Shown: positions 1 to 64,000 of the stretch, one piece after another
Numbering within the stretch: the stretch's first letter is position 1
Layout of the letters: each line of letters opens with the position of its first letter
NCBI GenBank assembly: GCA_013306675.1
Contig: JABLUY010000010.1
Location: 124,001 to 188,000 of the forward strand
From: Thraustochytrium sp. TN22
Taxonomy: Eukaryota; Sar; Bigyra; Thraustochytrida; Thraustochytriidae
Reading direction: 5' to 3'
Length of the DNA stretch: 64,000 bases
Translations under genes and position numbers: made by a program
The notes under the pieces: generated by a model
Databases searched by the model: none
Told to the model about the DNA's origin: nothing
The model's input: only the letters and a program-made list of their open reading frames with translations

Positions 1-1
1 C

Positions 2-253
2 ATCTTCGACAAGCACCAGCGCGGCGACAAGACCATCGACGATGCCTTTTACGAGCGCGAGGTCCAGCTCAACGAGATGGCATGGGAGGGCCAGTTCCAC
101 TACGCGCCCTTTTACGCCTACGTGCGCCTCAAGGAGCAGGAGATCCGCAACCTCGTCTGGATCTGCGAGTGCATTGTCCAGCGCCAGAAGGACCGCGCCG
201 CTGACCATTTCGTCCCTGTGTTCTCCCGCGAGGCTGCCTTTCGCAAGCGATAA
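2..253 (+). CDS. ATP6V0D: V-type H+-ATPase subunit d (Vo sector), C-terminal fragment
   Basis: The second reading frame is open from the window edge to a TAA at 251-253 and gives the last 83 residues of a protein whose start lies outside the window. The fragment reads EREVQLNEMAWEGQFHYAPF, then AYVRLKEQEIRNLVWICECI, and matches the C-terminal helices of V-ATPase subunit d (Vma6/ATP6V0D). In that family the segment carries a conserved LKEQE.RN..WI.ECI signature and ends a few residues after a P.F motif. Subunit d couples the central stalk of V1 to the proteolipid ring of Vo in acidifying organelles. The usual end (PVF) is extended here by SREAAFRKR. The call rests on recognised conserved residues over a short stretch. 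It converges on the kinase gene that ends at 651. Confidence 0.88.
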   Translation: MFDKHQRGDKTIDDAFYEREVQLNEMAWEGQFHYAPFYAYVRLKEQEIRNLVWICECIVQRQKDRAADHFVPVFSREAAFRKR

Positions 254-650
254 GCGCCGTACATCGATTTCGACATTGATTCTAAAGCGCCCTGTCATTG
301 CAATCCTCCTCCGCGAACATTTGACTACACCGCCTTTGCGAGCATCGTATCGCGTCCGCGTCGCATCGCATCCGCGTTGCGTCGCGTCGCGCCGCTCCAT
401 CTAAAGGCCTAGGCTTCCCACTCAACCTCACCTTTCTCATTCATTCATTCATTCATTTACCTGAATTCTTCTTGTACTTGTGCGATGATGTGTCCTTTCG
501 TTCGCAAGAGATGCGCGGGAGGTGCTCAAAGGACGAGAATCTACCTCGCCCATGGCCACAACTGGCTACAGCAAAAGCATCCGTCCTCTGAACCCCCCCA
601 AAAGGATCCTTACATGATTGCAGTTTGAGCGAGGTTGACGCGTTTCTTTT
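254..650. other. Intergenic region between convergent genes
   Basis: About 400 bp between the stop of V-ATPase d and the stop of the minus-strand kinase, presumably both 3' UTRs. It is less GC-rich than the coding DNA and contains a short (ATTC)n microsatellite at about 436-457. No open frame with coding character is seen. Confidence 0.6.
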
Positions 651-3080
651 CTAAAGCACGGTCTCGGCAAGGCGCGCGAGCTTCGCCTCATAGCGCTCCT
701 TCTGCTCTCTCAATTTAGACTCATACGCCTCCGCCTGCTGACGGAGATCCTCCTGGAGCTCGGAGCAGAGCTCCCGGAGAACAGTCACGTCCTGCACGGT
801 CACATTTGGACTGGAGAAGTTGAAGGTGCTGTAGGAGCGGCCGGTGGGAGACTTCGCAGTGGAGTACTGCTTCCGTAGGGACGCCTGCGCTTCCGATGAG
901 TCGACCGAGCCCAACCCCTTGAGCTTGAGCGAGCTCGTGAGCGAGCTTCCAGCCGCCTCAACGACGCCGCCGTCGATGTCAATGTCGCACGACCCATTCA
1001 TGTTTGCATTCTCCTCTGGAACGGGAACCTTCATGTCGAAAGTGCCCTCGGGGGCCGTGAGGGCGACAGTGCGGAATTGGCTAGGCGTGGAGACGTCAAC
1101 ACTCAGGCGCCTGGTGCGCTCCCCGAGCTGAAGCGCTTCAAGGCGCTGCGTGATAGTGCGAAAGCAAGGGCGGTCTGCCGGCTGGTCGGCCCAGCACTCC
1201 TCGACAAGCTTCGCATAGGCCGGCTTGGCAGCGCGCACGCTTTCTGGAATGGTGGGCCTGAAGCCGCTCGCCACGAGGTTCTCCAGCGGACCGGCCTTGT
1301 TATAGGCCTTCACCACATAGAGGCCGTCGCCAACGAGAGCCTCGCAGAGAATAAGTGCAAAGGCGTAGACGTCAATCTTCTCGGAGAAGGCCTCGCCGCG
1401 ATGGACCTCGGGTGCCAGAAAAATAGGCGAACCTCGGATCTTGTTCTGCGGCACCGGCGGCAGCGGGACGGCCGCCCTCGAGATTGGGTCCCGTACGGCA
1501 AAGATGGAGACGCCAAAGTCGGATACCTTGGCCTCCATCTCGGCGGTCACCAGCACATTGGACGGCTTGAGGTCGTGGTGAATAACGACCTGACGATGGA
1601 AGTCGTGCATGTAGCGCACCGCATGCGCGAGCCCAAGCACCACGGGCTGTCGTGCTGATTCCCACGAGGAGTCCGGGCTGCTGAGCAGATCTGCCATGCT
1701 GCCCCGAGCGCACAACTCGGAAATAAAGTACGCAGTCTTCTCTGGCACGCTGATGGAGGCGCCTAAAAAGCGCACAATATTGGGATGGTGCAAGACTTGC
1801 GCGATCTCAACTTCCTGCCAGAAAGTCTCCAGCTCCTCGCCACTCACGGTACGGAATTTGTACGTCTTCACCGCCGCCGGAATGCCGTGAAGCCGACCCT
1901 GGTGCACCGGGCCGAAGGCGCCCTCGCCGATGCAGTCCAGAAGTAAAACATCCTGGTTGCGGCACGTGAGCCGCTGCAGGCGGCCCTTGGAGGTCTTCCG
2001 GAGTTCTTGCGCTGAGACTGCGCAGAGCACGTCGCTGAAGCGGTGCAGCGGCGTCCTACTTTGTGATTCGCGTGACTCGGAAGTGGGCTGATGTTCGTGG
2101 TCGCCATGATTGCTCGACCTTGCCTCGAGGACATCCTCCTCACGCTCCTGCTCGCTCGCTGCGGTGAACGGCTCCAGGCCGTGCAGTATTGTGCTGTTGC
2201 CCGAGACGAGCGCAAGTACGAGGTGCGTTTGAGCGCAGAACTCTTTGCGAAGCTGCAGCTCGGTTTTCTGCTGAATGGCGGTCATCCCAGTGAAGTAAAT
2301 AAGCGTTGCCAGGAGCAGGAGCACCCACAGCATCGCAGGGGCCGTTGCGGGTAGCTGCGTCATCGTGTAGAAAACCAACATGGTGAGCGTCACACACATG
2401 GAGAACATTGTGTGCGGCCAGACGTCTGCGAAGCTGAGGCCGGAGCCTAAAATGTGAATAGCGAATCCGCTTGGCGCCACGAGCAAAAAGAAGAGGGTGT
2501 TCATCATCATGTCACCGAGGTTTGCATCCATTTCATCCTTCTCCTCCTCCGTCGTCATCGGAGGAGGGGCGGTGCTCGTAGCATTTGGTGCAGACGCCTC
2601 GAACGCCAACTGCCAGTCAAACTGCGCATCCAGCACCACGATCCCAGTGATGGCCACCACCAGTGCATAGCCAAAGACAGACGCGTGCGCCAGCCAATAA
2701 CCTCGAAGGCGTTCCCCGCTCAGCAAGCGAAGTGCGCCAAGAGCGTTGTAGACGACGAGCACGGAAAAGAGGACTTCCGATGGAATGTAGTCCGTCGCCT
2801 GTTCGCTTGTTGCGAGGTCAATGCACAGTGCTGTGGCATTGATCCCCAAGAAGGTGGCGATCGCGAGCCATGCCCCCGCCGCCCTGACCCTGGACGGTCG
2901 AGTCCTGCAGTTGCCATTGAGCCATCTCTGGTAGCGCGCCTCCAGCTTCGCGTCGCGGAACCGCAGGTTCCGATGCTGCTTTGGTAGCCGCTGATTCCTG
3001 CGCGGCACCTCCAGCTCGTCGGCGGCGTCCAGGCTCGCGCTCAGGTCGCCCGGCCGCACCTGCGCCAGGTACTGCGCCAT
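651..3080 (-). CDS. Six-TM membrane protein with C-terminal TKL-type protein kinase and coiled coil
   Basis: An 809-residue protein if read from the ATG at 3080-3078. The frame stays open to 3260, but the extra 60 residues are R/A/G-rich and fall on a CCTG repeat, so I prefer the internal start. Residues about 66-266 hold six hydrophobic segments. A kinase domain follows at about 377-655 with a glycine loop (GEGAFG), VAIK-type lysine (AAVKTY, K405), catalytic loop HHDLKPSN, DFG and a PIFLAPE activation-segment end, so it looks catalytically competent. HHDLK instead of HRDLK and the general style fit tyrosine-kinase-like (TKL) kinases. The last about 45 residues form a charged coiled coil. It is probably a membrane-anchored signalling kinase; ligand and substrate are unknown. 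The TM-plus-TKL arrangement recurs in protists. No intron is needed. Confidence 0.85.
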   Translation of the reverse strand: MAQYLAQVRPGDLSASLDAADELEVPRRNQRLPKQHRNLRFRDAKLEARYQRWLNGNCRTRPSRVRAAGAWLAIATFLGINATALCIDLATSEQATDYIPSEVLFSVLVVYNALGALRLLSGERLRGYWLAHASVFGYALVVAITGIVVLDAQFDWQLAFEASAPNATSTAPPPMTTEEEKDEMDANLGDMMMNTLFFLLVAPSGFAIHILGSGLSFADVWPHTMFSMCVTLTMLVFYTMTQLPATAPAMLWVLLLLATLIYFTGMTAIQQKTELQLRKEFCAQTHLVLALVSGNSTILHGLEPFTAASEQEREEDVLEARSSNHGDHEHQPTSESRESQSRTPLHRFSDVLCAVSAQELRKTSKGRLQRLTCRNQDVLLLDCIGEGAFGPVHQGRLHGIPAAVKTYKFRTVSGEELETFWQEVEIAQVLHHPNIVRFLGASISVPEKTAYFISELCARGSMADLLSSPDSSWESARQPVVLGLAHAVRYMHDFHRQVVIHHDLKPSNVLVTAEMEAKVSDFGVSIFAVRDPISRAAVPLPPVPQNKIRGSPIFLAPEVHRGEAFSEKIDVYAFALILCEALVGDGLYVVKAYNKAGPLENLVASGFRPTIPESVRAAKPAYAKLVEECWADQPADRPCFRTITQRLEALQLGERTRRLSVDVSTPSQFRTVALTAPEGTFDMKVPVPEENANMNGSCDIDIDGGVVEAAGSSLTSSLKLKGLGSVDSSEAQASLRKQYSTAKSPTGRSYSTFNFSSPNVTVQDVTVLRELCSELQEDLRQQAEAYESKLREQKERYEAKLARLAETVL

Positions 3081-3967
3081 GGAATGCCGCTTCACGCCCT
3101 GCGGCTCGCGAGCATCCCTTGCGCCAGCCAGCCTGCCAGCCTGCCTGCCTGCCTGCCTGCGAGCGACCAAAGCTCGAGACCTGCGAGAGCAGCGCGGCGG
3201 CGTCGCCGCGACTCCGCTTGCGCCTCCTGCCGCCGCCGCCAGCTCTCTTTGGAGCGACAAGCTTGCTAGCTAAGTAGTGCGTGCGTGTCCGCACACTCCG
3301 CCAGCGCGGTGTAGTACGCTGCGCCGTGACCGCTTTCCGCCAAATCAGGCTCGAAAGCTCACTGTCGGTGAGGTTCGCACTCCGTTTGCGAAGCTGTGAA
3401 CAACAGCGAGCGTCGACCGATGGTGGCGCGCAGGCCGGAAGCAAATCACTTGCCAGGGCGCGCTACCGGAACCGGAACCGGAACCGCTACCCGCCCTATC
3501 ATGCAGTCGCCCCGGCCGCGGCGGCGCACAAACGAACGGGCAAATCGGAACTACAAAAGCGAGCCACAGGCTGGACGCCGGCCGGCCGCCGCCGCCGTGT
3601 GGCGAACAGGGAGTCGTTACGGCCGGGCCGGACGCGGTCAGGGACGGTGCCTGCTCACTCTCGGGGCTTCGCTTCGAGAGGCCCCGCGCGACTGTGCAGT
3701 TGGCTTGCAGAGGTCCTGCGCGCTCCACGTCCCTGTATGAATATAAGATGATGAATGAATGCACCTGGTATGCAGGAAGGAGCAGGGAGGCGGGCAGGCT
3801 AATATAATGTCATAGTTACCAGTAGCAAAGAAACATAGTGATGGTAGTTTTCTCTATATGTAGCAGGCGGCATGAGTGCCGCGAAATGAGGCAAAGAAGT
3901 AGGGCATCGCGAGCCGATCGCTCGCCGATCGCTCGTCATCACGTCCGCAGTCAGCGCTCGACTCGAC
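3081..3967. other. Intergenic: promoter of the kinase and 3' flank of the giant AP2 gene
   Basis: About 890 bp. A CCTG/CCAG repeat lies at 3123-3160, immediately upstream of the preferred kinase start, and a short ACCGGA/GGAACC repeat at about 3465-3487. Open frames on both strands here are low-complexity R/P/A products typical of GC-rich noncoding DNA. I see no gene. Confidence 0.5.
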
Positions 3968-5398
3968 TCATGAAGGCGGGGCGGGCAGCAGCTTGACCCG
4001 CTTGGAAGCGCCACCTGACAAAGCTACGCTCCAGCCGGCGTCCCGGAGGTCAGGGTTGGTCTGGTTATCCTGGGCCGCATCCCGCGCCTGATCCTTGTCC
4101 AGTGGGCGCTTTCCAGTTTGGGATGCCCGCGCCAAATTCGACTGCACCGATTCGCCGCTCGTAGTATGCACACTCGAAGCATGGGTTTCCGCCCTTGCAT
4201 CTTGCGCGGCCGCTGTCGGAGCCGACGACTTCTTTCCGGAGCCAGGGACGAGCGCATCCGCCGACGTGCTCGAGCTGCTCTTCGTCTCCGTCTCTGTCTC
4301 TGTCTCCGTCTCCTCCTTCTCCTTCGCATGCTTGAGGGCGGGCGGCACGCACTTGAGCAACTGCGCCAGCTGCTCGTCATCGCCGCTGCCCTTGAGACCT
4401 TCGTAGTGGATCATCAGTTCGCTCAGCACGTCCTCACACTGCTGCAGCGTCGCCGCGTCGCTCTTGACGAACTGCATCAGAGACTCCTGCGAGTCGAAAA
4501 TGTTACTCCCGAGCACACCGCTGTCCACCGCCCGCACCGAAGGCATGGCGTAGTACCGCCGCCGGTTCGAGGTGAGAATGTCTCGCCACCGGCACATTCG
4601 CAGAATATCCCACACCACGTCGAAATTGGCCTTGTCGAGAACGCCTCGTGCGAATCGTCGTAGCGTTGCCTCACTCCGGCGTGTCGAGGTCTGCTCTGGC
4701 GCCGCTGCACCGGCTGTCGACGCCACGTCAGCAGTTGCCGCTGAAGCGTCACCTGTCGCCGCTACATCTGGAGCTAGCGCTGGTGCTGCAGCGTCTAGAG
4801 CTTGCGCTGGCGTTGTTGGGCCCTGAGCCTGCTCGATCGTCTCGTCCTTCTGTGCCTGACCCAGCGCCTTGTCTTCGACTTGCATCTGGTCCTGCGAGTG
4901 ACCCGAGATCATGTCTTCCCAGTCGCGTACATGCTTGAGCTCGGGGGAGTTATGCTTCTGCCAACGCGACACGAGCGCCCTGGCCATGTCTCGGCGCAGC
5001 TGCCTCGTCGTTATGACGTAGATTTTGGCATCAGCATAGGATGAAAAGGACTCGGAGGGACCGTACTTGTCTGCATGCTTGAGCAGGTGCACGCCATTCG
5101 ATGTGTCGTCCACAAGCTGCCAGCCGAAGCCATCCAGCAGCAGATGCCAGAGGTCACGCATATCGTCAGCGAGGTTAATCACGTGCGCATACCTGCATGT
5201 GTGCAGGTCGCATTTGTCTTGCGCATGGTCCTTTCCCTGCGCCGCATCCTGGTCTTGGTCCTCCTCTTCCAGGTCGTGCGCAGCGACCAGCAACGAGGCG
5301 CCGTGGCTGTCATTCACATCAGACTGCTGCTCGGGCTGCTGCTCGCGTTCCTGTTGTTGTTGCTGCTGCTGCTGCTCGCGCTCCTGTTCCTGCTCGCA

Positions 5399-5440
<42 letters not shown>

Positions 5441-7898
5441 GCGTTGCAGATGTTGATGCTGCTGCTGCTCGCATTGCTGTTGCTGCTCGCATTGCTGTTG
5501 CTGCTCGCATTGCTTTTGCTGTTGCTGCTCTTGTTGTTCTTGCTGCTGCTCGCGATTCTGCTGCTGCGCGCGTTGCTGTTGTTGCTCGCGTTGCTGTTGT
5601 TGTTGTTGTTGTTGTTGTTGCTGCTGCTGCTGCTGCTCACGCTCCTGTTTCTGCTCGCGTTGCTCTAGCTGCTCGCATTGCTGCTGGTGCTGCTGCTGCT
5701 TGCGATTCGACACCACGATGCCATCCTTGTTAGGCTGTGGCAAAGGAACTGTGACTGTGTCCCGCGCCGCGGGGAGCGCCGACCCCATTACAGAGGTGCC
5801 AGACGAAGGCACTTCTCCTTTGGCTGCCCAGGAGGCGCGCTCCGCCTTGGGCATGGCGGCCCACGTTTCCCAGCGTGACCTATGAAATTCGGCGACTTCA
5901 ACCTGCAAGGCCCTGCGGCCCGCGTCGCGATTGAACTTCGAGCAGCCCGTACCCGTCTCCAACTCGCGCTCCATGGTCGAGAAGAGCTCGATGTCCTTGA
6001 AGTGCCGGACCCTGATCCACGTGAGGTAGGGTACGTTGGTGGCCCACTTCTCAGGGTCCAGATCGGCAGCCTGACTTGCGGTCGTTGAAGTGGCCTCCTT
6101 GTCGTCTGCTGACGCACCACTGGAGCCCTGCATCTTGGCGTCCTCGCTCTCAGACTGCAGAGAGCCGCTCACGCGATTCTCCATGTCTTTGCCGCCGTTC
6201 GCGGACACCATCCTATCTGGGATGTTTGTCTTGGTCGGGAGCGCAGCACTTGCTGCCGCTGCAGCATCACTTGCTGCTGCCGCTGCATCACTTGCTGCTG
6301 CCGCTACAAGTCCAGTGGCGTCAGCTTTGCGAGCGTTTTCCTCGAGCGCTGCAACCTCTTCCGCACCCGGGACGTACCTGCCGTCTGATTTCGCTTGCGA
6401 TTGCGACTCAGCGGTGGTGCCGCTTCCCTCTGCGTCGGCGGCGCTGGTGGCGCGCTCGGCCCCGCCCGTCTCTGCCTCACGGTCTGCGTGAGCAAAAGGC
6501 GTCGTGAGGTTCTCAGCGAGGCCAGCGGCGAGCCCAGCTGGCGTCTCGAGGTTCTCAGCGAGGCCAGCGGCGAGCCCAGCTGGCGTCTCGTCAGCGCTCG
6601 CAGCCTTTGCGGTCTCCGCGACCGTGGTCTCCGCAGCCTTGATCTCCTCATTCTTGGTCTCCGCGACCTTGGCGTCCTCCTCCTCGGTGCTTTCGGTCGT
6701 CATGACCTTCTCTTCCTCCTCCTCCTCCTCATGCTCGGCCGTGCCGTCCTCCTTGTCTTCCATGACGTCGTCATGCGTTTCCTCGTCTTCGCCCTTCACA
6801 TGCTCGGGCCCCTTGCCCTTCACGCCCCCTCGGTCCTCCTTGACCTCGTCGTGGTCGTCGCCGCCGCCGGCCACCGCCTCACCGAGGGTTCCGCGCCGCG
6901 GACGTTTGGCCGGCACAGATTCTGTCTCGCCGGTGGCTGTATCGACCAGGTTCTCCACGTCCACCACGGCGTCTGCACTCGCGGTCCGTGATCGCTTTGG
7001 CGCCGGCGGGGCGCCGGTCGTGACCTCTTCGTCGATGTTGACCACTTCGTCCTTGTCGTCGACCAGGATGATCGGCTGCGGCGCGAGAGGAGCGGGGCCG
7101 CTGGGCCCCTCCGCCTTGACCCGCTTCTCCGAACGCGACACCGCCGAGAGCTGCACGCCAAGCCTCGCCGCAATTGCAATGCGCTCTTGGCTCTGGGGAA
7201 AATTGAGCATCGGTCTCGCCAGCGAGCCGTGTACCTGGAGCAGCTTCTCGTCAGCCCTTAGAGCAGCTTCCTCGGGCGAGTCAAAGTGCCCGATGGACAT
7301 GCGCTTGCCAGACACGGAGGGGCATGCTTCCCAACGCGCTTCGCTCTTGTTCCACTCTATGCCCTTGAACTGGGTGTCGGGAGGCCCGGCTGCCGACGAC
7401 ACCTTCCTGCGCTTCTGGCTCGCGCGGGCCTTGTCAGAGGTGGACTCCTCCTCGCTGTTCACGGCCGGGCGTGTCTCCTTGAGCTCAGAAGGGGCGGCCG
7501 TCTCGGCAGGCTCGGCGGGCTCAGCAGCAACTTCCGCTGCCTGTTCAGCCGCGGCTCGTTCTTCGGCCGCTCGGCGAGACTTCGCATCCGCAAAGTTGAG
7601 CTGACCGCCGCCGCCGGGCCCGTAATGCTTGATGCGCCGGTCATCCGCGGCCAGCGCCGCTTGCGTTTCCGTGGAGAAGAAGCCCACCTCGACAAAGTTG
7701 CCGGCCCAGTTGCACGTAGCGCGCCAACGGCCAGGACGAATCTCGCTGACGCCAATGTACGAGCTCCTTTTGCGCTGCTGCCGGGTGCTACCTGACGTCG
7801 CTTCCGAAGCACTTGATGTGTGGCTCACTACAGATTCATTCCCATCCCTTTGCGGTGCAGTGGCTTTCGTGCGCGGCATTTGCTTGCCGCCGTCGCTG

Positions 7899-7976
<78 letters not shown>

Positions 7977-10900
7977 GCGGCTGCTGCTGTGGACGCGGCG
8001 GTGCTGTTAGTTCCGCTGGTCCGAGAAGGCTTGTCTGCAGGGCCAAAGTTGATCGTCGCCGTGCTGGCCTCTCCTCGTTTCGTGCCCTTGTCCTTATCTT
8101 TGTCCGTGGCCTTGGCCTTTGCCTTGGCCTTGGTGTTGCTGGTGGTCTCGCGCGAGGAGTCGTCCTCCTCGAGCATGGCCGCGAGCAGTGCGGCATCGCG
8201 AGCTTCGCGATCCGCAAAGTTGAGGCGGCCCTTGCCCTCTGGACCGAAAAGCTCGACGAGGACAGCATCCACAGCGAGGGCAGCACGGGTCTCCGACTCG
8301 AAGCGACCCTTGTCGTGGAGAACGCCGCTGTGCTTGAGACGCGCACGCCAGCTCCGGGTTTTCTTGCTCCAGCTCACGCCAAAGTACTTGCTGGCGGCGA
8401 CCTCGTCGCCATTTGGGTTCTTGGTCTTGCGAGGCGCCTTGCCGAGAGGCTTCAGCGCCGCTGCCGGCTCGAGAGCGGGCTCGTCGGACCTGCTCGAGGA
8501 GCTGGCCGCCACGCTGCGCATTGCGGCTCGCGAGCTGTCCTTCTCCTGTGTGTGGTGGATCTCGGCTTCTACCTTGGCGGCGGCCTCCGCCCTTTCGCGG
8601 GAATCGGCGTCGGGGAAGTTGAGGCGGCCATTGCCCTCCGGGCCAAAGTTCTCGATGAGAGCATCGTCCACGGCCAGCGCCGCGAGGTGAAGGCCAGCGA
8701 AGACGCCAAGGTACTTGCGTGTCTTGCCCCTGCCAATGATGGCAGTGAACCCCTTGGATCGCGCGCTGGACTGGCCCACGCCGTGGAAGCCTGTCTTGGA
8801 GTGCGTGAACCTGTTCGCCGGGGAACCGGCCGTGGCCTGCGAGGACGATGAGGCTTGGGTGCGGGCGTCTTCGTTCCCGCGCGCGGCTACCTCGGCCCTG
8901 GCAATCTTCTCGGCATTTGCGCGCCCCCTGGACTTGGGAAAGTTGAGCTGGCCGCCACCAAGGGGTCCGAACATCTTGGTCAGGTAGTCGTCCACGACCA
9001 GGGCCGCCTCGATCTCCGATTCGCAGCGGCCAAGGAACACAGTCTTTCCCGCCGTGTTCACACGCGCCTGCCAGCTCTTGGACCGTTGGTGCCACGAGAC
9101 GCCGTAGAACTTGTTGGGTCCGGACTTGCTCGGCTGCAACGAATCGCGCAACTTGTGCAGCTCCTTGGCAGCGACGGACCCGGCGTCGGCCTTGGTTGCC
9201 TGGTCCGCATCGTCTCCACCGGCGACTGGGGGAGCGTCGACCGGGAGCTCGGCGGCGTCCGGGGGTGAGGCGCCCGCGGCGTTGCTGGCCGGGGCCTCGC
9301 CCCTCTTGATGCGGTCCAGGAGCGACTCGAGAGACGCCAAACGATCGTGGATTCTGACCATGAGAGCCGCCTCCTTGCTCGCGACGTTGCGGCTTGCAGC
9401 GGGCTCGCTCGTGCTGGATTCGACCCCGGCCACGGAGAGTGGCGTGGCGGCGCGGTTGCGAACTGAGGATTCGGCGGGCGAGGCGGCGCGCGAGACCGGC
9501 GTGCCACTTTGGCGACGTTGGCGCTTGAGCCCGATGCTCGAAGACTCGCCTGCGCGAGACGCAGGCGAGCCGGCGCGAGAACGCAGGTCGTCGCCCACTG
9601 AGCTAGCCTCGTCGCGCCCGCGGCGACGTTTGTCGTCGGGCACGCTCGCGCCGCCGGCGGTATCCATGTCGGTGTCCTGGTCGTCCATGGTGAGCCGGCT
9701 CACGGGAAGCTCCGTGAGCACCTCTCTGGAGTGGAACTGGTGAAAGCAGTAGCCCTCTTGGACCTTCTTGCTCTTCTTCGGACCGACATGTAGGTACAGG
9801 TTGCAGCAGGAGCACACACTCGTGGTGTGGCCCTTGCATAAGAGGCAAGTCCGCATCCGCGATTTGGGGTTACCCTCAAAGTCACCCTTGGCCGCCGCGT
9901 GGCACTCCGAGGACCGCACCGGCGCGTGCTTGACCGCCTTGGACATGCGGAGCCTGCGGCCCATGTCAGTGTTGAAGACCTGGAGAGCGATCTTGCGCCG
10001 GAACTGCACCGGCAACGCGTCAATGCGCTCCTTGACGACACCGAGCGCCTTCTGCACCGCTGCGGCCTCTGGCGACGTGCTCTTCAGGCACGCTTCGGCT
10101 TCCTCAACGATGCTAGTGATCTTCCTTCTGTCCGAGTCGGAGACGAGGACTCCAGACACCTGACCCGTTGAACTGGCGCCATCGCCGGCATCCTTGCCCG
10201 TGCTGGAGTCCGCGTCGGACTCATCACCCAGGAGAGGCATATCTTCGTCGTCGTCGTCGTCGTCGTCGTCATCCTCTTTCCCTTTGGTGTTGTCCTGCCT
10301 TTTGTCGCGATTCGTTTCGACGCGTTTGTTGTTGTCGCTGTTCGTGTTGGTGTTGTTGTTGTTGTTGCTGCTGCTGCTGCTGCGGCTACCCTTCTCGTTG
10401 AAAAGATTTGGGTCTCCAGAGGACGCAGCCTCCGTGCCTTCGAGCTGGAGCGCCCGCTTCCGCTGCGCAAGGAGCTCCTCGTGCGCTGCCTGGGCGTCGA
10501 TGAAGCGGTTAAGTCTCCTCATCCTGGCCTTCGAGTGAAAGGTCTCCGCGCAGGTGATGCCGCCCTTGGTCTTGGCCGTCACGTGCAGAGGGACCAAGCA
10601 GGTCTCGCAGACCACCATGGTCGGGTTGCTGCAGACCAAACACTTGTACTCCGAGCGCGGAGACTTGTCCATGGCGGTGGCGTCACTGATTCTGTGCAGT
10701 TTGCAGTCATGCGCGTAGGCCGTATTGAGTCGGACCTTGATGCCAAGCTTGGAGTTGACAAGGCGAACAAGGCTGTCCTGTGCGTCGAGGGACTCTTCGC
10801 CGGTGAGGATTTTTGCGACGCGCGCCTGTAAACTGGCGATCGCGACGTCGGGCTGCTGCTGCTGCGGCTGCTTCTCCTCCTCCTTGGAGGCCGACGCCAC

Positions 10901-13900
10901 GTACCTGATCGTCGGAATGCCACCCGGGGTGTCTGCCGAAAGGATTGCGGCGCCGATATTCTCGTCAATCACGTCCCGGTCCCCAGCGTCCGCATCCTTG
11001 TCCTCGTCGCCCGCCTCCTCGAGCTTGTCGGCCTCGCTGTCCTGGGCCGATGATTCCTCAGCCGAGAAGCCCAGGCGGAGCATCTCGTGAGAGTGAAAGC
11101 GGGCCGTGCAGCTGTCCGGGAAGCCGACCGGGTGAAGAGCTACCTTGCAGACCGGGCACATAGAGGTGGTGGCCCCGGTGCAGACAGCACAGATGCGCAT
11201 CTGCTTCTTGTCCGATGCGAAGCTGTCGAGTGAGGAGCAGGACACCGCCGTGTGACCACGCAGCGAGTCGAGACGCAGTCCGCGCCCAACTTCTGAGTTG
11301 AAGAGCGTCTCGCGCCCCGCGATGGACAGCTTTTCGTAGTCCTGGAAGGCGCGCTGTATGTCGGAGAGCGCCTGCTTGGAGAGCGTGTCCTTCCTTGTGG
11401 ACGACCGTCTCTTGGCCCTTGCCGCCGACGGGCCCGTCGCGTCGGGCTTGAGAATGATGTTGAGGTCCTCGTCGCTGTCCTCGTCGCTGTCCTCATCGCT
11501 GCCGACCTTGGCGCTGCGCCGCTTCTTCTTGGAGGATGCCTCCTCGACCAGGTCCACTTCTGCCTTGATGGACCGGGTCGCCCCGAGTGAGGTCGACGAT
11601 GGCTCGGTGATGGCCTTGGCGCGCTGCGAATCAGCGCCCTGCGAGGCGGCGCGCTCCTCCGCGACGCGCGGGAGCGCCATCGTGAGCATTTCACGCCAGA
11701 ACCGCCGAAGTATGCGGTCTTGGGGCCTGAGTTGTTCGTTCACGGCGGCAGCGCCATTCCCCGCGGCAGATGGCGAGGGCTCGACCGCGGTGCCGAGCGT
11801 GTTTTGAAAGGTTAGCGCGTTGCTCACGAGCGCGAGCGTGGACACGTTCAGGACGCTGGTCTCGTCCTCGACGGCGGCCATGGCCCGGACGAGCGCCTCG
11901 GGCAGAAGGGAGTACTGCGGGTCGGCGCGCTGCGCAAAGGACTCGAAGAAAATCTGCGGCGCCGATTTGAAGGACGCAGCCGGCTCGCACGGGTCATTGC
12001 GCGCGTCGACCAGGTTGCGAAGCGAGCGCCACAAGCGCAGGTGTGAGCGCAAGATGGTGCGCTCCTCGGTGGAATAGGTCGATGGCGCATCCGGCAGGGG
12101 GCCGAGCTCGCTGAGCCCCTCGTAGGCCCAGTCCACGTATTTGCGGTGCACGAGCAGCGCCTTGAGGAAGCGCTTGCGCACGTCCTTTGGCACAGTGACC
12201 AGACACGCGTAGAGGAAGTCGCCCGTGGGGCCGTGCACGGTGAGGAGCGCAAAGTCGGTGCGCAGCACGGCGGCAAGGGCCACGATCTGGGCGCGGCACG
12301 TGCGCGGGAGCGCCTCCCACCAGGCCTCGTCCCCGACCTTGACCTCGAAATAGTCGCCTCGCGTGCGCACAATGCGCTGCGCGTTGGTGGTCCTTCGTAG
12401 CGTGACGGTCTCGCATGCGCACACAACGCAGTCCGTCGAGCCCGGCCGGCGGAAGGCGCCAAGCGCGGCCGGCGAAACGCCAATCTGCGGGTGCTTGCGG
12501 CTCGCCAGCAGGCCGACGTGGCACAGATGCTGACACCAAGGCATAGCCTGGAGTTGCGCAAAGGTGGGCGGGTTGCACAGGCGGTGGAAGCTCTGCGCCG
12601 GGTCGCAGTAGGCCGGGTCGAGCGCCCAGCTGCGAAAGAAGTCGTTCGCCACGGTCTGCGTGGCGCTCATGTTCTCGTTGCCGTTGAGGATCTTGCGCAC
12701 CGCCAGGTCCCGCTCTGCCAGCAGCTGGCAAATGGACCCCGAGATCATGAAGCGCCGCAGCACGTACCAGTCCGCCGAGCCGCGCAGGCAGGTGAGCGGC
12801 TTGATGACCTTGTGCAGCTGGAACTCGACGTTTTGCAGGAACTCGCTCTTGGCTTCGCCGGGCTGCGACGGGTAAAAGGCCACGTGGCTGCGGTCCACGC
12901 CATCGGGCAGCTGCAGCGGCTCCACGGCCACGTCGCGCGCCATGCTCTCCACCAAGCCGCTCTCCACCTCCAGGATGCACTCAAGTTTGGCCTCGGTAGG
13001 GCCCTGGGCGCGGTACACGATCACGTGCTCGTGCTGCGGCCCGCTGCGGCCCTCGCGGGAGCGCTTCCGCTCCGCCACGAAGACCTCCGGTCCGCACCAT
13101 GGATGAGCACTCACGGTGGCCACCGCGCCCGCGCTCGACCCGGCCGAGCCGGCGTCCGCGCCGTGGACCTCATCGTCTTCGCCCTCGTCCTCGTCCAGGT
13201 CGAGCATGACTACGGCGCCGCCGTGCGGGGTTGCCGGAGCCTGGATCGAGAACGGCAGCCAGTCCGCCTCGGCCGATGGCACCTTGCACAAGAGGCCCGA
13301 GCCATCCAGCGTGTGGTCCATGACGGTCTCGTCCGCCGGCGCCGGCCAGGTCGCCACGCCAAGCATGCCGGGACTCGGCAGGCCGGTGAAGGTCGTGTGC
13401 AGCAGGTCCTCGCGCGTCAGGTCGCCGCTACCGCCCGCCGGCGCGCCTTCACGGCGCGCCGCCGGCAGCTTGGGGGCGTCCAGAGTGAGCGTGGCACCAG
13501 TCACCACGTCCACAATGCGCTCCTTGGCCGGGACCGACTCGCTCGCGCCGCCGCCCAGCGACATCCAGGTGTAGAGGAGCGACGACGCGCCGCACACGAT
13601 GCGTGAATCCATGAACACAAGGTCCTGCAGGGCAACCGCGCCTTCCTCGGACGCCATGGCGCTCAGGTTCTTCTCGACTTGCGCGCCAAGCCGGTCGTAC
13701 CACTCGCGATCGAGCGCCATTCCCTGGCAGCCCTCGCGGCGCGCGATACGAGCAACCTCCTCCTCGGCCTCACTGATGCCGTCCTTGTCGATCTCTCCGG
13801 CGCCCTGCGTGTAGTCAATGCGCGCCAGGAAACAGGCAATCCAGCACATGAGCTCGGCCAGCCCGGTGTGGTACTCGTCCTCGCTGTGCGGCGTCAGATG

Positions 13901-14227
13901 CTTGCCGCCGCGGTCCAGCCAGCTGGCGCCCACCATCACAAAGATATCCTCTGGCGTCAGCGGGGTCTCGTCCGACAGCTCGATACCCTGGCCCGCCACC
14001 ATGTTGCGCAGCAGCCGCCGGCAGCCCTCTTTGTGCTTCTTCTCTCGCTCGCCGTACATTTGCTGCAGCACCTTGGCCTGGTCCACCAGCGTGAAGGCGT
14101 CCGGCGTCGCGCGCAGCACCCATGTGCCTGCCTCCTCCGCTGGGGCGGTCGCCGCCGCCGCTGCCGCCGCAGTCGACGTCGCCGCCGCGCGCGCGGCCGG
14201 CGCCCGGCCGCCTCGCCTCTTCGCCAT
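3968..14227 (-). CDS. Giant putative chromatin/transcription protein with five AP2-like domains and three Cys/His modules
   Basis: An intronless 3,419-residue reading frame from the ATG at 14227-14225 (context GCGAGCATGG; the frame is open to 14470). Order from the N terminus: an uncharacterised globular region (about 1-900). Three related Cys/His modules at about 1007-1053, 1192-1236 and 1456-1502 have the plan CxxC...CxxC...LH...C...FHS. Five AP2-like domains lie at about 1706-1763, 1812-1872, 1945-2004, 2155-2214 and 2287-2342; each has YFGVSW-like openings, an AA..AD/VD helix and a closing GxLNFP/A. Poly-Ser/poly-Gly follows at about 2084-2113 (between AP2 domains 3 and 4), a polyQ tract with C/E/R interruptions at about 2840-2970, and two Trp-rich modules near the end. 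AP2 domains bind DNA in plants, apicomplexans and homing proteins, so a sequence-specific chromatin protein is inferred. The Cys/His modules resemble the zinc-binding tail of PiggyBac transposases, but I see no DDE core. A single uninterrupted gene is the simplest reading; two fused models cannot be excluded. Confidence 0.8.
5310..5706 (-). repeat. Imperfect CAG/CAA tract encoding polyQ inside the giant AP2 gene
   Basis: On the plus strand the stretch reads as CTG/TTG runs with interspersed CTC GCA. On the coding strand this gives long Q runs broken by C, E, R and H. The interruptions recur (CEQQQQ, REQQQQ), suggesting expansion by replication slippage and unequal exchange. The frame is kept throughout. 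Confidence 0.9.
7900..7975 (-). repeat. (GGC)n and (AGC)n runs encoding poly-Gly and poly-Ser
   Basis: Adjacent CCG and CTG runs on the plus strand encode about ten Gly and sixteen Ser between AP2-like domains 3 and 4 of the giant protein. They likely form a flexible linker and are prone to length polymorphism. Confidence 0.9.
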
Positions 14228-15366
14228 GCTCGCCACCAGGGCCGACGGCCGACCTGCTCGCTCGGCGCACGCGCCCTCGTCCGCTCGCTCCGCCGGCGCC
14301 AGCGCCGCGCGCCGCCGCCGCGCGCCGCCGCACCCCGCGCGCGCGCGCGCGCTCCGGGTCTGCCGCAGCCTATCTCTCGCGCAACCACCGTCGTGATCTG
14401 ATCCCCGTTTTCTGCCTCTGCTCCAAACGATGGTTGGGCCAGGATTTCCTCGCCCAACGAACAGCCACAAGTCACGGTCACGGTCACGGTCCGAGTCACG
14501 GTCACGGTCACGGTCCGAGTCACGGTCACGGTCATGGTGGCCGCCGCCATCCGAGTCGGGAGCTTGCTCAGCTTGGCTTATCGAGGCGCGCGAGAGGCGC
14601 TTGCGCAGAACTCGAGGAGCGGCCTGCAGAGAGCAACGCCAGCGAGCACGATGATCGGTTGTGGCTGCTAGGGCGAGCCGGCAGCTGGCCTGGACGCCGA
14701 GTCGGAGCAGTCACATGCCATCTGAGGCGAGCGCATCAACATGAAGTGAGAGTGGGATGTAGAAAGGGCAAGGGCGTGGCGTGGGATGCGAGAAGTGCGG
14801 CGACAACAACCAAAAAAAAAAGAGGCTCATGCGCCGCTTTGCTTTCTATCTCAATCGAGACGTGGAACTCAGCTCAAGCGCCTTTGATAAATACTGCCCA
14901 ACATTCCACTGCAGTGTGACTTTGGCGCGCTGCACGCGTGCCGCAGCAGCCTTTCCCTCGCTCGCGGCTCGCAACATGGACGCGCACGCGCGCGGCGCGT
15001 CCATCCTTTTTTTTTACACTCCGAGTCCACGTCCGCCGCGGTCGCTGTTCGGTGTCCAGCTCCGGGTCGACCTCGCCGAAACGAAACGAAAGCGAAGCGA
15101 ATCGCTCATGCCCATGAGGAGCCCAGCTCCGCGTCCCAGGTGAGCCTTGGCTCCGGCCGCGCAAGGGCGCGTCCGCGCCGACTAGCCTCGCGCTCGCGCC
15201 GGCGGCCGGCCGCGGGCGTCCGAGCCTCGGCGCGGAGTCCGCGCCCGCGCCGCGCATTGACAGTCATGGTCACAGGCACCGCCGAGGCGCACACGGGGAC
15301 TGTCGAGATCTGTCGCGCGCGGCTGCGCGGCGCGGACACGCCGCGCCGCGACGCGGCGTGGCCCGC

Positions 15367-15402
<36 letters not shown>

Positions 15403-15556
15403 AGGGCCGCTTCCAAAGCCGCGGGGGGCGAGGGCGGGCGAGCGGGCGGGCGAGCGGGCGGCGTCGGGACTGCAGAGTCGAAACTGGAAAGCTAGAAGCT
15501 TCGGCGAGAGAGAGGGAGAGAGAGCCGCGAGGCGCAGTCCTTCTGACAGGTTAGCC
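14228..15556. other. Divergent intergenic region between the giant AP2 gene and the secreted Cys-rich gene
   Basis: About 1.3 kb shared upstream region. A 24-bp unit built on GTCACG and ending in CCGAGTC is repeated about 2.6 times at 14471-14536, and short homopolymers occur (A-run near 14812, T-run near 15008). Open frames on both strands have R/A/P-rich low-complexity products and no recognisable domain. Promoters of both genes are expected here; no TATA box is convincing. Confidence 0.5.
14471..14536. repeat. 24-bp minisatellite upstream of the giant AP2 gene
   Basis: The unit GTCACGGTCACGGTCACG plus GTCCGA is repeated two full times and partly a third time with almost no divergence. It lies about 245 bp upstream of the chosen start of the minus-strand gene, within the longer open frame. 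Confidence 0.85.
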
Positions 15557-16657
15557 ATGCGGTACTTTCGGGCGTGCGCGCTCGTGGGCGTGGCGGTGGC
15601 CATGGCGTATGCGCAGGGCAGCCCGCTGCGCGGAAACCGTGTGCTGAGCGTGGTCAAGGACAAGGTGGAGGCGCTGCTTCAGGAGCACCGCATCACGTAC
15701 GATGAGGCCCGCGAGCTGGCCACCGCGCTGCTGGCGCACGACCTCAACCTGGATGCATCGGGCGACAGCTTCCGGGAGCTGGATATGGCACGCGCGGTAG
15801 ACGCGGCCGGCTTCGAGGCGGAGGAGGACGAGGACGAGGATAGGGAGCGGCGCGCCCTCGCGAGCTCGTCCCGGGGTGCGGGTCGCCGCGACCTGGGCAA
15901 GAAGAAGAAGAGCAAGAGCAAGAGCAAGGGCAGCTCCAAGGCGGCCAAGGCGGCGGCCAAGGCGCAGGCCAAGACGCTGGCCCAGCTCACGGATCTGCAG
16001 AACAACTACCCCGAGGTGTGCACTACCATCTACGAGGAGTGGCTGGCGCGCGATGAGGACACGCAGTTCTCTACGTGCATCAACAACCCCATGACCTCGG
16101 CCATGATCAACCAGAACGGTGACAGCTGCCTGTCGCTGGACCGCACCGGCTGTGTGACGACCGACGGCTGCATGTGGGTGGCCAATATGTGGGCGACCGG
16201 CATCAAGGCCAAGGGCAAGCAGGTGTGCGTGCCGGACCCGTGCTACCGCATCAACAATGGTCAGTGCACGATCCAGCACACGGGTGGCCGCTGCGTGTGG
16301 TACACCAAGGAGATGAATGCGAAGCGCGGCTTTAGCACGGCGGGCTGCTACCAGAGCCCGTGCAACAATCCGCTCAAGAACAACCAGAAGGGCTGCGAGG
16401 CCGCCAGCAACGACTCCTACGAGTGCACCTGGTGCGGCAAGACGCTCGGCTGCCAGAATGCCAAGCGCACCTCCACGGCGCAGTGCTGGAACATTGGCTC
16501 GCTCGAGGGGTGCAACAGCTGCACCAACAAGCAACTCTCCGAGACGCCCAACTGCCAGAGCGAAGAATGCAATGCCAACTGCTGCCAGTCGCCCTACTGC
16601 ACGTGTCTGGCGGACCGCTCCGACTCGAGCGTCTCGCTGCAGATCGGCAACTCCTGA
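15557..16657 (+). CDS. Secreted cysteine-rich protein with tandem Cys modules
   Basis: A 366-residue protein from the ATG at 15557 (context TTAGCCATGC). The frame is open upstream to 15140 but that part is low-complexity. The N terminus MRYFRACALVGVAVAMAYAQ is a clear signal peptide with likely cleavage after AYA. A helical acidic stretch follows (EEDEDEDRE), then a Lys/Ser/Ala-rich segment (KKKKSKSKSKGSSKAAK), then from about residue 150 a cysteine-rich region. That region has roughly three related modules of the plan GC...C.W....G....C..C, ending in SECNANCCQSPYCTC-like clusters. No TM or GPI signal is obvious, so it is probably a secreted or cell-surface/matrix protein. I do not recognise the family. 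It converges on MED4, 242 bp away. Confidence 0.8.
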   Translation: MRYFRACALVGVAVAMAYAQGSPLRGNRVLSVVKDKVEALLQEHRITYDEARELATALLAHDLNLDASGDSFRELDMARAVDAAGFEAEEDEDEDRERRALASSSRGAGRRDLGKKKKSKSKSKGSSKAAKAAAKAQAKTLAQLTDLQNNYPEVCTTIYEEWLARDEDTQFSTCINNPMTSAMINQNGDSCLSLDRTGCVTTDGCMWVANMWATGIKAKGKQVCVPDPCYRINNGQCTIQHTGGRCVWYTKEMNAKRGFSTAGCYQSPCNNPLKNNQKGCEAASNDSYECTWCGKTLGCQNAKRTSTAQCWNIGSLEGCNSCTNKQLSETPNCQSEECNANCCQSPYCTCLADRSDSSVSLQIGNS

Positions 16658-16899
16658 TTAGACGAGGCCAATGGCCGAGTACGAGAACCTGGAAGCGGAA
16701 GCCGCAATGGCTCGAACCAGGCCCGGCCCCTCTCGCAGCCTGCGAGACCTCATCTGTATCTGTGTGTTTGTTGAAATCCATTGAAAGTTTTTTTTAAAAT
16801 GCCATTGTCCTCAACCCCCGGCCAAGTCCGCGCCCGAATCGCAGATGGCTCAGAAGGGAAGGTGCTGCGTGACGGCACAAAGCGTCACAAAGCGTCACA

Positions 16900-16923
16900 C
16901 TACAAGTCAAAGAGGTCGCCCTC

Positions 16924-16960
<37 letters not shown>

Positions 16961-17832
16961 TCGTCATCGTCGTCATCGTCATCATCGCCGTCCTCGTCGC
17001 CGCCGGCGCCGTCGTCGTCGCCGCCTTCGCCCTGGTCCGCGTCGTCGTCGTCGTCGTCGTCATCGTCGTCAGCATCCGCGTCCTTGTCGTCGGTTCGGGC
17101 GCGCTTGGACGCGCCCTCGCCCTCGCCCTCGCCCTCGCCCGCCTTTCGCTTCACGCCCTCGGCGCCGGCAGCGTCCTCGGCGCTGGCGTCCTTGCCGTCG
17201 CCGTCCGCCTCGGCCTCGCCCGAGGCCTGCTTCAGGCGCGCCTGCAGCACAGAGTCTAAATCTGCGTACAGAAAGGTGTTGCGGATCTGCTCCTCCTGCG
17301 GCGCGGCCGGCTTGAAGGGCACTGGGATGGCCACGCCCTGCGAAAAGTGCCAGCCGGCCGGCGCCGCCGTCGAGTAGCTGAGCCGGTGCGCGTACTTGAG
17401 CACGGCACCGCTGTCGACCGGGCGCACCTGGCGCTTGCCCGTGGCCCTGCCGAGCAGCGGCTTGGCGGCCTGGAAGATCTCCTTCTCCACGTCGTTTTGC
17501 ACGGCGCGCAGCGTGTCCGAGAGCCGCAGGATGTCGGCCTCGCGCTGGCGAATCTCCTCCTCTTTGGCAATGATCTCCTTCTGGAAGCCCTGGTGCGCCT
17601 GAAGCACCTGTACGGTGACGCGCAGATCGTCGTGCTCCCTAATGAGCGCGTCGAAGGCCGCGTCGATGGCCGCCTGGCCGGCCTCGTCGCGCTTGCCGCT
17701 CGTGCTGGACTCCGCCACGGCCAGCACCTCGCGCACGCGCTGCTTGAGCCGTGCGATCGACGACCGCACCAGCGCACGCGCCGGCACGCCCTCGCGCGAC
17801 GCGCGGCCGTCGCCGCCGCCCGCCTCCGCCAT
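16900..17832 (-). CDS. MED4: Mediator complex subunit 4
   Basis: A 310-residue protein from the ATG at 17832-17830, which has a near-perfect Kozak context (GCCGCCATGG). The frame is open to 18066, but the upstream part is low-complexity. A coiled-coil core (about 25-150) has the register of MED4. It is followed by the diagnostic segment GAVLKYAHRLSYSTAAPAGW, matching the family's I.KYAHRIS...APLTW motif, with which MED4 contacts MED7/MED9 in the Mediator middle module. The C-terminal about 110 residues are a highly acidic Asp/Glu tail broken by a KRK/KRAR patch (possible nuclear signal), encoded by long (GAC/GAT)n runs. The usual family length is about 250-270, so the tail is an extension. 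It starts 278 bp from SKI3, divergent, so the promoter is probably shared. Confidence 0.87.
16924..17075 (-). repeat. (GAC/GAT)n runs encoding the poly-Asp tail of MED4
   Basis: Plus-strand GTC/ATC trinucleotide runs at 16924-16986 and 17041-17070 are separated by a Gly/Glu/Asp linker. They encode two poly-acidic blocks at the MED4 C terminus. Confidence 0.85.
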
Positions 17833-18110
17833 GGCGGCCACCGCCGCCGCCGCGACGTTGGCGCTCGCGGTGCCCTCGTGCAGCCAGCCCGCGCCGCGCG
17901 GGCCCGGGCGCAGCGCGGCGAGCGGGGCGGGCCGGACCGGGGCTGGTCTGCGCGCGCGCGCGCGCAGCCTGCGTGGAGGCGAGACGATAGACGAGATGGA
18001 TGGTTGGATGGATGGGATGGATTTGATTTTCAAACCTCGCTGCCAGTGCCGCGCCGCTCGCGCCAAGGCAAAGGTCAGATCGCGCGCGCGCGCGTGCGCG
18101 GGGAGGGGCG

Positions 18111-21100
18111 ATGAAGCGGCTCGTGCAGAGCAGCCAGGAGGCGCTCGAGGCCGGCAGCTTCGGCGCGAGCCTCAAGGTGAGTAGGCCTAGCCTGCATGAA
18201 GAACAAGAAGGTGATGATGATAATCAACGCACGCCTCGAGCAGCTCGAGACTGACGGCCAGGACGCGCGCGCAGGCGGCAAAGGAGGCGCTGCAACTGGC
18301 GGGCGGCGCGGAGAATGCGCGGCTGCACCTGTTGGCTGGACGCGCAGCGCTAGGCCTGCGGGACTATGACCAGGCCGAGACGCTGCTCTCCAAGGCGTGC
18401 GAGCTGTACGTGGATACTCTCACCTTGCTTGGCCTTGCAAGCCGCGGGGCGCGCGTCGCTGGCGAGGTTGGAAAATTAGGTTTGCTGACGTGCTGCTGCT
18501 GCTGCTGCTGCTGCTGCTGCGCAGGGACACGGGGCGCATGGCGGCACTCGCCCGCCTGGCGGACCTGTACGAGGAGACCAACGAGCTGAACAAGTTCGCC
18601 GAAGCGCGCAAGCGACAGATGCTGCTAGCCGCAGAAAAGGGCAACGAAGACAAGAGCCGCGAGTTCGGCCTCGAGGCGGCGCACGCCTTCGGGCGTGCCA
18701 AGGCGTACGCGGCGTCACGGGAGATTTTTCTACGCGCCCTAGAATGGCCGCTGGACGCGCCAGACCGCGTCGCGGCGCTCGACGTCCTCCTGCGCATTCA
18801 CCATGAGTGCGCCCTCGAGAAGCTGCCCGTAGACGAGCTGCACTTGATCTCGGTCGCCTATCTGCGCGACCTGCGCGACCTGCGCGCCGCGGCGCCGGAC
18901 GCCGTCAAGGAGACCTGGCTCTCGCCCAAGGCCGTCGCCGAGGTGGTGGTCGCCCAGGTCATCGCCTTGACTGGCGCGGCGCAAGTACGCAAGCTCTGCG
19001 AGGAGATGCTTGACGCGGCCGGCGCGGATGCCAACGGCGCCGAGCCCGACCCTGTCCGCGCGCTCGCGCGGGCCGCGCTCTTCTGGATCGCGCTTGACGT
19101 GGAGCCGGTGCCGAGTGGTGCCAACCTCGAGGAGCACCTCGTGGAGGCGGCCCTGCGCGATCACGATCTGTACGGCGAGCGTTGGCGCGCCTGGGCGCTG
19201 GCGGCGCGCCTGAGTGCCGCCGCCGGCCAGCCCGGCGAGGCGCGCGCGTGCTGCGACCGCGCCCTCCTGCGACTGCGTGACATGCGCGACGAGCTCGACC
19301 GGCGGCAGCGCGTCCTCGCGCAGGGCGCCGTGGCGGCACACGGCAAGAAGAAGACCAAGGTCATCTCCTTCAGCGCCGTGGCGGCCGCTGCCGCGGAGCC
19401 GCCTACAGGCACGCCGCAATCGCGCAAGGAGGACCTCGACAAGCGCAAGGCCAAGGTGCTGGCCGCCCTGGGGCGCGAGAGCGCGCGGCTGTGGGAGCTG
19501 CGCGCCACGCTCCTCCTGCGTTGCTTTGTGCCGGGCTCCAAGGGCCGCGCGCACGACGCGCGTGGCGCCTCGCGTGCCGCGCTCGAGGGCGCGAGCTCCG
19601 TGGAGGCGCTTGAGGACGCCAAGTTCGCGCTCCTGGCCGGCGCCAAGACCGCAATGCGCGCCGAGCGAGTGCGCCTCGTGGCGTTGCAGCTCGAGGCCGC
19701 CAGCTACACCATTCCGACCGAGGGCAACCGCTTGGCGCGGGAGGCCCTGGCCGATTTGGATGAGGTCGAAAACGAGGACAAGGAGGGCACCACGCCGACG
19801 CCGGAGGCACGACTCGCGCGCGCCGCCTTTGGCTTTTTCAATCAGGGCGCGCCGCCTTCGTTCGAGGGTGCGGGCCCCTTTGAGGCTGCCGAGGCGGGCG
19901 GTGCCGAGGCGGGCCGTGCCGAGGCGGGCCGCGCCGCGGCCGCCCTGGTCGCGGCCTCGGCGCTGCAGCGCGGAGACGCAGCTGCCGCGGCCGTGGCCCT
20001 CAAGACGGTGCTGCGGCCCGCCCCGACGCCGGGCGGCCGCTCGGCCCTGGTGACCCGCCTCGGGGTCGCCGATCGCGTGCCGCAGTACACGGTGGTTTTG
20101 CCTTGGCACCTCGTCCTGCAGGGTGAGGCTTTCCTCGCACGAGGCGAGGACGCCAGCGCGACCAAGTTTCTCCTCAAGGCGGCGCAGCTCGAGCCAGACA
20201 TGCCGCGCTGCTTTCACCTGCTTGGCCAGATCTACGAGCGCAAGGGGGACGCGGCCCGTGCCCTGAAATGCTACGAGAAGAGCCTCGCGCAGGAGCCGGC
20301 ACAGCTGGAGCTTCTGCAGGCCGTGGCGCGCGCGCATTGGGATCGCGCGGAGCCCGAGCTCGCGCAGGCCGTCTTCAAGAGCGCGATTGGCTTCGTAGAC
20401 GACCTCGCACACAAGGGCAGCGATGTGAAGCCCTTCGCGGCGGTGTACACGGAGGCCTGGGTCTCGCTGGGCCGCCTGCAGCTGCATGCAGGCAGTTTCG
20501 CGGATGCGGAGCGCAGCTTCCAGCGCGCCATCGCTGGCGATGACACGCGCTACGATGCTTGGCAGGGCCTCGGTGACGCTTACGCGGCCACCGGCAAGCA
20601 TGAGGCAGCCCACATGGCCCTCGCCACCGCCGTGGCCTGCATGCCTGAGACGTTGCCGGGCGACCAGCGCGCGTACACGCTGCTGCGCCTCGGTCGGCTC
20701 CGCCTGCGCAACGGGGAGCACCAGGACGCCATCGCGGTGCTCGAGGAGGCGAATGAGCTGCACCCGAGCCCGGCCGTGGACTGGGCGCTGGCGCGCGCCC
20801 GCCTCTCGCTCGCGCAGGCGCTCGTGACAGGCGATCGCTTCGAGGCCGCCGCGGACGAACTCTCGCGGGCGCTCCAGGACCTGGATCGCCACGGGCCGAG
20901 CCCGCTGACGGCCTTCGCGCAGCTGCGCGCGCGCCTGCACGCGATGCGCGCGACGGTGCTCCCAACCACCGGGTCCACGGAGGAGGGAGGCAACGCATAC
21001 ACCTCTGCGCAGCGCAACTTCGCCAAGGTGGTGCACGCGGAGCCTTGGAACGCGCCGGCGTGGCTGGCCATGGCCGATTGTGCTGCCCGCCGCGCGCAGC

Positions 21101-23073
21101 ACGTGGTCCTAGCCGAGGGCGCCGAGGCCTTGCCCTCGACCAAGGGCTGCATCGCACGCGCGAGGCGGGCCGCGGAAGTGGCGCTCGCCATGGCACCCAC
21201 GGACGCGCCGACCTGGACGCTCCTTGGGGCTGTTCACTGTCTGCGCGCAGCCTCCGGCGACGTGCAGGCCGTGGACCTGGGCCAGCACTGCCTTGTGCGA
21301 GCTGTGCAGCTGGACCCGCCCGGAGCGAGCGCTGCGTGGAGCGCCCTGGGCGCACTGTTGGAGCGCGCGAACCGCTTCGAGGCGGCGCTACGGGCGTGCA
21401 CGGAGGCGCAGGGCGGCTCGTCGCGCGACAAGGCGGTTTCGTGGGCAACCCGAGGGCGCGTGGCCAGTGCTCGAGGCGACGCAGGCTCCAAGGTGTTTAC
21501 CACGCTGCGTTGCGCGCTGGCCGAGGTGCCGGCAGGCGCTGGCGCCCCGACCGAGGCATGGGTGCTTGCAGACGTCATTCGCTTCGCTGCGCGCCACCAG
21601 TGGGCGCACCTGGACCGCGCCGGCTGGGGACTCGTGGAGGACGCGGCGCGGCGCGTGCTGCGCAGGGCGCCCACCGACTCGGTCACGCACTACGTGATGG
21701 GACTGGCGCTCTTGGCGCGCCGTGCGCCCTCGGAACGCGTCCTCGCGCACCTCACGCGCGCGCCCGCCGCCGCGGCCTACCACCACCTCGTGGCTCTTGG
21801 CCGCGAGGACCCAGCGGACGCGGGCAAGCGCGATTCGGTCGGGGCTCTGGCGTCGCGTCGCGAGATTGCGCTTGCCGCGCTCCAGACCGGTAGTGAGTCC
21901 GCCGCGACGGCAGCGGTCCAGGGCGTGGAGGACCCTGTGCTCCACTATCGTGCGACGCGCGGCGCACAGGCGCTCCCGCACATTGATCGCGCCGGTCCAG
22001 TCGGCGACGCATGCGCCACGGCGGCCATGGAGGTGCAGCGCCCCGGAGATGCGGACGTGCCAGGAGTCCTCTCCGCCTCGCTACGCGCGCGCCTCTTGAC
22101 CGCGCAGGGCCGCGAGCGCGATGCAGTGGTGGCCGCGCCCTGGGAGGCACGCGCGTGGCTTGGCGTGGTGATGACGTCTCTGGAAGGGAGCTCCGGCGTG
22201 GCGCTGCGCCAGGCGGCGCAAATCCGTCCCCTCGTGCGCCAAGCCGCCGGCCTAAGCCGGTGCCTGGGCGCCGTGCGAAGGCTGCAGCCGTGGTGCCGTG
22301 AGGCGGCTTACCTGGACGCGACCGTGCAGAGCACGCTGGGCAACCGCCGGGCTGCCTGGCGGCAGGCCGCCGAGGCATACTACGCGGCACCTTTCAGCAG
22401 GCAGGCGGCGCGCGCGCTGGTGAGCAGCGCGAGCTCGCCGGAGCAGGCGCGTGCCGCCTTGCCGCTCGCGAAGCGGCTCGCCACGGAAGGGGCTGAGCGT
22501 TCTGCGCTCGATGTGCTGCGCGTTGCCGAGCTGGGCGCTCTGGCCCGGGACCGTGAGGCGACCGTGGCCGCCGTAGAGCAGGTGCGGGGTCTCGATGCGG
22601 GCGCCGCGGTACATGCCGTGGGCGCCCTTGCGCTGTCCCGGGTCGAGCGCACCACGGAGGGCTACGTGCGCGCCCTGGAGGCCGCACCGGCTTCGCCGTT
22701 GGTGTGGGCGGAGCTCGCGCTGCTCGTGGCGCACGAGGACGTGGACCTGGCCGCGGAGTGTTTCGCGCAGGCGGCCGAGTGCATTCCCGAGAGTGAGAGC
22801 GGCATCAGCGATGCAGAGTGCTATGCGCGCCTCGCGCATGCCGAGTTTCTCGGCGCCTTTTCCGGCGCGAATCGCGCTGCCGGCGCGGCCAATAAAGCGA
22901 CCAAGGCCTTTGCCTCGGACGCCCGAACGCACCTGGTCAAGGGGTGGCTGGCTCAGCTCCAGGCAACGGACGCCAAGTCCATGCGCGGTGCGAAGAATTC
23001 TCTGAGCAAGGCGGTTGAGCTGGCGCCGGACTGGGCGCTGGCGCGAGCGGCGCTCGAAGCCGCAAGCGCATGA
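18111..23073 (+). CDS. SKI3: Superkiller complex TPR protein SKI3 (TTC37-like)
   Basis: Three exons are proposed: 18111-18176, 18275-18405 and 18525-23073, giving 1,581 residues, close to human TTC37 (1,564). Exon 1 begins ATGAAGCGGCTC, and donor GTGAGT at 18177 pairs with GCGCAG before 18275 (phase 0). Exon 2 ends at donor GTACGT (18406) and exon 3 starts after a CTG run and GCGCAG at 18524. Splicing rebuilds a TPR with the segment SKACELDTGRMAALARLADL, equivalent to the first TPRs of SKI3. The remainder is a long TPR superhelix with clear repeats, for example HLLGQIYERKGDAARALKCY. SKI3 scaffolds the SKI2-SKI8 helicase that feeds mRNA to the cytoplasmic exosome. Family identity rests on length, TPR content and the N-terminal match; another giant TPR protein is less likely. 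Confidence 0.8.
18177..18274 (+). other. SKI3 intron 1 (98 bp)
   Basis: GTGAGTAG donor, CGCGCGCAG acceptor, a CTGAC branch-point-like element at about 18251, phase 0. Removal joins FGASLK to AAKEALQLAG and restores a helical TPR. Confidence 0.75.
18406..18524 (+). other. SKI3 intron 2 (119 bp) with a (CTG)n tract before the acceptor
   Basis: GTACGTGG donor and GCGCAG acceptor, phase 2. The position normally taken by a polypyrimidine tract is a run of about ten CTG at 18491-18520. The frame is open through the intron, so a gene finder may miss it, but retention would insert Cys/Leu-rich sequence in a TPR. Confidence 0.75.
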
Positions 23074-23256
23074 TTCGATCCGGAGGATATACCACCCGTG
23101 CAACGCCACGAAGGCAGGGAAAATCAAAAGAGACAAGTCAGCTTTTTCTCTTGGAAGCCTCAGGCTCGAAGAAGGATTGCTTGGGTTGTTTGGTTTGTGT
23201 GTTTGTAGGGGAAAGCGGGGCATGCGATCAGTTTTGTGTTGGCTGCCTGTGCGTTC

Positions 23257-24834
23257 TTACTGGAGCGTGATCTTCATCTGCTCGACCTCAGCGAGGTACT
23301 TCTCCGGGATGCCGGAGTCGCGCATCTCGGTGAGAATCTCCTGCTTCTTCTTCTCAATGGTGCGAAGAAAGCGCTCGTTCTCGCGCTTGAGGCGCTCGGC
23401 CTCGTCCTGCTTGGCCTGGTCCTGCTTATGCTTGGCGATCTCGCGCTGCTTCATCTGCTCGCGGAGCTGGCGCTGGTGCGCGTTGTTGGCATCCTGCTTC
23501 TTGCGCTCGATCTCGTCAATACGGGCCTGGATCTCGGCGTTCTCGCGGTTGATCTTATTCCACTCCTGCTTGTCAGCAATGGCGAGGCGCTTCATGTTCT
23601 CGATCTTGCGTTGTTGCTGCTCCTCGCGAGCCGCGTGGAGCTCCTTGAGCTGGCGGGCCTGCTTCTCGCGCATCTCGCGCTCCTTGGTGCGCTCCTTGCG
23701 CTCCTGCTCCTGCTGGTGCCGCTTGGCGCGCAGGGCGTCCAGCTCGGAGCGGTTGTCCATCGAGCGCTTCATCTGGGAGGCAAGCTCGAAGAACTCGCGG
23801 TCCTTGGCCTGCTTGATGGCGAGCTTCTCGGCCTCAAGAGCCTCCTCCTGCAGGCGCTTTTCCTCCTGCCATTGGAGGATACGCTCGTCCTCCTCCTTCT
23901 CCTCAAGCTTGCGACGGTGCTTCTGCGCGATGGCCCTGTCGTTGGCCTCCAGTACCTCGCGCAGGAGCTCCTTGCTGGCCTCGGCATGGGCCTCGCGCTT
24001 GCGCGCAGCCTCCTCCTCCTGGCGCTTAATCATGAGCTTCATCTGCTGCTTCTCCTGCTCGCGCAGCTCCTCCTCCACGATGCGCTGGCGCTCGCGCTCC
24101 TCGATCTGCACGCGGATCTCCTTGGCGTCCTCGCGGCGGCGCGTCTCGCGCTCCTTCTTGAGCGCCTCGGTGCGCTTGAGGTCCTTGAGGCGGTCGATCT
24201 CCATAAGCAAGTCCTCGCGCTCCCCGATTGCTTTCTCCTCCGCCACGCGCTGGCTCTTGTCGTCGATCTGCACCTCGCGGATCTTGGCGCACTGCGCGTA
24301 CATGACCTTGCGCCGCATCGTCTTGACTTGGTCAAGCTGCTCCAGGCGCATGTTATCGGCGCGCGCCAGTGTCGCGTTGGTCTTTTGCTCGTCCTCCTTC
24401 TCCTCGGCGGTCAGGTTCTTCTTCTTCTTGCGCTCCTCCTCGAGCTGCAGCATGCGCTCTTTGCGCGCCTGAGCCTTGGCCATCTTCTGCTTGCGCTCCT
24501 CCTCCTCGCGCGCCTTATCAGCGGCACGCTGCGCCGGCGTTACGATCGCCGCGCGCGCACGGATCGAGTCCAGCTGCCGCCGCGAGATGACCACCTCGGC
24601 CTGCTTGCCCTCGCTGCGCCCGCGCCCGCCCGTGCGCTCATCCTCATCCCGCTCATTGCCCTGCGACGAGGCGCTCGACGACGACCGGCTGTGGAACCCC
24701 GTATCCTCGCGCTGCTTGCGCAGCCTGCTCACGCTGTTCGGGTGCTTGCTCGCGAAGAGCGTCTCGTCCACGCGGCTCCCGCCCGCCGCGCGCCGGTACC
24801 CGCGCGACCCGCCGCTCCGCACGCTGTCGCCCAT
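23257..24834 (-). CDS. CFAP45: Cilia- and flagella-associated protein 45 (CCDC19-like)
   Basis: A 525-residue protein (human CFAP45 is 551) from the ATG at 24834-24832. Almost the whole chain is charged coiled coil rich in E/K/R. The diagnostic parts are the N-terminal VDETLFASK (human VDESLFG), the central SELDALRAKRHQQEQERKER (human EQDALRAKRNQE...ER) and the C-terminal GIPEKYLAEVE (human GLPEKYCIEAE). CFAP45 is a microtubule inner protein of axonemal doublets, so the organism makes motile flagella. The gene converges on SKI3 with only about 180 bp between stops. No intron is required. Upstream in-frame sequence to 24879 is an ACGC repeat read as ARAR and is excluded. Confidence 0.88.
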   Translation of the reverse strand: MGDSVRSGGSRGYRRAAGGSRVDETLFASKHPNSVSRLRKQREDTGFHSRSSSSASSQGNERDEDERTGGRGRSEGKQAEVVISRRQLDSIRARAAIVTPAQRAADKAREEEERKQKMAKAQARKERMLQLEEERKKKKNLTAEEKEDEQKTNATLARADNMRLEQLDQVKTMRRKVMYAQCAKIREVQIDDKSQRVAEEKAIGEREDLLMEIDRLKDLKRTEALKKERETRRREDAKEIRVQIEERERQRIVEEELREQEKQQMKLMIKRQEEEAARKREAHAEASKELLREVLEANDRAIAQKHRRKLEEKEEDERILQWQEEKRLQEEALEAEKLAIKQAKDREFFELASQMKRSMDNRSELDALRAKRHQQEQERKERTKEREMREKQARQLKELHAAREEQQQRKIENMKRLAIADKQEWNKINRENAEIQARIDEIERKKQDANNAHQRQLREQMKQREIAKHKQDQAKQDEAERLKRENERFLRTIEKKKQEILTEMRDSGIPEKYLAEVEQMKITLQ

Positions 24835-24857
24835 CTTGGCTGCCGCGCTCTGCGCGC

Positions 24858-24860
<3 letters not shown>

Positions 24861-24889
<29 letters not shown>
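24861..24889. repeat. (ACGC)n microsatellite
   Basis: Seven tandem ACGC units directly upstream of the CFAP45 start. Confidence 0.9.
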
Positions 24890-25194
24890 GTGCAAGCAAA
24901 GCACGGCGCTCCGCTCCCTGGACGCTCGACCTCACCACGCCGCGCTGCACCTCCGACTTTGATTCAAGCCTCGAGGCGCTCCGAGCGAGCCTGCCACCGC
25001 GCGAGCCTGCCACCGCGCGAGCGAGCGTCTGGCCTTCGCTTCGCTATCTACGCAGGCAAAGCAATCGAGCACGCGCGAGACGGTGACGAGAACCGCTAGC
25101 CTAGCGAACGTGGCGCTCGCAAGCTCTGGTGGGCGCACCGCCCGCGCGCACGCGCCGGCCTCGTGTTTTTTTTCCTTCGCAACGACTACTTTTT

Positions 25195-25218
25195 GGGGGG
25201 GTGGGGGGCTGGGGGGGT
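25195..25218 (+). repeat. G-run cluster, candidate G-quadruplex
   Basis: Three runs of six to seven G separated by single or few bases in an intergenic promoter-like region. Confidence 0.7.
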
Positions 25219-25735
25219 CACTTCGCACAGAGAACGTGCGTACTGTGCGGGCATGGACAGGGAGCGCTCACCCTTCAATTGGTCTGCGACTCGCAAGCTG
25301 CCCCACCGCCCCAGGTGACGGACGCGACGATATAGTCGTTCGGGGCGTTCGGGAGCGCGCGCGCCGTACGCGTGGGGGCGCGATCACGGGAGGTTCGTTA
25401 GGGCCGAGCGTGTGCACCGTCAGTGGCTGGCTCATGCGAGAGTTGCTGTCACGGTCGCATGAAGGATAGGCGTTCGTGGCGAGTTGCGCGCTACACAGCC
25501 GGCGGAATCTGTTGCACAGCCGTGGCGACCGTGTTCCTCCAGCCTGGGTGCGCACTGCGCTGCCCAGGCTTCTTACCGCTCGCTTGCTTGCGTGGTCTTT
25601 CGTGCCTGCTTGCTACTACATGCTTATGCCTACCACCTGCCCGCTTGTCTGAAGAGTTTGACAACAAAGAGTCGGCAAGTGCCGATGCCGTGGCAGACGG
25701 AGGCCGTGCGCGCCTCGCGTAGGCGAGCGCGCGCG

Positions 25736-28700
25736 ATGCCGCCGGCGACGGCGGCGCCACGGGCGGCTGCGGCCTTGGCCGTGGTCGTGGTCGTGATGCT
25801 AGCCGCGCTGCGAGCACCGATGGCGCATGCGCAGTCGCTGCAAGCAGCCGTGGCAGCAGACTGCAGCTTGGACGTGGAGGCCACGGCCTGCCGCCTCGCC
25901 ATCTTCTCGGATGCCAGCGGCGACAACGCGCAACACGCCTTCACCGCGGCACAGGTTCGAGCAGAGGTGGCGATACGGGCGCCAGCGATAGTCGTGGACG
26001 ACGTCGCGCTGAACAGGTGCAGCCCGTGGGAGATCCTGGACAAGGCTGCAGGCTATGACCTCATTCTGACGGCGCCATGCCAAGCCGAGACGGACGCCAC
26101 TGTTGCTGTGCTCGCGAGCCTGCGCAGGCCGGTAGCCTCATTCACGTGGCGGTCAATCGCCGAAGAGGCACCGGGGCTTCTTAGCGCGCTGCCGCCTGCC
26201 TCCACTCTCGCAGAGCCGCTTGCCGCGCTCGCGGAAGCCGCAGGGTGGACGAGCGTCGGTGTGCTCCGTAGCAACGAGGTGGGGGGCTGCGAAGCCGAGG
26301 AGAGGCTTCGTGAGGTCCTGGGCGCAGCCTCGGTGGCGGTCAAGACTGCGCACACGGTCGAGGACCTCGATGACGTGCCCAGCACCAGGGCCTGGCTGGT
26401 CCCGTGCGACCACGAGGAGGAGGTGCCGGCAGACCTCGACGCCCTCGTGCAGCACCTTGGTGCGCGGGAGGAGGCACATCAGATCTTCTGGTTGCAGCCG
26501 CCGCTGGCGGTGCTCGAGGCACCCGGTGGAGCGCCCATCTTGAACGGGCTCGACACAGCGTTCATGGCTAGCCAGAGCACGCTGGTTCTCTTACCAGGGG
26601 TGGAGAGCGCGGACGCACTCTGGGCAGGTGCGGTCGCGGCCGGGGCGCAGACCCCCGCCGCGGCCTGGGCGTGGACCACAGAGGCTTTGCGTGCGGTGGA
26701 CGCCACAAGGCTTCTTCTGCAGGCGCAGGAGACCAACTACTCGGACGCGGGCGCTCTTGCATGGCGAGGGCCCGCCGGCGCCGCGGGCGCGACGCTTACG
26801 TCGAGCAGCGCCCCGGACAGCTTTGTGGCGAGGGCGCCGGCGCTACGGCTTGCGCGCGCGGAGTCGCAGGTGCTGGAGGTTGTTGGCAGCTGGGATGAGG
26901 CTTTGGGCCAGTGGTCCGTGACGAGCTCGCTAGTGGAGAGCAACCAAGAGGAGGACTGGCGCACCTACTTGATGCACGTGATCTTCGTTTTAAGCGCCGT
27001 GATTGGTGTCCTGCTCTGCAGCGGCCTGTATGGGTGGCACCGACTGCGGCAAGAGTACGTGACGCAGCCCACCAAGTCATGGCGCATCCGATACGAGGAG
27101 CTGCACATGACCAAGACCTTGGGTAAGGGCGCTACGGGAACGGTGTACCGTGCCAAGTGGCACGGCAAGGATGTGGCGGTCAAAGTCTTCAATGAGGAGG
27201 AGTCCAAGAGCATGCTGGTCACGGCCTTCGTCATGGAGGTGGCCGTGCTGCAGGAGCTGCGGCACCCGAATGTGGTGCTCTTCATGGGCGCCTGCTTCGA
27301 GAAGCCCAAGTTGTGTATCGTGACGGAACTTCTCAAGGGGTCCCTGTATGACTACATCAAGGCGTTGCGCACCAAGGCGGAGGCCAAGACGTCCGGGCTC
27401 TCACTCAAGAAGCCCGCGGCCGACACCCGGGGCAACAGTGCAGGCGCTAGCACGAACAACAGCTTCGAGGCGGTTCTTGCTGCGGAGCTGCCTTGGAACG
27501 ACCGCGTGTCGATCCTGCTGGACGCCTGTTTGGGCATGAGCTATCTGCACGAAATGGGCATGCTGCATCACGACCTGAAGAGTCCGAATCTGCTGCTCGG
27601 CTCGCACAATACGTGTAAAGTGGCGGACTTTGGAATGATCTCGCTCAAGCCCGGGTCCAAGAGCACGAAGCGCAACCTGCTGCGCAAGTCTACCGAATAT
27701 TATGACTCGACCAAGCCGGCCAAAACGCGACGAAACTCGGGTTCGGACCGCGAGCGGGACCGCACACGCCCAGGAGGCAGCCGCGCCAGCTCGTCGGCCA
27801 CCTCGCCGGTGAAGTTCTTGACCCGGGGACGCATCGGCGGAAGCTTTCTGGCATCGGGCAGTCGACCGCAGTCGGAGGAAGTTGTCCCGCGGGTGTTGCC
27901 GGCAGACGACGACGCGCGCAGCCAAAGCGGCAGCGGCGTGATCAGCAGCACGCATGGCGGTAATGGCGGCTCTGGGCTCCTCCCGATGGGGCCGACCTCG
28001 AGCCATCCTCGCAGCCGCATCCACAGCGCCGACATGGTGCCGACCACGTCTGGAGAGCCGCCCTCATCCGGGTCCGGCTCGTCCAAGGTGGGTGGGATGA
28101 CCTCACCGAAGACAGCACGGGGCCAGGTCGCGCCCTCGTCACCCACATCGCCGCTGAGCGGGGTTCTCAACCTTGGCAACTTTCACCGCATGGGTTTTGG
28201 TTCGAGCGGTAGCTCCAACCTTGCGAGCGGAGCAGGCGCCATGGCCGTCGCGGGCGGCGGCGGTGGCGGCCTCTTTCGGCGTGCGACGACGCGCAAGTTC
28301 GATCCCTTCAAGGCTGCGGCCGCCAACGGCGCCGGCACCCCGCAGTGGACCGCGCCCGAGGTGATCGAGGGCAGCCCGTTCACCGAGAAGGCGGACGTCT
28401 TCAGCTTTGGGGTCATCATGGCGGAGGTGGCGAACTTGGAGGAGCCGTACAATGGCATGCCACCCTTTGAGGTGAGCATCAAGGTGGTGGACGAGGGCCT
28501 GAGGCCAAGCTTCGATGGGAGCTGCCCGAAAGAGGTGCGCGACCTGGCGCTGCGTTGCATGCACAGCGACCCGAAGCAGCGACCGAGCTTGGCGGAAGTC
28601 GCCGTCGAGCTCTCGGACCTGCAGCAAGAGTGGCTCGAGGCGGGCGCGCCCGATCAGCTCTCCTCCAAGACCACGTCGACGGTGTCGCGGCGGCGCGGGA

Positions 28701-29188
28701 CCAAGGCCACCTCAAGCGCCAAGCAGCGACGCAAGGTCGGGTACGCGGCGCGGCCCTGGTACATTAATTGGGGCGTGGTCATCACGTACAAGAGCGAGAC
28801 ACCAATCTTGGAGGGCGAGTACTGGCGCGTGCTGGAGGCGCGCTGGGCTGGCGAGACGTACAAATTCCAGCGCAAAGCCAACGTGTCGCAGTCCGGGGCG
28901 CGCCTCTCACTGACCGGCATGTTGTCAAACTTTGGCGTGGGCATTGCGGCCAAGAAGACGACCGCGGTCTTTGACGACAGCTCGGACTGGGGCCCTTCGG
29001 CCAAAACGAAGAGGTCGCCGGCTGATCGCTATACAATTCTCGGTGGTGGTCACGCCACGGATCGTCCAGTCTTTCCCTCGCTTGGGGGCTTTGGCGGCGG
29101 CCACCACCCCCATGGAGGCCACCATGGCCCTTCGGACTGGGCGGGCGCAGTTGGCAACGTCGGCTCGCTTATCCTCGGCCGAATTGGT

Positions 29189-29230
<42 letters not shown>

Positions 29231-30331
29231 ACTCCTGGCGGCTCCGGTGGGCATGCGCACCAGCAACAAATGTCAACCTTCGGGCCGGGGGTGGGAAACG
29301 ATGCGGCGCCAGAGGGCGAGCAACGTGGCATAGATGTGCGCGTGCTGGTCTTTGACATTGGATCGCGTACCGATCTCAAGGAAGTCTTCGCGCAGGAGAT
29401 GGACCTCAACACGCAGATCTCGCACAGGAATGTGCTGACGATCTGCGGCGGGTGGACGCAGCTGGACAAGGTCGCCATCGTGTACGAGGCGCCCACGCTG
29501 GGCTTCTTGAAGGACTACTGTGGCATGCCAGGCGGCCGGGCGGACGAGAAGAGCATCATCTTTCAGGCGCTCTCGGACGCTGCCTCGGGCCTGGAGCACC
29601 TTCACCGCCGCAGCCCGCGCATCGTGCACAAGGACGTGCGCGCCTCCAATATCGGCCTGTTCAAGCAGGTGACGCAGACCGGCACAATGCGCGTCAGTAT
29701 GCGCCCATGCACCGCCAAGCTGACAGGTTTTGCTTTTGACTTCATCCACAAGGTCTTCTCGAAGCGCGAGCAGAAGCTTGGCAGCCCTGCGTGGTCCGCA
29801 CCAGAGGTGCTCATGTCCGAAGAGTACCTGCCCGAGTCCGACGTCTACTCCCTCGGCGTTACGATGTGGGAGGTGTTGGTCGGCCAGGAGCCCTTTGCCG
29901 GCACCGACTTCACTACCATTGCTCGTCGCGTCTGCATGGAGCGCGTGCGCCTCGAGCCGCCCCCCTTTGAGGAAACACGCCTGACCGACATTGACGACTA
30001 CAAGGCCTACACTGAGCTCATGCACTCCTGTATGCACGGCGACCCCGGCTCCCGCCCTTCGCTCGCCGACATCCGCAAGGTCCTCGGCAAGCTTCTGGCT
30101 GCCGCGTCCCAGCAGCGCTCCCTGCTTCAGTCCCTCTCACAGGTCGACCCGGACGCCCTTGCCACCTCGATGCCCACCACGCCCGAGCCCGAGACGCCTG
30201 AGCTCATCGAGGAAACCGATCCGGTGCTCTTGCGCCCCAATCACGACAACGCGGCCGTGCTCATGGATGGCAATGCCAACGACCTCGTCCCGACTTTATC
30301 AGACCCTCCCAATTCGCGTCAAAACCTTTAA
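25736..30331 (+). CDS. Receptor-like protein: ectodomain, one TM, TKL kinase plus pseudokinase
   Basis: 1,531 residues from the ATG at 25736. An in-frame ATG at 25685 would lengthen the N terminus by 17 residues. A signal peptide (AALAVVVVVMLAALRAPMAHA) leads an about 375-residue ectodomain with a periplasmic-binding-protein-like pattern, then one TM at about 410-433. Kinase 1 (about 455-961) has GKGATGTVY, VAVKVF, HHDLKSPN, DFG and WTAPE, and looks active. About 220 residues of Ser/Gly-rich sequence are inserted after DFG. A poly-Gly linker precedes domain 2 (about 1198-1451). Domain 2 has VRVLVF instead of VAIK, HKDVRASN in the catalytic loop and GFAFDF where DFG should be, so it is probably a pseudokinase. 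A ligand-regulated membrane kinase is inferred. Each kinase block ends with the usual RPS(L)A helix. Confidence 0.85.
29186..29232 (+). repeat. (GGC)n run encoding poly-Gly linker
   Basis: About fourteen Gly codons, mostly GGC, separate the active kinase from the pseudokinase. Confidence 0.9.
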
Positions 30332-30477
30332 CCGGGCAACTGACGATGATGTGTAGTATTTTCTTGTACCAGTAGTCACCAAGTACCAACAAAATTTTGA
30401 CGAGCAACCCGAAGAGAGACTGAGAGAGGGAGTCTGCAAGCACGCCGTGATGTTGCGCGAGCCTGACAAAAAAGCAC

Positions 30478-30580
30478 CAAGCACGAGCGAGCCTGACGAG
30501 CGAGCCTGGCGAGCGAGCCTGCCAAGCACCATGCACGAGCGAGCCTGACGAGCGAGCCTGCCAAGCACCAAGTACGTGCT
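30478..30580. repeat. Nested direct repeat
   Basis: A block of GAGCGAGCCTG(A/G)CGAGCGAGCCTG ending in CCAAGCACCA occurs twice in tandem, the second copy shorter by one internal unit. Confidence 0.85.
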
Positions 30581-31128
30581 CGGCGTGGCCTTCTCGCTCT
30601 GCGGAGGCTTACTGTCGCGCACGAGCACGACGGGGCGTCCCGTGTAGCCATGCAGAAGCTCACGCGAAACGACATGAGCAGCTCACTGCGATGCCCCTGC
30701 TGAGGTCTCATACCTGGGACCTTGCCGCAGTCATCGAGGCGAAGACCTGCCATTCGGCTTACTGCGCAAGCGTTTTCCGCAGCCACCAAGCACTCCGTCA
30801 CAGCAGTGGCAGCGCGGCGCGAAAGCCCTCCTTGTCCTTTCTAACCCAAGTTGAGCCGCGCACCAACGCTGCGAACGCCAAAGCTGCCTCACAGTTGCGC
30901 TCAAAGTTACCCAAACTTGCGCGAAGTTAGCGCGCAGAGCGGCGGCCACGGCTGTATCTTTGCTGTATCTTTGTATCTTTGCGGTCTCTTTGCGTACCAC
31001 CATCGTATCTTTTTCATCGCGTGAATGGTGGATCGATCGCATCACGTCATGGCGATGACGTCTGCGCCGCGCACGCGCTCACGAGCGCTTCTCGAAGGCC
31101 ATCTCTCACAAGCGCGCGCAGACCAGCA

Positions 31129-31172
31129 ACCAGCAGCGCAGCAGCAGCAGCAGCGGCAGCAGCAGCGGCGGC

Positions 31173-31206
<34 letters not shown>

Positions 31207-31215
31207 GCGGCGGCA
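31129..31215 (+). repeat. CAG/CGG trinucleotide tract in the 5' leader of the 113-aa gene
   Basis: Interrupted (CAG)n and (CGG)n runs end about 25 bp before the ATG at 31241. If transcribed they would form a structured 5' UTR. Confidence 0.85.
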
Positions 31216-31240
31216 GGGCTAGCGAGCGAGCGCAGGCAGG

Positions 31241-31582
31241 ATGATCACCATCGTGGAGGGCGTGGAGTTTGACACCATCGCGCGCGAGTGGCGCCTCAAG
31301 TGGTCAGCCGACAACGACAAGGCGTCGCTGGCGGCGGTGCAGAAGCTGATCGACGAGGTCAAGCCCAAGCTCAAGGAGATCAAGGGCGTCAAGGGCGTCC
31401 AGCGCATGGTCTGCGGTGGCTGCATGGACCTCCGCCTCATCACCAGCGTCGACGCCGCCGCCTTCAAGGAGTGGGAGGAGGCCGACTTCGCGCCCGAGGC
31501 CGACTTCCTCGAGAAGGTCAAGGCCATCGAGGGCGTCTCGCAGGTCGAGACCCAGACCTACACCCTCATGCCCGTCGAGTAG
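31241..31582 (+). CDS. Small unassigned alpha/beta protein
   Basis: 113 residues, MITIVEGVEFDTIAREWRLK through to TYTLMPVE. The codon use is strongly biased to GC-ending codons (AAG, CTC, GTC, GAG), as in well-expressed genes. The predicted order strand-helix-strand-strand-helix-strand, with two similar halves (IKGVKGVQRMV and IEGVSQVETQTY after helices), suggests a ferredoxin-like or dimeric alpha/beta-barrel fold. A CGGC motif sits near the middle. There is no signal peptide or TM. I do not recognise the family and give no function. The start is supported by GCAGGATGATC context and by the repeat-rich leader just upstream. Confidence 0.75.
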   Translation: MITIVEGVEFDTIAREWRLKWSADNDKASLAAVQKLIDEVKPKLKEIKGVKGVQRMVCGGCMDLRLITSVDAAAFKEWEEADFAPEADFLEKVKAIEGVSQVETQTYTLMPVE

Positions 31583-33050
31583 ACGGCGGTGTTCGAGTCG
31601 ACCGAGCCAAGCTCCAGCGCCAGCGAGATTCGCTTAGCTGGGGTCCCTCCGGATGCTTTCTCGAGACTTCCCGCCGGCGCTCGATCGGGACGTGCCTGCC
31701 GGCACTCCCGTCGGTGGCCAGCCGACAAGTTTCTTGACGTGGGTGATGGGCGCTGCCTGAGATCAAGTCCATCTGGTTTTCTTTTTGTTTTTTTGTTTTC
31801 CATTTCTGTTCGGTTGACTGCCCGTGTCCGCGGCCCTGCATGCGAGCGATGCGGCAGCAGCACTCGGCCCAGTCCACTGCACGCCTTCTTTGGCAAGGGT
31901 ACGCCGCGCAACTGCCGCCGCTCGGCCGTCCTGGTCGGCATCTCCAGTCGCTTGGATCTTGTCGGGATCTCTCTCTTCTTGGTTGTGCGAGCGGCTCGGC
32001 TCAGCTGCTCCCTCCCGCTCGGCATTGACCTCGTGCCCACCAGGCCCGTTGGGGCTCGCTCCCCTCGACGCTCCGGCACCGGCGGCACGGCCGGCAAGGC
32101 AGCGCTCAGGCAGCTTGGTCCACCGTTTGTGCTTCAAGGCTCTAGCTTGGTGCCCCACCACCCGAGGCCGTCCCGAGGGTCATAACCACCCGTCCGTCGA
32201 GCCTTGCCCCTGTCGGCGGTGTAAAGGGGGCGGCGGACGCCTGGCCCCGGCGCGCGGTGCCGCGTGGCGCCACGTGGCCGGCGTGGGGCGCGTCGCCTCT
32301 GCGCTACGCGCCTACCGCGCGCGTCGGCGTGGCGCTTTGGGCATTCACAGGCTGCTCGCGACCCCGCCGCCCCCCTACTCCTGCTCCGAGGCCCGGCCTC
32401 CCCGCGTCTCGTCGGTGCTCCAGGAACCACCGCGACTCCCTCCAGCGCGCCTCGCGCCGTCCAGCAGCTGCCGCGTTTCTCGCAGCAGCCTCCAGCAGCC
32501 CGCGCGTGTCCTCCACAACCCGCCCCGGCCGCCCTGCAGCCCTCCTCCTCGCCGCAGCTGGCTGCCCTCTGCCAGTTTCCCGCCGCCGCCAGCAGCGGCG
32601 GTTTGTCCTCGGGCTCGTCCTCCTGCTGGCCGCCGTCCTTCCGCGCCGCCTGCTCGCGCGGGCCGGGCCTGCTCGCGGGCCGCCTTCCGCCTCTCGTCCT
32701 GCGCGCCGTCCTGCGCGTCCCACCGCCGCCCTGCCGGCCGCGCCGGGCTCGCCCGCCGCTCCTGCGCTCGTCCCGCTCTGCTGCCGTGCCGCCGCCTTCT
32801 GCGCGCCCGCGCCTTTTTCCGCCTGGCTCCCGGCCGCGCTGCGCTCGTACGCCGCGCCGCTCTGCGCGCGCGTGGCGGCCGCGGGCCACCCGACGCGCGC
32901 CGCCCTCTCCGAGTCTGTCAAGTTCGCTCCGCGCCTTCCTGCCGGCAGACCCGACCGGCCCCTCGGCGCGCGCGCGGCGGCGGCGGCGGCGGCGGCGCGC
33001 GGCGGCGGCGGCGGGCGGCGGCGCGGCGGCCCGCGCGCGCGCCAGAGAAG

Positions 33051-33086
<36 letters not shown>

Positions 33087-33159
33087 AGCGGCAGCGGCAT
33101 CGGCATCGCGGCGGCGGCGGCTGGCTGCCCGCACGAAGGGCGCGCGCGCGCGCGGCGCG
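31583..33159. other. Long GC-rich stretch without a convincing gene
   Basis: About 1.6 kb from the 113-aa gene to the chosen ATG of the next gene. The first 250 bp look like a 3' UTR, with a T-rich stretch at 31771-31800. From about 32340 the DNA is extremely C-rich, then (CGG)n-rich (32967-33115), so all six frames are long and low-complexity. No frame shows a conserved domain or signal peptide. It probably holds the promoter and 5' leader of the following gene. Confidence 0.45.
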
Positions 33160-33987
33160 ATGGTGGCCACGAGGCGCGGCGGCGGCGGCGGCGGCGGAGC
33201 GGGGAAGGCGGAGACGGCGGCGATGGAGGCGGCGGCCGCGGCGGCCGCAAAGTCGCCGCCGCCGGCGAGGAGGACCAGGGCGAGGGCGAGGAGGGGAAAG
33301 GACGCGGCGGCGACGCCGTCGCCGTCGAGCGAGGCGCGCGGGCGGCGGCGGAGAGACAGGAGCGCCATGGCAGGGCCGGAGATGAAGCTGCCGCCGCACG
33401 GCGTGCTCAAGAAGGCGCCGCGCGGCGTGGAGACGCGGCTGTCGGCGCGGCTCACCGCCAAGCGGCGCAGGGTCGCCTTCACCAGCGTGGAGGTGCACGA
33501 GATGTACGTGTGCGTGGGCGCCTCGTCCGTGCCGAACGACGGCGGCCCGCCCATTGGCATCTCCCCGCGCCTCAAGCGCTCCATCGTGCACAAGGTGGAC
33601 TCGTTCGAGGCGGAGCGCCTCACCGGCGTGCGCTCCGCCGACAGCGTGGGGAGCCCCATGCCGCAGCGCATCTCACAGGAGCGCTACCGCATCGAGGGCC
33701 GCCTTCCGCCAGACCTGCGCCGCCAGATGCTCAAGCACCTGGTGGCGCACGAAGAGGATCTCATCGCGCGCGCCGAGGCTGAGTCCCAAGAGATTCAGCG
33801 CCACCGCGAGCATTCCAACATGAGCGACCCGCTCCACGACGGCTCCTATTGGCCGCCGCACCCGAGCGAGGCTGGCGCCGCTGAGGCGGGCGCCAGCGCC
33901 GCCAGCGTCGCCAGTGGCGCCGCAACCGTTGACCGCGAGCTCGAGGCCCAGCGGGGCAAGTTCTTCGGAGTCGCGGACCTCTTTTAA
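33160..33987 (+). CDS. Stramenopile-type short-motif protein (VxFxxVxV...GPP), function unknown
   Basis: A 275-residue reading from the ATG at 33160. A second good start is the ATG at 33367 (GCGCCATGGC), giving 206 residues, and most N-terminal sequence before it is low-complexity. The core RRRVAFTSVEVHEMYVCVGA followed by DGGPPIGI resembles the 'V.FS.V.VREY....GDNP....GPP..L' motif that I recall from many uncharacterised diatom and oomycete proteins. After it come a basic/acidic helix (RRQMLKHLVAHEEDLIARAE) and an Ala-rich tail ending FFGVADLF. No catalytic motif is visible. It could be a peptide-binding or scaffold module, but no function is claimed. Confidence 0.7.
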   Translation: MVATRRGGGGGGGAGKAETAAMEAAAAAAAKSPPPARRTRARARRGKDAAATPSPSSEARGRRRRDRSAMAGPEMKLPPHGVLKKAPRGVETRLSARLTAKRRRVAFTSVEVHEMYVCVGASSVPNDGGPPIGISPRLKRSIVHKVDSFEAERLTGVRSADSVGSPMPQRISQERYRIEGRLPPDLRRQMLKHLVAHEEDLIARAEAESQEIQRHREHSNMSDPLHDGSYWPPHPSEAGAAEAGASAASVASGAATVDRELEAQRGKFFGVADLF

Positions 33988-34427
33988 AACTTCCTACAGA
34001 TGGAGCGAGTACGCGGCTGCTGGCGCCGGCCGCTCGGTCGCGCCGCCCCGCCGTGACCCGGTGACCGACCTGCTCACCTCGCTCCTTATCGCGTCTGCCT
34101 TGCGCCTCGTGGCTTTGGGGCTCCAGCCTGAAGGTTGCTAAAGGTTGCTTCCTTCCTTTTTTCCCTTCGGGCAGGAGAAGCCAGGGGAGCGCACGGCACG
34201 CGCGACACTGCAGCCCGCGTCGGCTTTGTTCACCCTGCATGCACCGGCCTGCTTGGCGAGGTCCACCGCTCTTGCAGCGTTTGTTGACAGAAATGTAGAT
34301 GCGGCGGGGTTCCAGTCGGCTGGCCGACCGGGCAGCCAGCCAGGCCCCGTCGCGATCTCGGACTCGCACAGCGGAAAACATTACGTAATTTCGATATCAC
34401 CACTTTTTTTTTGTCATGAATTCCATT
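33988..34427. other. Intergenic region between convergent genes
   Basis: About 440 bp of 3' flanks between the stramenopile-motif gene and the U2AF2-like gene, less GC-rich, with a T-run at 34405-34412. No gene seen. Confidence 0.55.
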
Positions 34428-35916
34428 TCATTTCTTTCCAAACCCATCACGGTTCTCCCTGTGCGGGTTGGCAAATTCACAGCGGAGGCGGCGCCCTTCA
34501 AAGGTGCGGTTCTGCATCGCCGTCCGCACACGCTTCGCATCCTCCGTGGTTGCCATCTCCACGCGGACGCGCAGGTCGTCACGAGGCGATGCGGCCGGCA
34601 TGCGCACCGAGACAAGCTGGCCCAGTCCGCGCACCTTGTCGCTGACGTCGGACTCGATCTCGCGCAGCTCCGTCTCGTTGCCGACGTCCTCGGCGGTCAC
34701 CAGGTTGCTAATGAGCAGCACCGGCGACGGCATCTGCGCCTGCTCCTGCGCGCGGATGCTGCGCTCGAGCGTGTCCATGAGCGCGACGCTTGGCGGCGCC
34801 GACCCTGAGGGCGGCGTCGAGCCATCTTCACTCTTGTCCCCTTGGAGGTCCCTGAAGCGCTTGGGCCGCCCGATGCGCAGAGGCAGGCCCGCGCAGTCGA
34901 GCTGCAGCGAGAGCTTCACGAGCGCGGTCGCAACCTCGGCGTTGACCAGGTCCACAAAGGCGTAGAACGAGCGGTCCGTGGAGATCCTGCAGGCAAGCGC
35001 CACCTTGGCGTTGACATCCTCGAGCAGCGGCCGGATCTCTTTGCGTTGGGGCAGCACGATGTTGAAGAAGTCCAGCAGCGCCTCCTCCGTGATGCCCGAC
35101 GGGAAGCCGGCCACGTGCACCTCCTTGCTCGCCTCTTCCAGGCTCAGCGAGTGCGCCGGCCGGAACGCAGGTGGCAGCGCATTTGTCGCGCCTTGCTGAC
35201 CGCTTGGCCGCGCGCTTGCCCGCGCGCCTTGCTGCGCGCCAGTGGGCCCACTTCGCGCCTGTCCCAGCGCGCCCACCACATCCTCGCCCAGGATCCGCCG
35301 CAAGGTCGCTGCATCGTGCGTCGACTTGCGCGACCCGGCGGAGCTCACGGAGCTCACGGAGCTCAGGCTCAGGCTCCGGGAGCGCTTGCTCGGCCTGTTT
35401 GCGCGCCGCGCGCGCCGCCGCCGCGTGCTTGACGAGCTGCGCCTTTTCGATGAGAACGAACGGGGACGACGAGGCGAGCGGTCTGGCGAGCGACCCTTGG
35501 AGCGAACTGGCGAGCGACCCCTGGAGCGATGGGACGACGAGCGATGGGCCGACGACCGCCGCCGCCGCCGTTCCGAGGAGCGATTTGCTGGCAGCGGAGG
35601 CGAAGGCGAGCGGCGTCGATCAAGTGACAGTGAGTGACGACGGCGCTTTGGAGAGTTGCGGTGATTTTTGAGGCGACGTGCATCGTTGTCACGCCAGGCA
35701 CTGCGATGCCGGGGGCTCGGACTGCGGATGCGATTTGGGTTGTGCCTGCGACTGTTCTTTGACTCGCGTCTTTCTCTGCGGCTTTGGCTTGAGCTTCGGC
35801 TTTGGCTTGAGCTGCGGCTCTGGTTTGAGCTGCGGCTTTGGTTCGAGCTGCGGCTTTGGTTTAAGCCGCGGTTTCGACCTGAGCTGCGGCTTCGCCTTGG
35901 ACTCCGACTGCGGTCG

Positions 35917-35951
<35 letters not shown>

Positions 35952-36866
35952 ACGACTTGAGCTGCGAATTGCCCTGCGGCGGCGGTCACGGCCTCGACCT
36001 GAGCTGCGACTGCGACTGCGACTGCGACTTGTACTGCGGCTGCGGTCACGGCCTTGATCTGAGCTGCAACTGCGGCTGCGGCTGCGGCTGCGGCTGCGGC
36101 GGCGGCTGCGGCTTCGACTTGCACTGCGGCGGCGGTCACGGCCTCGACCTGAACTGCGACTGCGACTTGAACTGCGGCCGCGGTTACGGCCTCGATCTGA
36201 ACTGCGGCTGCGACCTGAACTGCGACTGCGCTCGCGGCCTCGATATGATCCGCGACTGCGACTCGAACTGCGACTGCGACTTGATCTGCGACTGCGACTT
36301 GATCTGCGTCTGCGACTTGAGCTGCGACTGCGGCTTCGACTCCGACTTCGGCTGCGGTTCGAATTGCGAAAATGCCTGCTTCCTGAAATGCTCCTGCTGG
36401 AGCGGCTGGGACTCCTGCTCCTGCTGCTCGACACTTTTCGCCGCCTGCTGGATCTCCTCCTGGACCGCCTTGAACTCTTGCTGCGGCTCCGACTCCTGCC
36501 TCTTCTCCGATCCGCCGTTGCACCTGGGCTCGGGCTCCTGCTCCTGCTCCTGCTGCTGCTTCTCCGGCCCAGGGCACCTCTCCCTCCCCTCTCCACGCTG
36601 CGAGTCCGCCTCCGCTTGTCGCGCTCGCTCTTCAGGGCGCGCTTGGTGCGCTTGAGCTTCTTCTCCCGCGCCTCGATTTCCATTTCGCGGTCCGAGCTCG
36701 ACCCGCGCTCGCGCTCGCGCTCGCGCTCGCGCTCCCGCCCGCGCTCGCCGGCCCCGCCGCCGCGCCTCTCTCCGCGCCGCTGCGCGAGGCCTCTCCCGCG
36801 CTCGCTGTGGCCGTCCTTGTGGCCGTCCTCGCTGCCCTGCACGCGCCGCGCGCCGCCGCGCTGCAT
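34428..36866 (-). CDS. U2AF2: U2AF large-subunit-like splicing factor with giant RS domain and no RRM2
   Basis: 812 residues from the ATG at 36866-36864; the frame is open to 37142 and the start is uncertain. About 500 residues are RS/RD/RE repeats. RRM1 follows with KEVHVAGFPSGITEEALLDF, matching U2AF65 (VGNIPFGITEEA..DFFN), and ends LPLRIGRPKRF like U2AF65's LKIRRPHDY. Only about 45 residues later comes the C-terminal UHM: PVLLISNLVTAEDV, EIESDVSDKV..LG.LVSVRMP and an RTF motif in the position of the UHM R-x-F. The second RRM, which in U2AF65 lies between these and helps bind the polypyrimidine tract, is absent. The role is recognition of 3' splice sites with U2AF35 and SF1. It is divergent from the glycosyltransferase gene. 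Confidence 0.78.
35690..36365 (-). repeat. Degenerate GCGACT/GCGGCT hexamer array encoding the RS domain
   Basis: On the plus strand the region is a run of CTGCGACTGCGG-type hexamers. On the coding strand it gives SR/RS dipeptides with occasional G, N, Q and D. It is an example of RS-domain growth by slippage. Confidence 0.8.
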
Positions 36867-37396
36867 CCTCGCCGGCGCGCGCGCGGGCGGCCGCAGCGCG
36901 CGCGGGCCGCCGCGGGCCGCGCCGCGCCGCCGCCGCGCAGCCGGCCTGCCGCCGCGCGCCCGCGGCGCCCGCGCGCCCGCGCAGCGCCCCGGAGCGGCGC
37001 CCGCGGCGCCCGCGGCGCCCGCGACGTCCGCGACGGTCCGCGACGGTAGGAAAAGGCGAAAGCGCGCGTCCGCCGGAGCGGGGGCGCGGCGGGGCGAAAG
37101 CGTGCGCGGGGCGCTTTCAAAAAAAATTTTCATCGCTGGCACCTCGAGCGCGCCGCGCTGAGCCGAGCAGAGCCGAGCCGAGCCGCGCGGCGCGCGGGCG
37201 CGCGCGCGGCTGTGTCAGACGCGCGCGGCGAGCCGGCGCGGCGGCTGTGTCGCGCGGCCGGCGGCGGCCCGCGGCGCCGGCGGCGGGCAGAGCCGGAGCG
37301 GACTCGCGCGGCCGGGGCGCGCCCGCTGCAAAGGGTCGTTGCGGGGGAGCGGGTACGAGCGCGAGCGCGGCGCGCAGGAGCGCAGCGGCCGGCGGG
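36867..37396. other. Divergent promoter region of U2AF2-like and glycosyltransferase genes
   Basis: About 530 bp of extremely GC-rich DNA with GCCGAGC and GCGCGC repeats and a short A-run near 37117. Both flanking frames remain open into it, so either gene could start further upstream than chosen. Confidence 0.5.
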
Positions 37397-40300
37397 ATGG
37401 ACGGCGAAAGGCTGGGCAGGATCCTGGAGGCCGCGAGCGAGGCAGTGCGCGAGAGGACGTACAGGGTCGGGCTGAATGTGTACCTGAGGTGCTTCACGGG
37501 CGGAGACCTGCACGCAGCCGTGGTGGAGGGCGGGCTCGTGAGCGGCACGGCAGAGGCGGACATCGCGTGCGCGCTGCTGCTGCGGAGGAAGTGGGTGCAG
37601 CAGGTGGAGGGCGGCGACGCGGCGCCCTTCGAGGAGCGAAGGCTGTACAGGTTCGTGGACGACCTGGGCGGCGCCGGCGCCGGCGACGCGAGCGGCGGAG
37701 AAGGGAGCAGCGCCGGCCACGCGGCGCTGCCCGTGCCGGTGGCGGTGGAAAGCGACGAGGAGAGCGACTTCGAGGATGAGGAGACCAGGCGCGCGGCGAA
37801 GCGGTCGCAGGAGCGGCGCGCCAGCGCGCAGCGCGGCGTGGAGCTCTTCCTGAGCGGGCTGCAGACGCCGAGCGGGTCGGTGCCGCTGAGCCACGCGGAC
37901 AGCCAGCCCGCGCGCGGGCTGGCGGCGCCCTCGCACAAGCGCAGCGCGACGCTGCCGGTGGGCGGCACGCAGTCGGAGCCGCAGCTCATGGACGGCCACG
38001 GGGCCGCGGTGGTGTTCTGGACGCCGCAGGAGGACCACGCCCTGGTGGACGCTGTGTCGCGCTACGGCGAGGAGTGGGGCTTCGTCGCGCACGCCGTGCA
38101 GTCCAAGACGGAGCACCAGTGCGAGCTGCGGTGGATCGAGAAGCTGCGCGACGCCAAGGTGACGCAGTCGCGGCGCCCGCGCGGCTTCCGCTCGCGCAAG
38201 AATGGCCGCGAGAAGCGCGCCTCGGACGAGATGCAGCAGGAGGCGCAGCGCGAGACGCTCACTGAGGAGTACTTGGCTCGCAAGGAAGAGCTGCAGCAGG
38301 AGCGCGCGGCGGCTCGTCTTGCGCTCGTGGACGGCACGGCGCGACGCCGGGCGCAGTCCTCGGACGTGCTCGGCAGCGAGGACGGGCCGGCCCGCGGCTC
38401 GCTCTGGACCGATGAGGGTCTGTTCAGCCACGCGGGCCATGGCACCGCGGGCCGAACAAAGCAGGCGTTCCGCACGCAGTCGCAGCTCATTTCGGAGAAT
38501 CCGGTGGAGCCCCAGAAGCGCGAGGCCAGGTCAGGCGCGGGGTCGGGCGCGGGCGCTTCTGTCGCTTCCGGCGACGCTGCCAACGCTGTTGCCACCGCCA
38601 CCGCCGCCGCCACAGCCACAGCCATCGCCACCGCCGCCGGCGCGAGCAAGGAGCACTTTACGCTTCCGCTCATCGTCATGACCCTCTCGAACCCGCCCGA
38701 GTCAACACGCGGCCTGCGTGAGACGCACTACGCGGTCAAGGTGTATGTGGGGGACACCTCGCGGCACGCGTCCACGAGCGCGGTGGTGCGCCCGATCGGC
38801 CAGGACATCGCATGGGGCGAAGTGCTTGTGCTGGAGGACGTGAACGCGGATACTTTGCTTGACGTGCGCATCATGGTTCGGCACCGGCTCATCGGCAGCG
38901 AGGAGCTCGGCAGGACCGAAATCACGGTGGGCGAGCTTGTGCGGCGGCCCACGCGCAGCCTGGTGCTCAGCAACAACTCGTCCGGCCGCGTCGTGACGGA
39001 CTCGGCCGAGAACAACGTCAGCCTGCTCAAGGTGGGCGTGGACAAGTCCGCGGTGCCCCGATCCTTGCCCATGCCGGTGAACGCCTCGTACACCGGGTAC
39101 GCCAAGCACCTCATGATCATCACGCGTGGCACGCGCGGCGACGTGCAGCCGTTTCTGGCGCTCGCGCGCGAGCTGGCCAACCGCTACAACTGGATGATCA
39201 CCATCTGCTCCGAGTTCCGCTACAAGGACTACATCAAGAAGAACGCGCAGGGGCTCAAGCAGGGCTGCATCCGCTTTCGCATCGCCGGCGGCGACACGCA
39301 GAAGCGCGTTGACTCGCGCATCTCCAAGTGGGCCATCAACTTGCAGTCCGGCGCCATGCAGCACATCATGCTGGCGTTCTCCGAGCGCGAGTTCTTCGAC
39401 TCGGAGCCGCCGCTTTACTTCTGGGCCAAGACCATGAGGCCCGACTACCTCATGTTCGGCTTCACGCTCGCGTCCATCGCCATGATCATCAGCGAGTCGC
39501 TCAAGATCCCGCTCATCGGCTTCATCTTGCAGCCCACCTGCATCCCGTCTTCACAGTACCCGCCCGTCGTGCCGCTGGACGAGCAGTCGTACCAGCGCCT
39601 CACCGAGAAGACGCGGCGCAAGGACCGCAGGCACTCGGAGCTCAACAGCATCAAGGTGCTCATGGAGAACAACCCGCTCACCGGCCACCTGAACAGCATG
39701 CGCGCCAAGCGCGGCCTGCGGCCCGTGCGCCGCTTCACCGGCAAGGCCAGCCTGCTGCAGGCCATCCAGAGCAGCACGTGGACCGACCTCCAGGCGCAGA
39801 ACGTGCCGCTCATCGTGCCCATCAATTCCTTTGCCTTTGGTGGCAAGCCGGACGACTGGGGCCCGCGCACGCAGCTCACCAACTACATCTTCCTGCGCGG
39901 CGACACCGTGCCGCCGCTCGACGCCATGCACGTCGCCTTCATCAATCGGGCCAAGGCCTTGGACCGCAAGATCATCGTGCTGGCCTTCTCTTCCATGCCG
40001 GTCGAGCGCCTCGACATTTTGCGCCTTGCCATCAAGATCATCACCAACTGCGAGAAAGAGGTCTGCATTTTTGCGCTCATCGGCGACCACGTCGCGGACC
40101 CGGGCTCCGACCCGGAGGTCGAGACTGCCGCGGCCGACTGCATGGCCCAAGGCCGCCTGCTCGTCGACAAGGGCGCGCCTTTTGGCCGTCTCTTCGAGCA
40201 CATGGACGCCATCGTCTCGCACGGCGGCCTAGGCACCACGGGCGAGGCCATGATGGCCGGCGTCCCCGTCATCATCACCGGCGTTCTCCTGTACGTTTCC

Positions 40301-40809
40301 CTTTGCCGCCTTGCCTTCGCAATTTGCCGCTCACACCCACAAACGCTCACTGACTTTGCTTGCTGCCTACGCGACACAGGATGGACCAGCGTTTCTGGGG
40401 CTCGCGCTGCCACCACCTCGGCGTCGGCCCCTTTCCCGTGCACATCTCCAAGTTCAAGACGCAGTGCGTCAGCATCATCGACAAGGCCCTCGCCGACGAC
40501 AGCGAATGGATCATCAACGCCAAGCGCGTCGCCATGGACCTCAACGGGTCCATGTCCGACGACGACCCGGCGGGCGTCATCGTCAACGCCGAGGCCGTCG
40601 CCCACAATGCCCAGACCGCGCCCATCTTCAACTACGAGCACATGCCCCGCCAGAATCTCGCCGACGACGCCACCACCTTCGACGTGGACTCCCCCGAGAA
40701 GCGCCACCACTTCCCGCGCCCCGGCTCCGGCAGTCGCCTCCGCGTTTTTCGCGGCCGCCACTCGCGCAACTCAAGCGACGACTCCAAGCTCCACGCCGTG
40801 GCCCAGTAG
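37397..40809 (+). CDS. DEP-Myb-C2-family GT28 glycosyltransferase (sterol glucosyltransferase-like)
   Basis: Two exons, 37397-40290 and 40380-40809, giving 1,107 residues. The ATG at 37397 (GGCGGGATGG) starts a DEP-like domain (about 10-85, ending RRLYRFVDD). A Myb/SANT-like helix set follows at about 205-252 (WTPQEDHALVDAVSRYGEEW, then W.EKLR). A C2-like beta domain lies at about 423-523. The glycosyltransferase starts at about 566 with ITRGTRGDVQPFLALARELA, the N-terminal signature of sterol 3-beta-glucosyltransferases (UGT80/Atg26 type). It has the UDP-sugar signature split across the intron: HGGLGTTGEAMMAGVPVIIT, then DQRFWGSRCHHLGVGP after splicing. The intron is GTACGT...ACACAG, 89 bp, phase 2. 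DEP and C2 domains suggest membrane recruitment; the Myb-like block is unexpected. Sterol as acceptor is inferred from the family. Confidence 0.83.
40291..40379 (+). other. Intron in the GT28 gene (89 bp)
   Basis: GTACGTTT donor, CGACACAG acceptor, phase 2, C/T-rich body. Reading through loses the conserved DQ..WG..C..LG.GP segment, whereas splicing restores it. Confidence 0.85.
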
Positions 40810-41601
40810 AGGACCGCAGACGTGGGCGGGATCACTTGCCATTGCTAGCTAGCTAGACACACACACCTCTTTCGCCACATTTGCCGCTGGCTAGGAGCGA
40901 AGCGACCACGAGCGTGACTCGACGAGCGCGACTCGGCATTGCTCTCCTGAAGACCGTGTGGCCGTGCCGTCTCCCTCTCCACCAAGCTAATTTATCCTTT
41001 CCGCACCGTCCGAGTCGTCGCAGCCTCAGGCTGCCAGGGCCAGGGCCACACCAAAAGCTCCAGCGGAAACGTCCCGAGATTGCTCGCGCCCACGTCAGGC
41101 CAGGCCAGGCCAGGCCAGGCCAGGCCACGCTCGTCATCCTCGAACCCGAGCCCCTGCAGGCCAATTCCAGCACCTCGCGCTTGACGTCCTCTCCTCCATC
41201 CGAGTCCGAGTCATCGCCTCCGTGGCGGTCTCCAACGACGTTGTTGTCCTCGTCGCCGTGCTCGCACATCCGCGAAGAACACCTCCGGCGAAACGACAGA
41301 ACGGGGTACACGGACAACGTTGCGGCGGCCGTCTCAATAGAGGACGGCAAGCCAGAGGCGCCCGAAAGCTGGAAAGCCCGGTCGGCGAAATTACTGCACA
41401 GACCAAGACTCGCAAGGAGACCCCCCGCGCGCGGCCGCTGGCGGCAGCGCGCGTAGAAAGGTTGAGCACCCAAAACGCGATCAAAGCGGCGCCGGCGAGG
41501 CGCGCGGCGCGGCGGCGGGCGCGCGAGGCGGCGGGCGCGGCGCGAGCGCGGCCGGCGGGCTGCGGAGCGCGGGCCGCGGCGGAGAGGCGCGGCGGGGCGG
41601 G
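40810..41601. other. Intergenic region between the GT28 gene and COX10
   Basis: About 790 bp with a GCTAGCTAGCTAG stretch at 40840-40855, an (AGGCC)n tract at 41096-41127 and no convincing gene. The overlapping open frames have no domain. Confidence 0.5.
41096..41127. repeat. (CAGGC)n pentanucleotide repeat
   Basis: Six tandem CAGGC units about 475 bp upstream of the COX10 start. Confidence 0.9.
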
Positions 41602-43029
41602 ATGGCGCTGGCACGGCTGGCGCTGGCGCGCGGCGCGCGCACGCGCGGCGGCGGCGGCGGCGGCGCGGCGCTGCTGCGCTGCGGCGAAGGCGCGGGCGCG
41701 CGGCGCTGCGCGGCGAGCAGCGCGCAGAATGCCGCCGCTGCGACGGCCGCGGTCGGCCTCGGCAAGGAAGCGGAGCCCGTGGCGGCGGCGGCGGCGGCGG
41801 CCGGTGAGGGCGCGGCCGCCGCGGCCGCGCGCAGGCCCTCGCGCGCCGGCGAGCTGACCAAGGTGTACGCGCAGCTGAGCAAGGCGCGGCTGTCCATGCT
41901 GGTGGTCATGTCCGGCACGGCCGGGTTTCTGCTGGCCGGCGCGCCCATCGCGGTGGACACGCTGGCCGCGCTGACGGTGGGCACCGGCATGCACGCGGCC
42001 GCCGCCAACACGTTCAACCAGCTGTACGAGCGGCGCACGGACGCGCTCATGAAGCGCACGTGCGCGCGGCCGCTGCCGTCGGGCCGCATCACGCCGGGCC
42101 ACGCGCTCGCGTTCGGCCTGGCCAACACGGTGGGCGGCACGCTGGTGCTGGGCACCCTGTGCAACCCGCTCACGGCGGCGCTCGGCCTGAGCAACGTCGT
42201 GCTGTACGCTGGCGTGTACACGCCCATGAAGCGCATGTCCGAGTGGAACACCTGGGTCGGCGCCGTCGTGGGCGGCATCCCGCCGCTCATGGGCTACGCC
42301 GCCGCCACCGGCACCATCGCCAGCGTGGAGGCCGGGCTCATCAGCTCGCTGCTCGTGCTCTGGCAGTTCCCGCACTTTTTTGCGCTGGCCTGGATGGCGA
42401 AGCGCGACTACGCGGCCGGCGGCCACCAGATGGTGCCGTGCAACGACCCCACGTCGGCGCGCACCGCCAGCCTCATCACGCGCTACTCGGTGGCCATGAC
42501 TGCCATCCCGCTAGCCAGCTACTCGCTCGGCGTCACCTCGGCCATGTTCCCGCTGGAGAGCATCTTCTTTAACGGCGTGCTTCTGCATGGCGCCTACAAG
42601 TTCCACGAGAACCCCAACATGGGCAACGCGCGCCGCGTTTTCCGCACCTCGCTCTGGTATTTGCCGGTGGTCATGGCGCTCATGGTCTTCCACAAGAACG
42701 ACTGGGCCGACCCGGAGGGCCGCGCCTCCTTCGCGCTTGCGCCCTCGAGCGTGCTGGCGCAGCGCTCGTTCTCCAATGAGCCCTCGCCAGCGGCGCTCTC
42801 GGACGACGACCTCGAGGCCGCCTCGCGCACCGTCACTCTTGAGGGCGCGCTGCGCTGCGCCAAGGCGCAGATGCGCGAGCTCTGCCTGCACGAGATCATG
42901 GTGCCGCCGCTCACGCGCCGCGACGCTGCCGATCCCGCGAACGGCGCCGAGGTTGACGCTAGTCAAGCCAACGCCTCCGCCGCGCCCATGTGCCCTGTAT
43001 CCCAGGCCTCCAAGGCCCTGCACAAGTAG
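41602..43029 (+). CDS. COX10: Protoheme IX farnesyltransferase, mitochondrial
   Basis: 475 residues from the ATG at 41602 (GGCGGGATGG). The first about 80 residues are Arg/Ala-rich and lack acidic residues at the start, fitting a mitochondrial presequence. The UbiA-type prenyltransferase core follows. The first catalytic Asp-rich loop is NTFNQLYERRTDALMKRT.ARPLP, the family's N.xxxDxxMxRTxxRPL. The second conserved element is YTPMKRMSEWNTWVGAVVGGIPPLMGYAA, typical of COX10/CyoE, followed by WQFPHFFALAW. Multiple TM helices are visible. The enzyme farnesylates haem b to haem o for cytochrome c oxidase in the inner membrane. A C-terminal tail of about 110 residues after the last TM is an extension. 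No intron. Confidence 0.95.
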   Translation: MALARLALARGARTRGGGGGGAALLRCGEGAGARRCAASSAQNAAAATAAVGLGKEAEPVAAAAAAAGEGAAAAAARRPSRAGELTKVYAQLSKARLSMLVVMSGTAGFLLAGAPIAVDTLAALTVGTGMHAAAANTFNQLYERRTDALMKRTCARPLPSGRITPGHALAFGLANTVGGTLVLGTLCNPLTAALGLSNVVLYAGVYTPMKRMSEWNTWVGAVVGGIPPLMGYAAATGTIASVEAGLISSLLVLWQFPHFFALAWMAKRDYAAGGHQMVPCNDPTSARTASLITRYSVAMTAIPLASYSLGVTSAMFPLESIFFNGVLLHGAYKFHENPNMGNARRVFRTSLWYLPVVMALMVFHKNDWADPEGRASFALAPSSVLAQRSFSNEPSPAALSDDDLEAASRTVTLEGALRCAKAQMRELCLHEIMVPPLTRRDAADPANGAEVDASQANASAAPMCPVSQASKALHK

Positions 43030-44104
43030 GTCAGCGACAGCGACTGCAGTGCCCGAAACTAGCCTCCACGTGTGGGCGTGGGGCCGACGTGGACTGCCTC
43101 CAATGGCCAGCCTGCCCAGGGGCGTGCAGGCAGGCCTAGACCCCTTCATGCACGCATGCCAGAAGGCGCGCGAGCGAGCGATTGAGCCAGCCAGTCAGCG
43201 AGCGACCCAGTCGTGGCCTGCAGCCAAGTCGAAAGGACGCCGATCTCTCCAGAGCTAGCGGCGCAATCAACCACCTGACGAACAGACCTCAACGCATTAT
43301 AATTGCCGCGTGCAACCGTCCTGTGAATGACCTGTTTCTCCGCTTGTGATTATGTGTGATGTGGGGGGCACCTGCAGAGCAACTCTCACGATGCCACTTG
43401 GAGGTGGCGACAAAAGCAGAACCAGCAATGCAAAGAGCGAGCGAAGCCCGGCGCCCGTTTGCGCTCGCTGGTCACCCAGCGCGAGATCTGCCACTCGGCA
43501 CGAGATCTGCCCACGCAAGCACTTTTTTCCCCGAAGCGGCGCGAGAGCGCGTCCACCGCGTCGTCCCCGTCGATCAGCGGCGGCGGCGGCGGCGGCGCGC
43601 CCAACCCAAAGACCAGTCCCTCGCGGTTTGCAAGGAGTCCGAAGAACCCATTCGCCCTCCTCCTCCTCCTCCTCCTCCTCCTCCTCGCCGTCGTCGTCAT
43701 CGTGACGTCATCGTCGTCATGGACCCCTCGCCCGTCCCTTGTCAGCTTGCCCGCGCGCTCCTGGCGCAGGTTCCTGCCTTCGTGCCGCCTGGCTCCGCGT
43801 CCCAGGTCTCGCTCGCCGCGCTTCACGTGCACGCCGTGCCCCGCCACGACGCCCGGCAGCTCGAGCCTGGCGCCGGGCGGCGCTCGCGCGGAGCCCCGCG
43901 CGGCCGAGCTCTGCTCTGCTCTGCGCCGCCCTGCCGCACGCCGCGGCCCTCCACCCCGCGCCAGACGCCGGGCTCGTACCGCTCGGCGCCGAGCGCCGGC
44001 GCAGCGGCGACGGCGAGGCCGCGGCCGCGCCAGTGGAGCGCGGGCGCGCGGGCGAGGCGCGCGCGCGCGGCGGCAGAGCGGCAAGGCGCGGCGGCGGCGG
44101 CGCG
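43030..44104. other. Intergenic region between COX10 and the P-loop NTPase gene
   Basis: About 1.1 kb. A (CTC)n run lies at 43656-43686 followed by CGTCGT/CATCGT repeats. The NTPase frame is open back to an ATG at 43739, but its product there is R/A-rich low complexity. No independent gene is supported. Confidence 0.5.
43656..43686 (+). repeat. (CTC)n microsatellite
   Basis: Ten CTC units, possibly in the promoter or 5' leader of the NTPase gene. Confidence 0.9.
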
Positions 44105-47100
44105 ATGCTGGGCGCGGGCGCGGCGGGCGCGGCGGGCGCGGGCGCGGCGGCGCGGCTGGGCGCGGCGGCGGCGCGGAGCCCGTGGCGGAGGGCCCGCGGC
44201 GCGGCGCGAGCGTCGACGGCGGCGGCGGCGGCGACGGCGGCGGGCAGGGCGTCGCAGACGCGCAGCGAGGAGCTGGTGCGGCTGTGGAGAGCGCACCAGG
44301 AGGCGCTCAAGGACGCCAGGAAGGAACTGCGCGCGGCGCGGGACCAGGGCACGACGCTGGAGAACAAGGTGGCGCGGCTGGAGGAAGAGACCATGTTCGT
44401 GGATGCGCGGCTCTCCGTGGCGGAGGAGCACATCAGGGACGAGATGTCGGTGCATTGGCCGTTCTGGAATTTGATTTACCACGCGGCGACGAAGCTGGTG
44501 CCCCTGGTGCGAAAGGACCTGGACCGATCGCTTCTTGAGCTCGAGGCGACCAAGCGGCGCATCGCGGAGCTGGAGGCGGCGGCGGATGCGCAGGCAGGCG
44601 TGCTGCAGCTGTTCGGGCCGGCCGTGCGCGGGCGCGCGGAGCGGCCGCCGGCGCTGCCGTTTTCCTTCTTCTCGCTGGGCAAGGTGGATCCGACCAAGCC
44701 GGTGCAACTGCAGAGTCTGCGGTTCGAGCGGCCGTACGAACCCTACGAGCTGACGTCGGTGAGCTGGTTAGGCCCGCTGCTGGAGCGCTCGGACGCTCTC
44801 GCGAACGTGCTGGCGCTGTGGCAGTCGCCCCTGCCGTGGGACGGCGCGCAGCAGGGCTTTGCGAGCCTGGCGGTGCCGCTCATTAACGTGAGCGGCGGGC
44901 CCGGCGTGGGCACGTCGCGCTTCCTGCAGGCGCTGAGCGCGTCGGCGCAGCCCGTGGACAAGGACCGCGAGATGGTGCCCTTGCACGCGCGGGCGCCGCT
45001 GACGGATGGCCAGGTCAAGTGGCAGGCGCTGCAGGACCTTGGGCCCGGCACGCACCGGCTGCACGGGGCGCTGGGGGTCAACGTCTGCTTCCACGGCGCC
45101 ATGGCCCGCAGCGTGGACCCGTGGGCGGCGCCCGAGGACGCCCTGGTGGCGCGCCTCTTGTATAGTTACTTTGGCCAGGCGTCGTCCTTTGCCGGGTTCC
45201 TCGGCCAGCTGCACGTGGACCGGCTGCCGTCGCTGAGCAGGGCCGTGGACATGATCTTGGACGACGCGGCGGCCCTGGAGAGCCGGCAGGGCGGCAGCGG
45301 TCGCCGGCCGCACGTGGTGCTGTGTGTGGACGACCTCATGCAGGGCGCCCGGGGGGACTTGCCGGACCTGATCCTCATGGTGCTGGCGCTGGCGGATGCC
45401 TGCGAGCGGTGCCCTACGCTACTGCCCGTGGTGTCGTGCCGGTCGCAAGCGATGCTGGAGGAAGCGGCGGCGCGCGCCGGGTGGACGGCCGTGGAGGTGG
45501 CGCTAGCGCCTCTGACAACGGAGAGCGTGTCGGCGCTGGTGGACCGGTACCACGAGGGCAAGGCGTGGCAAAAGCCGCGCTGGATGCACGACCCGGTCGC
45601 CATGCAGCTGGTGGGCGCGTGCGCCGGCCTGCCCAGGCTGCTGGAGCTCGTGCTGCCGAACCTGACGCCTGGGTGGCGTGAGGCGAACGCGCAGGTGCAG
45701 GCGCTCCTGGTGACCAAGCCGATGCAGGCGCTGGTGGAGGAGGACCCGATGTTTGAAGTTCTGCGGCCGGAGGCCTACGAGGCGCTGGCGCTGGCGTTGG
45801 CCGCGTCGGCGCCAGTCGACACGCGCTCCGTGGCGTCGCGGCTGCTGGCCGAGGGCCGCATGAACGGGACGCCGGACGCGCCGTTTCTGCCCGGGCTCGT
45901 GCCGCTCATTTGGATGCAGCAGCTGGGCCTGGAGGAGCCGCCGCCCGGCGCGCGCCAGCTGCTCGGGCTCTTCGAGCAGGTCTTGGAGCCGGCAAACCCG
46001 TCGCGCGCCATGGAGGCGGACGGCCTGCCGCTCGCGAGCGACCCTCGCGCTCTCTCAACCACGCGGCTCGCGGCGGCGCTGATCATGTACTTGCACGCGG
46101 TGGGGCGGCTGACGGGGCCGCTGGAGACGCCAGTGACGCTTCGGTCGCTGCTACTCAGCAACCGAGGCAGCGAGAGTGGCGCGGCGACGAGTGCTTTGGC
46201 GGCGCCGCAGTGCCTGCCGGGCGAGACGCAGGCGATCGACCTGCCGCTGCAGCTTGGCGCGCAGGGTTTTGCTGTGCAGACGGACTTCGTGCCGCCGCCT
46301 GAGCGCTCGGCCTGGGAGCCGGCGCCGATGCAGGTGTACCTGCTGAGCGCGGCCGAGGCGGCGCGGCACCGGCTGGACCTGTGCATCTCGCTCCCCTTGG
46401 AGGGCAGCGAGCAGCGCTGCGTGCTGCTGGGCGTGCGACTCTCCAATAGGGAGGTGCGCGGCGACCTCGCCATGAGCAACACGTACCGCATGGTGGCGGC
46501 GCGGTCGGTCTTCTCGCGTCTCTTTCGCGACGACCGCATGATCTTTTGCTTCTTGCGCGACGGCGACCAGCCCGCGGGTGCGAGCGGCGCAGACCTCACA
46601 GCGCTCTACTCCGAGACGGTTGCGGCTGCCGACAAGACGGACGACCGCCTTCAGCGCATCGCCAAGAATCTGAACGCCGAGCACGTTTGGCACACGCCGT
46701 CGCTGTTGCAGGCCGTGGCGCGCAACACCATCTGTGTGAGCGGCGAAGACACCCTGGCGCTCTTCTCGGACGCCGTTCTGTCGCAGCTGCGCAGTGCCTC
46801 GAGCCCGGCGGCGCTGTACGAGCTCATCGCCACGCGCTTTAGCTTGCTCGACACGCCGTCCACGGAGACAGCCTACTCGCCTGGCGAGCGTCAGCCGGCG
46901 CGCCCGGTTAGCGGCGGCCGGGCCAAGCGTCTGCAGCGCGAGGCCCGCCTGGCCAGCGCGCTGGCCGAGGTCCGCGCGGCCGAGGAGCGCAAGGCGCCGC
47001 GTCGCATCCGCAAAGTCTTGATTCCCTCGCGCCGTCTGGCGCAGCCGCCGGTGGGTCACTCTCCTCCTACTTCTCCTTCCTCGTCGTCGTCGCCGGCCGT

Positions 47101-47125
47101 CAAGGGCACGAAGGCGCGGCGCTGA
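44105..47125 (+). CDS. Coiled-coil protein with divergent STAND-like P-loop NTPase domain
   Basis: 1,006 residues from the ATG at 44105; an in-frame ATG at 43739 is possible. The N terminus is Ala/Arg-rich and could be a mitochondrial presequence (inference). A coiled coil covers about 55-175. From about 260 comes an ATPase-like fold with the P-loop LINVSGGPGVGTSRFLQAL, where Thr stands in place of the Walker A lysine. A Walker B-like strand VVLCVDDLM lies about 150 residues later. The overall plan is reminiscent of STAND/Crinkler-type NTPases of protists, though I cannot place it in a named family. The C terminus is basic with Ser-rich ends. The final about 160 bp is duplicated just downstream (47266-47430). 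It faces the ROCO array tail-to-tail. Confidence 0.72.
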   Translation: MLGAGAAGAAGAGAAARLGAAAARSPWRRARGAARASTAAAAATAAGRASQTRSEELVRLWRAHQEALKDARKELRAARDQGTTLENKVARLEEETMFVDARLSVAEEHIRDEMSVHWPFWNLIYHAATKLVPLVRKDLDRSLLELEATKRRIAELEAAADAQAGVLQLFGPAVRGRAERPPALPFSFFSLGKVDPTKPVQLQSLRFERPYEPYELTSVSWLGPLLERSDALANVLALWQSPLPWDGAQQGFASLAVPLINVSGGPGVGTSRFLQALSASAQPVDKDREMVPLHARAPLTDGQVKWQALQDLGPGTHRLHGALGVNVCFHGAMARSVDPWAAPEDALVARLLYSYFGQASSFAGFLGQLHVDRLPSLSRAVDMILDDAAALESRQGGSGRRPHVVLCVDDLMQGARGDLPDLILMVLALADACERCPTLLPVVSCRSQAMLEEAAARAGWTAVEVALAPLTTESVSALVDRYHEGKAWQKPRWMHDPVAMQLVGACAGLPRLLELVLPNLTPGWREANAQVQALLVTKPMQALVEEDPMFEVLRPEAYEALALALAASAPVDTRSVASRLLAEGRMNGTPDAPFLPGLVPLIWMQQLGLEEPPPGARQLLGLFEQVLEPANPSRAMEADGLPLASDPRALSTTRLAAALIMYLHAVGRLTGPLETPVTLRSLLLSNRGSESGAATSALAAPQCLPGETQAIDLPLQLGAQGFAVQTDFVPPPERSAWEPAPMQVYLLSAAEAARHRLDLCISLPLEGSEQRCVLLGVRLSNREVRGDLAMSNTYRMVAARSVFSRLFRDDRMIFCFLRDGDQPAGASGADLTALYSETVAAADKTDDRLQRIAKNLNAEHVWHTPSLLQAVARNTICVSGEDTLALFSDAVLSQLRSASSPAALYELIATRFSLLDTPSTETAYSPGERQPARPVSGGRAKRLQREARLASALAEVRAAEERKAPRRIRKVLIPSRRLAQPPVGHSPPTSPSSSSSPAVKGTKARR

Positions 47126-47134
47126 GGAGCTTTT

Positions 47135-47225
47135 AAAGATGAATTTGTATGTGTGCAATTTGTTGATGGACAAGAAAGATTGAATTGAAATGCTCTGCAG
47201 TTGAGGCGAAACGCTTTCCTCCGAG
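47135..47225 (+). repeat. Left copy of an imperfect direct repeat flanking the ROCO array
   Basis: Shares GTATGTGTGCAAT, GTTGATGGACA and a CTCTGC.GTT..GGCG core in the same order and orientation with 58729-58810, with moderate divergence. Confidence 0.7.
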
Positions 47226-47265
47226 AATCAGGGCCAGCACCTTAGCAGCGAATGAGACCATGGCG

Positions 47266-47430
47266 GAGGCTCGCGCGGCCGAGGAGATCAAGTCGCCGCG
47301 TTGCGTCCGCGAGGTCTTTGATTCCCTCTCGACGGCTCGCGCAGCTTCTTCTTCTTCTCCGTCGTCATCTTTGTCGACATCGTCGCGATCCTGTTCCACG
47401 ACGGCTGCCAAGGGCGCCCCAAGCCGCGAC
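47266..47430 (+). pseudogene. Duplicated 3' fragment of the NTPase gene
   Basis: Aligns by eye with about 46968-47125. Shared landmarks are CGCGCGGCCGAGGAG, AAGNCGCCGCGTNGC and GATTCCCTC, followed by a Ser-coding TCT/TCG run and an AAGGGC near the end. It has no start or domain of its own and is an unspliced genomic duplicate of the gene end. Confidence 0.7.
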
Positions 47431-47530
47431 GCGGCAGTGAGAATTCGAGCAACCTGTTGAACAAAGAAAATCAACCAAAACAAATGATGAGCTCTCGCGC
47501 AAAGCGCGAGGTGGGGCAGCGACGCAAAAT

Positions 47531-50500
47531 TTACTGGGTAGAACGGCGAATGAGCTCGGCCAGAAAGGCCTCCTCCTCGTAGTAGCGACGGCGAACGGGC
47601 AGCGACTCCTCCTCCTGGAAGAGCCCGGCGCAAAAGTCGGGCGCAGTCTTGATGTAGTCGCCAAAGTCCGCGTAGCCCGGACGCTTCGGGTTGGACTCAT
47701 GCACGCAGACGATCCGCTTGCCCAGGGTCCTGGCGTGCCGTAGCTCCGCGACCACGGCCTCGCTCTGGAAGATGTCGCGCGTCAAGACGAGCACGTAGGT
47801 GAGCGAGTCGCGCACGCCGTCCAACATAGCCTCCCGATTCAGGTTGCCCTGATACTCCTGAGAGAGCCAAACATCGAACTTGCGATCCCGAAACCGGGCC
47901 GCGAGCTTGTCAGCCAGGTCGCCGCCGTAGTCCTCCTTGTGGCTGAGAAAGACGTGGCTCGTGAGACCAGGAGGGAGCTCGGGCACCGTGTACAGCGGCA
48001 CGTCCGTACCACGCTCGTCCGAGTTGAGTGGGCCGATGCCGTCGTCAAAGAAGGGTGCAAAGAAGGCCGTTGCTGCAACCTCCACGTTGCCGTCCGGGTC
48101 CGTGCCCCAGACGTCCTCGTCGCGCACGTGGCGCGCCTCGGCCACGTCCTCGTACAGCACGCGCACCACCGGCGAGCCGGGGCTGCGCAGCAGGAGCTGC
48201 GGGCTGAGCCCGTGGAAGAGCGCCTCCTTCTGCCGCTCTAACATGGACACGAGCTGCTTGAAGATCTTGGCCGGGCGCTGCACGTTGTTGCGCACCGTGA
48301 TGCGAATCACGTCGCCGAGGACCTCAAGCAGGAAGCAGTCGCGCCCGAAAAAGACGCGCGCCGTCTTGCGGTCCACCACGGGCGGCAAGGGCCGGCGGGA
48401 ACGAGACGTGGAGAGGACGCCCTCGCTCAGGGCGTAGGTCGCGCACTGCGCCACGAGGCGGTGAAAGACGCCGTCCGGCAGGAAAAAGGACGAAAAGTCC
48501 AGGTCGCACGAGGCGCCGCGCTCGAAGCTGGAGGTCTTCACCTCCTGGACCGAGTCCGACAGCAGACCCGAGACCAGGTACGAGTCGGACCCATCGAAGC
48601 GCCACGCGCACAGCAGCAGGTTGGCCTCCATGAAGGCGATCAGGTAGTCCACCTGCTTGCCCCCCCAGAGCCAGTCCAGCAGCGCCCGAGACGCCACGCC
48701 GTCCTTCTCGCGCATGCGCACCAGCGCCGAAAGCAGCCCGGCCGCCTGCAGCGCCTCGTTGCTGTACAAGCCATGCATGTGCATGTCGTCCGCAATGACG
48801 CGCGCCAGCTTGTCCAGCAGCCACTGCGGCTCCAGGACGACCACGCGCGCCAGCGTCTCCGACCCGCGCAGGTGCACCACCACGCCGAGACCGTGAAAGT
48901 ACCGCAGCATCGCGTCCACGTCCGCGCCAGAGCGGCCGTACCGGGCCGCCAGCTCCAGGACGGCCTCGTACAGGACAAAGGGCTCCTTCGTCAGCAGGAG
49001 GTCCTCGTGCACCTTGAGCCACGCCAGCGGCACCTCCTGCTTCATGTAGTCCTGCTGCACCGCCGTTGACACGACGGCCTTGCGCAGCTCCGACGCGCGC
49101 TCCGGGTCGTGGCTGCTGTTGTCCACCGCGAAGAACTGATACCCGCCCTTGGGCTTCACCAGCGTCGACATGGCGTCCAGCTCCAGCTGCGACAGCAACA
49201 CGCGGTCCACCTTGCGCAGCTCCGCCTCGTGGCTCACCTGGTCCAGGTAGGTGCCCACCAGGAGCACCGGAGCGCCCGGCGCGTGCAGCCGGATGCTGTT
49301 GAGCCAGAAGACCAGGTACTCCACCGCCGCCTCGCGCGACTCGCGCCCGAGGACCTCGCGCATGTCAAAGACCACCAGGTACAGGCCCTTGTCCGTGAGG
49401 AAGATGTGGTGCAGCGCGTAAAACACCTGCTGGCCGCCGTAGTCCCAGATCGTGAAACTCACGTCCGACCCCACCTCGGCCTCCCCGCGCAGCACCGCCT
49501 GGTCCGCCTCCGTCAGCTCGAACTGCTGCGCCATCTCCTCCTCCGTCAGCACCGGGGGGGGCGCCGGCGCGCCCGACGACGACGACGACGACGACGTGCC
49601 CGAGACGCGACGCAGCGAGGCGCGCACGCTCTGGCCCACGGCCTGGACCGCCTGGCGCAGCGCGGCCGACGCGCGACGGGTGCGTCCGGCCGGCGACGGC
49701 TCCATCACCGCCGCCAGCAGCAGCAGCAGCGCCTCCTTGCGCACCTGCATGAAGAGCTCGCCGATATCCGACTCAATCTCCACCAGGTCCTCGCCCTGCA
49801 CGCGCGTGCGCAGCACGTCCGCCACCTGCGTCGACACGTGCTCCGCCACCGGCGCCTGCTTGCACATGGACCGCTTCGTCGACGACTTGCCCGCCTCGCC
49901 CTGGCCCACGATCATCAGCTTGCACCGCCCCCACGGCCGCTTGCCCCCTCCCCGCACCACCGTCTGCACCGCCGCGTCAAACCGCTCGCTCTCCGCAGCG
50001 CCGCCACCCGCGGGCGCCTCCGCAGGCACCGGGTTCTCCTTGTTGCGCTCGAGCGCCGCGTCGACCCTAGCCGCGATCGATGAGTCCGTGATTTTGTTGC
50101 TGCCGACGCTGAGATTGAGGGCCGCGAAAGCGGTTAGCTTTCTTGGAGTTCGCGTCAAAAACGCGTCATTCGCAGCGACGCCGAGGCTTGCGCAGATGTG
50201 AAAAAAAAAAGAACCTACTACAGCTCCGTGAGCCAGCGGTTCTCCTCCATGGCCCCGGCCAGCGCCTCCGCGCCAGCATTGCCGATCTTGTTATATGCCA
50301 GGCTGTCATCGCCCCCTCGTCAGCCATGTCCGTCGCGCTCGAGCCCCGCGGCGCCGTGCGAATGGACTTCTTCTCGATCCGCTGCCGCACGAGCTTTGCC
50401 GCCCGCCCCGCCGCTCGCCCCGCCGCTCGCTCGTTCGCTCGTCATTTGCCCGCCCGCCCGCCCGCCCGCCCGCCTGCGCTCTCGCACTCTCGCGTGCTTG

Positions 50501-50614
50501 CGCGCGGCGCAGCCCGCCCAACTCACTCACTTCAGGTACTTCAACGACCGGTTGCGCCGCAGCGCGCGCGCAAGCGCCTGCGCGCCCTTGTCGCCGATGT
50601 TGTTGGAGTAGAGC
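47531..50614 (-). CDS. ROCO1: LRR-Roc-COR-TIR protein, 5' end incomplete
   Basis: The main exon 47531-50108 is preceded by two LRR exons of exactly 84 bp (50219-50302 and 50531-50614). Splicing all in phase 2 gives continuous repeats of the type LxxLNLAYNKIGNAGAEALA. Downstream lie a Roc GTPase and then a COR domain. Roc has the P-loop GQGEAGKSS, DYGGQQ switch II and G4 as TYLD; a long insert with a Ser run separates G1 and G3. A C-terminal TIR domain begins SHVFLSHKEDYGGDLADKL and keeps a Glu in WLSQEYQGN at the position of the SARM1-type catalytic Glu. Roco GTPases dimerise through COR, and TIR domains can hydrolyse NAD+ or scaffold. No 5' exon with a start could be fixed upstream of 50614. 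Copies of four ROCO2 exons appear missing there, so the gene may be truncated. Confidence 0.8.
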
Positions 50615-51904
50615 CTGCGATTCCAAAACGCGAGCGCGCGCACTCTCTCCCTTCGTCAGTCGTTGCGCGTGCCGCCCCAGGCTGCCCGCTCCGCTCCCTC
50701 CGTCCCTCCTCGTCTCCCTTTCCCGCCGGCCCGCCGCCGCGCGCCCGCCCGAGCGCCCGCGCGCCCGCCCGCGCGCCGCGCTCTCCCCGCCCCGCGCCGC
50801 CTCGCCTCGCGCCGCGCCGCGCCGCCGCGCGAGCCGGGGCCCTCGCCTCTCTCCCTCTCCTCTCTCTCGTCCCCTGCGGCGGCGGCGGCCTCGGCGCCGC
50901 TCGCCGCGCGCCAGGGCCGCGTACCGGGTCTGCTGGTGGCCGTGGATGCCGCCGCCGCGCCGGCCTGCCTTCCTGTCGGCGCGTGCCGGCGCGCGGCGCG
51001 CCGGGGGGGAGGGGGGCTGCTGCGGCGGCCTTGGCCCGAGCGCGCCGCGCCCGCGCCCTCCCCCGCCCCCGCGCGCGCGGCGCGGCGCGGCGCTGCGCGG
51101 CGCGCAAGGGCGGCCGGGTGCAGGTGCCAGGCGCGGCGCGTGCACGTGCCCACGGCGCCTCAACTAGGCGCCAAGCAGGGGGCGGCGCGGGCGGCGGCGT
51201 GGCGGCCGCGCGCGGGCGCGCGGGGCGGGGGGGGGGCGCCCGGCCGAGGCGGGGGAGCGGGTGGGCTGGGCCGGCTGCGCGCCGAGACGGCCGTTGGAGG
51301 CACGTGGGCCCGCACTGCGCGATGAGGGCGGAAAACTTGCCGCGGATGTCGGGAACGCGGGGAACAAAGCAGGGCTCCAAAACTTGCGTCGTTGCGTCGG
51401 GCCTTCGTCTGGTGCGGGTCGTGGAGGCTTGTGGGGAGGAGTTCTCAATAGATCGGTTCAGGGATGCCTGCGCGAAAGATCTTGAAGTAGAGGGTGCCTG
51501 CGCCGGCCTTGGAATGAACTCCCTCTCGTTCAGCGGGACTCCAAAGACCAGCTTCTCGCCTAGCCTCTTACGCAGCGGGTTCGTCTTTCGTTCCGACATC
51601 TCAGGCCGCAGCTTGCCTTGAACTCCTGCGTCTCATTCGCCCAGGCGCGCAGGTACTTGTACACAAGGCGCTTGCCACCGGCGCGAGTCGCTCACGCCGA
51701 GCCCGGACTTTGCATGCACGATACGGACAAGTAGATTTGGTCCCTGCAAATTGCCGCAACCAAATCTTGCTTGCTCGCGCATACGCCAGTCTTCACCACA
51801 GAACTTGAATGCGCGAATGGTTGGCCGGAACCTTTACTGCGAGGACAGAGGCCGCGCCTGTGCGCAATGCAACGAGCTTGAAAACAACAACATTTCTTAC
51901 TTAC
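50615..51904. other. 5' region of ROCO1 and 3' flank of ROCO2
   Basis: 50640-50930 resembles the ROCO2 intron at 54950-55100. It then switches to sequence like 56440-56700, upstream of ROCO2 exon 1, as if the material between had been deleted. 51330-51900 resembles 56860-57470. No LRR exon was found in this stretch on the minus strand. Confidence 0.6.
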
Positions 51905-54900
51905 CTACAGAAAGCAGGCGTCCGCAAGTGCGGACATGAACGCCTCTTGCTCGAAATACTTGCGACGCAGCGCAAGCGAGGCGGCCGGGTCGGCCAGAAG
52001 AAAGGACAGAAACGAAGGCACCGATGCGACGTAGGCAGTCCAAGGCGCAAAGGTTGGCCGAAAGGGGTCTGCCTCGTGGACCAGCACGACGCGCTTGCCA
52101 AGATCCACAGCAGCGCGGAGCTCCTCGCGGACGGCGGAGCTCGAGAAGACGCCCGCGGTGAGCACGAGCACCACGACGCGTGACCCGCGCACTGCCCCAT
52201 CTGAAGCGAGCTCCGCGCCCTGCGTCCCGGCGACGACGACACCGCGGCGCTCGAGCTTGCGGGCGAGGTCGCCGGCAATACCCGCGTTGTCGTGGCAGAG
52301 AAACGCGTGGCTCGACTCGTCCGGACCAAGCGCCGGCACGGCCAGCTGAACGGGCTCGTCGTCATCAGCGTCCGGGTCGAAATGTGCGCCGGCCTGGAAG
52401 AAGCGGTCGAACTCCCCCACAGACACTTTGGTCTTGCGAGGGCGCACCGCTTCGACGCGCTTCGTGGAGCCCGGGGCCCACAGCGCGAGAAGCGCCACGT
52501 ACGCCACGACTGCACCCGAAACCGGACTCACCACCATGAGCTCCCAGGGCAGACGCGCAAAGACGGCCTCCTGCTGCTTGCGGAACATAGAGACGACCAG
52601 CTTGAGGACAAGCACCGGGCGCTCGGCCGCCGCATCCGCCGTGATGCGCAAGACATCGCCTTGCACGCTGATAGAGAAGCGGTCCGAGCCAAACGCCATG
52701 AGCGCTGCGTGCCGGCCGATCTGCGGCTGCAGCGCATCGACGCCAAGGTGCGCGGCGTAGTTAGCCGCCTGCGCGATGAGGCGCTCGAAGACGCCGTCCG
52801 GCAGATACAGCCGGCTGCAGTCCAGCTCGCAGGCCAAGCCAGGCGAGAAGTCGCCCAGCTCGAGCGGCGCGGCGCCGTCCAGCACGCCCAGCAGGCCAGT
52901 GACCATGTAGACCTCGTCGGCGCGCGCGTCGTCGCCAAAGGCCCAAAACGCAATGAGCATGTTCTCCTCCATGAATGCCAGCAGGTAATCCACCTCCTGC
53001 CCACGCCAGAGCCACTCGAGCAAGGCGCGCGAGGCGAGCGCGTCGCGCCGCAGCCGCTGAAAGGCAGCCTGAAGCACAGGGTTGCCGGTCTTTTCGAGCT
53101 CCAGCTGCGTTGCGCCAACGTGTATATCGGCTGCGATGACGCAAGCCAGCTTGTCCAACAGCCACTGGGGCTCCAGGACTACGACGCGCGCCAGCGTCTC
53201 CGATCCACGCAAGTGCACCACCACCCCAAGCCCGCGAAAGTACAGCAGCATCGCGTCCACCTCCGCACCGGAGCATCCGTAGCGTCCTGCCATCTCCAGG
53301 ACCGTCTCGTACGCGACAAAGGGCTCCTTCGTGAGCAGGAGCTCCTCGTGCACCTTGAGCCATGCCAGGGGTACCTCCTGCTTCATGTAGTCCTGCTGCA
53401 AGGCCGCTGCCACAACGGCCTTGCGCAGCTCCGATGCCCGCTCCGGGTCGCTGCTGCTGTTGTCCACCGCGAAGAACACGCGGTGCCCCGCCGGCTTGAC
53501 CAACGTGGGAATCTTGTCCGCCTGAAGCGGGGGCGCCCGCAGTGTGCGGTCCACCAGGCGCAAGTCAGCCGCACGGTGTACCTGGTCCAAGTGGGTGCCG
53601 ACCAGGAGCACCGGTGCACCTTGCGCGTGCAGCTCGATACTGTTGAGCCAGAAGCGCAGGTACTCCACCGCCTTGCTGCGCGTCTCACGCCGAAGGACCT
53701 CACGCATGTCGAAGACCACCAGGTACAGGCCCCTGTCCGTGAGGAAGATGTGGTGCAGCGCGTAAAACACCTGCTGGCCGCCGTAGTCCCAGATCGTGAA
53801 GCTCACGTCCGACCCCACCTCGGCCTCGCCGCACAGCACCGCCTGGTCCGCCTCCGTCAGCTCGAATTGCTGCGCCGTCTCTTCCTCTGAGAGCACCGGG
53901 GTGCGGGGCGTGTCCGTGGGCAGAGGCGCGTCCCTCGCCGTCGAGGAGCCGCCCGAGCCGCGACGCAGTGAAGCGCGTACGCCTTGGCCAAGAGCCTCGG
54001 CGGCCTGCCGTAGCGGAAGCCACGCACGACGAGTCCTTCCGGCCGAGACCGGCTCCGGTGCCTCCGCCAGCAGCAGCAGCAGCGCCTCCTTGCGCACCTG
54101 CTCCGCCAGCTCGCCCACGTCCGAGTCAATCAGCGCCAGGTCCTCGCCCTGCACACGCGTGCGCAGCACGTCCGCCACCTGCGTCGACACGTGCTCCGCC
54201 ACCGGCGCCTGCTTGCACATGGACCGCTGGGTCGACGACTTGCCAGCCTCGCCCTGGCCCACGATCATCAGCTTGCACCGCCCCCACGGCCGCTTGCCCC
54301 CGCCCCGCACCACCGTCTGCACCGCCGCGTCGAATTGCGCGCCCTCCAGGTTCTCCTGGTTGCGCTGGATTGCCGCGTCGATCCTATCCAAGATCGATGA
54401 GTCCGTGATGAGGCTAAAGATTGAGGGCCGCGAAAGTGGTTAGCTTCCAGTGTGTGTCAAACGAGAGAAGGCGTCATTCGCAGCGACGCCGAGGCTTGCG
54501 CAGATGTGGTAATTGAACGTACTGCAGCTCCGTGAGCCAACGGTTCTCCTCCATGGCCCCGGCCAGCGCCTCCGCGCCAGCATTGCCGATCTTGTTTGAA
54601 TGCAGGCTGTCATCACGCTCTCGTCAGCCATGTCCGTCGCGCTCGAATCCCGCGGCGCCGTGCGAATGGACTTCTCTTAATCCCCGCCGCGCGAGCTTTG
54701 CCGCCCGCCCAGCCGCTCGCCCTGCCGCTCGCCCCGCCGCCGCTCGCTCGTTCCTCTTCGCTCGCTTGTCTTTTGCCCACCCGCCCGCCCGCGCTCTTGC
54801 ACTCTCGCGTGCTTGCGCGCGGCGCAGCCCGCGCTTCTCAACTCACCCCAGGATCTCCAATGACCGATTGCGCCGCAGCGCGCGCGCAAGCGCCCGCGCG

Positions 54901-56279
54901 CCCTTGTCGCCGATGTAGTTGGCATGGAGCCTGCGATTCCAAAACGCGAGAGCGCACTCACTCCCTTCATCAGTCGTTACGCGTGCCTCACCCCGCCGCG
55001 CGAGCCGGGGCCCTCTCGCTCTCCCTCTCCTCTCGCTCGTCCCGTGCGGCTGCGGCGGCGGCCTCGGCGTCGCTCGCCGCGCGCCATCGCTTGGCGAGCC
55101 CGCCCGCCAGCGCATCGCGCACCCGACTGCCTTCTCGCCGCGCGCCCGACGTACCACATCATCTCGATCGTTGCGCTGCCCCCCAGCCAGGCCGCCAGCC
55201 TCTCGGCGCCCGCGTCGCCCATGTTGTTGTCACCGAGGCTGCGGTCCGAGAGCAGGCGTCCATACGGCATGGCGCGCGCGCGGTCCGAGTGGCCAGGCAC
55301 GTGAGTCAGTCTCTCTAGCTAGGTGTTCTCCTGCAGGAGCTGCGATGCCTCTCAGCTCGCCCGCGCGCCTCGCCTCCCCTCGCCGCGCCGCGCCGCGCCG
55401 CGTCAGGCCACTGCGCGCGGCTCGAGCCGTCGCAAGCGCGCAGACGGCCGGCGGGCGGGCGGCTCGCGCCAAGCGGTCCGCTGACGGCCGCGCCCTTTTG
55501 CTTGAACTAACTTACTTCAGAAATGTGAGCGTCGTGCTGCCTTCGAGCGCCCTCGCCACGGCGGCCGTGCCCGCGGCGCCGATGTTGCTTCCCCCGATTC
55601 TGCGCTCCGCGAGAGGCCAAGCGAGCAGCCAGTTCGTGTGAGTTTGTCTTTCATCCGAGTTCTGACATTTTCACAGTCAATGTTCATCCATTCAAGTTCT
55701 TAACTGTGGTGTCAGGTCTAACCGGCGCGGTCGCGACGCCGCGCGCCGATCGGGCGCGGTGAGCCCGCCTCGGTCACGCCCACGCAGACCGTCAACTCAC
55801 GATAGACCCGTAACTGTCATGTTGCCCTTGAGCGCCTTCGCCAGCGTGAGGGAGTGCGCCTCGCCGATGTCCTCGTCGTGCAGGCTGCTTCCACGAGTCC
55901 CGTCCGAGGTCAGTCATTCGCCGCTCGCGGGTCCTCTCTCTCCCCTCCTCCTCCGCGCCCGTCTCCCCTCTCTCGCTCGCTCGCTCTCCGCCCGCCTGAC
56001 CGCCTGCCTGGCTGGCTGGCCGGCCGCCCCTCGCAGCTGCTGCACCGCGCAGGCCGCCCGCGCGCTCGCCGCCGCTGCCTGCCGCACGCCGCCTGCCTGC
56101 GCCGCAGCCCTCGGCCCTGCTGCCTGCCCCTCTGCGAGCCGCCCTCCCGCCCGCCTGCCTGCCTGTCTGTCCGTATCTGGCGCAACGCACTAGATCATGG
56201 CCTCGCCGTCCTGGATGGCGCTCACGGCCTCGGCCGCCGTGTCGGCCATGTACCAGCCATTGCTCTGCTTCCTGCCCAT
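51905..56279 (-). CDS. ROCO2: LRR-Roc-COR-TIR protein assembled from seven exons
   Basis: Proposed exons (5' to 3'): 56191-56279, 55801-55884, 55516-55599, 55155-55238, 54847-54930, 54523-54606 and 51905-54413. They total 3,018 bp and give 1,005 residues. The start ATG lies in GCCGCCATGGGC. Five middle exons are exactly 84 bp, all phase 2, each one 28-residue LRR of RI type, for example LGDNNMGDAGAERLAAWLGG. All donors are GT(A/G)NGT-like except one weaker GTGCGT. The last exon encodes a short linker, Roc (GQGEAGKSS, DYGGQQ, THLD), COR, and a C-terminal TIR-like domain beginning SHAFLCHDNAGIAGDLARKL. The TIR has GTQGAELAS where ROCO1 has LSQEYQGN, so the catalytic Glu position looks altered. 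It is probably an NLR-like signalling sensor; the ligand is unknown. Confidence 0.78.
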
Positions 56280-57479
56280 GGCGGCCTCCCGGTCGTCCTC
56301 ACCGCGCTCGTCTGCGCGGCTGGCTGCCTGCGTGCGCCGCTGCGTGGGCGCGCGCGTGGGCCGTGTCGGCGGCGGGCGCCGCGCGTGCGCGCGAGCCGCG
56401 CTGCCTCGCGCCGCGCGCCCGCCCGCCCGGAGCTGCGGCGGCGGCGATGTGGGTCTGCTGCTGCCCGTGGATGCCGCCGCCGCGCTGGCCTGCCTCGTTG
56501 GCGCGTGCCGGCGCGCTGCGTGCGGGTGGGAGGAAGGGCTGCTGCGGCGGCCTTGGCCCGAGCGCGGCGCGCCCGCGCCCTCCCCCGCCCCCGCGCGGCG
56601 CGGCGCGGCGCTGCGCTGCGCGGCGCGGCGTGCGCCAAGCGGCAGGTACGGCGCGCGCACGTGCGCGCGCTGCCTCTCACCAGGCGCCATGAAGTGGGTC
56701 ACACTGGCATAGGCGGCGGCGCGGCGGCCACGCGCGGCCGCCGGGGGGCCGGAGGCCGTCGGTCGGGGTTGGGCCGCGGGCAGGCTGAGCCGGCTGCGCG
56801 CCGCAGACGGCCGGCGGAGGCGCGCGGGCCGCACTGCGCGGCAAGGGTGGGAAACTTGCCGCGGATGACGGGAACGCGGGGAATGAAGGTGGGCCTCGGG
56901 AACTTGCATCAAAGCGTTGGGCCTCGTCTGGTGCTGCTCGTGGAGGCCTGAGTTGAGGTGTTTGCATCAGGCCGGCTCATCGATGCATGCGCGAAAGATC
57001 TTAAAAAAGTTGAGAGTGCCTGCACCGCGCCCCGGAATGAACTCCTTCTCCTTCAGCGGGACCTCAAAAGACCAGCTTCTTGTGTGTCGTTTTCACATCT
57101 GACGCAGCGGGTTCGTCTTTCGATCCAACATCTCAGGCCGCCGCTTCCTTGCAATCCGACGCCAGATTCGCCCAGGTCACCCTGCAGTCCGGATTTGCGC
57201 GGCGCGCAGGTACTTGTACACACCGCTCTTGCCACTGGCGCGAGTCGCGCACGTCGAGCCCGGACTTTGCATGCACGATACGGACAAGTAGATGTGGCCT
57301 CTGCAAATTGCCGCAACCACAATTGGCTTGCTCGCGCATAGTTACGCCAGTCCCCCTCACAGAACTTGAATGCGCAAATGATTGGCCGGAACGTTCCTTC
57401 GTTTTTCTGCGAGGACACAGGCCGCGCCTGTGCGCGATGCAACGAGCTTGAAAAAAACAACCCAACTTTTTCAACATTT
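56280..57479. other. ROCO2 promoter region and 3' flank of the third ROCO copy
   Basis: 1.2 kb without a supported gene. 56440-56700 and 56850-57470 are homologous to 50930-51150 and 51330-51900, so this is the duplicated intergenic spacer of the array. The open frames here are GC-driven. Confidence 0.6.
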
Positions 57480-58693
57480 TCAATACCGAAAGCAGGCGTC
57501 CGCAAGTGCGGACATGAACGCCTCTTGCTCGAAATACTTGCGACGCAGCGCAAGCGAGGCGCCCGGGTCGGCCAGAAGAAAGGACAGAAACGAAGGCACC
57601 GATGCGACGTAGGCAGACCAAGGCGCAAAGGTTGGCCGAAAGGGGTCTGCCTCGTGGACCAGCACGACGCGCTTGCCAAGATCCACAGCAACACGGAGCT
57701 CCTCGCGGACGGCGGAGCTCGAGAAGACGCCCGCGGTGAGCACGAGTACCACGACGCGCGACCCGCTCACTGCCCCATCTGAAGCGATCCCCGCGCCCTG
57801 CGTCCCGGCGACGACGACACCGCGGCGCTCGAGCTTGCGGGCGAGGTCGCCGGCGATACCCGCGTTGTCATGGCAAAGAAACACGTGGCTCGACTCGTTC
57901 GGACCAATGCGGCACACGAAGTCGCGCGCATCATCTCACTGGAGAGCACGACGAGTGAGCTCGGCCAAAAAGGGCCTCTTCCTCGTAGTAGGTAGTTTTG
58001 ATGTAGTCGCCAGAAGGAGCAAAGCCCGGGCGGTCCGGGATGGTCTCGTTCGCACAAAGAATCGTCTTGCCGCAGTCCACGGCCTGGCGAAGCTCGCGTT
58101 GCACGGCGGCACTGCTAAAGACGCCCTGCGCCAGGACGAGCACGGAGGTGAGCATGCTGCGCACTTCGTCCACCATGGCCTGCATGTAAAGGTTGGCCCG
58201 AAAATTCTGCGAGATCCAAACGTGGAGCCCGCGGGCGCGGAGCCGGTCCGCGGCGCTGCGCGAGGCCGCCATTATAGTCCTCCTTGGGACTGAGGAAGAC
58301 GTGGCTCGTGAGACCAGCAGGGAGCTTGGGCACTGGGTACCGCGGCAAGATCGTGCCACGCTTGTCCGAGTCGAGCGGACCGATGCCGTCGTCGGAGAAG
58401 GGTGCAGAGGAAGCCGTCGCTGCCACGTCCTCGATGCCGGCTTCGTCCGTGCCATCTGCCCCTCGAACATGGACACACACAGCTTGAAGATTTTTGGGGG
58501 GCGGCCGCTGCTGAAAAACCCGCGCGCCTTCTTGCGGTCCACCACGGGCGGCGAGGGCTGCCTGGAACGAGACGTGGAGGGGACGCCCTCGCTCAGCGCG
58601 TATGTCGCGCATTGCGCCACGAGGCGGTGAAAGACGCCGTCGGGAGAAAGGAAAAAGTCCAGGTCGCACGAGGCGCCCACGCTCAAAGATCGA
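57480..58693 (-). pseudogene. ROCO3: chimeric, 5'-truncated Roco/TIR pseudogene
   Basis: 57480-57917 is a near-identical copy of the ROCO2 TIR (begins SSHVFLCHDNAGIAGDLARK). 57931-58693 matches the ROCO1-type COR-C and TIR: LSPDGVFHRLVAQCATYALS near its 5' end and RGLHVWISQNFRANLYMQAM near its 3' end. Between these two matches the reading frame changes twice and about 130 bp are lost, so the COR-TIR junction is out of frame. No Roc or LRR sequence remains. On the coding strand the ROCO1-type end comes first and the ROCO2-type TIR follows within 15 bp, so the locus looks like a crossover product. It could be transcribed, but no intact Roco protein can be read. Confidence 0.78.
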
Positions 58694-58704
58694 GGTGTTC
58701 TTGA

Positions 58705-58731
58705 GAAAAAAAAGAAAAAAAAAAAAAGAAT
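58705..58731 (+). repeat. A-rich tract at the broken 5' edge of ROCO3
   Basis: Two A-runs (8 and 13) separated by a G, between the last ROCO homology and the right flanking repeat. ROCO1 has a similar A-run at 50201-50210 beside an LRR exon. Confidence 0.85.
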
Positions 58732-58810
58732 TCGTTCGTATGTGTGCAATGGGTTGATGGACAGGATAGACAGAAGCGCTCTGCTGTTATGGCGGAGCTC
58801 TCCTCCAAGG
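58729..58810 (+). repeat. Right copy of the direct repeat flanking the ROCO array
   Basis: Same order and orientation as 47135-47225 (CGTATGTGTGCAAT, GTTGATGGACA, GCTCTGC). The 3' part continues into the CBS gene's 3' UTR. Confidence 0.7.
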
Positions 58811-58829
58811 ACGAGTCAACGAGCGGACA

Positions 58830-59405
58830 TTATCCGTCGTGAATGGGCATCTTCTCGGCGCGGATCTCGTTGAGCGTGTGCAGCGTAACGTGGCGCTCGT
58901 CCGCGAGCGCCTTGGCAATGTCCTTGATGTCGAGAAGCGCGACAATGGTGCCGTCGCTCTCGGCGATGGGCAGGTGGCGGATGTTCTTCATGACCATGAC
59001 GTCGATGCAGTCCTGCATGACATCATCGGGCGTGGCTACGATGAGCTGATTGCCCATGGTGGCGATCTCGTGCACGGGCGTCTTGTCGGAGGTCTTGCCG
59101 CAGTGCAGCACCTTGGTGAGGTAGTCGCGCTCCGTGATGATGCCCACGATCTGATCGCCCTCGGTCACGCAGAGTGCGCCGGTGCGGTGCTCCACCATCT
59201 GGCGCGTCGCCTGCAGCACCGTGACATCGGCCGAGACCGTCCACCGGTGCACCTTGCGCGCCTGATCCGCCACGTTGATGACGTCCTTGACGCGCTGCAC
59301 GTTGAGGTCCACGGCCGACGCCATGCCCCTCGCCAGCGCGGGCGGCGCCCCCGCGCTCAGCCGCGCCACCGTCCTCGCGCTCGCGTGCGCGGCCGCGCTC
59401 AGCAT
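58830..59405 (-). CDS. Mitochondrial CBS-pair protein (CBSX3-like)
   Basis: 191 residues from the ATG at 59405-59403; the frame is open to 59468 but only with G/R-rich residues. The N terminus MLSAAAHASARTVARLSAGA is Arg-rich without acids, fitting a mitochondrial presequence. Two CBS motifs follow: TVLQATRQMVEHRTGALCVT with GIITERDYLTKVLHCGKTS, then DVMQDCIDVMVMKNIRHLPI with ALLDIKDIAKAL. The pattern matches small CBS-only proteins such as plant CBSX3 and bacterial homologues, which bind adenosyl ligands and modulate thioredoxins or other partners. There is no fused enzyme domain. The stop lies close to the right flanking repeat of the ROCO array. Confidence 0.85.
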   Translation of the reverse strand: MLSAAAHASARTVARLSAGAPPALARGMASAVDLNVQRVKDVINVADQARKVHRWTVSADVTVLQATRQMVEHRTGALCVTEGDQIVGIITERDYLTKVLHCGKTSDKTPVHEIATMGNQLIVATPDDVMQDCIDVMVMKNIRHLPIAESDGTIVALLDIKDIAKALADERHVTLHTLNEIRAEKMPIHDG

Positions 59406-59491
59406 CTTTCCCTTCTTCCTGCTCCTGCCGGCGCCGCCGCGGCCGGTCCCGGGTTCTGCGCGTCCCACGCAGCGCCGCGCGCCGCGGGGAG

Positions 59492-59531
<40 letters not shown>

Positions 59532-60610
59532 GAGTCGGGGTCCGCTTGGTTGCGGCGCTGGAGATCTGGGTTTGGATACGGGTCTGCTGGCGCCGGGCCG
59601 CGCTCAACGTGCGGCACTGCACCCCTGCACTGGCAGGAAAGAACCAACTCAGATCACTCTTCACCTCGTCCGGCTTGGACGTCGCGGAAGAAGGCTCGAG
59701 CGCAGGATCAGAATGAGGCCCGCTCGCTCAGAGTCAGGCTGAGGCTGCGCCACGCGGCGCGGCCTCGATGCGAGCCGAGTCGCGGCCGGCCGCCGCGCGC
59801 AAGGAGCGGCGCGAGCAGCGTGAAATTGCCGCCGGGCAAGCGGGTTTTCCCAGATGCTGCAACCGGCCCATTCGCGGTCCATGGCGGCCGGGCGGTCTGG
59901 TCCGGGTTGCAGCTCGAGATGGAAGGCTAGTGCCTCCTGGCAGGACTGACGACATCGACTTCGCCAAGCCTCGTTTACTTTTACTTACTTACCTCGGCTT
60001 GTCGTAACGTTACCCTGGTACGGACGGTAGTAGGGCTCCTCTCGTTTCGTTTCGCCGTCTCGTCGGTTGCTCCGGGTCGTCGCGGTCGCTCGCGCTTGGC
60101 GGCAGTCAACGAGGGCGGAATGCGAGGGCGGAGGAGGGTGGCGCGGCCGCGCAGCGCTCCCGAGACTCGAGGAGCGAGCGAGCTAGCGCCAGCGTTGCTG
60201 TGCAAGGCTTCGAGCGAGCAAGCTCGCTCTGCATTGCAGCCAGAGGTGATTTCTGCATCGCATGCGGTCCAATTGCGAGCGGCGCGCAGTTCGCCACAGG
60301 AGCCTGAAGGCCGCGCGAGCCGCCGCGAGCCGCCGTGACTCTGTGAGGCGTGCCGAAAGCTCGAGCGGATCACCGGTACTGCAGGAGGAGGAGTAGGACT
60401 GCCCAGGCCGCGCTCACCTCGGCCATTTGTGCGGGAGGAGAAGAACGGACCTGACGCGGATCCTTTTCACGTTTTCGTTGCTGGTTAACAACATGGGCAC
60501 GGCAAGGGTTCAGCGAAGCTGTGCAAAGCTAGAGATGTCGTTCCTCGCTGGCTGTCGTGGCCCCTCCATCAGCAAGCCAGCCAGCTAGCTAGCTAGCTGG
60601 AGAGTCAAGC
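59406..60610. other. Intergenic region between the CBS gene and NUDCD3
   Basis: About 1.2 kb containing a CGC-rich run at 59491-59530 and an AGCT repeat at 60576-60600 near the NUDCD3 stop. No convincing gene; candidate frames have no domain and no codon bias distinct from chance. Confidence 0.5.
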
Positions 60611-61720
60611 TCAACTCCTCCCGAGCGAGCTGCTGGCATATGGCTCTCGTTTGCTCGCCTGTTCGCCAAAAGCTTCGGCCCACCTCGCCTCGGCAAGCTG
60701 GTCGCTGGTGGGCAGGCCCTGCGCCTGCTGGCGCTGATCGAACATGACCTTGCGGATGGTGGCCTGGGTGGCCTCGTCGTAATCTTCAATGCGGCGCGTG
60801 GAGTCCACCTGGGTCGTGTCAATCTCGGGCTCGCCGCTGAGGATGGCGGGCCACCACGTTTCGCGCGTCTTGGTGAGTGAGATGGCCATGGTGGACGTGG
60901 AGCGCTCGAGGGACCAGAAGCACTCGTCGGCCTTGACGCGCTCCGAGTCCGGGAAGGTGCCCTCGAGGAGGAGCAGCGGTTCGGCGGCGGCATTGGCGCC
61001 TTGAACTGGGCGCAACGCCACGCGCAGACCGGTAGCACGGATGGAGCAGTCGATGCGCTTGGCGTCTGTACCGGTTGGCACGTCCAAGTAGATGGTGAGC
61101 TCTTCGAGCGTCTGGCTCCAGTGGTAGCGGTCGGTGACGCCGCCGTTGCCGGCGAGCGGGACCTGCTTACCGTCGTCCGTGAGCTGCAGCTGCGTGGCGA
61201 GTGAGGCAAGCTCCTGCTGGACGCCGGCCTGCTGGAGGCCGGCCTGCCGCTCAGGCCTGGACGCAGCCTTGGCCGCGGCTCCGGACGCAGCCTTGGCCGC
61301 GGCTCCGGACGCAGCCTTGGCCGCGGTTCCGGACGAAGCCTTGACCGCGGCTCCGGACGAAGCCTTGACCGCGGCTCCGGACGAAGCCGGCTTGGCCTCT
61401 GCCTGGGACGTGGCCCGTTTGGGCGCCGCTGCCTGTGGTCCTGGTTCGCTGGAGCTGCTCCTGCTCTGCCGCCTGGGCTGGCCATTGAGGTCCTTGAGCG
61501 GGTAAGCGCGGAAGGCCTGGAGCACCATGGCCTCGGCGACGCCGTGGCGGAAGCCGTGCGGCGCGGCGTCCATGCCGTCGGGGATGACGCAGTAAAAGTC
61601 CGTGCGGCGGTGCATGAAGCCGAAGAAGGCGCTGAGCAGCGGCTGCACGCCGCCGGCGCGCTCAGCCGCCGCCATGAACACGGCGTCGAGCGCCGCGGCG
61701 CCCTCGCCGGCGGCCGCCAT
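60611..61720 (-). CDS. NUDCD3: NudC domain-containing protein 3
   Basis: 369 residues from the ATG at 61720-61718 (human NUDCD3 is 361). The N-terminal part LLSAFFGFMHRRTDFYCVIP with AEAMVLQAFRAY matches the NUDCD3-specific N terminus (FLRVLFGFLYRKTDFY...ALVLQVFK). A low-complexity linker carries five near-identical octapeptides (SGAAVKAS/SGAAAKAA). A CS/p23-like domain follows (about 200-290) with YHWSQTLEELTIYLDVPTG and WSLE.....I.L.K..E.WW.AI. The C-terminal tail has the family's I....DE.....I.K..FDQ.Q...G.P.S pattern. It is an Hsp90-associated cochaperone affecting dynein intermediate chain stability. It lies head-to-head with glutamate 5-kinase (302 bp apart). Confidence 0.9.
   Translation of the reverse strand: MAAAGEGAAALDAVFMAAAERAGGVQPLLSAFFGFMHRRTDFYCVIPDGMDAAPHGFRHGVAEAMVLQAFRAYPLKDLNGQPRRQSRSSSSEPGPQAAAPKRATSQAEAKPASSGAAVKASSGAAVKASSGTAAKAASGAAAKAASGAAAKAASRPERQAGLQQAGVQQELASLATQLQLTDDGKQVPLAGNGGVTDRYHWSQTLEELTIYLDVPTGTDAKRIDCSIRATGLRVALRPVQGANAAAEPLLLLEGTFPDSERVKADECFWSLERSTSTMAISLTKTRETWWPAILSGEPEIDTTQVDSTRRIEDYDEATQATIRKVMFDQRQQAQGLPTSDQLAEARWAEAFGEQASKREPYASSSLGRS
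61259..61390 (-). repeat. 24-bp tandem repeat in NUDCD3 (five units)
   Basis: The unit GGACGCAGCCTTGGCCGCGG plus CTCC on the plus strand occurs five times with a few substitutions and keeps frame, encoding SGAA(A/V)KA(A/S). Confidence 0.9.
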
Positions 61721-62022
61721 GCCCGCGCCCCAGACCCGACCCGGCCCGAGGCGCGGCGAGGCGAGAGCGGCGGCGCGGCGCGGCGCGGCGGCAGGCAGGC
61801 AGGCAGGCGGGCGGGCGGACGGGCGGGCGGCGCGCGGCGGCGGCGCGGCGCGGCGCGCGCGGCAGTTGCGCGGCGGCGGGCGGCGCGCCGCTGGGTCGCG
61901 CGCGCGGCGCGGTCTGGCGGGCGGCTGCGGCGTTTGGCTGGCGGCGAGCGCGGCAGAGCGCGAGCGCGAGCGCGAGCGAGGGCAGAGCGCGGGAGCGCGG
62001 GAGCGCGCGGCGCGCCGGGAGC
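61721..62022. promoter_or_regulatory. Divergent NUDCD3 / glutamate 5-kinase promoter region
   Basis: 302 bp of very GC-rich DNA with GGCGGGCGG, CGCGGCGCGG and GAGCGCGAGC repeats between two divergent start codons; no TATA box is seen. It very likely contains both promoters, but no specific factor site can be named. Confidence 0.5.
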
Positions 62023-63381
62023 ATGGCGGGGCGCGACAAGGGCGGCGAGCGGCGCGGGCTGCGCGTGGTGGTCAAGATCGGGACGTCGAGCGTGCTGCAG
62101 GAGGCGAGCGGCGGCGCGACGCAGCTGGCGCTGGTCCACCTGGCCACAACCGTGGAGGTGCTGTCGGAGCTGCGCGCAGCGGGCCACGAGGTGGTGCTGG
62201 TGTCGTCGGGCGCGGTGGGCGCGGGGTGCCAGCGCGTGGGCTTCCGCGCGCGGCCCGCGGAGCTGTCCGCGCGGCAGGCGCTGGCGGCCATTGGCCAGGT
62301 ACGGCTGGTGGCCAAGTATGACATGCTTTTCTCGTCGCTAGGCCAGCAGTGCGCGCAGGTGCTGCTGACGTACGAGAACTTTCAGGACCGCACGCAGTAT
62401 CAGAACGCGCGACACACCTTCGACGCGCTCTTTGGCCTGGGCGTCATCCCGATCGTGAACGAGAATGACCCGGTCGGGATCCAGGAGATCAAGGCCGACA
62501 ATGACAAGCTGGCCTGCATGGTGGGCAACATGATCCACGCCGACCTGGTCTTTCTCATGACGGACGTGGATGGCGTTTACACGGCGAACCCGCGCAAGGA
62601 CCCGAACGCGCGGCGTCTGGCCCTCGTGACGGACTTCGCCGAGCTGCGCCGCACGTGCACGCTCGGTTCGGGCGACGAGTCGGAGTGGGGCATGGGCGGC
62701 ATGGCGGCCAAGATCACGGCTGCCTCGCTGGCCACCTCGCTCGGCGTGCGCACCATCATCATGCACGCCGACGACTGCTCCAGGATACCCGAGTACGTGG
62801 CGAATGAGCTGGCCGAGGTCAAGGGCGGCGCGGCGGGTCGCGAGAGCGGCAAGCGCTTCGCCTTTGGCACCACTTTTGAGCGGGTTGCCCACCCGCCGCG
62901 CGAGCGCAAGCGCTGGATCCGTAGTCTGCCCCGCCGCGGCGCCATCACCGTTGACGACGGCGCGCGCGACGCCGTGCTCGCGCACAAGACGCTCTTCGCG
63001 CCTGGCGTCAAGGCCGTGCAGGGCAACTTCACCTCCTACGAGAGCGTCTCCATTGTCGATCTCTCCGGCAAGGAGATCGCTTGCGGACTCTCCAACTTTT
63101 CCTCGGGCCAGCTGCGCGAGATCTTGCACCTCAAGAAGCATGAGATTTACGAGCGCTTTCGCGTCAGCGGCACCGTCATCGAGCGCGACAACATGGACAT
63201 TTTCCCTCGTGAGGACGATGAGCCCAGGGCGGGCGCCAAGTCCGCGTCTGTTGTATCTGCTGCGCCTACCGTCCCTGCGGAGACCGGGGATGCTACCACT
63301 GCGGATGAGGTTGCCTCGGGTTCCACGGGCGACACGGGTTCTGATGGTGTGGAAGCCGAGCCTTTTTTGCCGCTTACCTAA
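62023..63381 (+). CDS. G5K: Glutamate 5-kinase with C-terminal PUA domain
   Basis: 452 residues from the ATG at 62023 (GAGCATGGCG). The amino-acid-kinase fold is clear: VVVKIGTSSVLQ (ATP loop), VLVSSGAVGAGCQRVGF, IPIVNENDPVGIQEIKADND (glutamate binding), LMTDVDGVYTANPRKDPNA and GMGGMAAKITAASLATSLGV. A PUA domain follows from about residue 305 (RGAITVDDGARDAVLAHKTLF to RVSGTVIERDNM), then an acidic Ser/Thr-rich tail of about 70 residues. It catalyses the first step of proline synthesis and is usually feedback-inhibited by proline. It is a stand-alone kinase, not the bifunctional P5CS of plants and animals, as in bacteria, yeast and several protists. No intron. Confidence 0.95.
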   Translation: MAGRDKGGERRGLRVVVKIGTSSVLQEASGGATQLALVHLATTVEVLSELRAAGHEVVLVSSGAVGAGCQRVGFRARPAELSARQALAAIGQVRLVAKYDMLFSSLGQQCAQVLLTYENFQDRTQYQNARHTFDALFGLGVIPIVNENDPVGIQEIKADNDKLACMVGNMIHADLVFLMTDVDGVYTANPRKDPNARRLALVTDFAELRRTCTLGSGDESEWGMGGMAAKITAASLATSLGVRTIIMHADDCSRIPEYVANELAEVKGGAAGRESGKRFAFGTTFERVAHPPRERKRWIRSLPRRGAITVDDGARDAVLAHKTLFAPGVKAVQGNFTSYESVSIVDLSGKEIACGLSNFSSGQLREILHLKKHEIYERFRVSGTVIERDNMDIFPREDDEPRAGAKSASVVSAAPTVPAETGDATTADEVASGSTGDTGSDGVEAEPFLPLT

Positions 63382-64000
63382 AGCTGGATGAAACAATCCT
63401 TGGTATTGAAAAGGATGGAGGATGGTGAACCACTGGAAGACCGTCACCTGCCACGAAGAGAGCTCTGCAGGATGAAGAGAGCGAGCTTTCCTTGGCACTG
63501 CAAACTTGAACAGCACTGCAGCATGGAGAGAACACACTTTCCTTGGCACTGCACAGTGGCGGCGCTGCCAAGAGCTCCGACCTTCGTGTCGCGAATCTTC
63601 AACAGCGCTGCTTGACTCTGGCTCCTCGAGCCTCACTCTCCCTCTCTCTTTGCACACCGATGTTCATTCACAAATTCTTTGCTGGTGCGCGCGCACGACA
63701 GCGCCCCCTCCAACTCGGCGCGAGGGGTGCCCCCCCTTGGACGACTTTTGCCCCTTCGCATCCATCGCCGCCGTCTCGCGCTCTGGCGGCTCTGCCGCGT
63801 CGCGAGGTCGCTGTCGGTACCAGGTACCCGGAACCACCAACGGCCGGAGACAGACCCTGACGCAGAGATGCGTAGTAGACCGCGAACCTCGACCCCGGCT
63901 GCGCAGGCTGCGCAGCAAGAGCATCGCAGGCCGGCATCGCACGGTGTCGCACGGCCGCTCACTGGCAGTTGCGTAGCTGGTATCTCCACGACGAAGATTT
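63382..64000. other. 3' flank of glutamate 5-kinase to window end
   Basis: About 620 bp. A 17-bp word CTTTCCTTGGCACTGCA occurs twice (about 63487 and 63538) within a longer imperfect direct repeat. Overlapping open frames on both strands have no recognisable domain. No gene is supported. Confidence 0.5.
63472..63556 (+). repeat. Imperfect direct repeat in the glutamate 5-kinase 3' region
   Basis: About 50-bp units that start GAAGAGAG / GGAGAGA and contain the shared word CTTTCCTTGGCACTGCA. Confidence 0.75.

Follow-up and report, generated by a model that had tools for sequence, protein, structure and literature searches.

The window, i.e., the whole stretch of 64,000 nucleotides of Thraustochytrium sp. 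TN22 DNA analysed here, carries on its minus strand a cluster of genes that combine LRRs with Roc, COR and TIR domains (47531-58700). The original prediction described three copies on one strand. All of them do lie on the minus strand; however, ROCO1 is 5'-truncated and 'ROCO3' lacks Roc and COR-A, and the array therefore consists of one complete gene model (ROCO2), one truncated copy (ROCO1) and one remnant ('ROCO3'), with the following features:

47144..47226, no strand assigned: repeat of about 80 bp bordering the array on the left; contig C410 (L042) is homologous from 47142
47531..50108, minus strand: ROCO1 main exon with partial LRR, Roc, COR and TIR (Pfam, AlphaFold2, Foldseek)
50219..50302, minus strand: ROCO1 LRR exon, 84 bp (LRR scan; AG/GT borders)
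50531..50614, minus strand: ROCO1 LRR exon, 84 bp (LRR scan; AG/GT borders)
51905..54413, minus strand: ROCO2 exon 7 with last partial LRR, Roc, COR and diverged TIR (Pfam)
54523..54606, minus strand: ROCO2 LRR exon 6, 84 bp (LRR scan; AG/GT borders)
54847..54930, minus strand: ROCO2 LRR exon 5, 84 bp (LRR scan; AG/GT borders)
55155..55238, minus strand: ROCO2 LRR exon 4, 84 bp (LRR scan; AG/GT borders)
55516..55599, minus strand: ROCO2 LRR exon 3, 84 bp (LRR scan; AG/GT borders)
55801..55884, minus strand: ROCO2 LRR exon 2, 84 bp, phase 2 (LRR scan; AG/GT borders)
56191..56279, minus strand: putative ROCO2 exon 1 from the splice model, start ATG at 56279, MGRKQSNGWYMADTAAEAVSAIQDGEAMI, GT donor
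57480..57935, minus strand: remnant of a ROCO2/L015-type gene, its TIR end (TIR_2 20.6 bits, under the cut-off)
57934..58700, minus strand: remnant, ROCO1/L012-type COR-C and TIR piece, frame disturbed, without Roc/COR-A (TIR_2 19.6 bits)
58735..58810, no strand assigned: counterpart of the left-edge repeat, bordering the array on the right (score 57, versus 23 for the best of 200 shuffles)

The splice model of ROCO2 (56279-51905, minus strand) joins seven exons into a predicted protein of 1005 aa with the order LRR, Roc, COR and diverged TIR. The 29-aa peptide of its exon 1 has an identical copy on contig C285 (in L015). Pfam matched the spliced model to LRR_6 (7.6e-11), Roc (9.6e-17) and COR-A (4.5e-9), and to TIR_2 with 3.3e-4 and 21.6 bits, under the cut-off of 28. 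In the open reading frame 51905-54439 (minus strand), Roc (6.6e-17) and COR-A (3.5e-9) are likewise above cut-off, with TIR at 20.9 bits versus the same Pfam cut-off of 28; the BB-loop stretch of this TIR is largely lost, and ROCO2-type TIRs have diverged there. ROCO1 exceeds the cut-off for each of Roc (2.2e-15), COR-A (1.3e-11) and TIR_2 (1.2e-8) in frame 47531-50290 (minus strand). The domain search thus recovered the originally predicted Roc and COR-A in both genes and the TIR of ROCO1, but not the TIR of ROCO2 at threshold.

Compared with ROCO2, ROCO1 is truncated at its 5' end: nothing in it corresponds to the ROCO2 stretch 54987-56451, where the start exon and three of the LRR exons lie. 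No start exon was found upstream of ROCO1, which may be non-functional. 'ROCO3' (57480-58700) has no Pfam match to Roc or COR-A and is a chimeric remnant, not a third gene copy: its TIR end lies inside a 92.5% match to L015 spanning 55984-57907, and the adjoining piece matches L012 at 87% across 57992-58453. The exons missing from ROCO1, the chimeric 'ROCO3' and the sub-threshold TIR of ROCO2 could be taken to mean that the window is mainly a decaying cluster, with ROCO2 the only gene that could work and the other two pseudogenes. We consider this very improbable, as ROCO1 has kept an open frame of 919 aa with P-loop, G3, G4 and TIR glutamate, ROCO2 is open across its seven exons, and both have whole-frame dN/dS values below 1 versus close paralogues. 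Decay fits 'ROCO3' but leaves the genome-wide family unexplained.

Five LRR exons in ROCO2 and two in ROCO1 lie upstream of Roc, on the same strand and in the right order. Scanning 47000-59000 for LRRs yielded seven minus-strand matches (scores 32.6-72.7), versus a best score of 13.6 on the plus strand and 21.6 as the best of 20 codon shuffles. Four of the seven (56.2-72.7) score partly by construction because the profile included three strings from the window repeats, whereas the other three (32.6, 34.1 and 42.6) are independent of these strings. Across 199 kb of family loci, some of which overlap and were counted twice, there were 114 same-strand versus 0 opposite-strand matches. The repeats are N-terminal, of the RI type with 28/29 aa, and mostly arranged as one per symmetrical phase-2 exon. 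Of 82 separate units, 78 are flanked precisely by AG and GT, 52 of them 84 bp long and 26 of them 87 bp, in agreement with the predicted repeat-exon LRRs. Remaining units are contiguous within the main frame (e.g., L029 and L055).

The predicted LRR-Roc-COR-TIR architecture extends far beyond the window. A survey of the 37.9-Mb assembly for further copies retrieved 44 Roco reading frames, 22 in each of two clades, a count in which haplotypes were possibly included twice; if both haplotypes are present, the haploid gene number is therefore below 44. Among the 42 of 44 frames taken into the Pfam scan (L050 and L052 were left out), Roc (PF08477) is above cut-off in 35, the other seven including frames cut inside Roc, and COR-A (PF16095) in 40, with COR directly after Roc; none of the 42 matched a kinase, NB-ARC or NACHT, and NB-ARC occurs at only two places in the whole genome. 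TIR_2, with L050 and L052 counted from a separate result, is above cut-off in 34/44, below it in 4/44 (ROCO2, L015, L025 and L029) and undetected in 6/44 (L017, which is cut at a contig end, L021, L027, L028, L051 and L063). A further 87 TIR matches fall outside the Roco intervals. Alignment of P0001 to most of clade B ends near residue 617. The candidate interpretation that clade B is devoid of TIR was rejected, as Pfam detected TIR in all eight of the clade-B frames L032-L039. The domain fusion is independent of any splicing guess because L055, L056 and L058 each carry LRR_6, Roc, COR-A and TIR_2 above cut-off in a single stop-free frame; L029 has LRR_6, Roc and COR-A above cut-off in one stop-free frame and a TIR at 25.4 of 28 bits. 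L043 is a Roco with a C-terminal trypsin-like domain, a type that occurs, according to the passages concerned in PMC11378527, in brown algae as well as in certain other members of SAR.

Family evolution is multi-copy and mosaic, with fragments. L011, for instance, is a mosaic paralogue with 94% to ROCO1 in one part and 89% to ROCO2 in the next, and contig C285, which is perhaps not the other haplotype but a paralogous block, is arranged differently from the window. A viral or bacterial origin nearby was considered and rejected, with no relative at E<=1e-3 in scans of 61 pattern stretches against genome contigs and 27 against viral contigs; plasmid records showed matches to the Roc-COR region at 22-26% identity in 10 records. 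As the scans are confined to close relatives or to a limited collection, we make no claim on ultimate origin. Two loci of the assembly encode PfaD-type PUFA synthase, with 668 and 661 bits, and there is no match to the light-harvesting family. Among eukaryotes, this type of synthase is a mark of labyrinthulomycetes.

The Roc domain has a P-loop and G3/G4 motifs. In an alignment read by eye, the P-loop GxxxxGK[S/T] is present in 33 of the 36 frames reaching that point (8 start later). Rocos bind and hydrolyse GTP in a dimer cycle, and the family may do so too. AlphaFold2 modelled the ROCO1 main exon with pLDDT 78.9 and pTM 0.74, and Foldseek likened the predicted fold to LRRK2, LRRK1 and CtRoco (Roc-COR), the first TIR match being SARM1. 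The TIR helix-C glutamate, likewise read by eye, occurs in 40/40 frames reaching it (4 do not). A profile alignment places it in clade-A register with the glutamate of the SARM1 WVHKE motif; the clade-B register is less sure because MAFFT sets the glutamates of the two clades three columns apart and the other alignment puts them in the same column. A search with the ROCO1 TIR alone against PDB sequences found no TIR, but the family TIR profile matched bacterial TIR 3h16 (2.7e-9) and SARM1 (8.8e-9), and also AbTIR and plant RPV1 and RUN1, versus only E 0.85-1.8 for TIRs of the Toll/IL-1R type. The family TIR is thus of the NADase-related kind known from SARM1, plants and bacteria, and NAD+ cleavage is predicted.

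LRR variation in clade A is concentrated at positions predicted to face the ligand. We compared amino-acid differences at five concave positions, chosen from LxxLxLxxN, the LRR strand pattern that sets concave positions, after the sequences were seen, with differences in the scaffold for nine pairs out of the 21 that seven clade-A paralogues can form (pairs share sequences), and obtained 7/9 versus 2/46 for ROCO1/ROCO2 (p 5.9e-6), 16/24 versus 21/115 for ROCO2/L015 (p 5.9e-6), 21/24 versus 27/115 for L010/L015 (p 5.3e-9) and p 1.9e-5 to 8.3e-4 for the other six. Near-identical pairs had no concave excess (L010/L011 about 1/37 concave sites, ROCO2/L017 none); these two and ROCO1/L011 figure only in a separate count that takes position 1 from the intron AG. 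We also considered a clear excess of dN/dS at the concave positions but rejected it, with pN < pS in 6/9 pairs and pN slightly above pS, at few sites, in 3/9 (0.488/0.455, 0.451/0.414 and 0.444/0.379). Strict positive selection at these positions is not supported by pN/pS. Taken over the complete main frame, dN/dS lies between 0.17 and 0.73 in 13/13 pairs; for ROCO1 versus L010 it is 0.53, and 0.96 in the COR part, where changes are few.

An NLR-like role for the family can fairly be inferred from the sequences because it is large and recombining, has one LRR per exon, varies at concave residues and conserves the TIR glutamate. Expansion by itself is no proof of immunity, since many brown-algal ROCO genes respond to other stress conditions in the passages concerned of PMC11378527. 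These proteins could instead serve non-immune stress responses or cell regulation, and the diversity of their LRRs would then mirror a multitude of endogenous partners. In favour of this, roles in chemotaxis, cell division, development and trafficking are known for Rocos (PMC11378527, passages concerned), and main-frame dN/dS is below 1 in every pair. We regard such a non-immune role as unlikely, however, because it does not readily predict the concentration of changes on the concave face, the high copy number with its fragments and mosaics, or NADase-type TIRs that keep their glutamate. On balance, we lean towards a large LRR-Roc-COR-TIR family that works like NLRs, with a Roc-COR GTPase replacing the NB-ARC/NACHT ATPase and a TIR NADase as output. 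Briefly, a foreign or altered-self ligand would bind the LRR arc, and nucleotide exchange or hydrolysis by Roc would alter a COR-mediated dimer or oligomer. This changed assembly would bring the TIRs together, and defence or cell death might then follow from their cleavage of NAD+ or from a nucleotide signal that they produce. With one repeat per exon, recombination could exchange binding surface and leave the frame undisturbed.

It is tempting, if still tentative, to propose further that this unicellular stramenopile has a whole innate-immune (or allorecognition) repertoire of dozens of LRR-Roc-COR-TIR receptors, with a Roc-GTPase switch in place of a STAND ATPase, a ligand surface diversified through recombining single-LRR exons and TIR NADase output, i.e., an NLR function that arose independently on an LRRK2-type chassis. 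Allorecognition proper, in which the same machinery senses non-self conspecifics (fusion or mating incompatibility) and not pathogens, would suit the large family, its chimeric copies, the deviating arrangement on C285 and the NADase-type TIR; we find it quite unlikely, and the C285 argument is weakened if that contig is a paralogous block and not the other haplotype.

Plant and animal NLRs combine LRRs, a nucleotide switch and an output domain on one chain and form expanded clusters. The NLR-like receptors proposed here resemble plant TIR-NLRs and animal NLRs in this one-chain layout, which is found in L055, L056 and L058 and, with a sub-threshold TIR, in the spliced model of ROCO2. They differ in the switch, which is NB-ARC or NACHT in NLRs and Roc-COR here, and the order LRR-switch-TIR runs opposite to that of plant TNLs. 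If our interpretation is right, this would be the third nucleotide switch to have served as the chassis of NLR-like receptors, and in a single-celled heterotroph. The TIR fold and helix-C glutamate are shared with the NADase TIRs of SARM1, bacteria and plants, whereas SARM1 has ARM-SAM rather than LRR-Roc-COR. LRRK1, LRRK2 and CtRoco are alike in Roc-COR sequence and fold, but LRRKs end in kinase-WD40, and no kinase match came from the scan of 42 of the 44 family frames. If our interpretation holds, gating of a TIR enzyme by Roc-COR dimerisation would become testable, which bears on how the Roc-COR module of LRRK2 affects an attached effector.

Fusion of Roco to TIR has precedent, since TPR-ROCO-TIR is named in Chondrus crispus (PMC11378527) and TIR is listed among the domains of Trichoplax ROC-COR proteins (PMC4104024); the Chondrus protein has TPR instead of LRR, and the passages concerned describe no expansion in either organism. 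The closest parallel in the passages concerned of PMC11378527 is the expansion of Roco genes in other stramenopiles, with 31 ROCO genes in Ectocarpus and 47 in Nemacystus. Brown-algal LRR-ROCO genes, proposed immune receptors in which sites under positive selection lie on the concave face, undergo exon shuffling and, as is mostly the case in the thraustochytrid family, place each LRR in its own symmetrical phase-2 exon. Their LRR exon measures 72 bp (23 aa), compared with 84/87 bp (28/29 aa, RI-type) here, and groups 1-2 are described as LRR-ROC-COR without TIR, whereas a C-terminal TIR above cut-off is present in 34 of our 44 frames. If our interpretation is true, these exon-shuffled brown-algal genes, whose groups 1-2 have no recognised output domain in the passages concerned, gain relatives that possess one.

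The minus-strand array of the window holds two LRR-Roc-COR-TIR genes, ROCO1 and ROCO2, with the following main frames.

47531-50290, minus strand: ROCO1 frame; Roc and COR-A above the Pfam cut-offs, TIR_2 at 35.9 bits (cut-off 28)
51905-54439, minus strand: ROCO2 frame; Roc and COR-A above the Pfam cut-offs, TIR_2 at 20.9 bits, below the cut-off

The original prediction of three copies on one strand stands for these two, but not for the supposed third copy (57480-58700), in which Pfam found neither Roc nor COR-A. The latter comprises a TIR end (inside 55984-57907, 92.5% like contig C285 near the end of family locus L015) and a COR/TIR piece with disturbed frame, whose nearest relatives are L012 and L011. 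The proposed domains were likewise upheld by Pfam for Roc and COR-A in both genes and for the ROCO1 TIR, but not above cut-off for the ROCO2 TIR.

LRR units upstream of the Roc frames, also predicted, were recovered by a profile scan of 47000-59000: seven units score 32.6-72.7, each upstream of a Roc frame and on the minus strand, while the best plus-strand match reaches 13.6 and the top of 20 codon shuffles 21.6. The profile describes 28-residue RI-type repeats and was built from nine strings, six from family member L029 and three from window repeats, and four of the seven matches are therefore partly by construction. All seven units are exons of exactly 84 bp with AG..GT borders in phase 2. 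The gene models are inferred from the sequence. For ROCO2, seven predicted exons starting at 56279 would encode 1005 aa with no internal stop, matching LRR_6 (7.6e-11), Roc (9.6e-17), COR-A (4.5e-9) and, sub-threshold, TIR_2; ROCO1 is predicted to comprise the main exon and two LRR exons. Self-comparison of the array pairs 48615-50673 with 52956-54987 and 50926-52329 with 56451-57907. Because these blocks flank but skip 54987-56451, nothing in ROCO1 corresponds to this part of ROCO2, which holds the start exon and three LRR exons, and tblastn found no second copy of the start exon in the array. At the ROCO2 end (51905), the stop TAG is directly followed by GTAAGTAA, a good donor, possibly marking a 3'UTR intron or an alternative C-terminus. 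A direct repeat of about 80 bp flanks the array (47144-47226 and 58735-58810); since homology of the window to contig C410 begins at 47142, this repeat is possibly the boundary of a duplicated segment. The adjoining plus-strand frame of 1139 aa (P0006, 43706-47125) gave no Pfam match at E 0.1; by eye it has stretches that we take to resemble P-loop and Walker B motifs.

The array belongs to a large family. Searching the assembly (37.9 Mb, 453 contigs, with the window at C11:124001-188000) with the query protein P0001 gave at least 68 matches (50 of 108 candidates scored). The fetched loci yielded 45 frames longer than 500 aa that extend into the Roc half, or 44 without L043, an LRR-Roc-COR-trypsin protein; some of the 44 run off a contig end, and the count may include alleles. 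In a maximum-likelihood tree (301-407 residues from Roc into COR, midpoint root) they form clades A and B, each starred and with 22 members, although the placement of the long branches L051, L063 and L029 is unsure. Roc exceeds the Pfam cut-off in 35 and COR-A in 40 of 42 frames (L050 and L052 left out). TIR_2 does so in 34 of 44, is sub-cut-off in four (ROCO2, L015, L025, L029) and went undetected, at reporting limits of E 0.01 to 0.1, in six (L017, L021, L027, L028, L051, L063). Of these six, L017 is cut by a contig end, L021 has a 3' part 93% like ROCO2, and L028 is followed by a frame holding a TIR (24.6 bits). By-eye reading of the printed alignment, L043 left out, found the P-loop intact in 33 of 36 frames reaching it (exceptions L011, L051, L054) and the TIR helix-C Glu in 40 of 40. 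The fusion does not depend on any splicing guess, because L055, L056 and L058 carry LRRs, Roc, COR and TIR above cut-off in a single stop-free frame, as does L029 except for a sub-cut-off TIR (25.4 bits). The neighbouring genes L061 and L062 (contig C288, 26500-36000) are TIR-Roc-COR-TIR, with TIR at both ends.

Across 199 kb of loci, some of them overlapping, LRR matches numbered 114 on the same strand and 0 on the opposite strand, six L029 repeats being within the profile. Leaving out 39 matches (five duplicates and 34 that lie within the main frame or downstream of it), 78 of 82 separate units are AG..GT bounded, 52 of them measuring 84 bp and 26 measuring 87 bp. With split codons rebuilt, variation among clade-A paralogues is concentrated at predicted concave LRR positions: ROCO1 and ROCO2 differ at 7/9 concave versus 2/46 scaffold residues, ROCO2 and L015 at 16/24 versus 21/115, and the excess recurs in all nine pairs tested (21 possible; Fisher p 5e-9 to 8e-4), which share sequences. 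pN exceeds pS at concave positions in 3/9 pairs and at scaffold positions in 0/9; this excess is small and involves few sites, and therefore indicates concentrated variation, not proven positive selection. The near-identical pairs L010/L011 and ROCO2/L017 show almost no concave change. Main-frame dN/dS is 0.17-0.73 in 13/13 pairs, and single domains approach 1 in some pairs (ROCO1/L010 COR 0.96, ROCO1/L016 Roc 1.05, ROCO1/L019 Roc 0.99).

Several loci are mosaic or fragmentary. L011 is 94% identical to ROCO1 across 2.2 kb, then 89% to ROCO2 across 0.6 kb, where identity to ROCO1 is only 75%; its P-loop half sits in a second, overlapping frame. On C285, which may be the other haplotype or a paralogous block, L017 matches the ROCO2 region at 97.7% across 3.7 kb. 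The TIR end of the window remnant is similar to L015, which lies next to L017. L040 (contig C160, 83-5817) strings together six mostly frame-disturbed family TIR ends, the last five spaced 1043 bp.

An AlphaFold2 model of ROCO1, built with 29 paralogues (pLDDT 78.9, pTM 0.74), retrieved LRRK2, LRRK1 and CtRoco for Roc-COR from the PDB by Foldseek (best E 2.4e-17); the highest-ranking TIR was that of SARM1 (rank 22, E 1.8e-5). A profile of 16 family TIRs matches a bacterial TIR (2.7e-9), SARM1 (8.8e-9), AbTIR, RPV1 and RUN1, versus only E 0.85-1.8 for Toll/IL-1R-type TIRs; the ROCO1 TIR alone found no TIR by phmmer. The profile Glu aligns on that of SARM1 WVHKE, which we take to be the catalytic E642. 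The title of PDB 7cm7 names an E642A form. Clade-A and clade-B Glu lie three columns apart in the 16-row alignment but share one column in a 45-row alignment.

Genome-wide there are 123 TIR_2 matches versus two for NB-ARC. Roco intervals drawn by hand contain 36 of the TIR_2 matches; of the remaining 87, two on C288 belong to the Roco frames L061 and L062, and many more fall in frames of 1000-3000 aa. Two PfaD-type PUFA-synthase matches, C124:42424-43761 at 668 bits and C415:117114-118451 at 661 bits, may represent separate genes or the two haplotypes, and no light-harvesting match was found in the assembly. Together with the Roco-trypsin gene L043, these results suggest a labyrinthulomycete. 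Window GC is 59-76% per 2-kb block, in contrast to the 43-47% given in the literature for five labyrinthulomycete genomes.

An NLR-like function of the family is inferred as likely. Its size far exceeds the maximum of four ROCOs stated in one survey for diatoms, oomycetes or Schizochytrium aggregatum (PMC11378527). Among the open-licence PMC matches listed, including the accessible parts of PMC11378527, PMC4104024 and PMC7159879, we recognised no description of an expanded LRR-Roc-COR-TIR family. Roco-TIR fusions are named there for Chondrus (PMC11378527) and, in a figure legend, Trichoplax (PMC4104024). The brown-algal LRR-ROCOs, as far as that survey's available text describes them, share the expansion and the single-LRR phase-2 exons and are under concave-face selection, but their exons measure 72 bp rather than 84/87 bp and their groups 1-2 lack the TIR present here; L043 (contig C62, 480-5147, minus strand), a SAR-type Roco-trypsin gene with a C-terminal trypsin-like domain after LRR-Roc-COR, resembles their group 3 with its C-terminal peptidase domain (PMC11378527). 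The brown-algal single-LRR-exon expansion and Roco-TIR fusions being already known, the LRR-Roc-COR-TIR family described here is a further variant.
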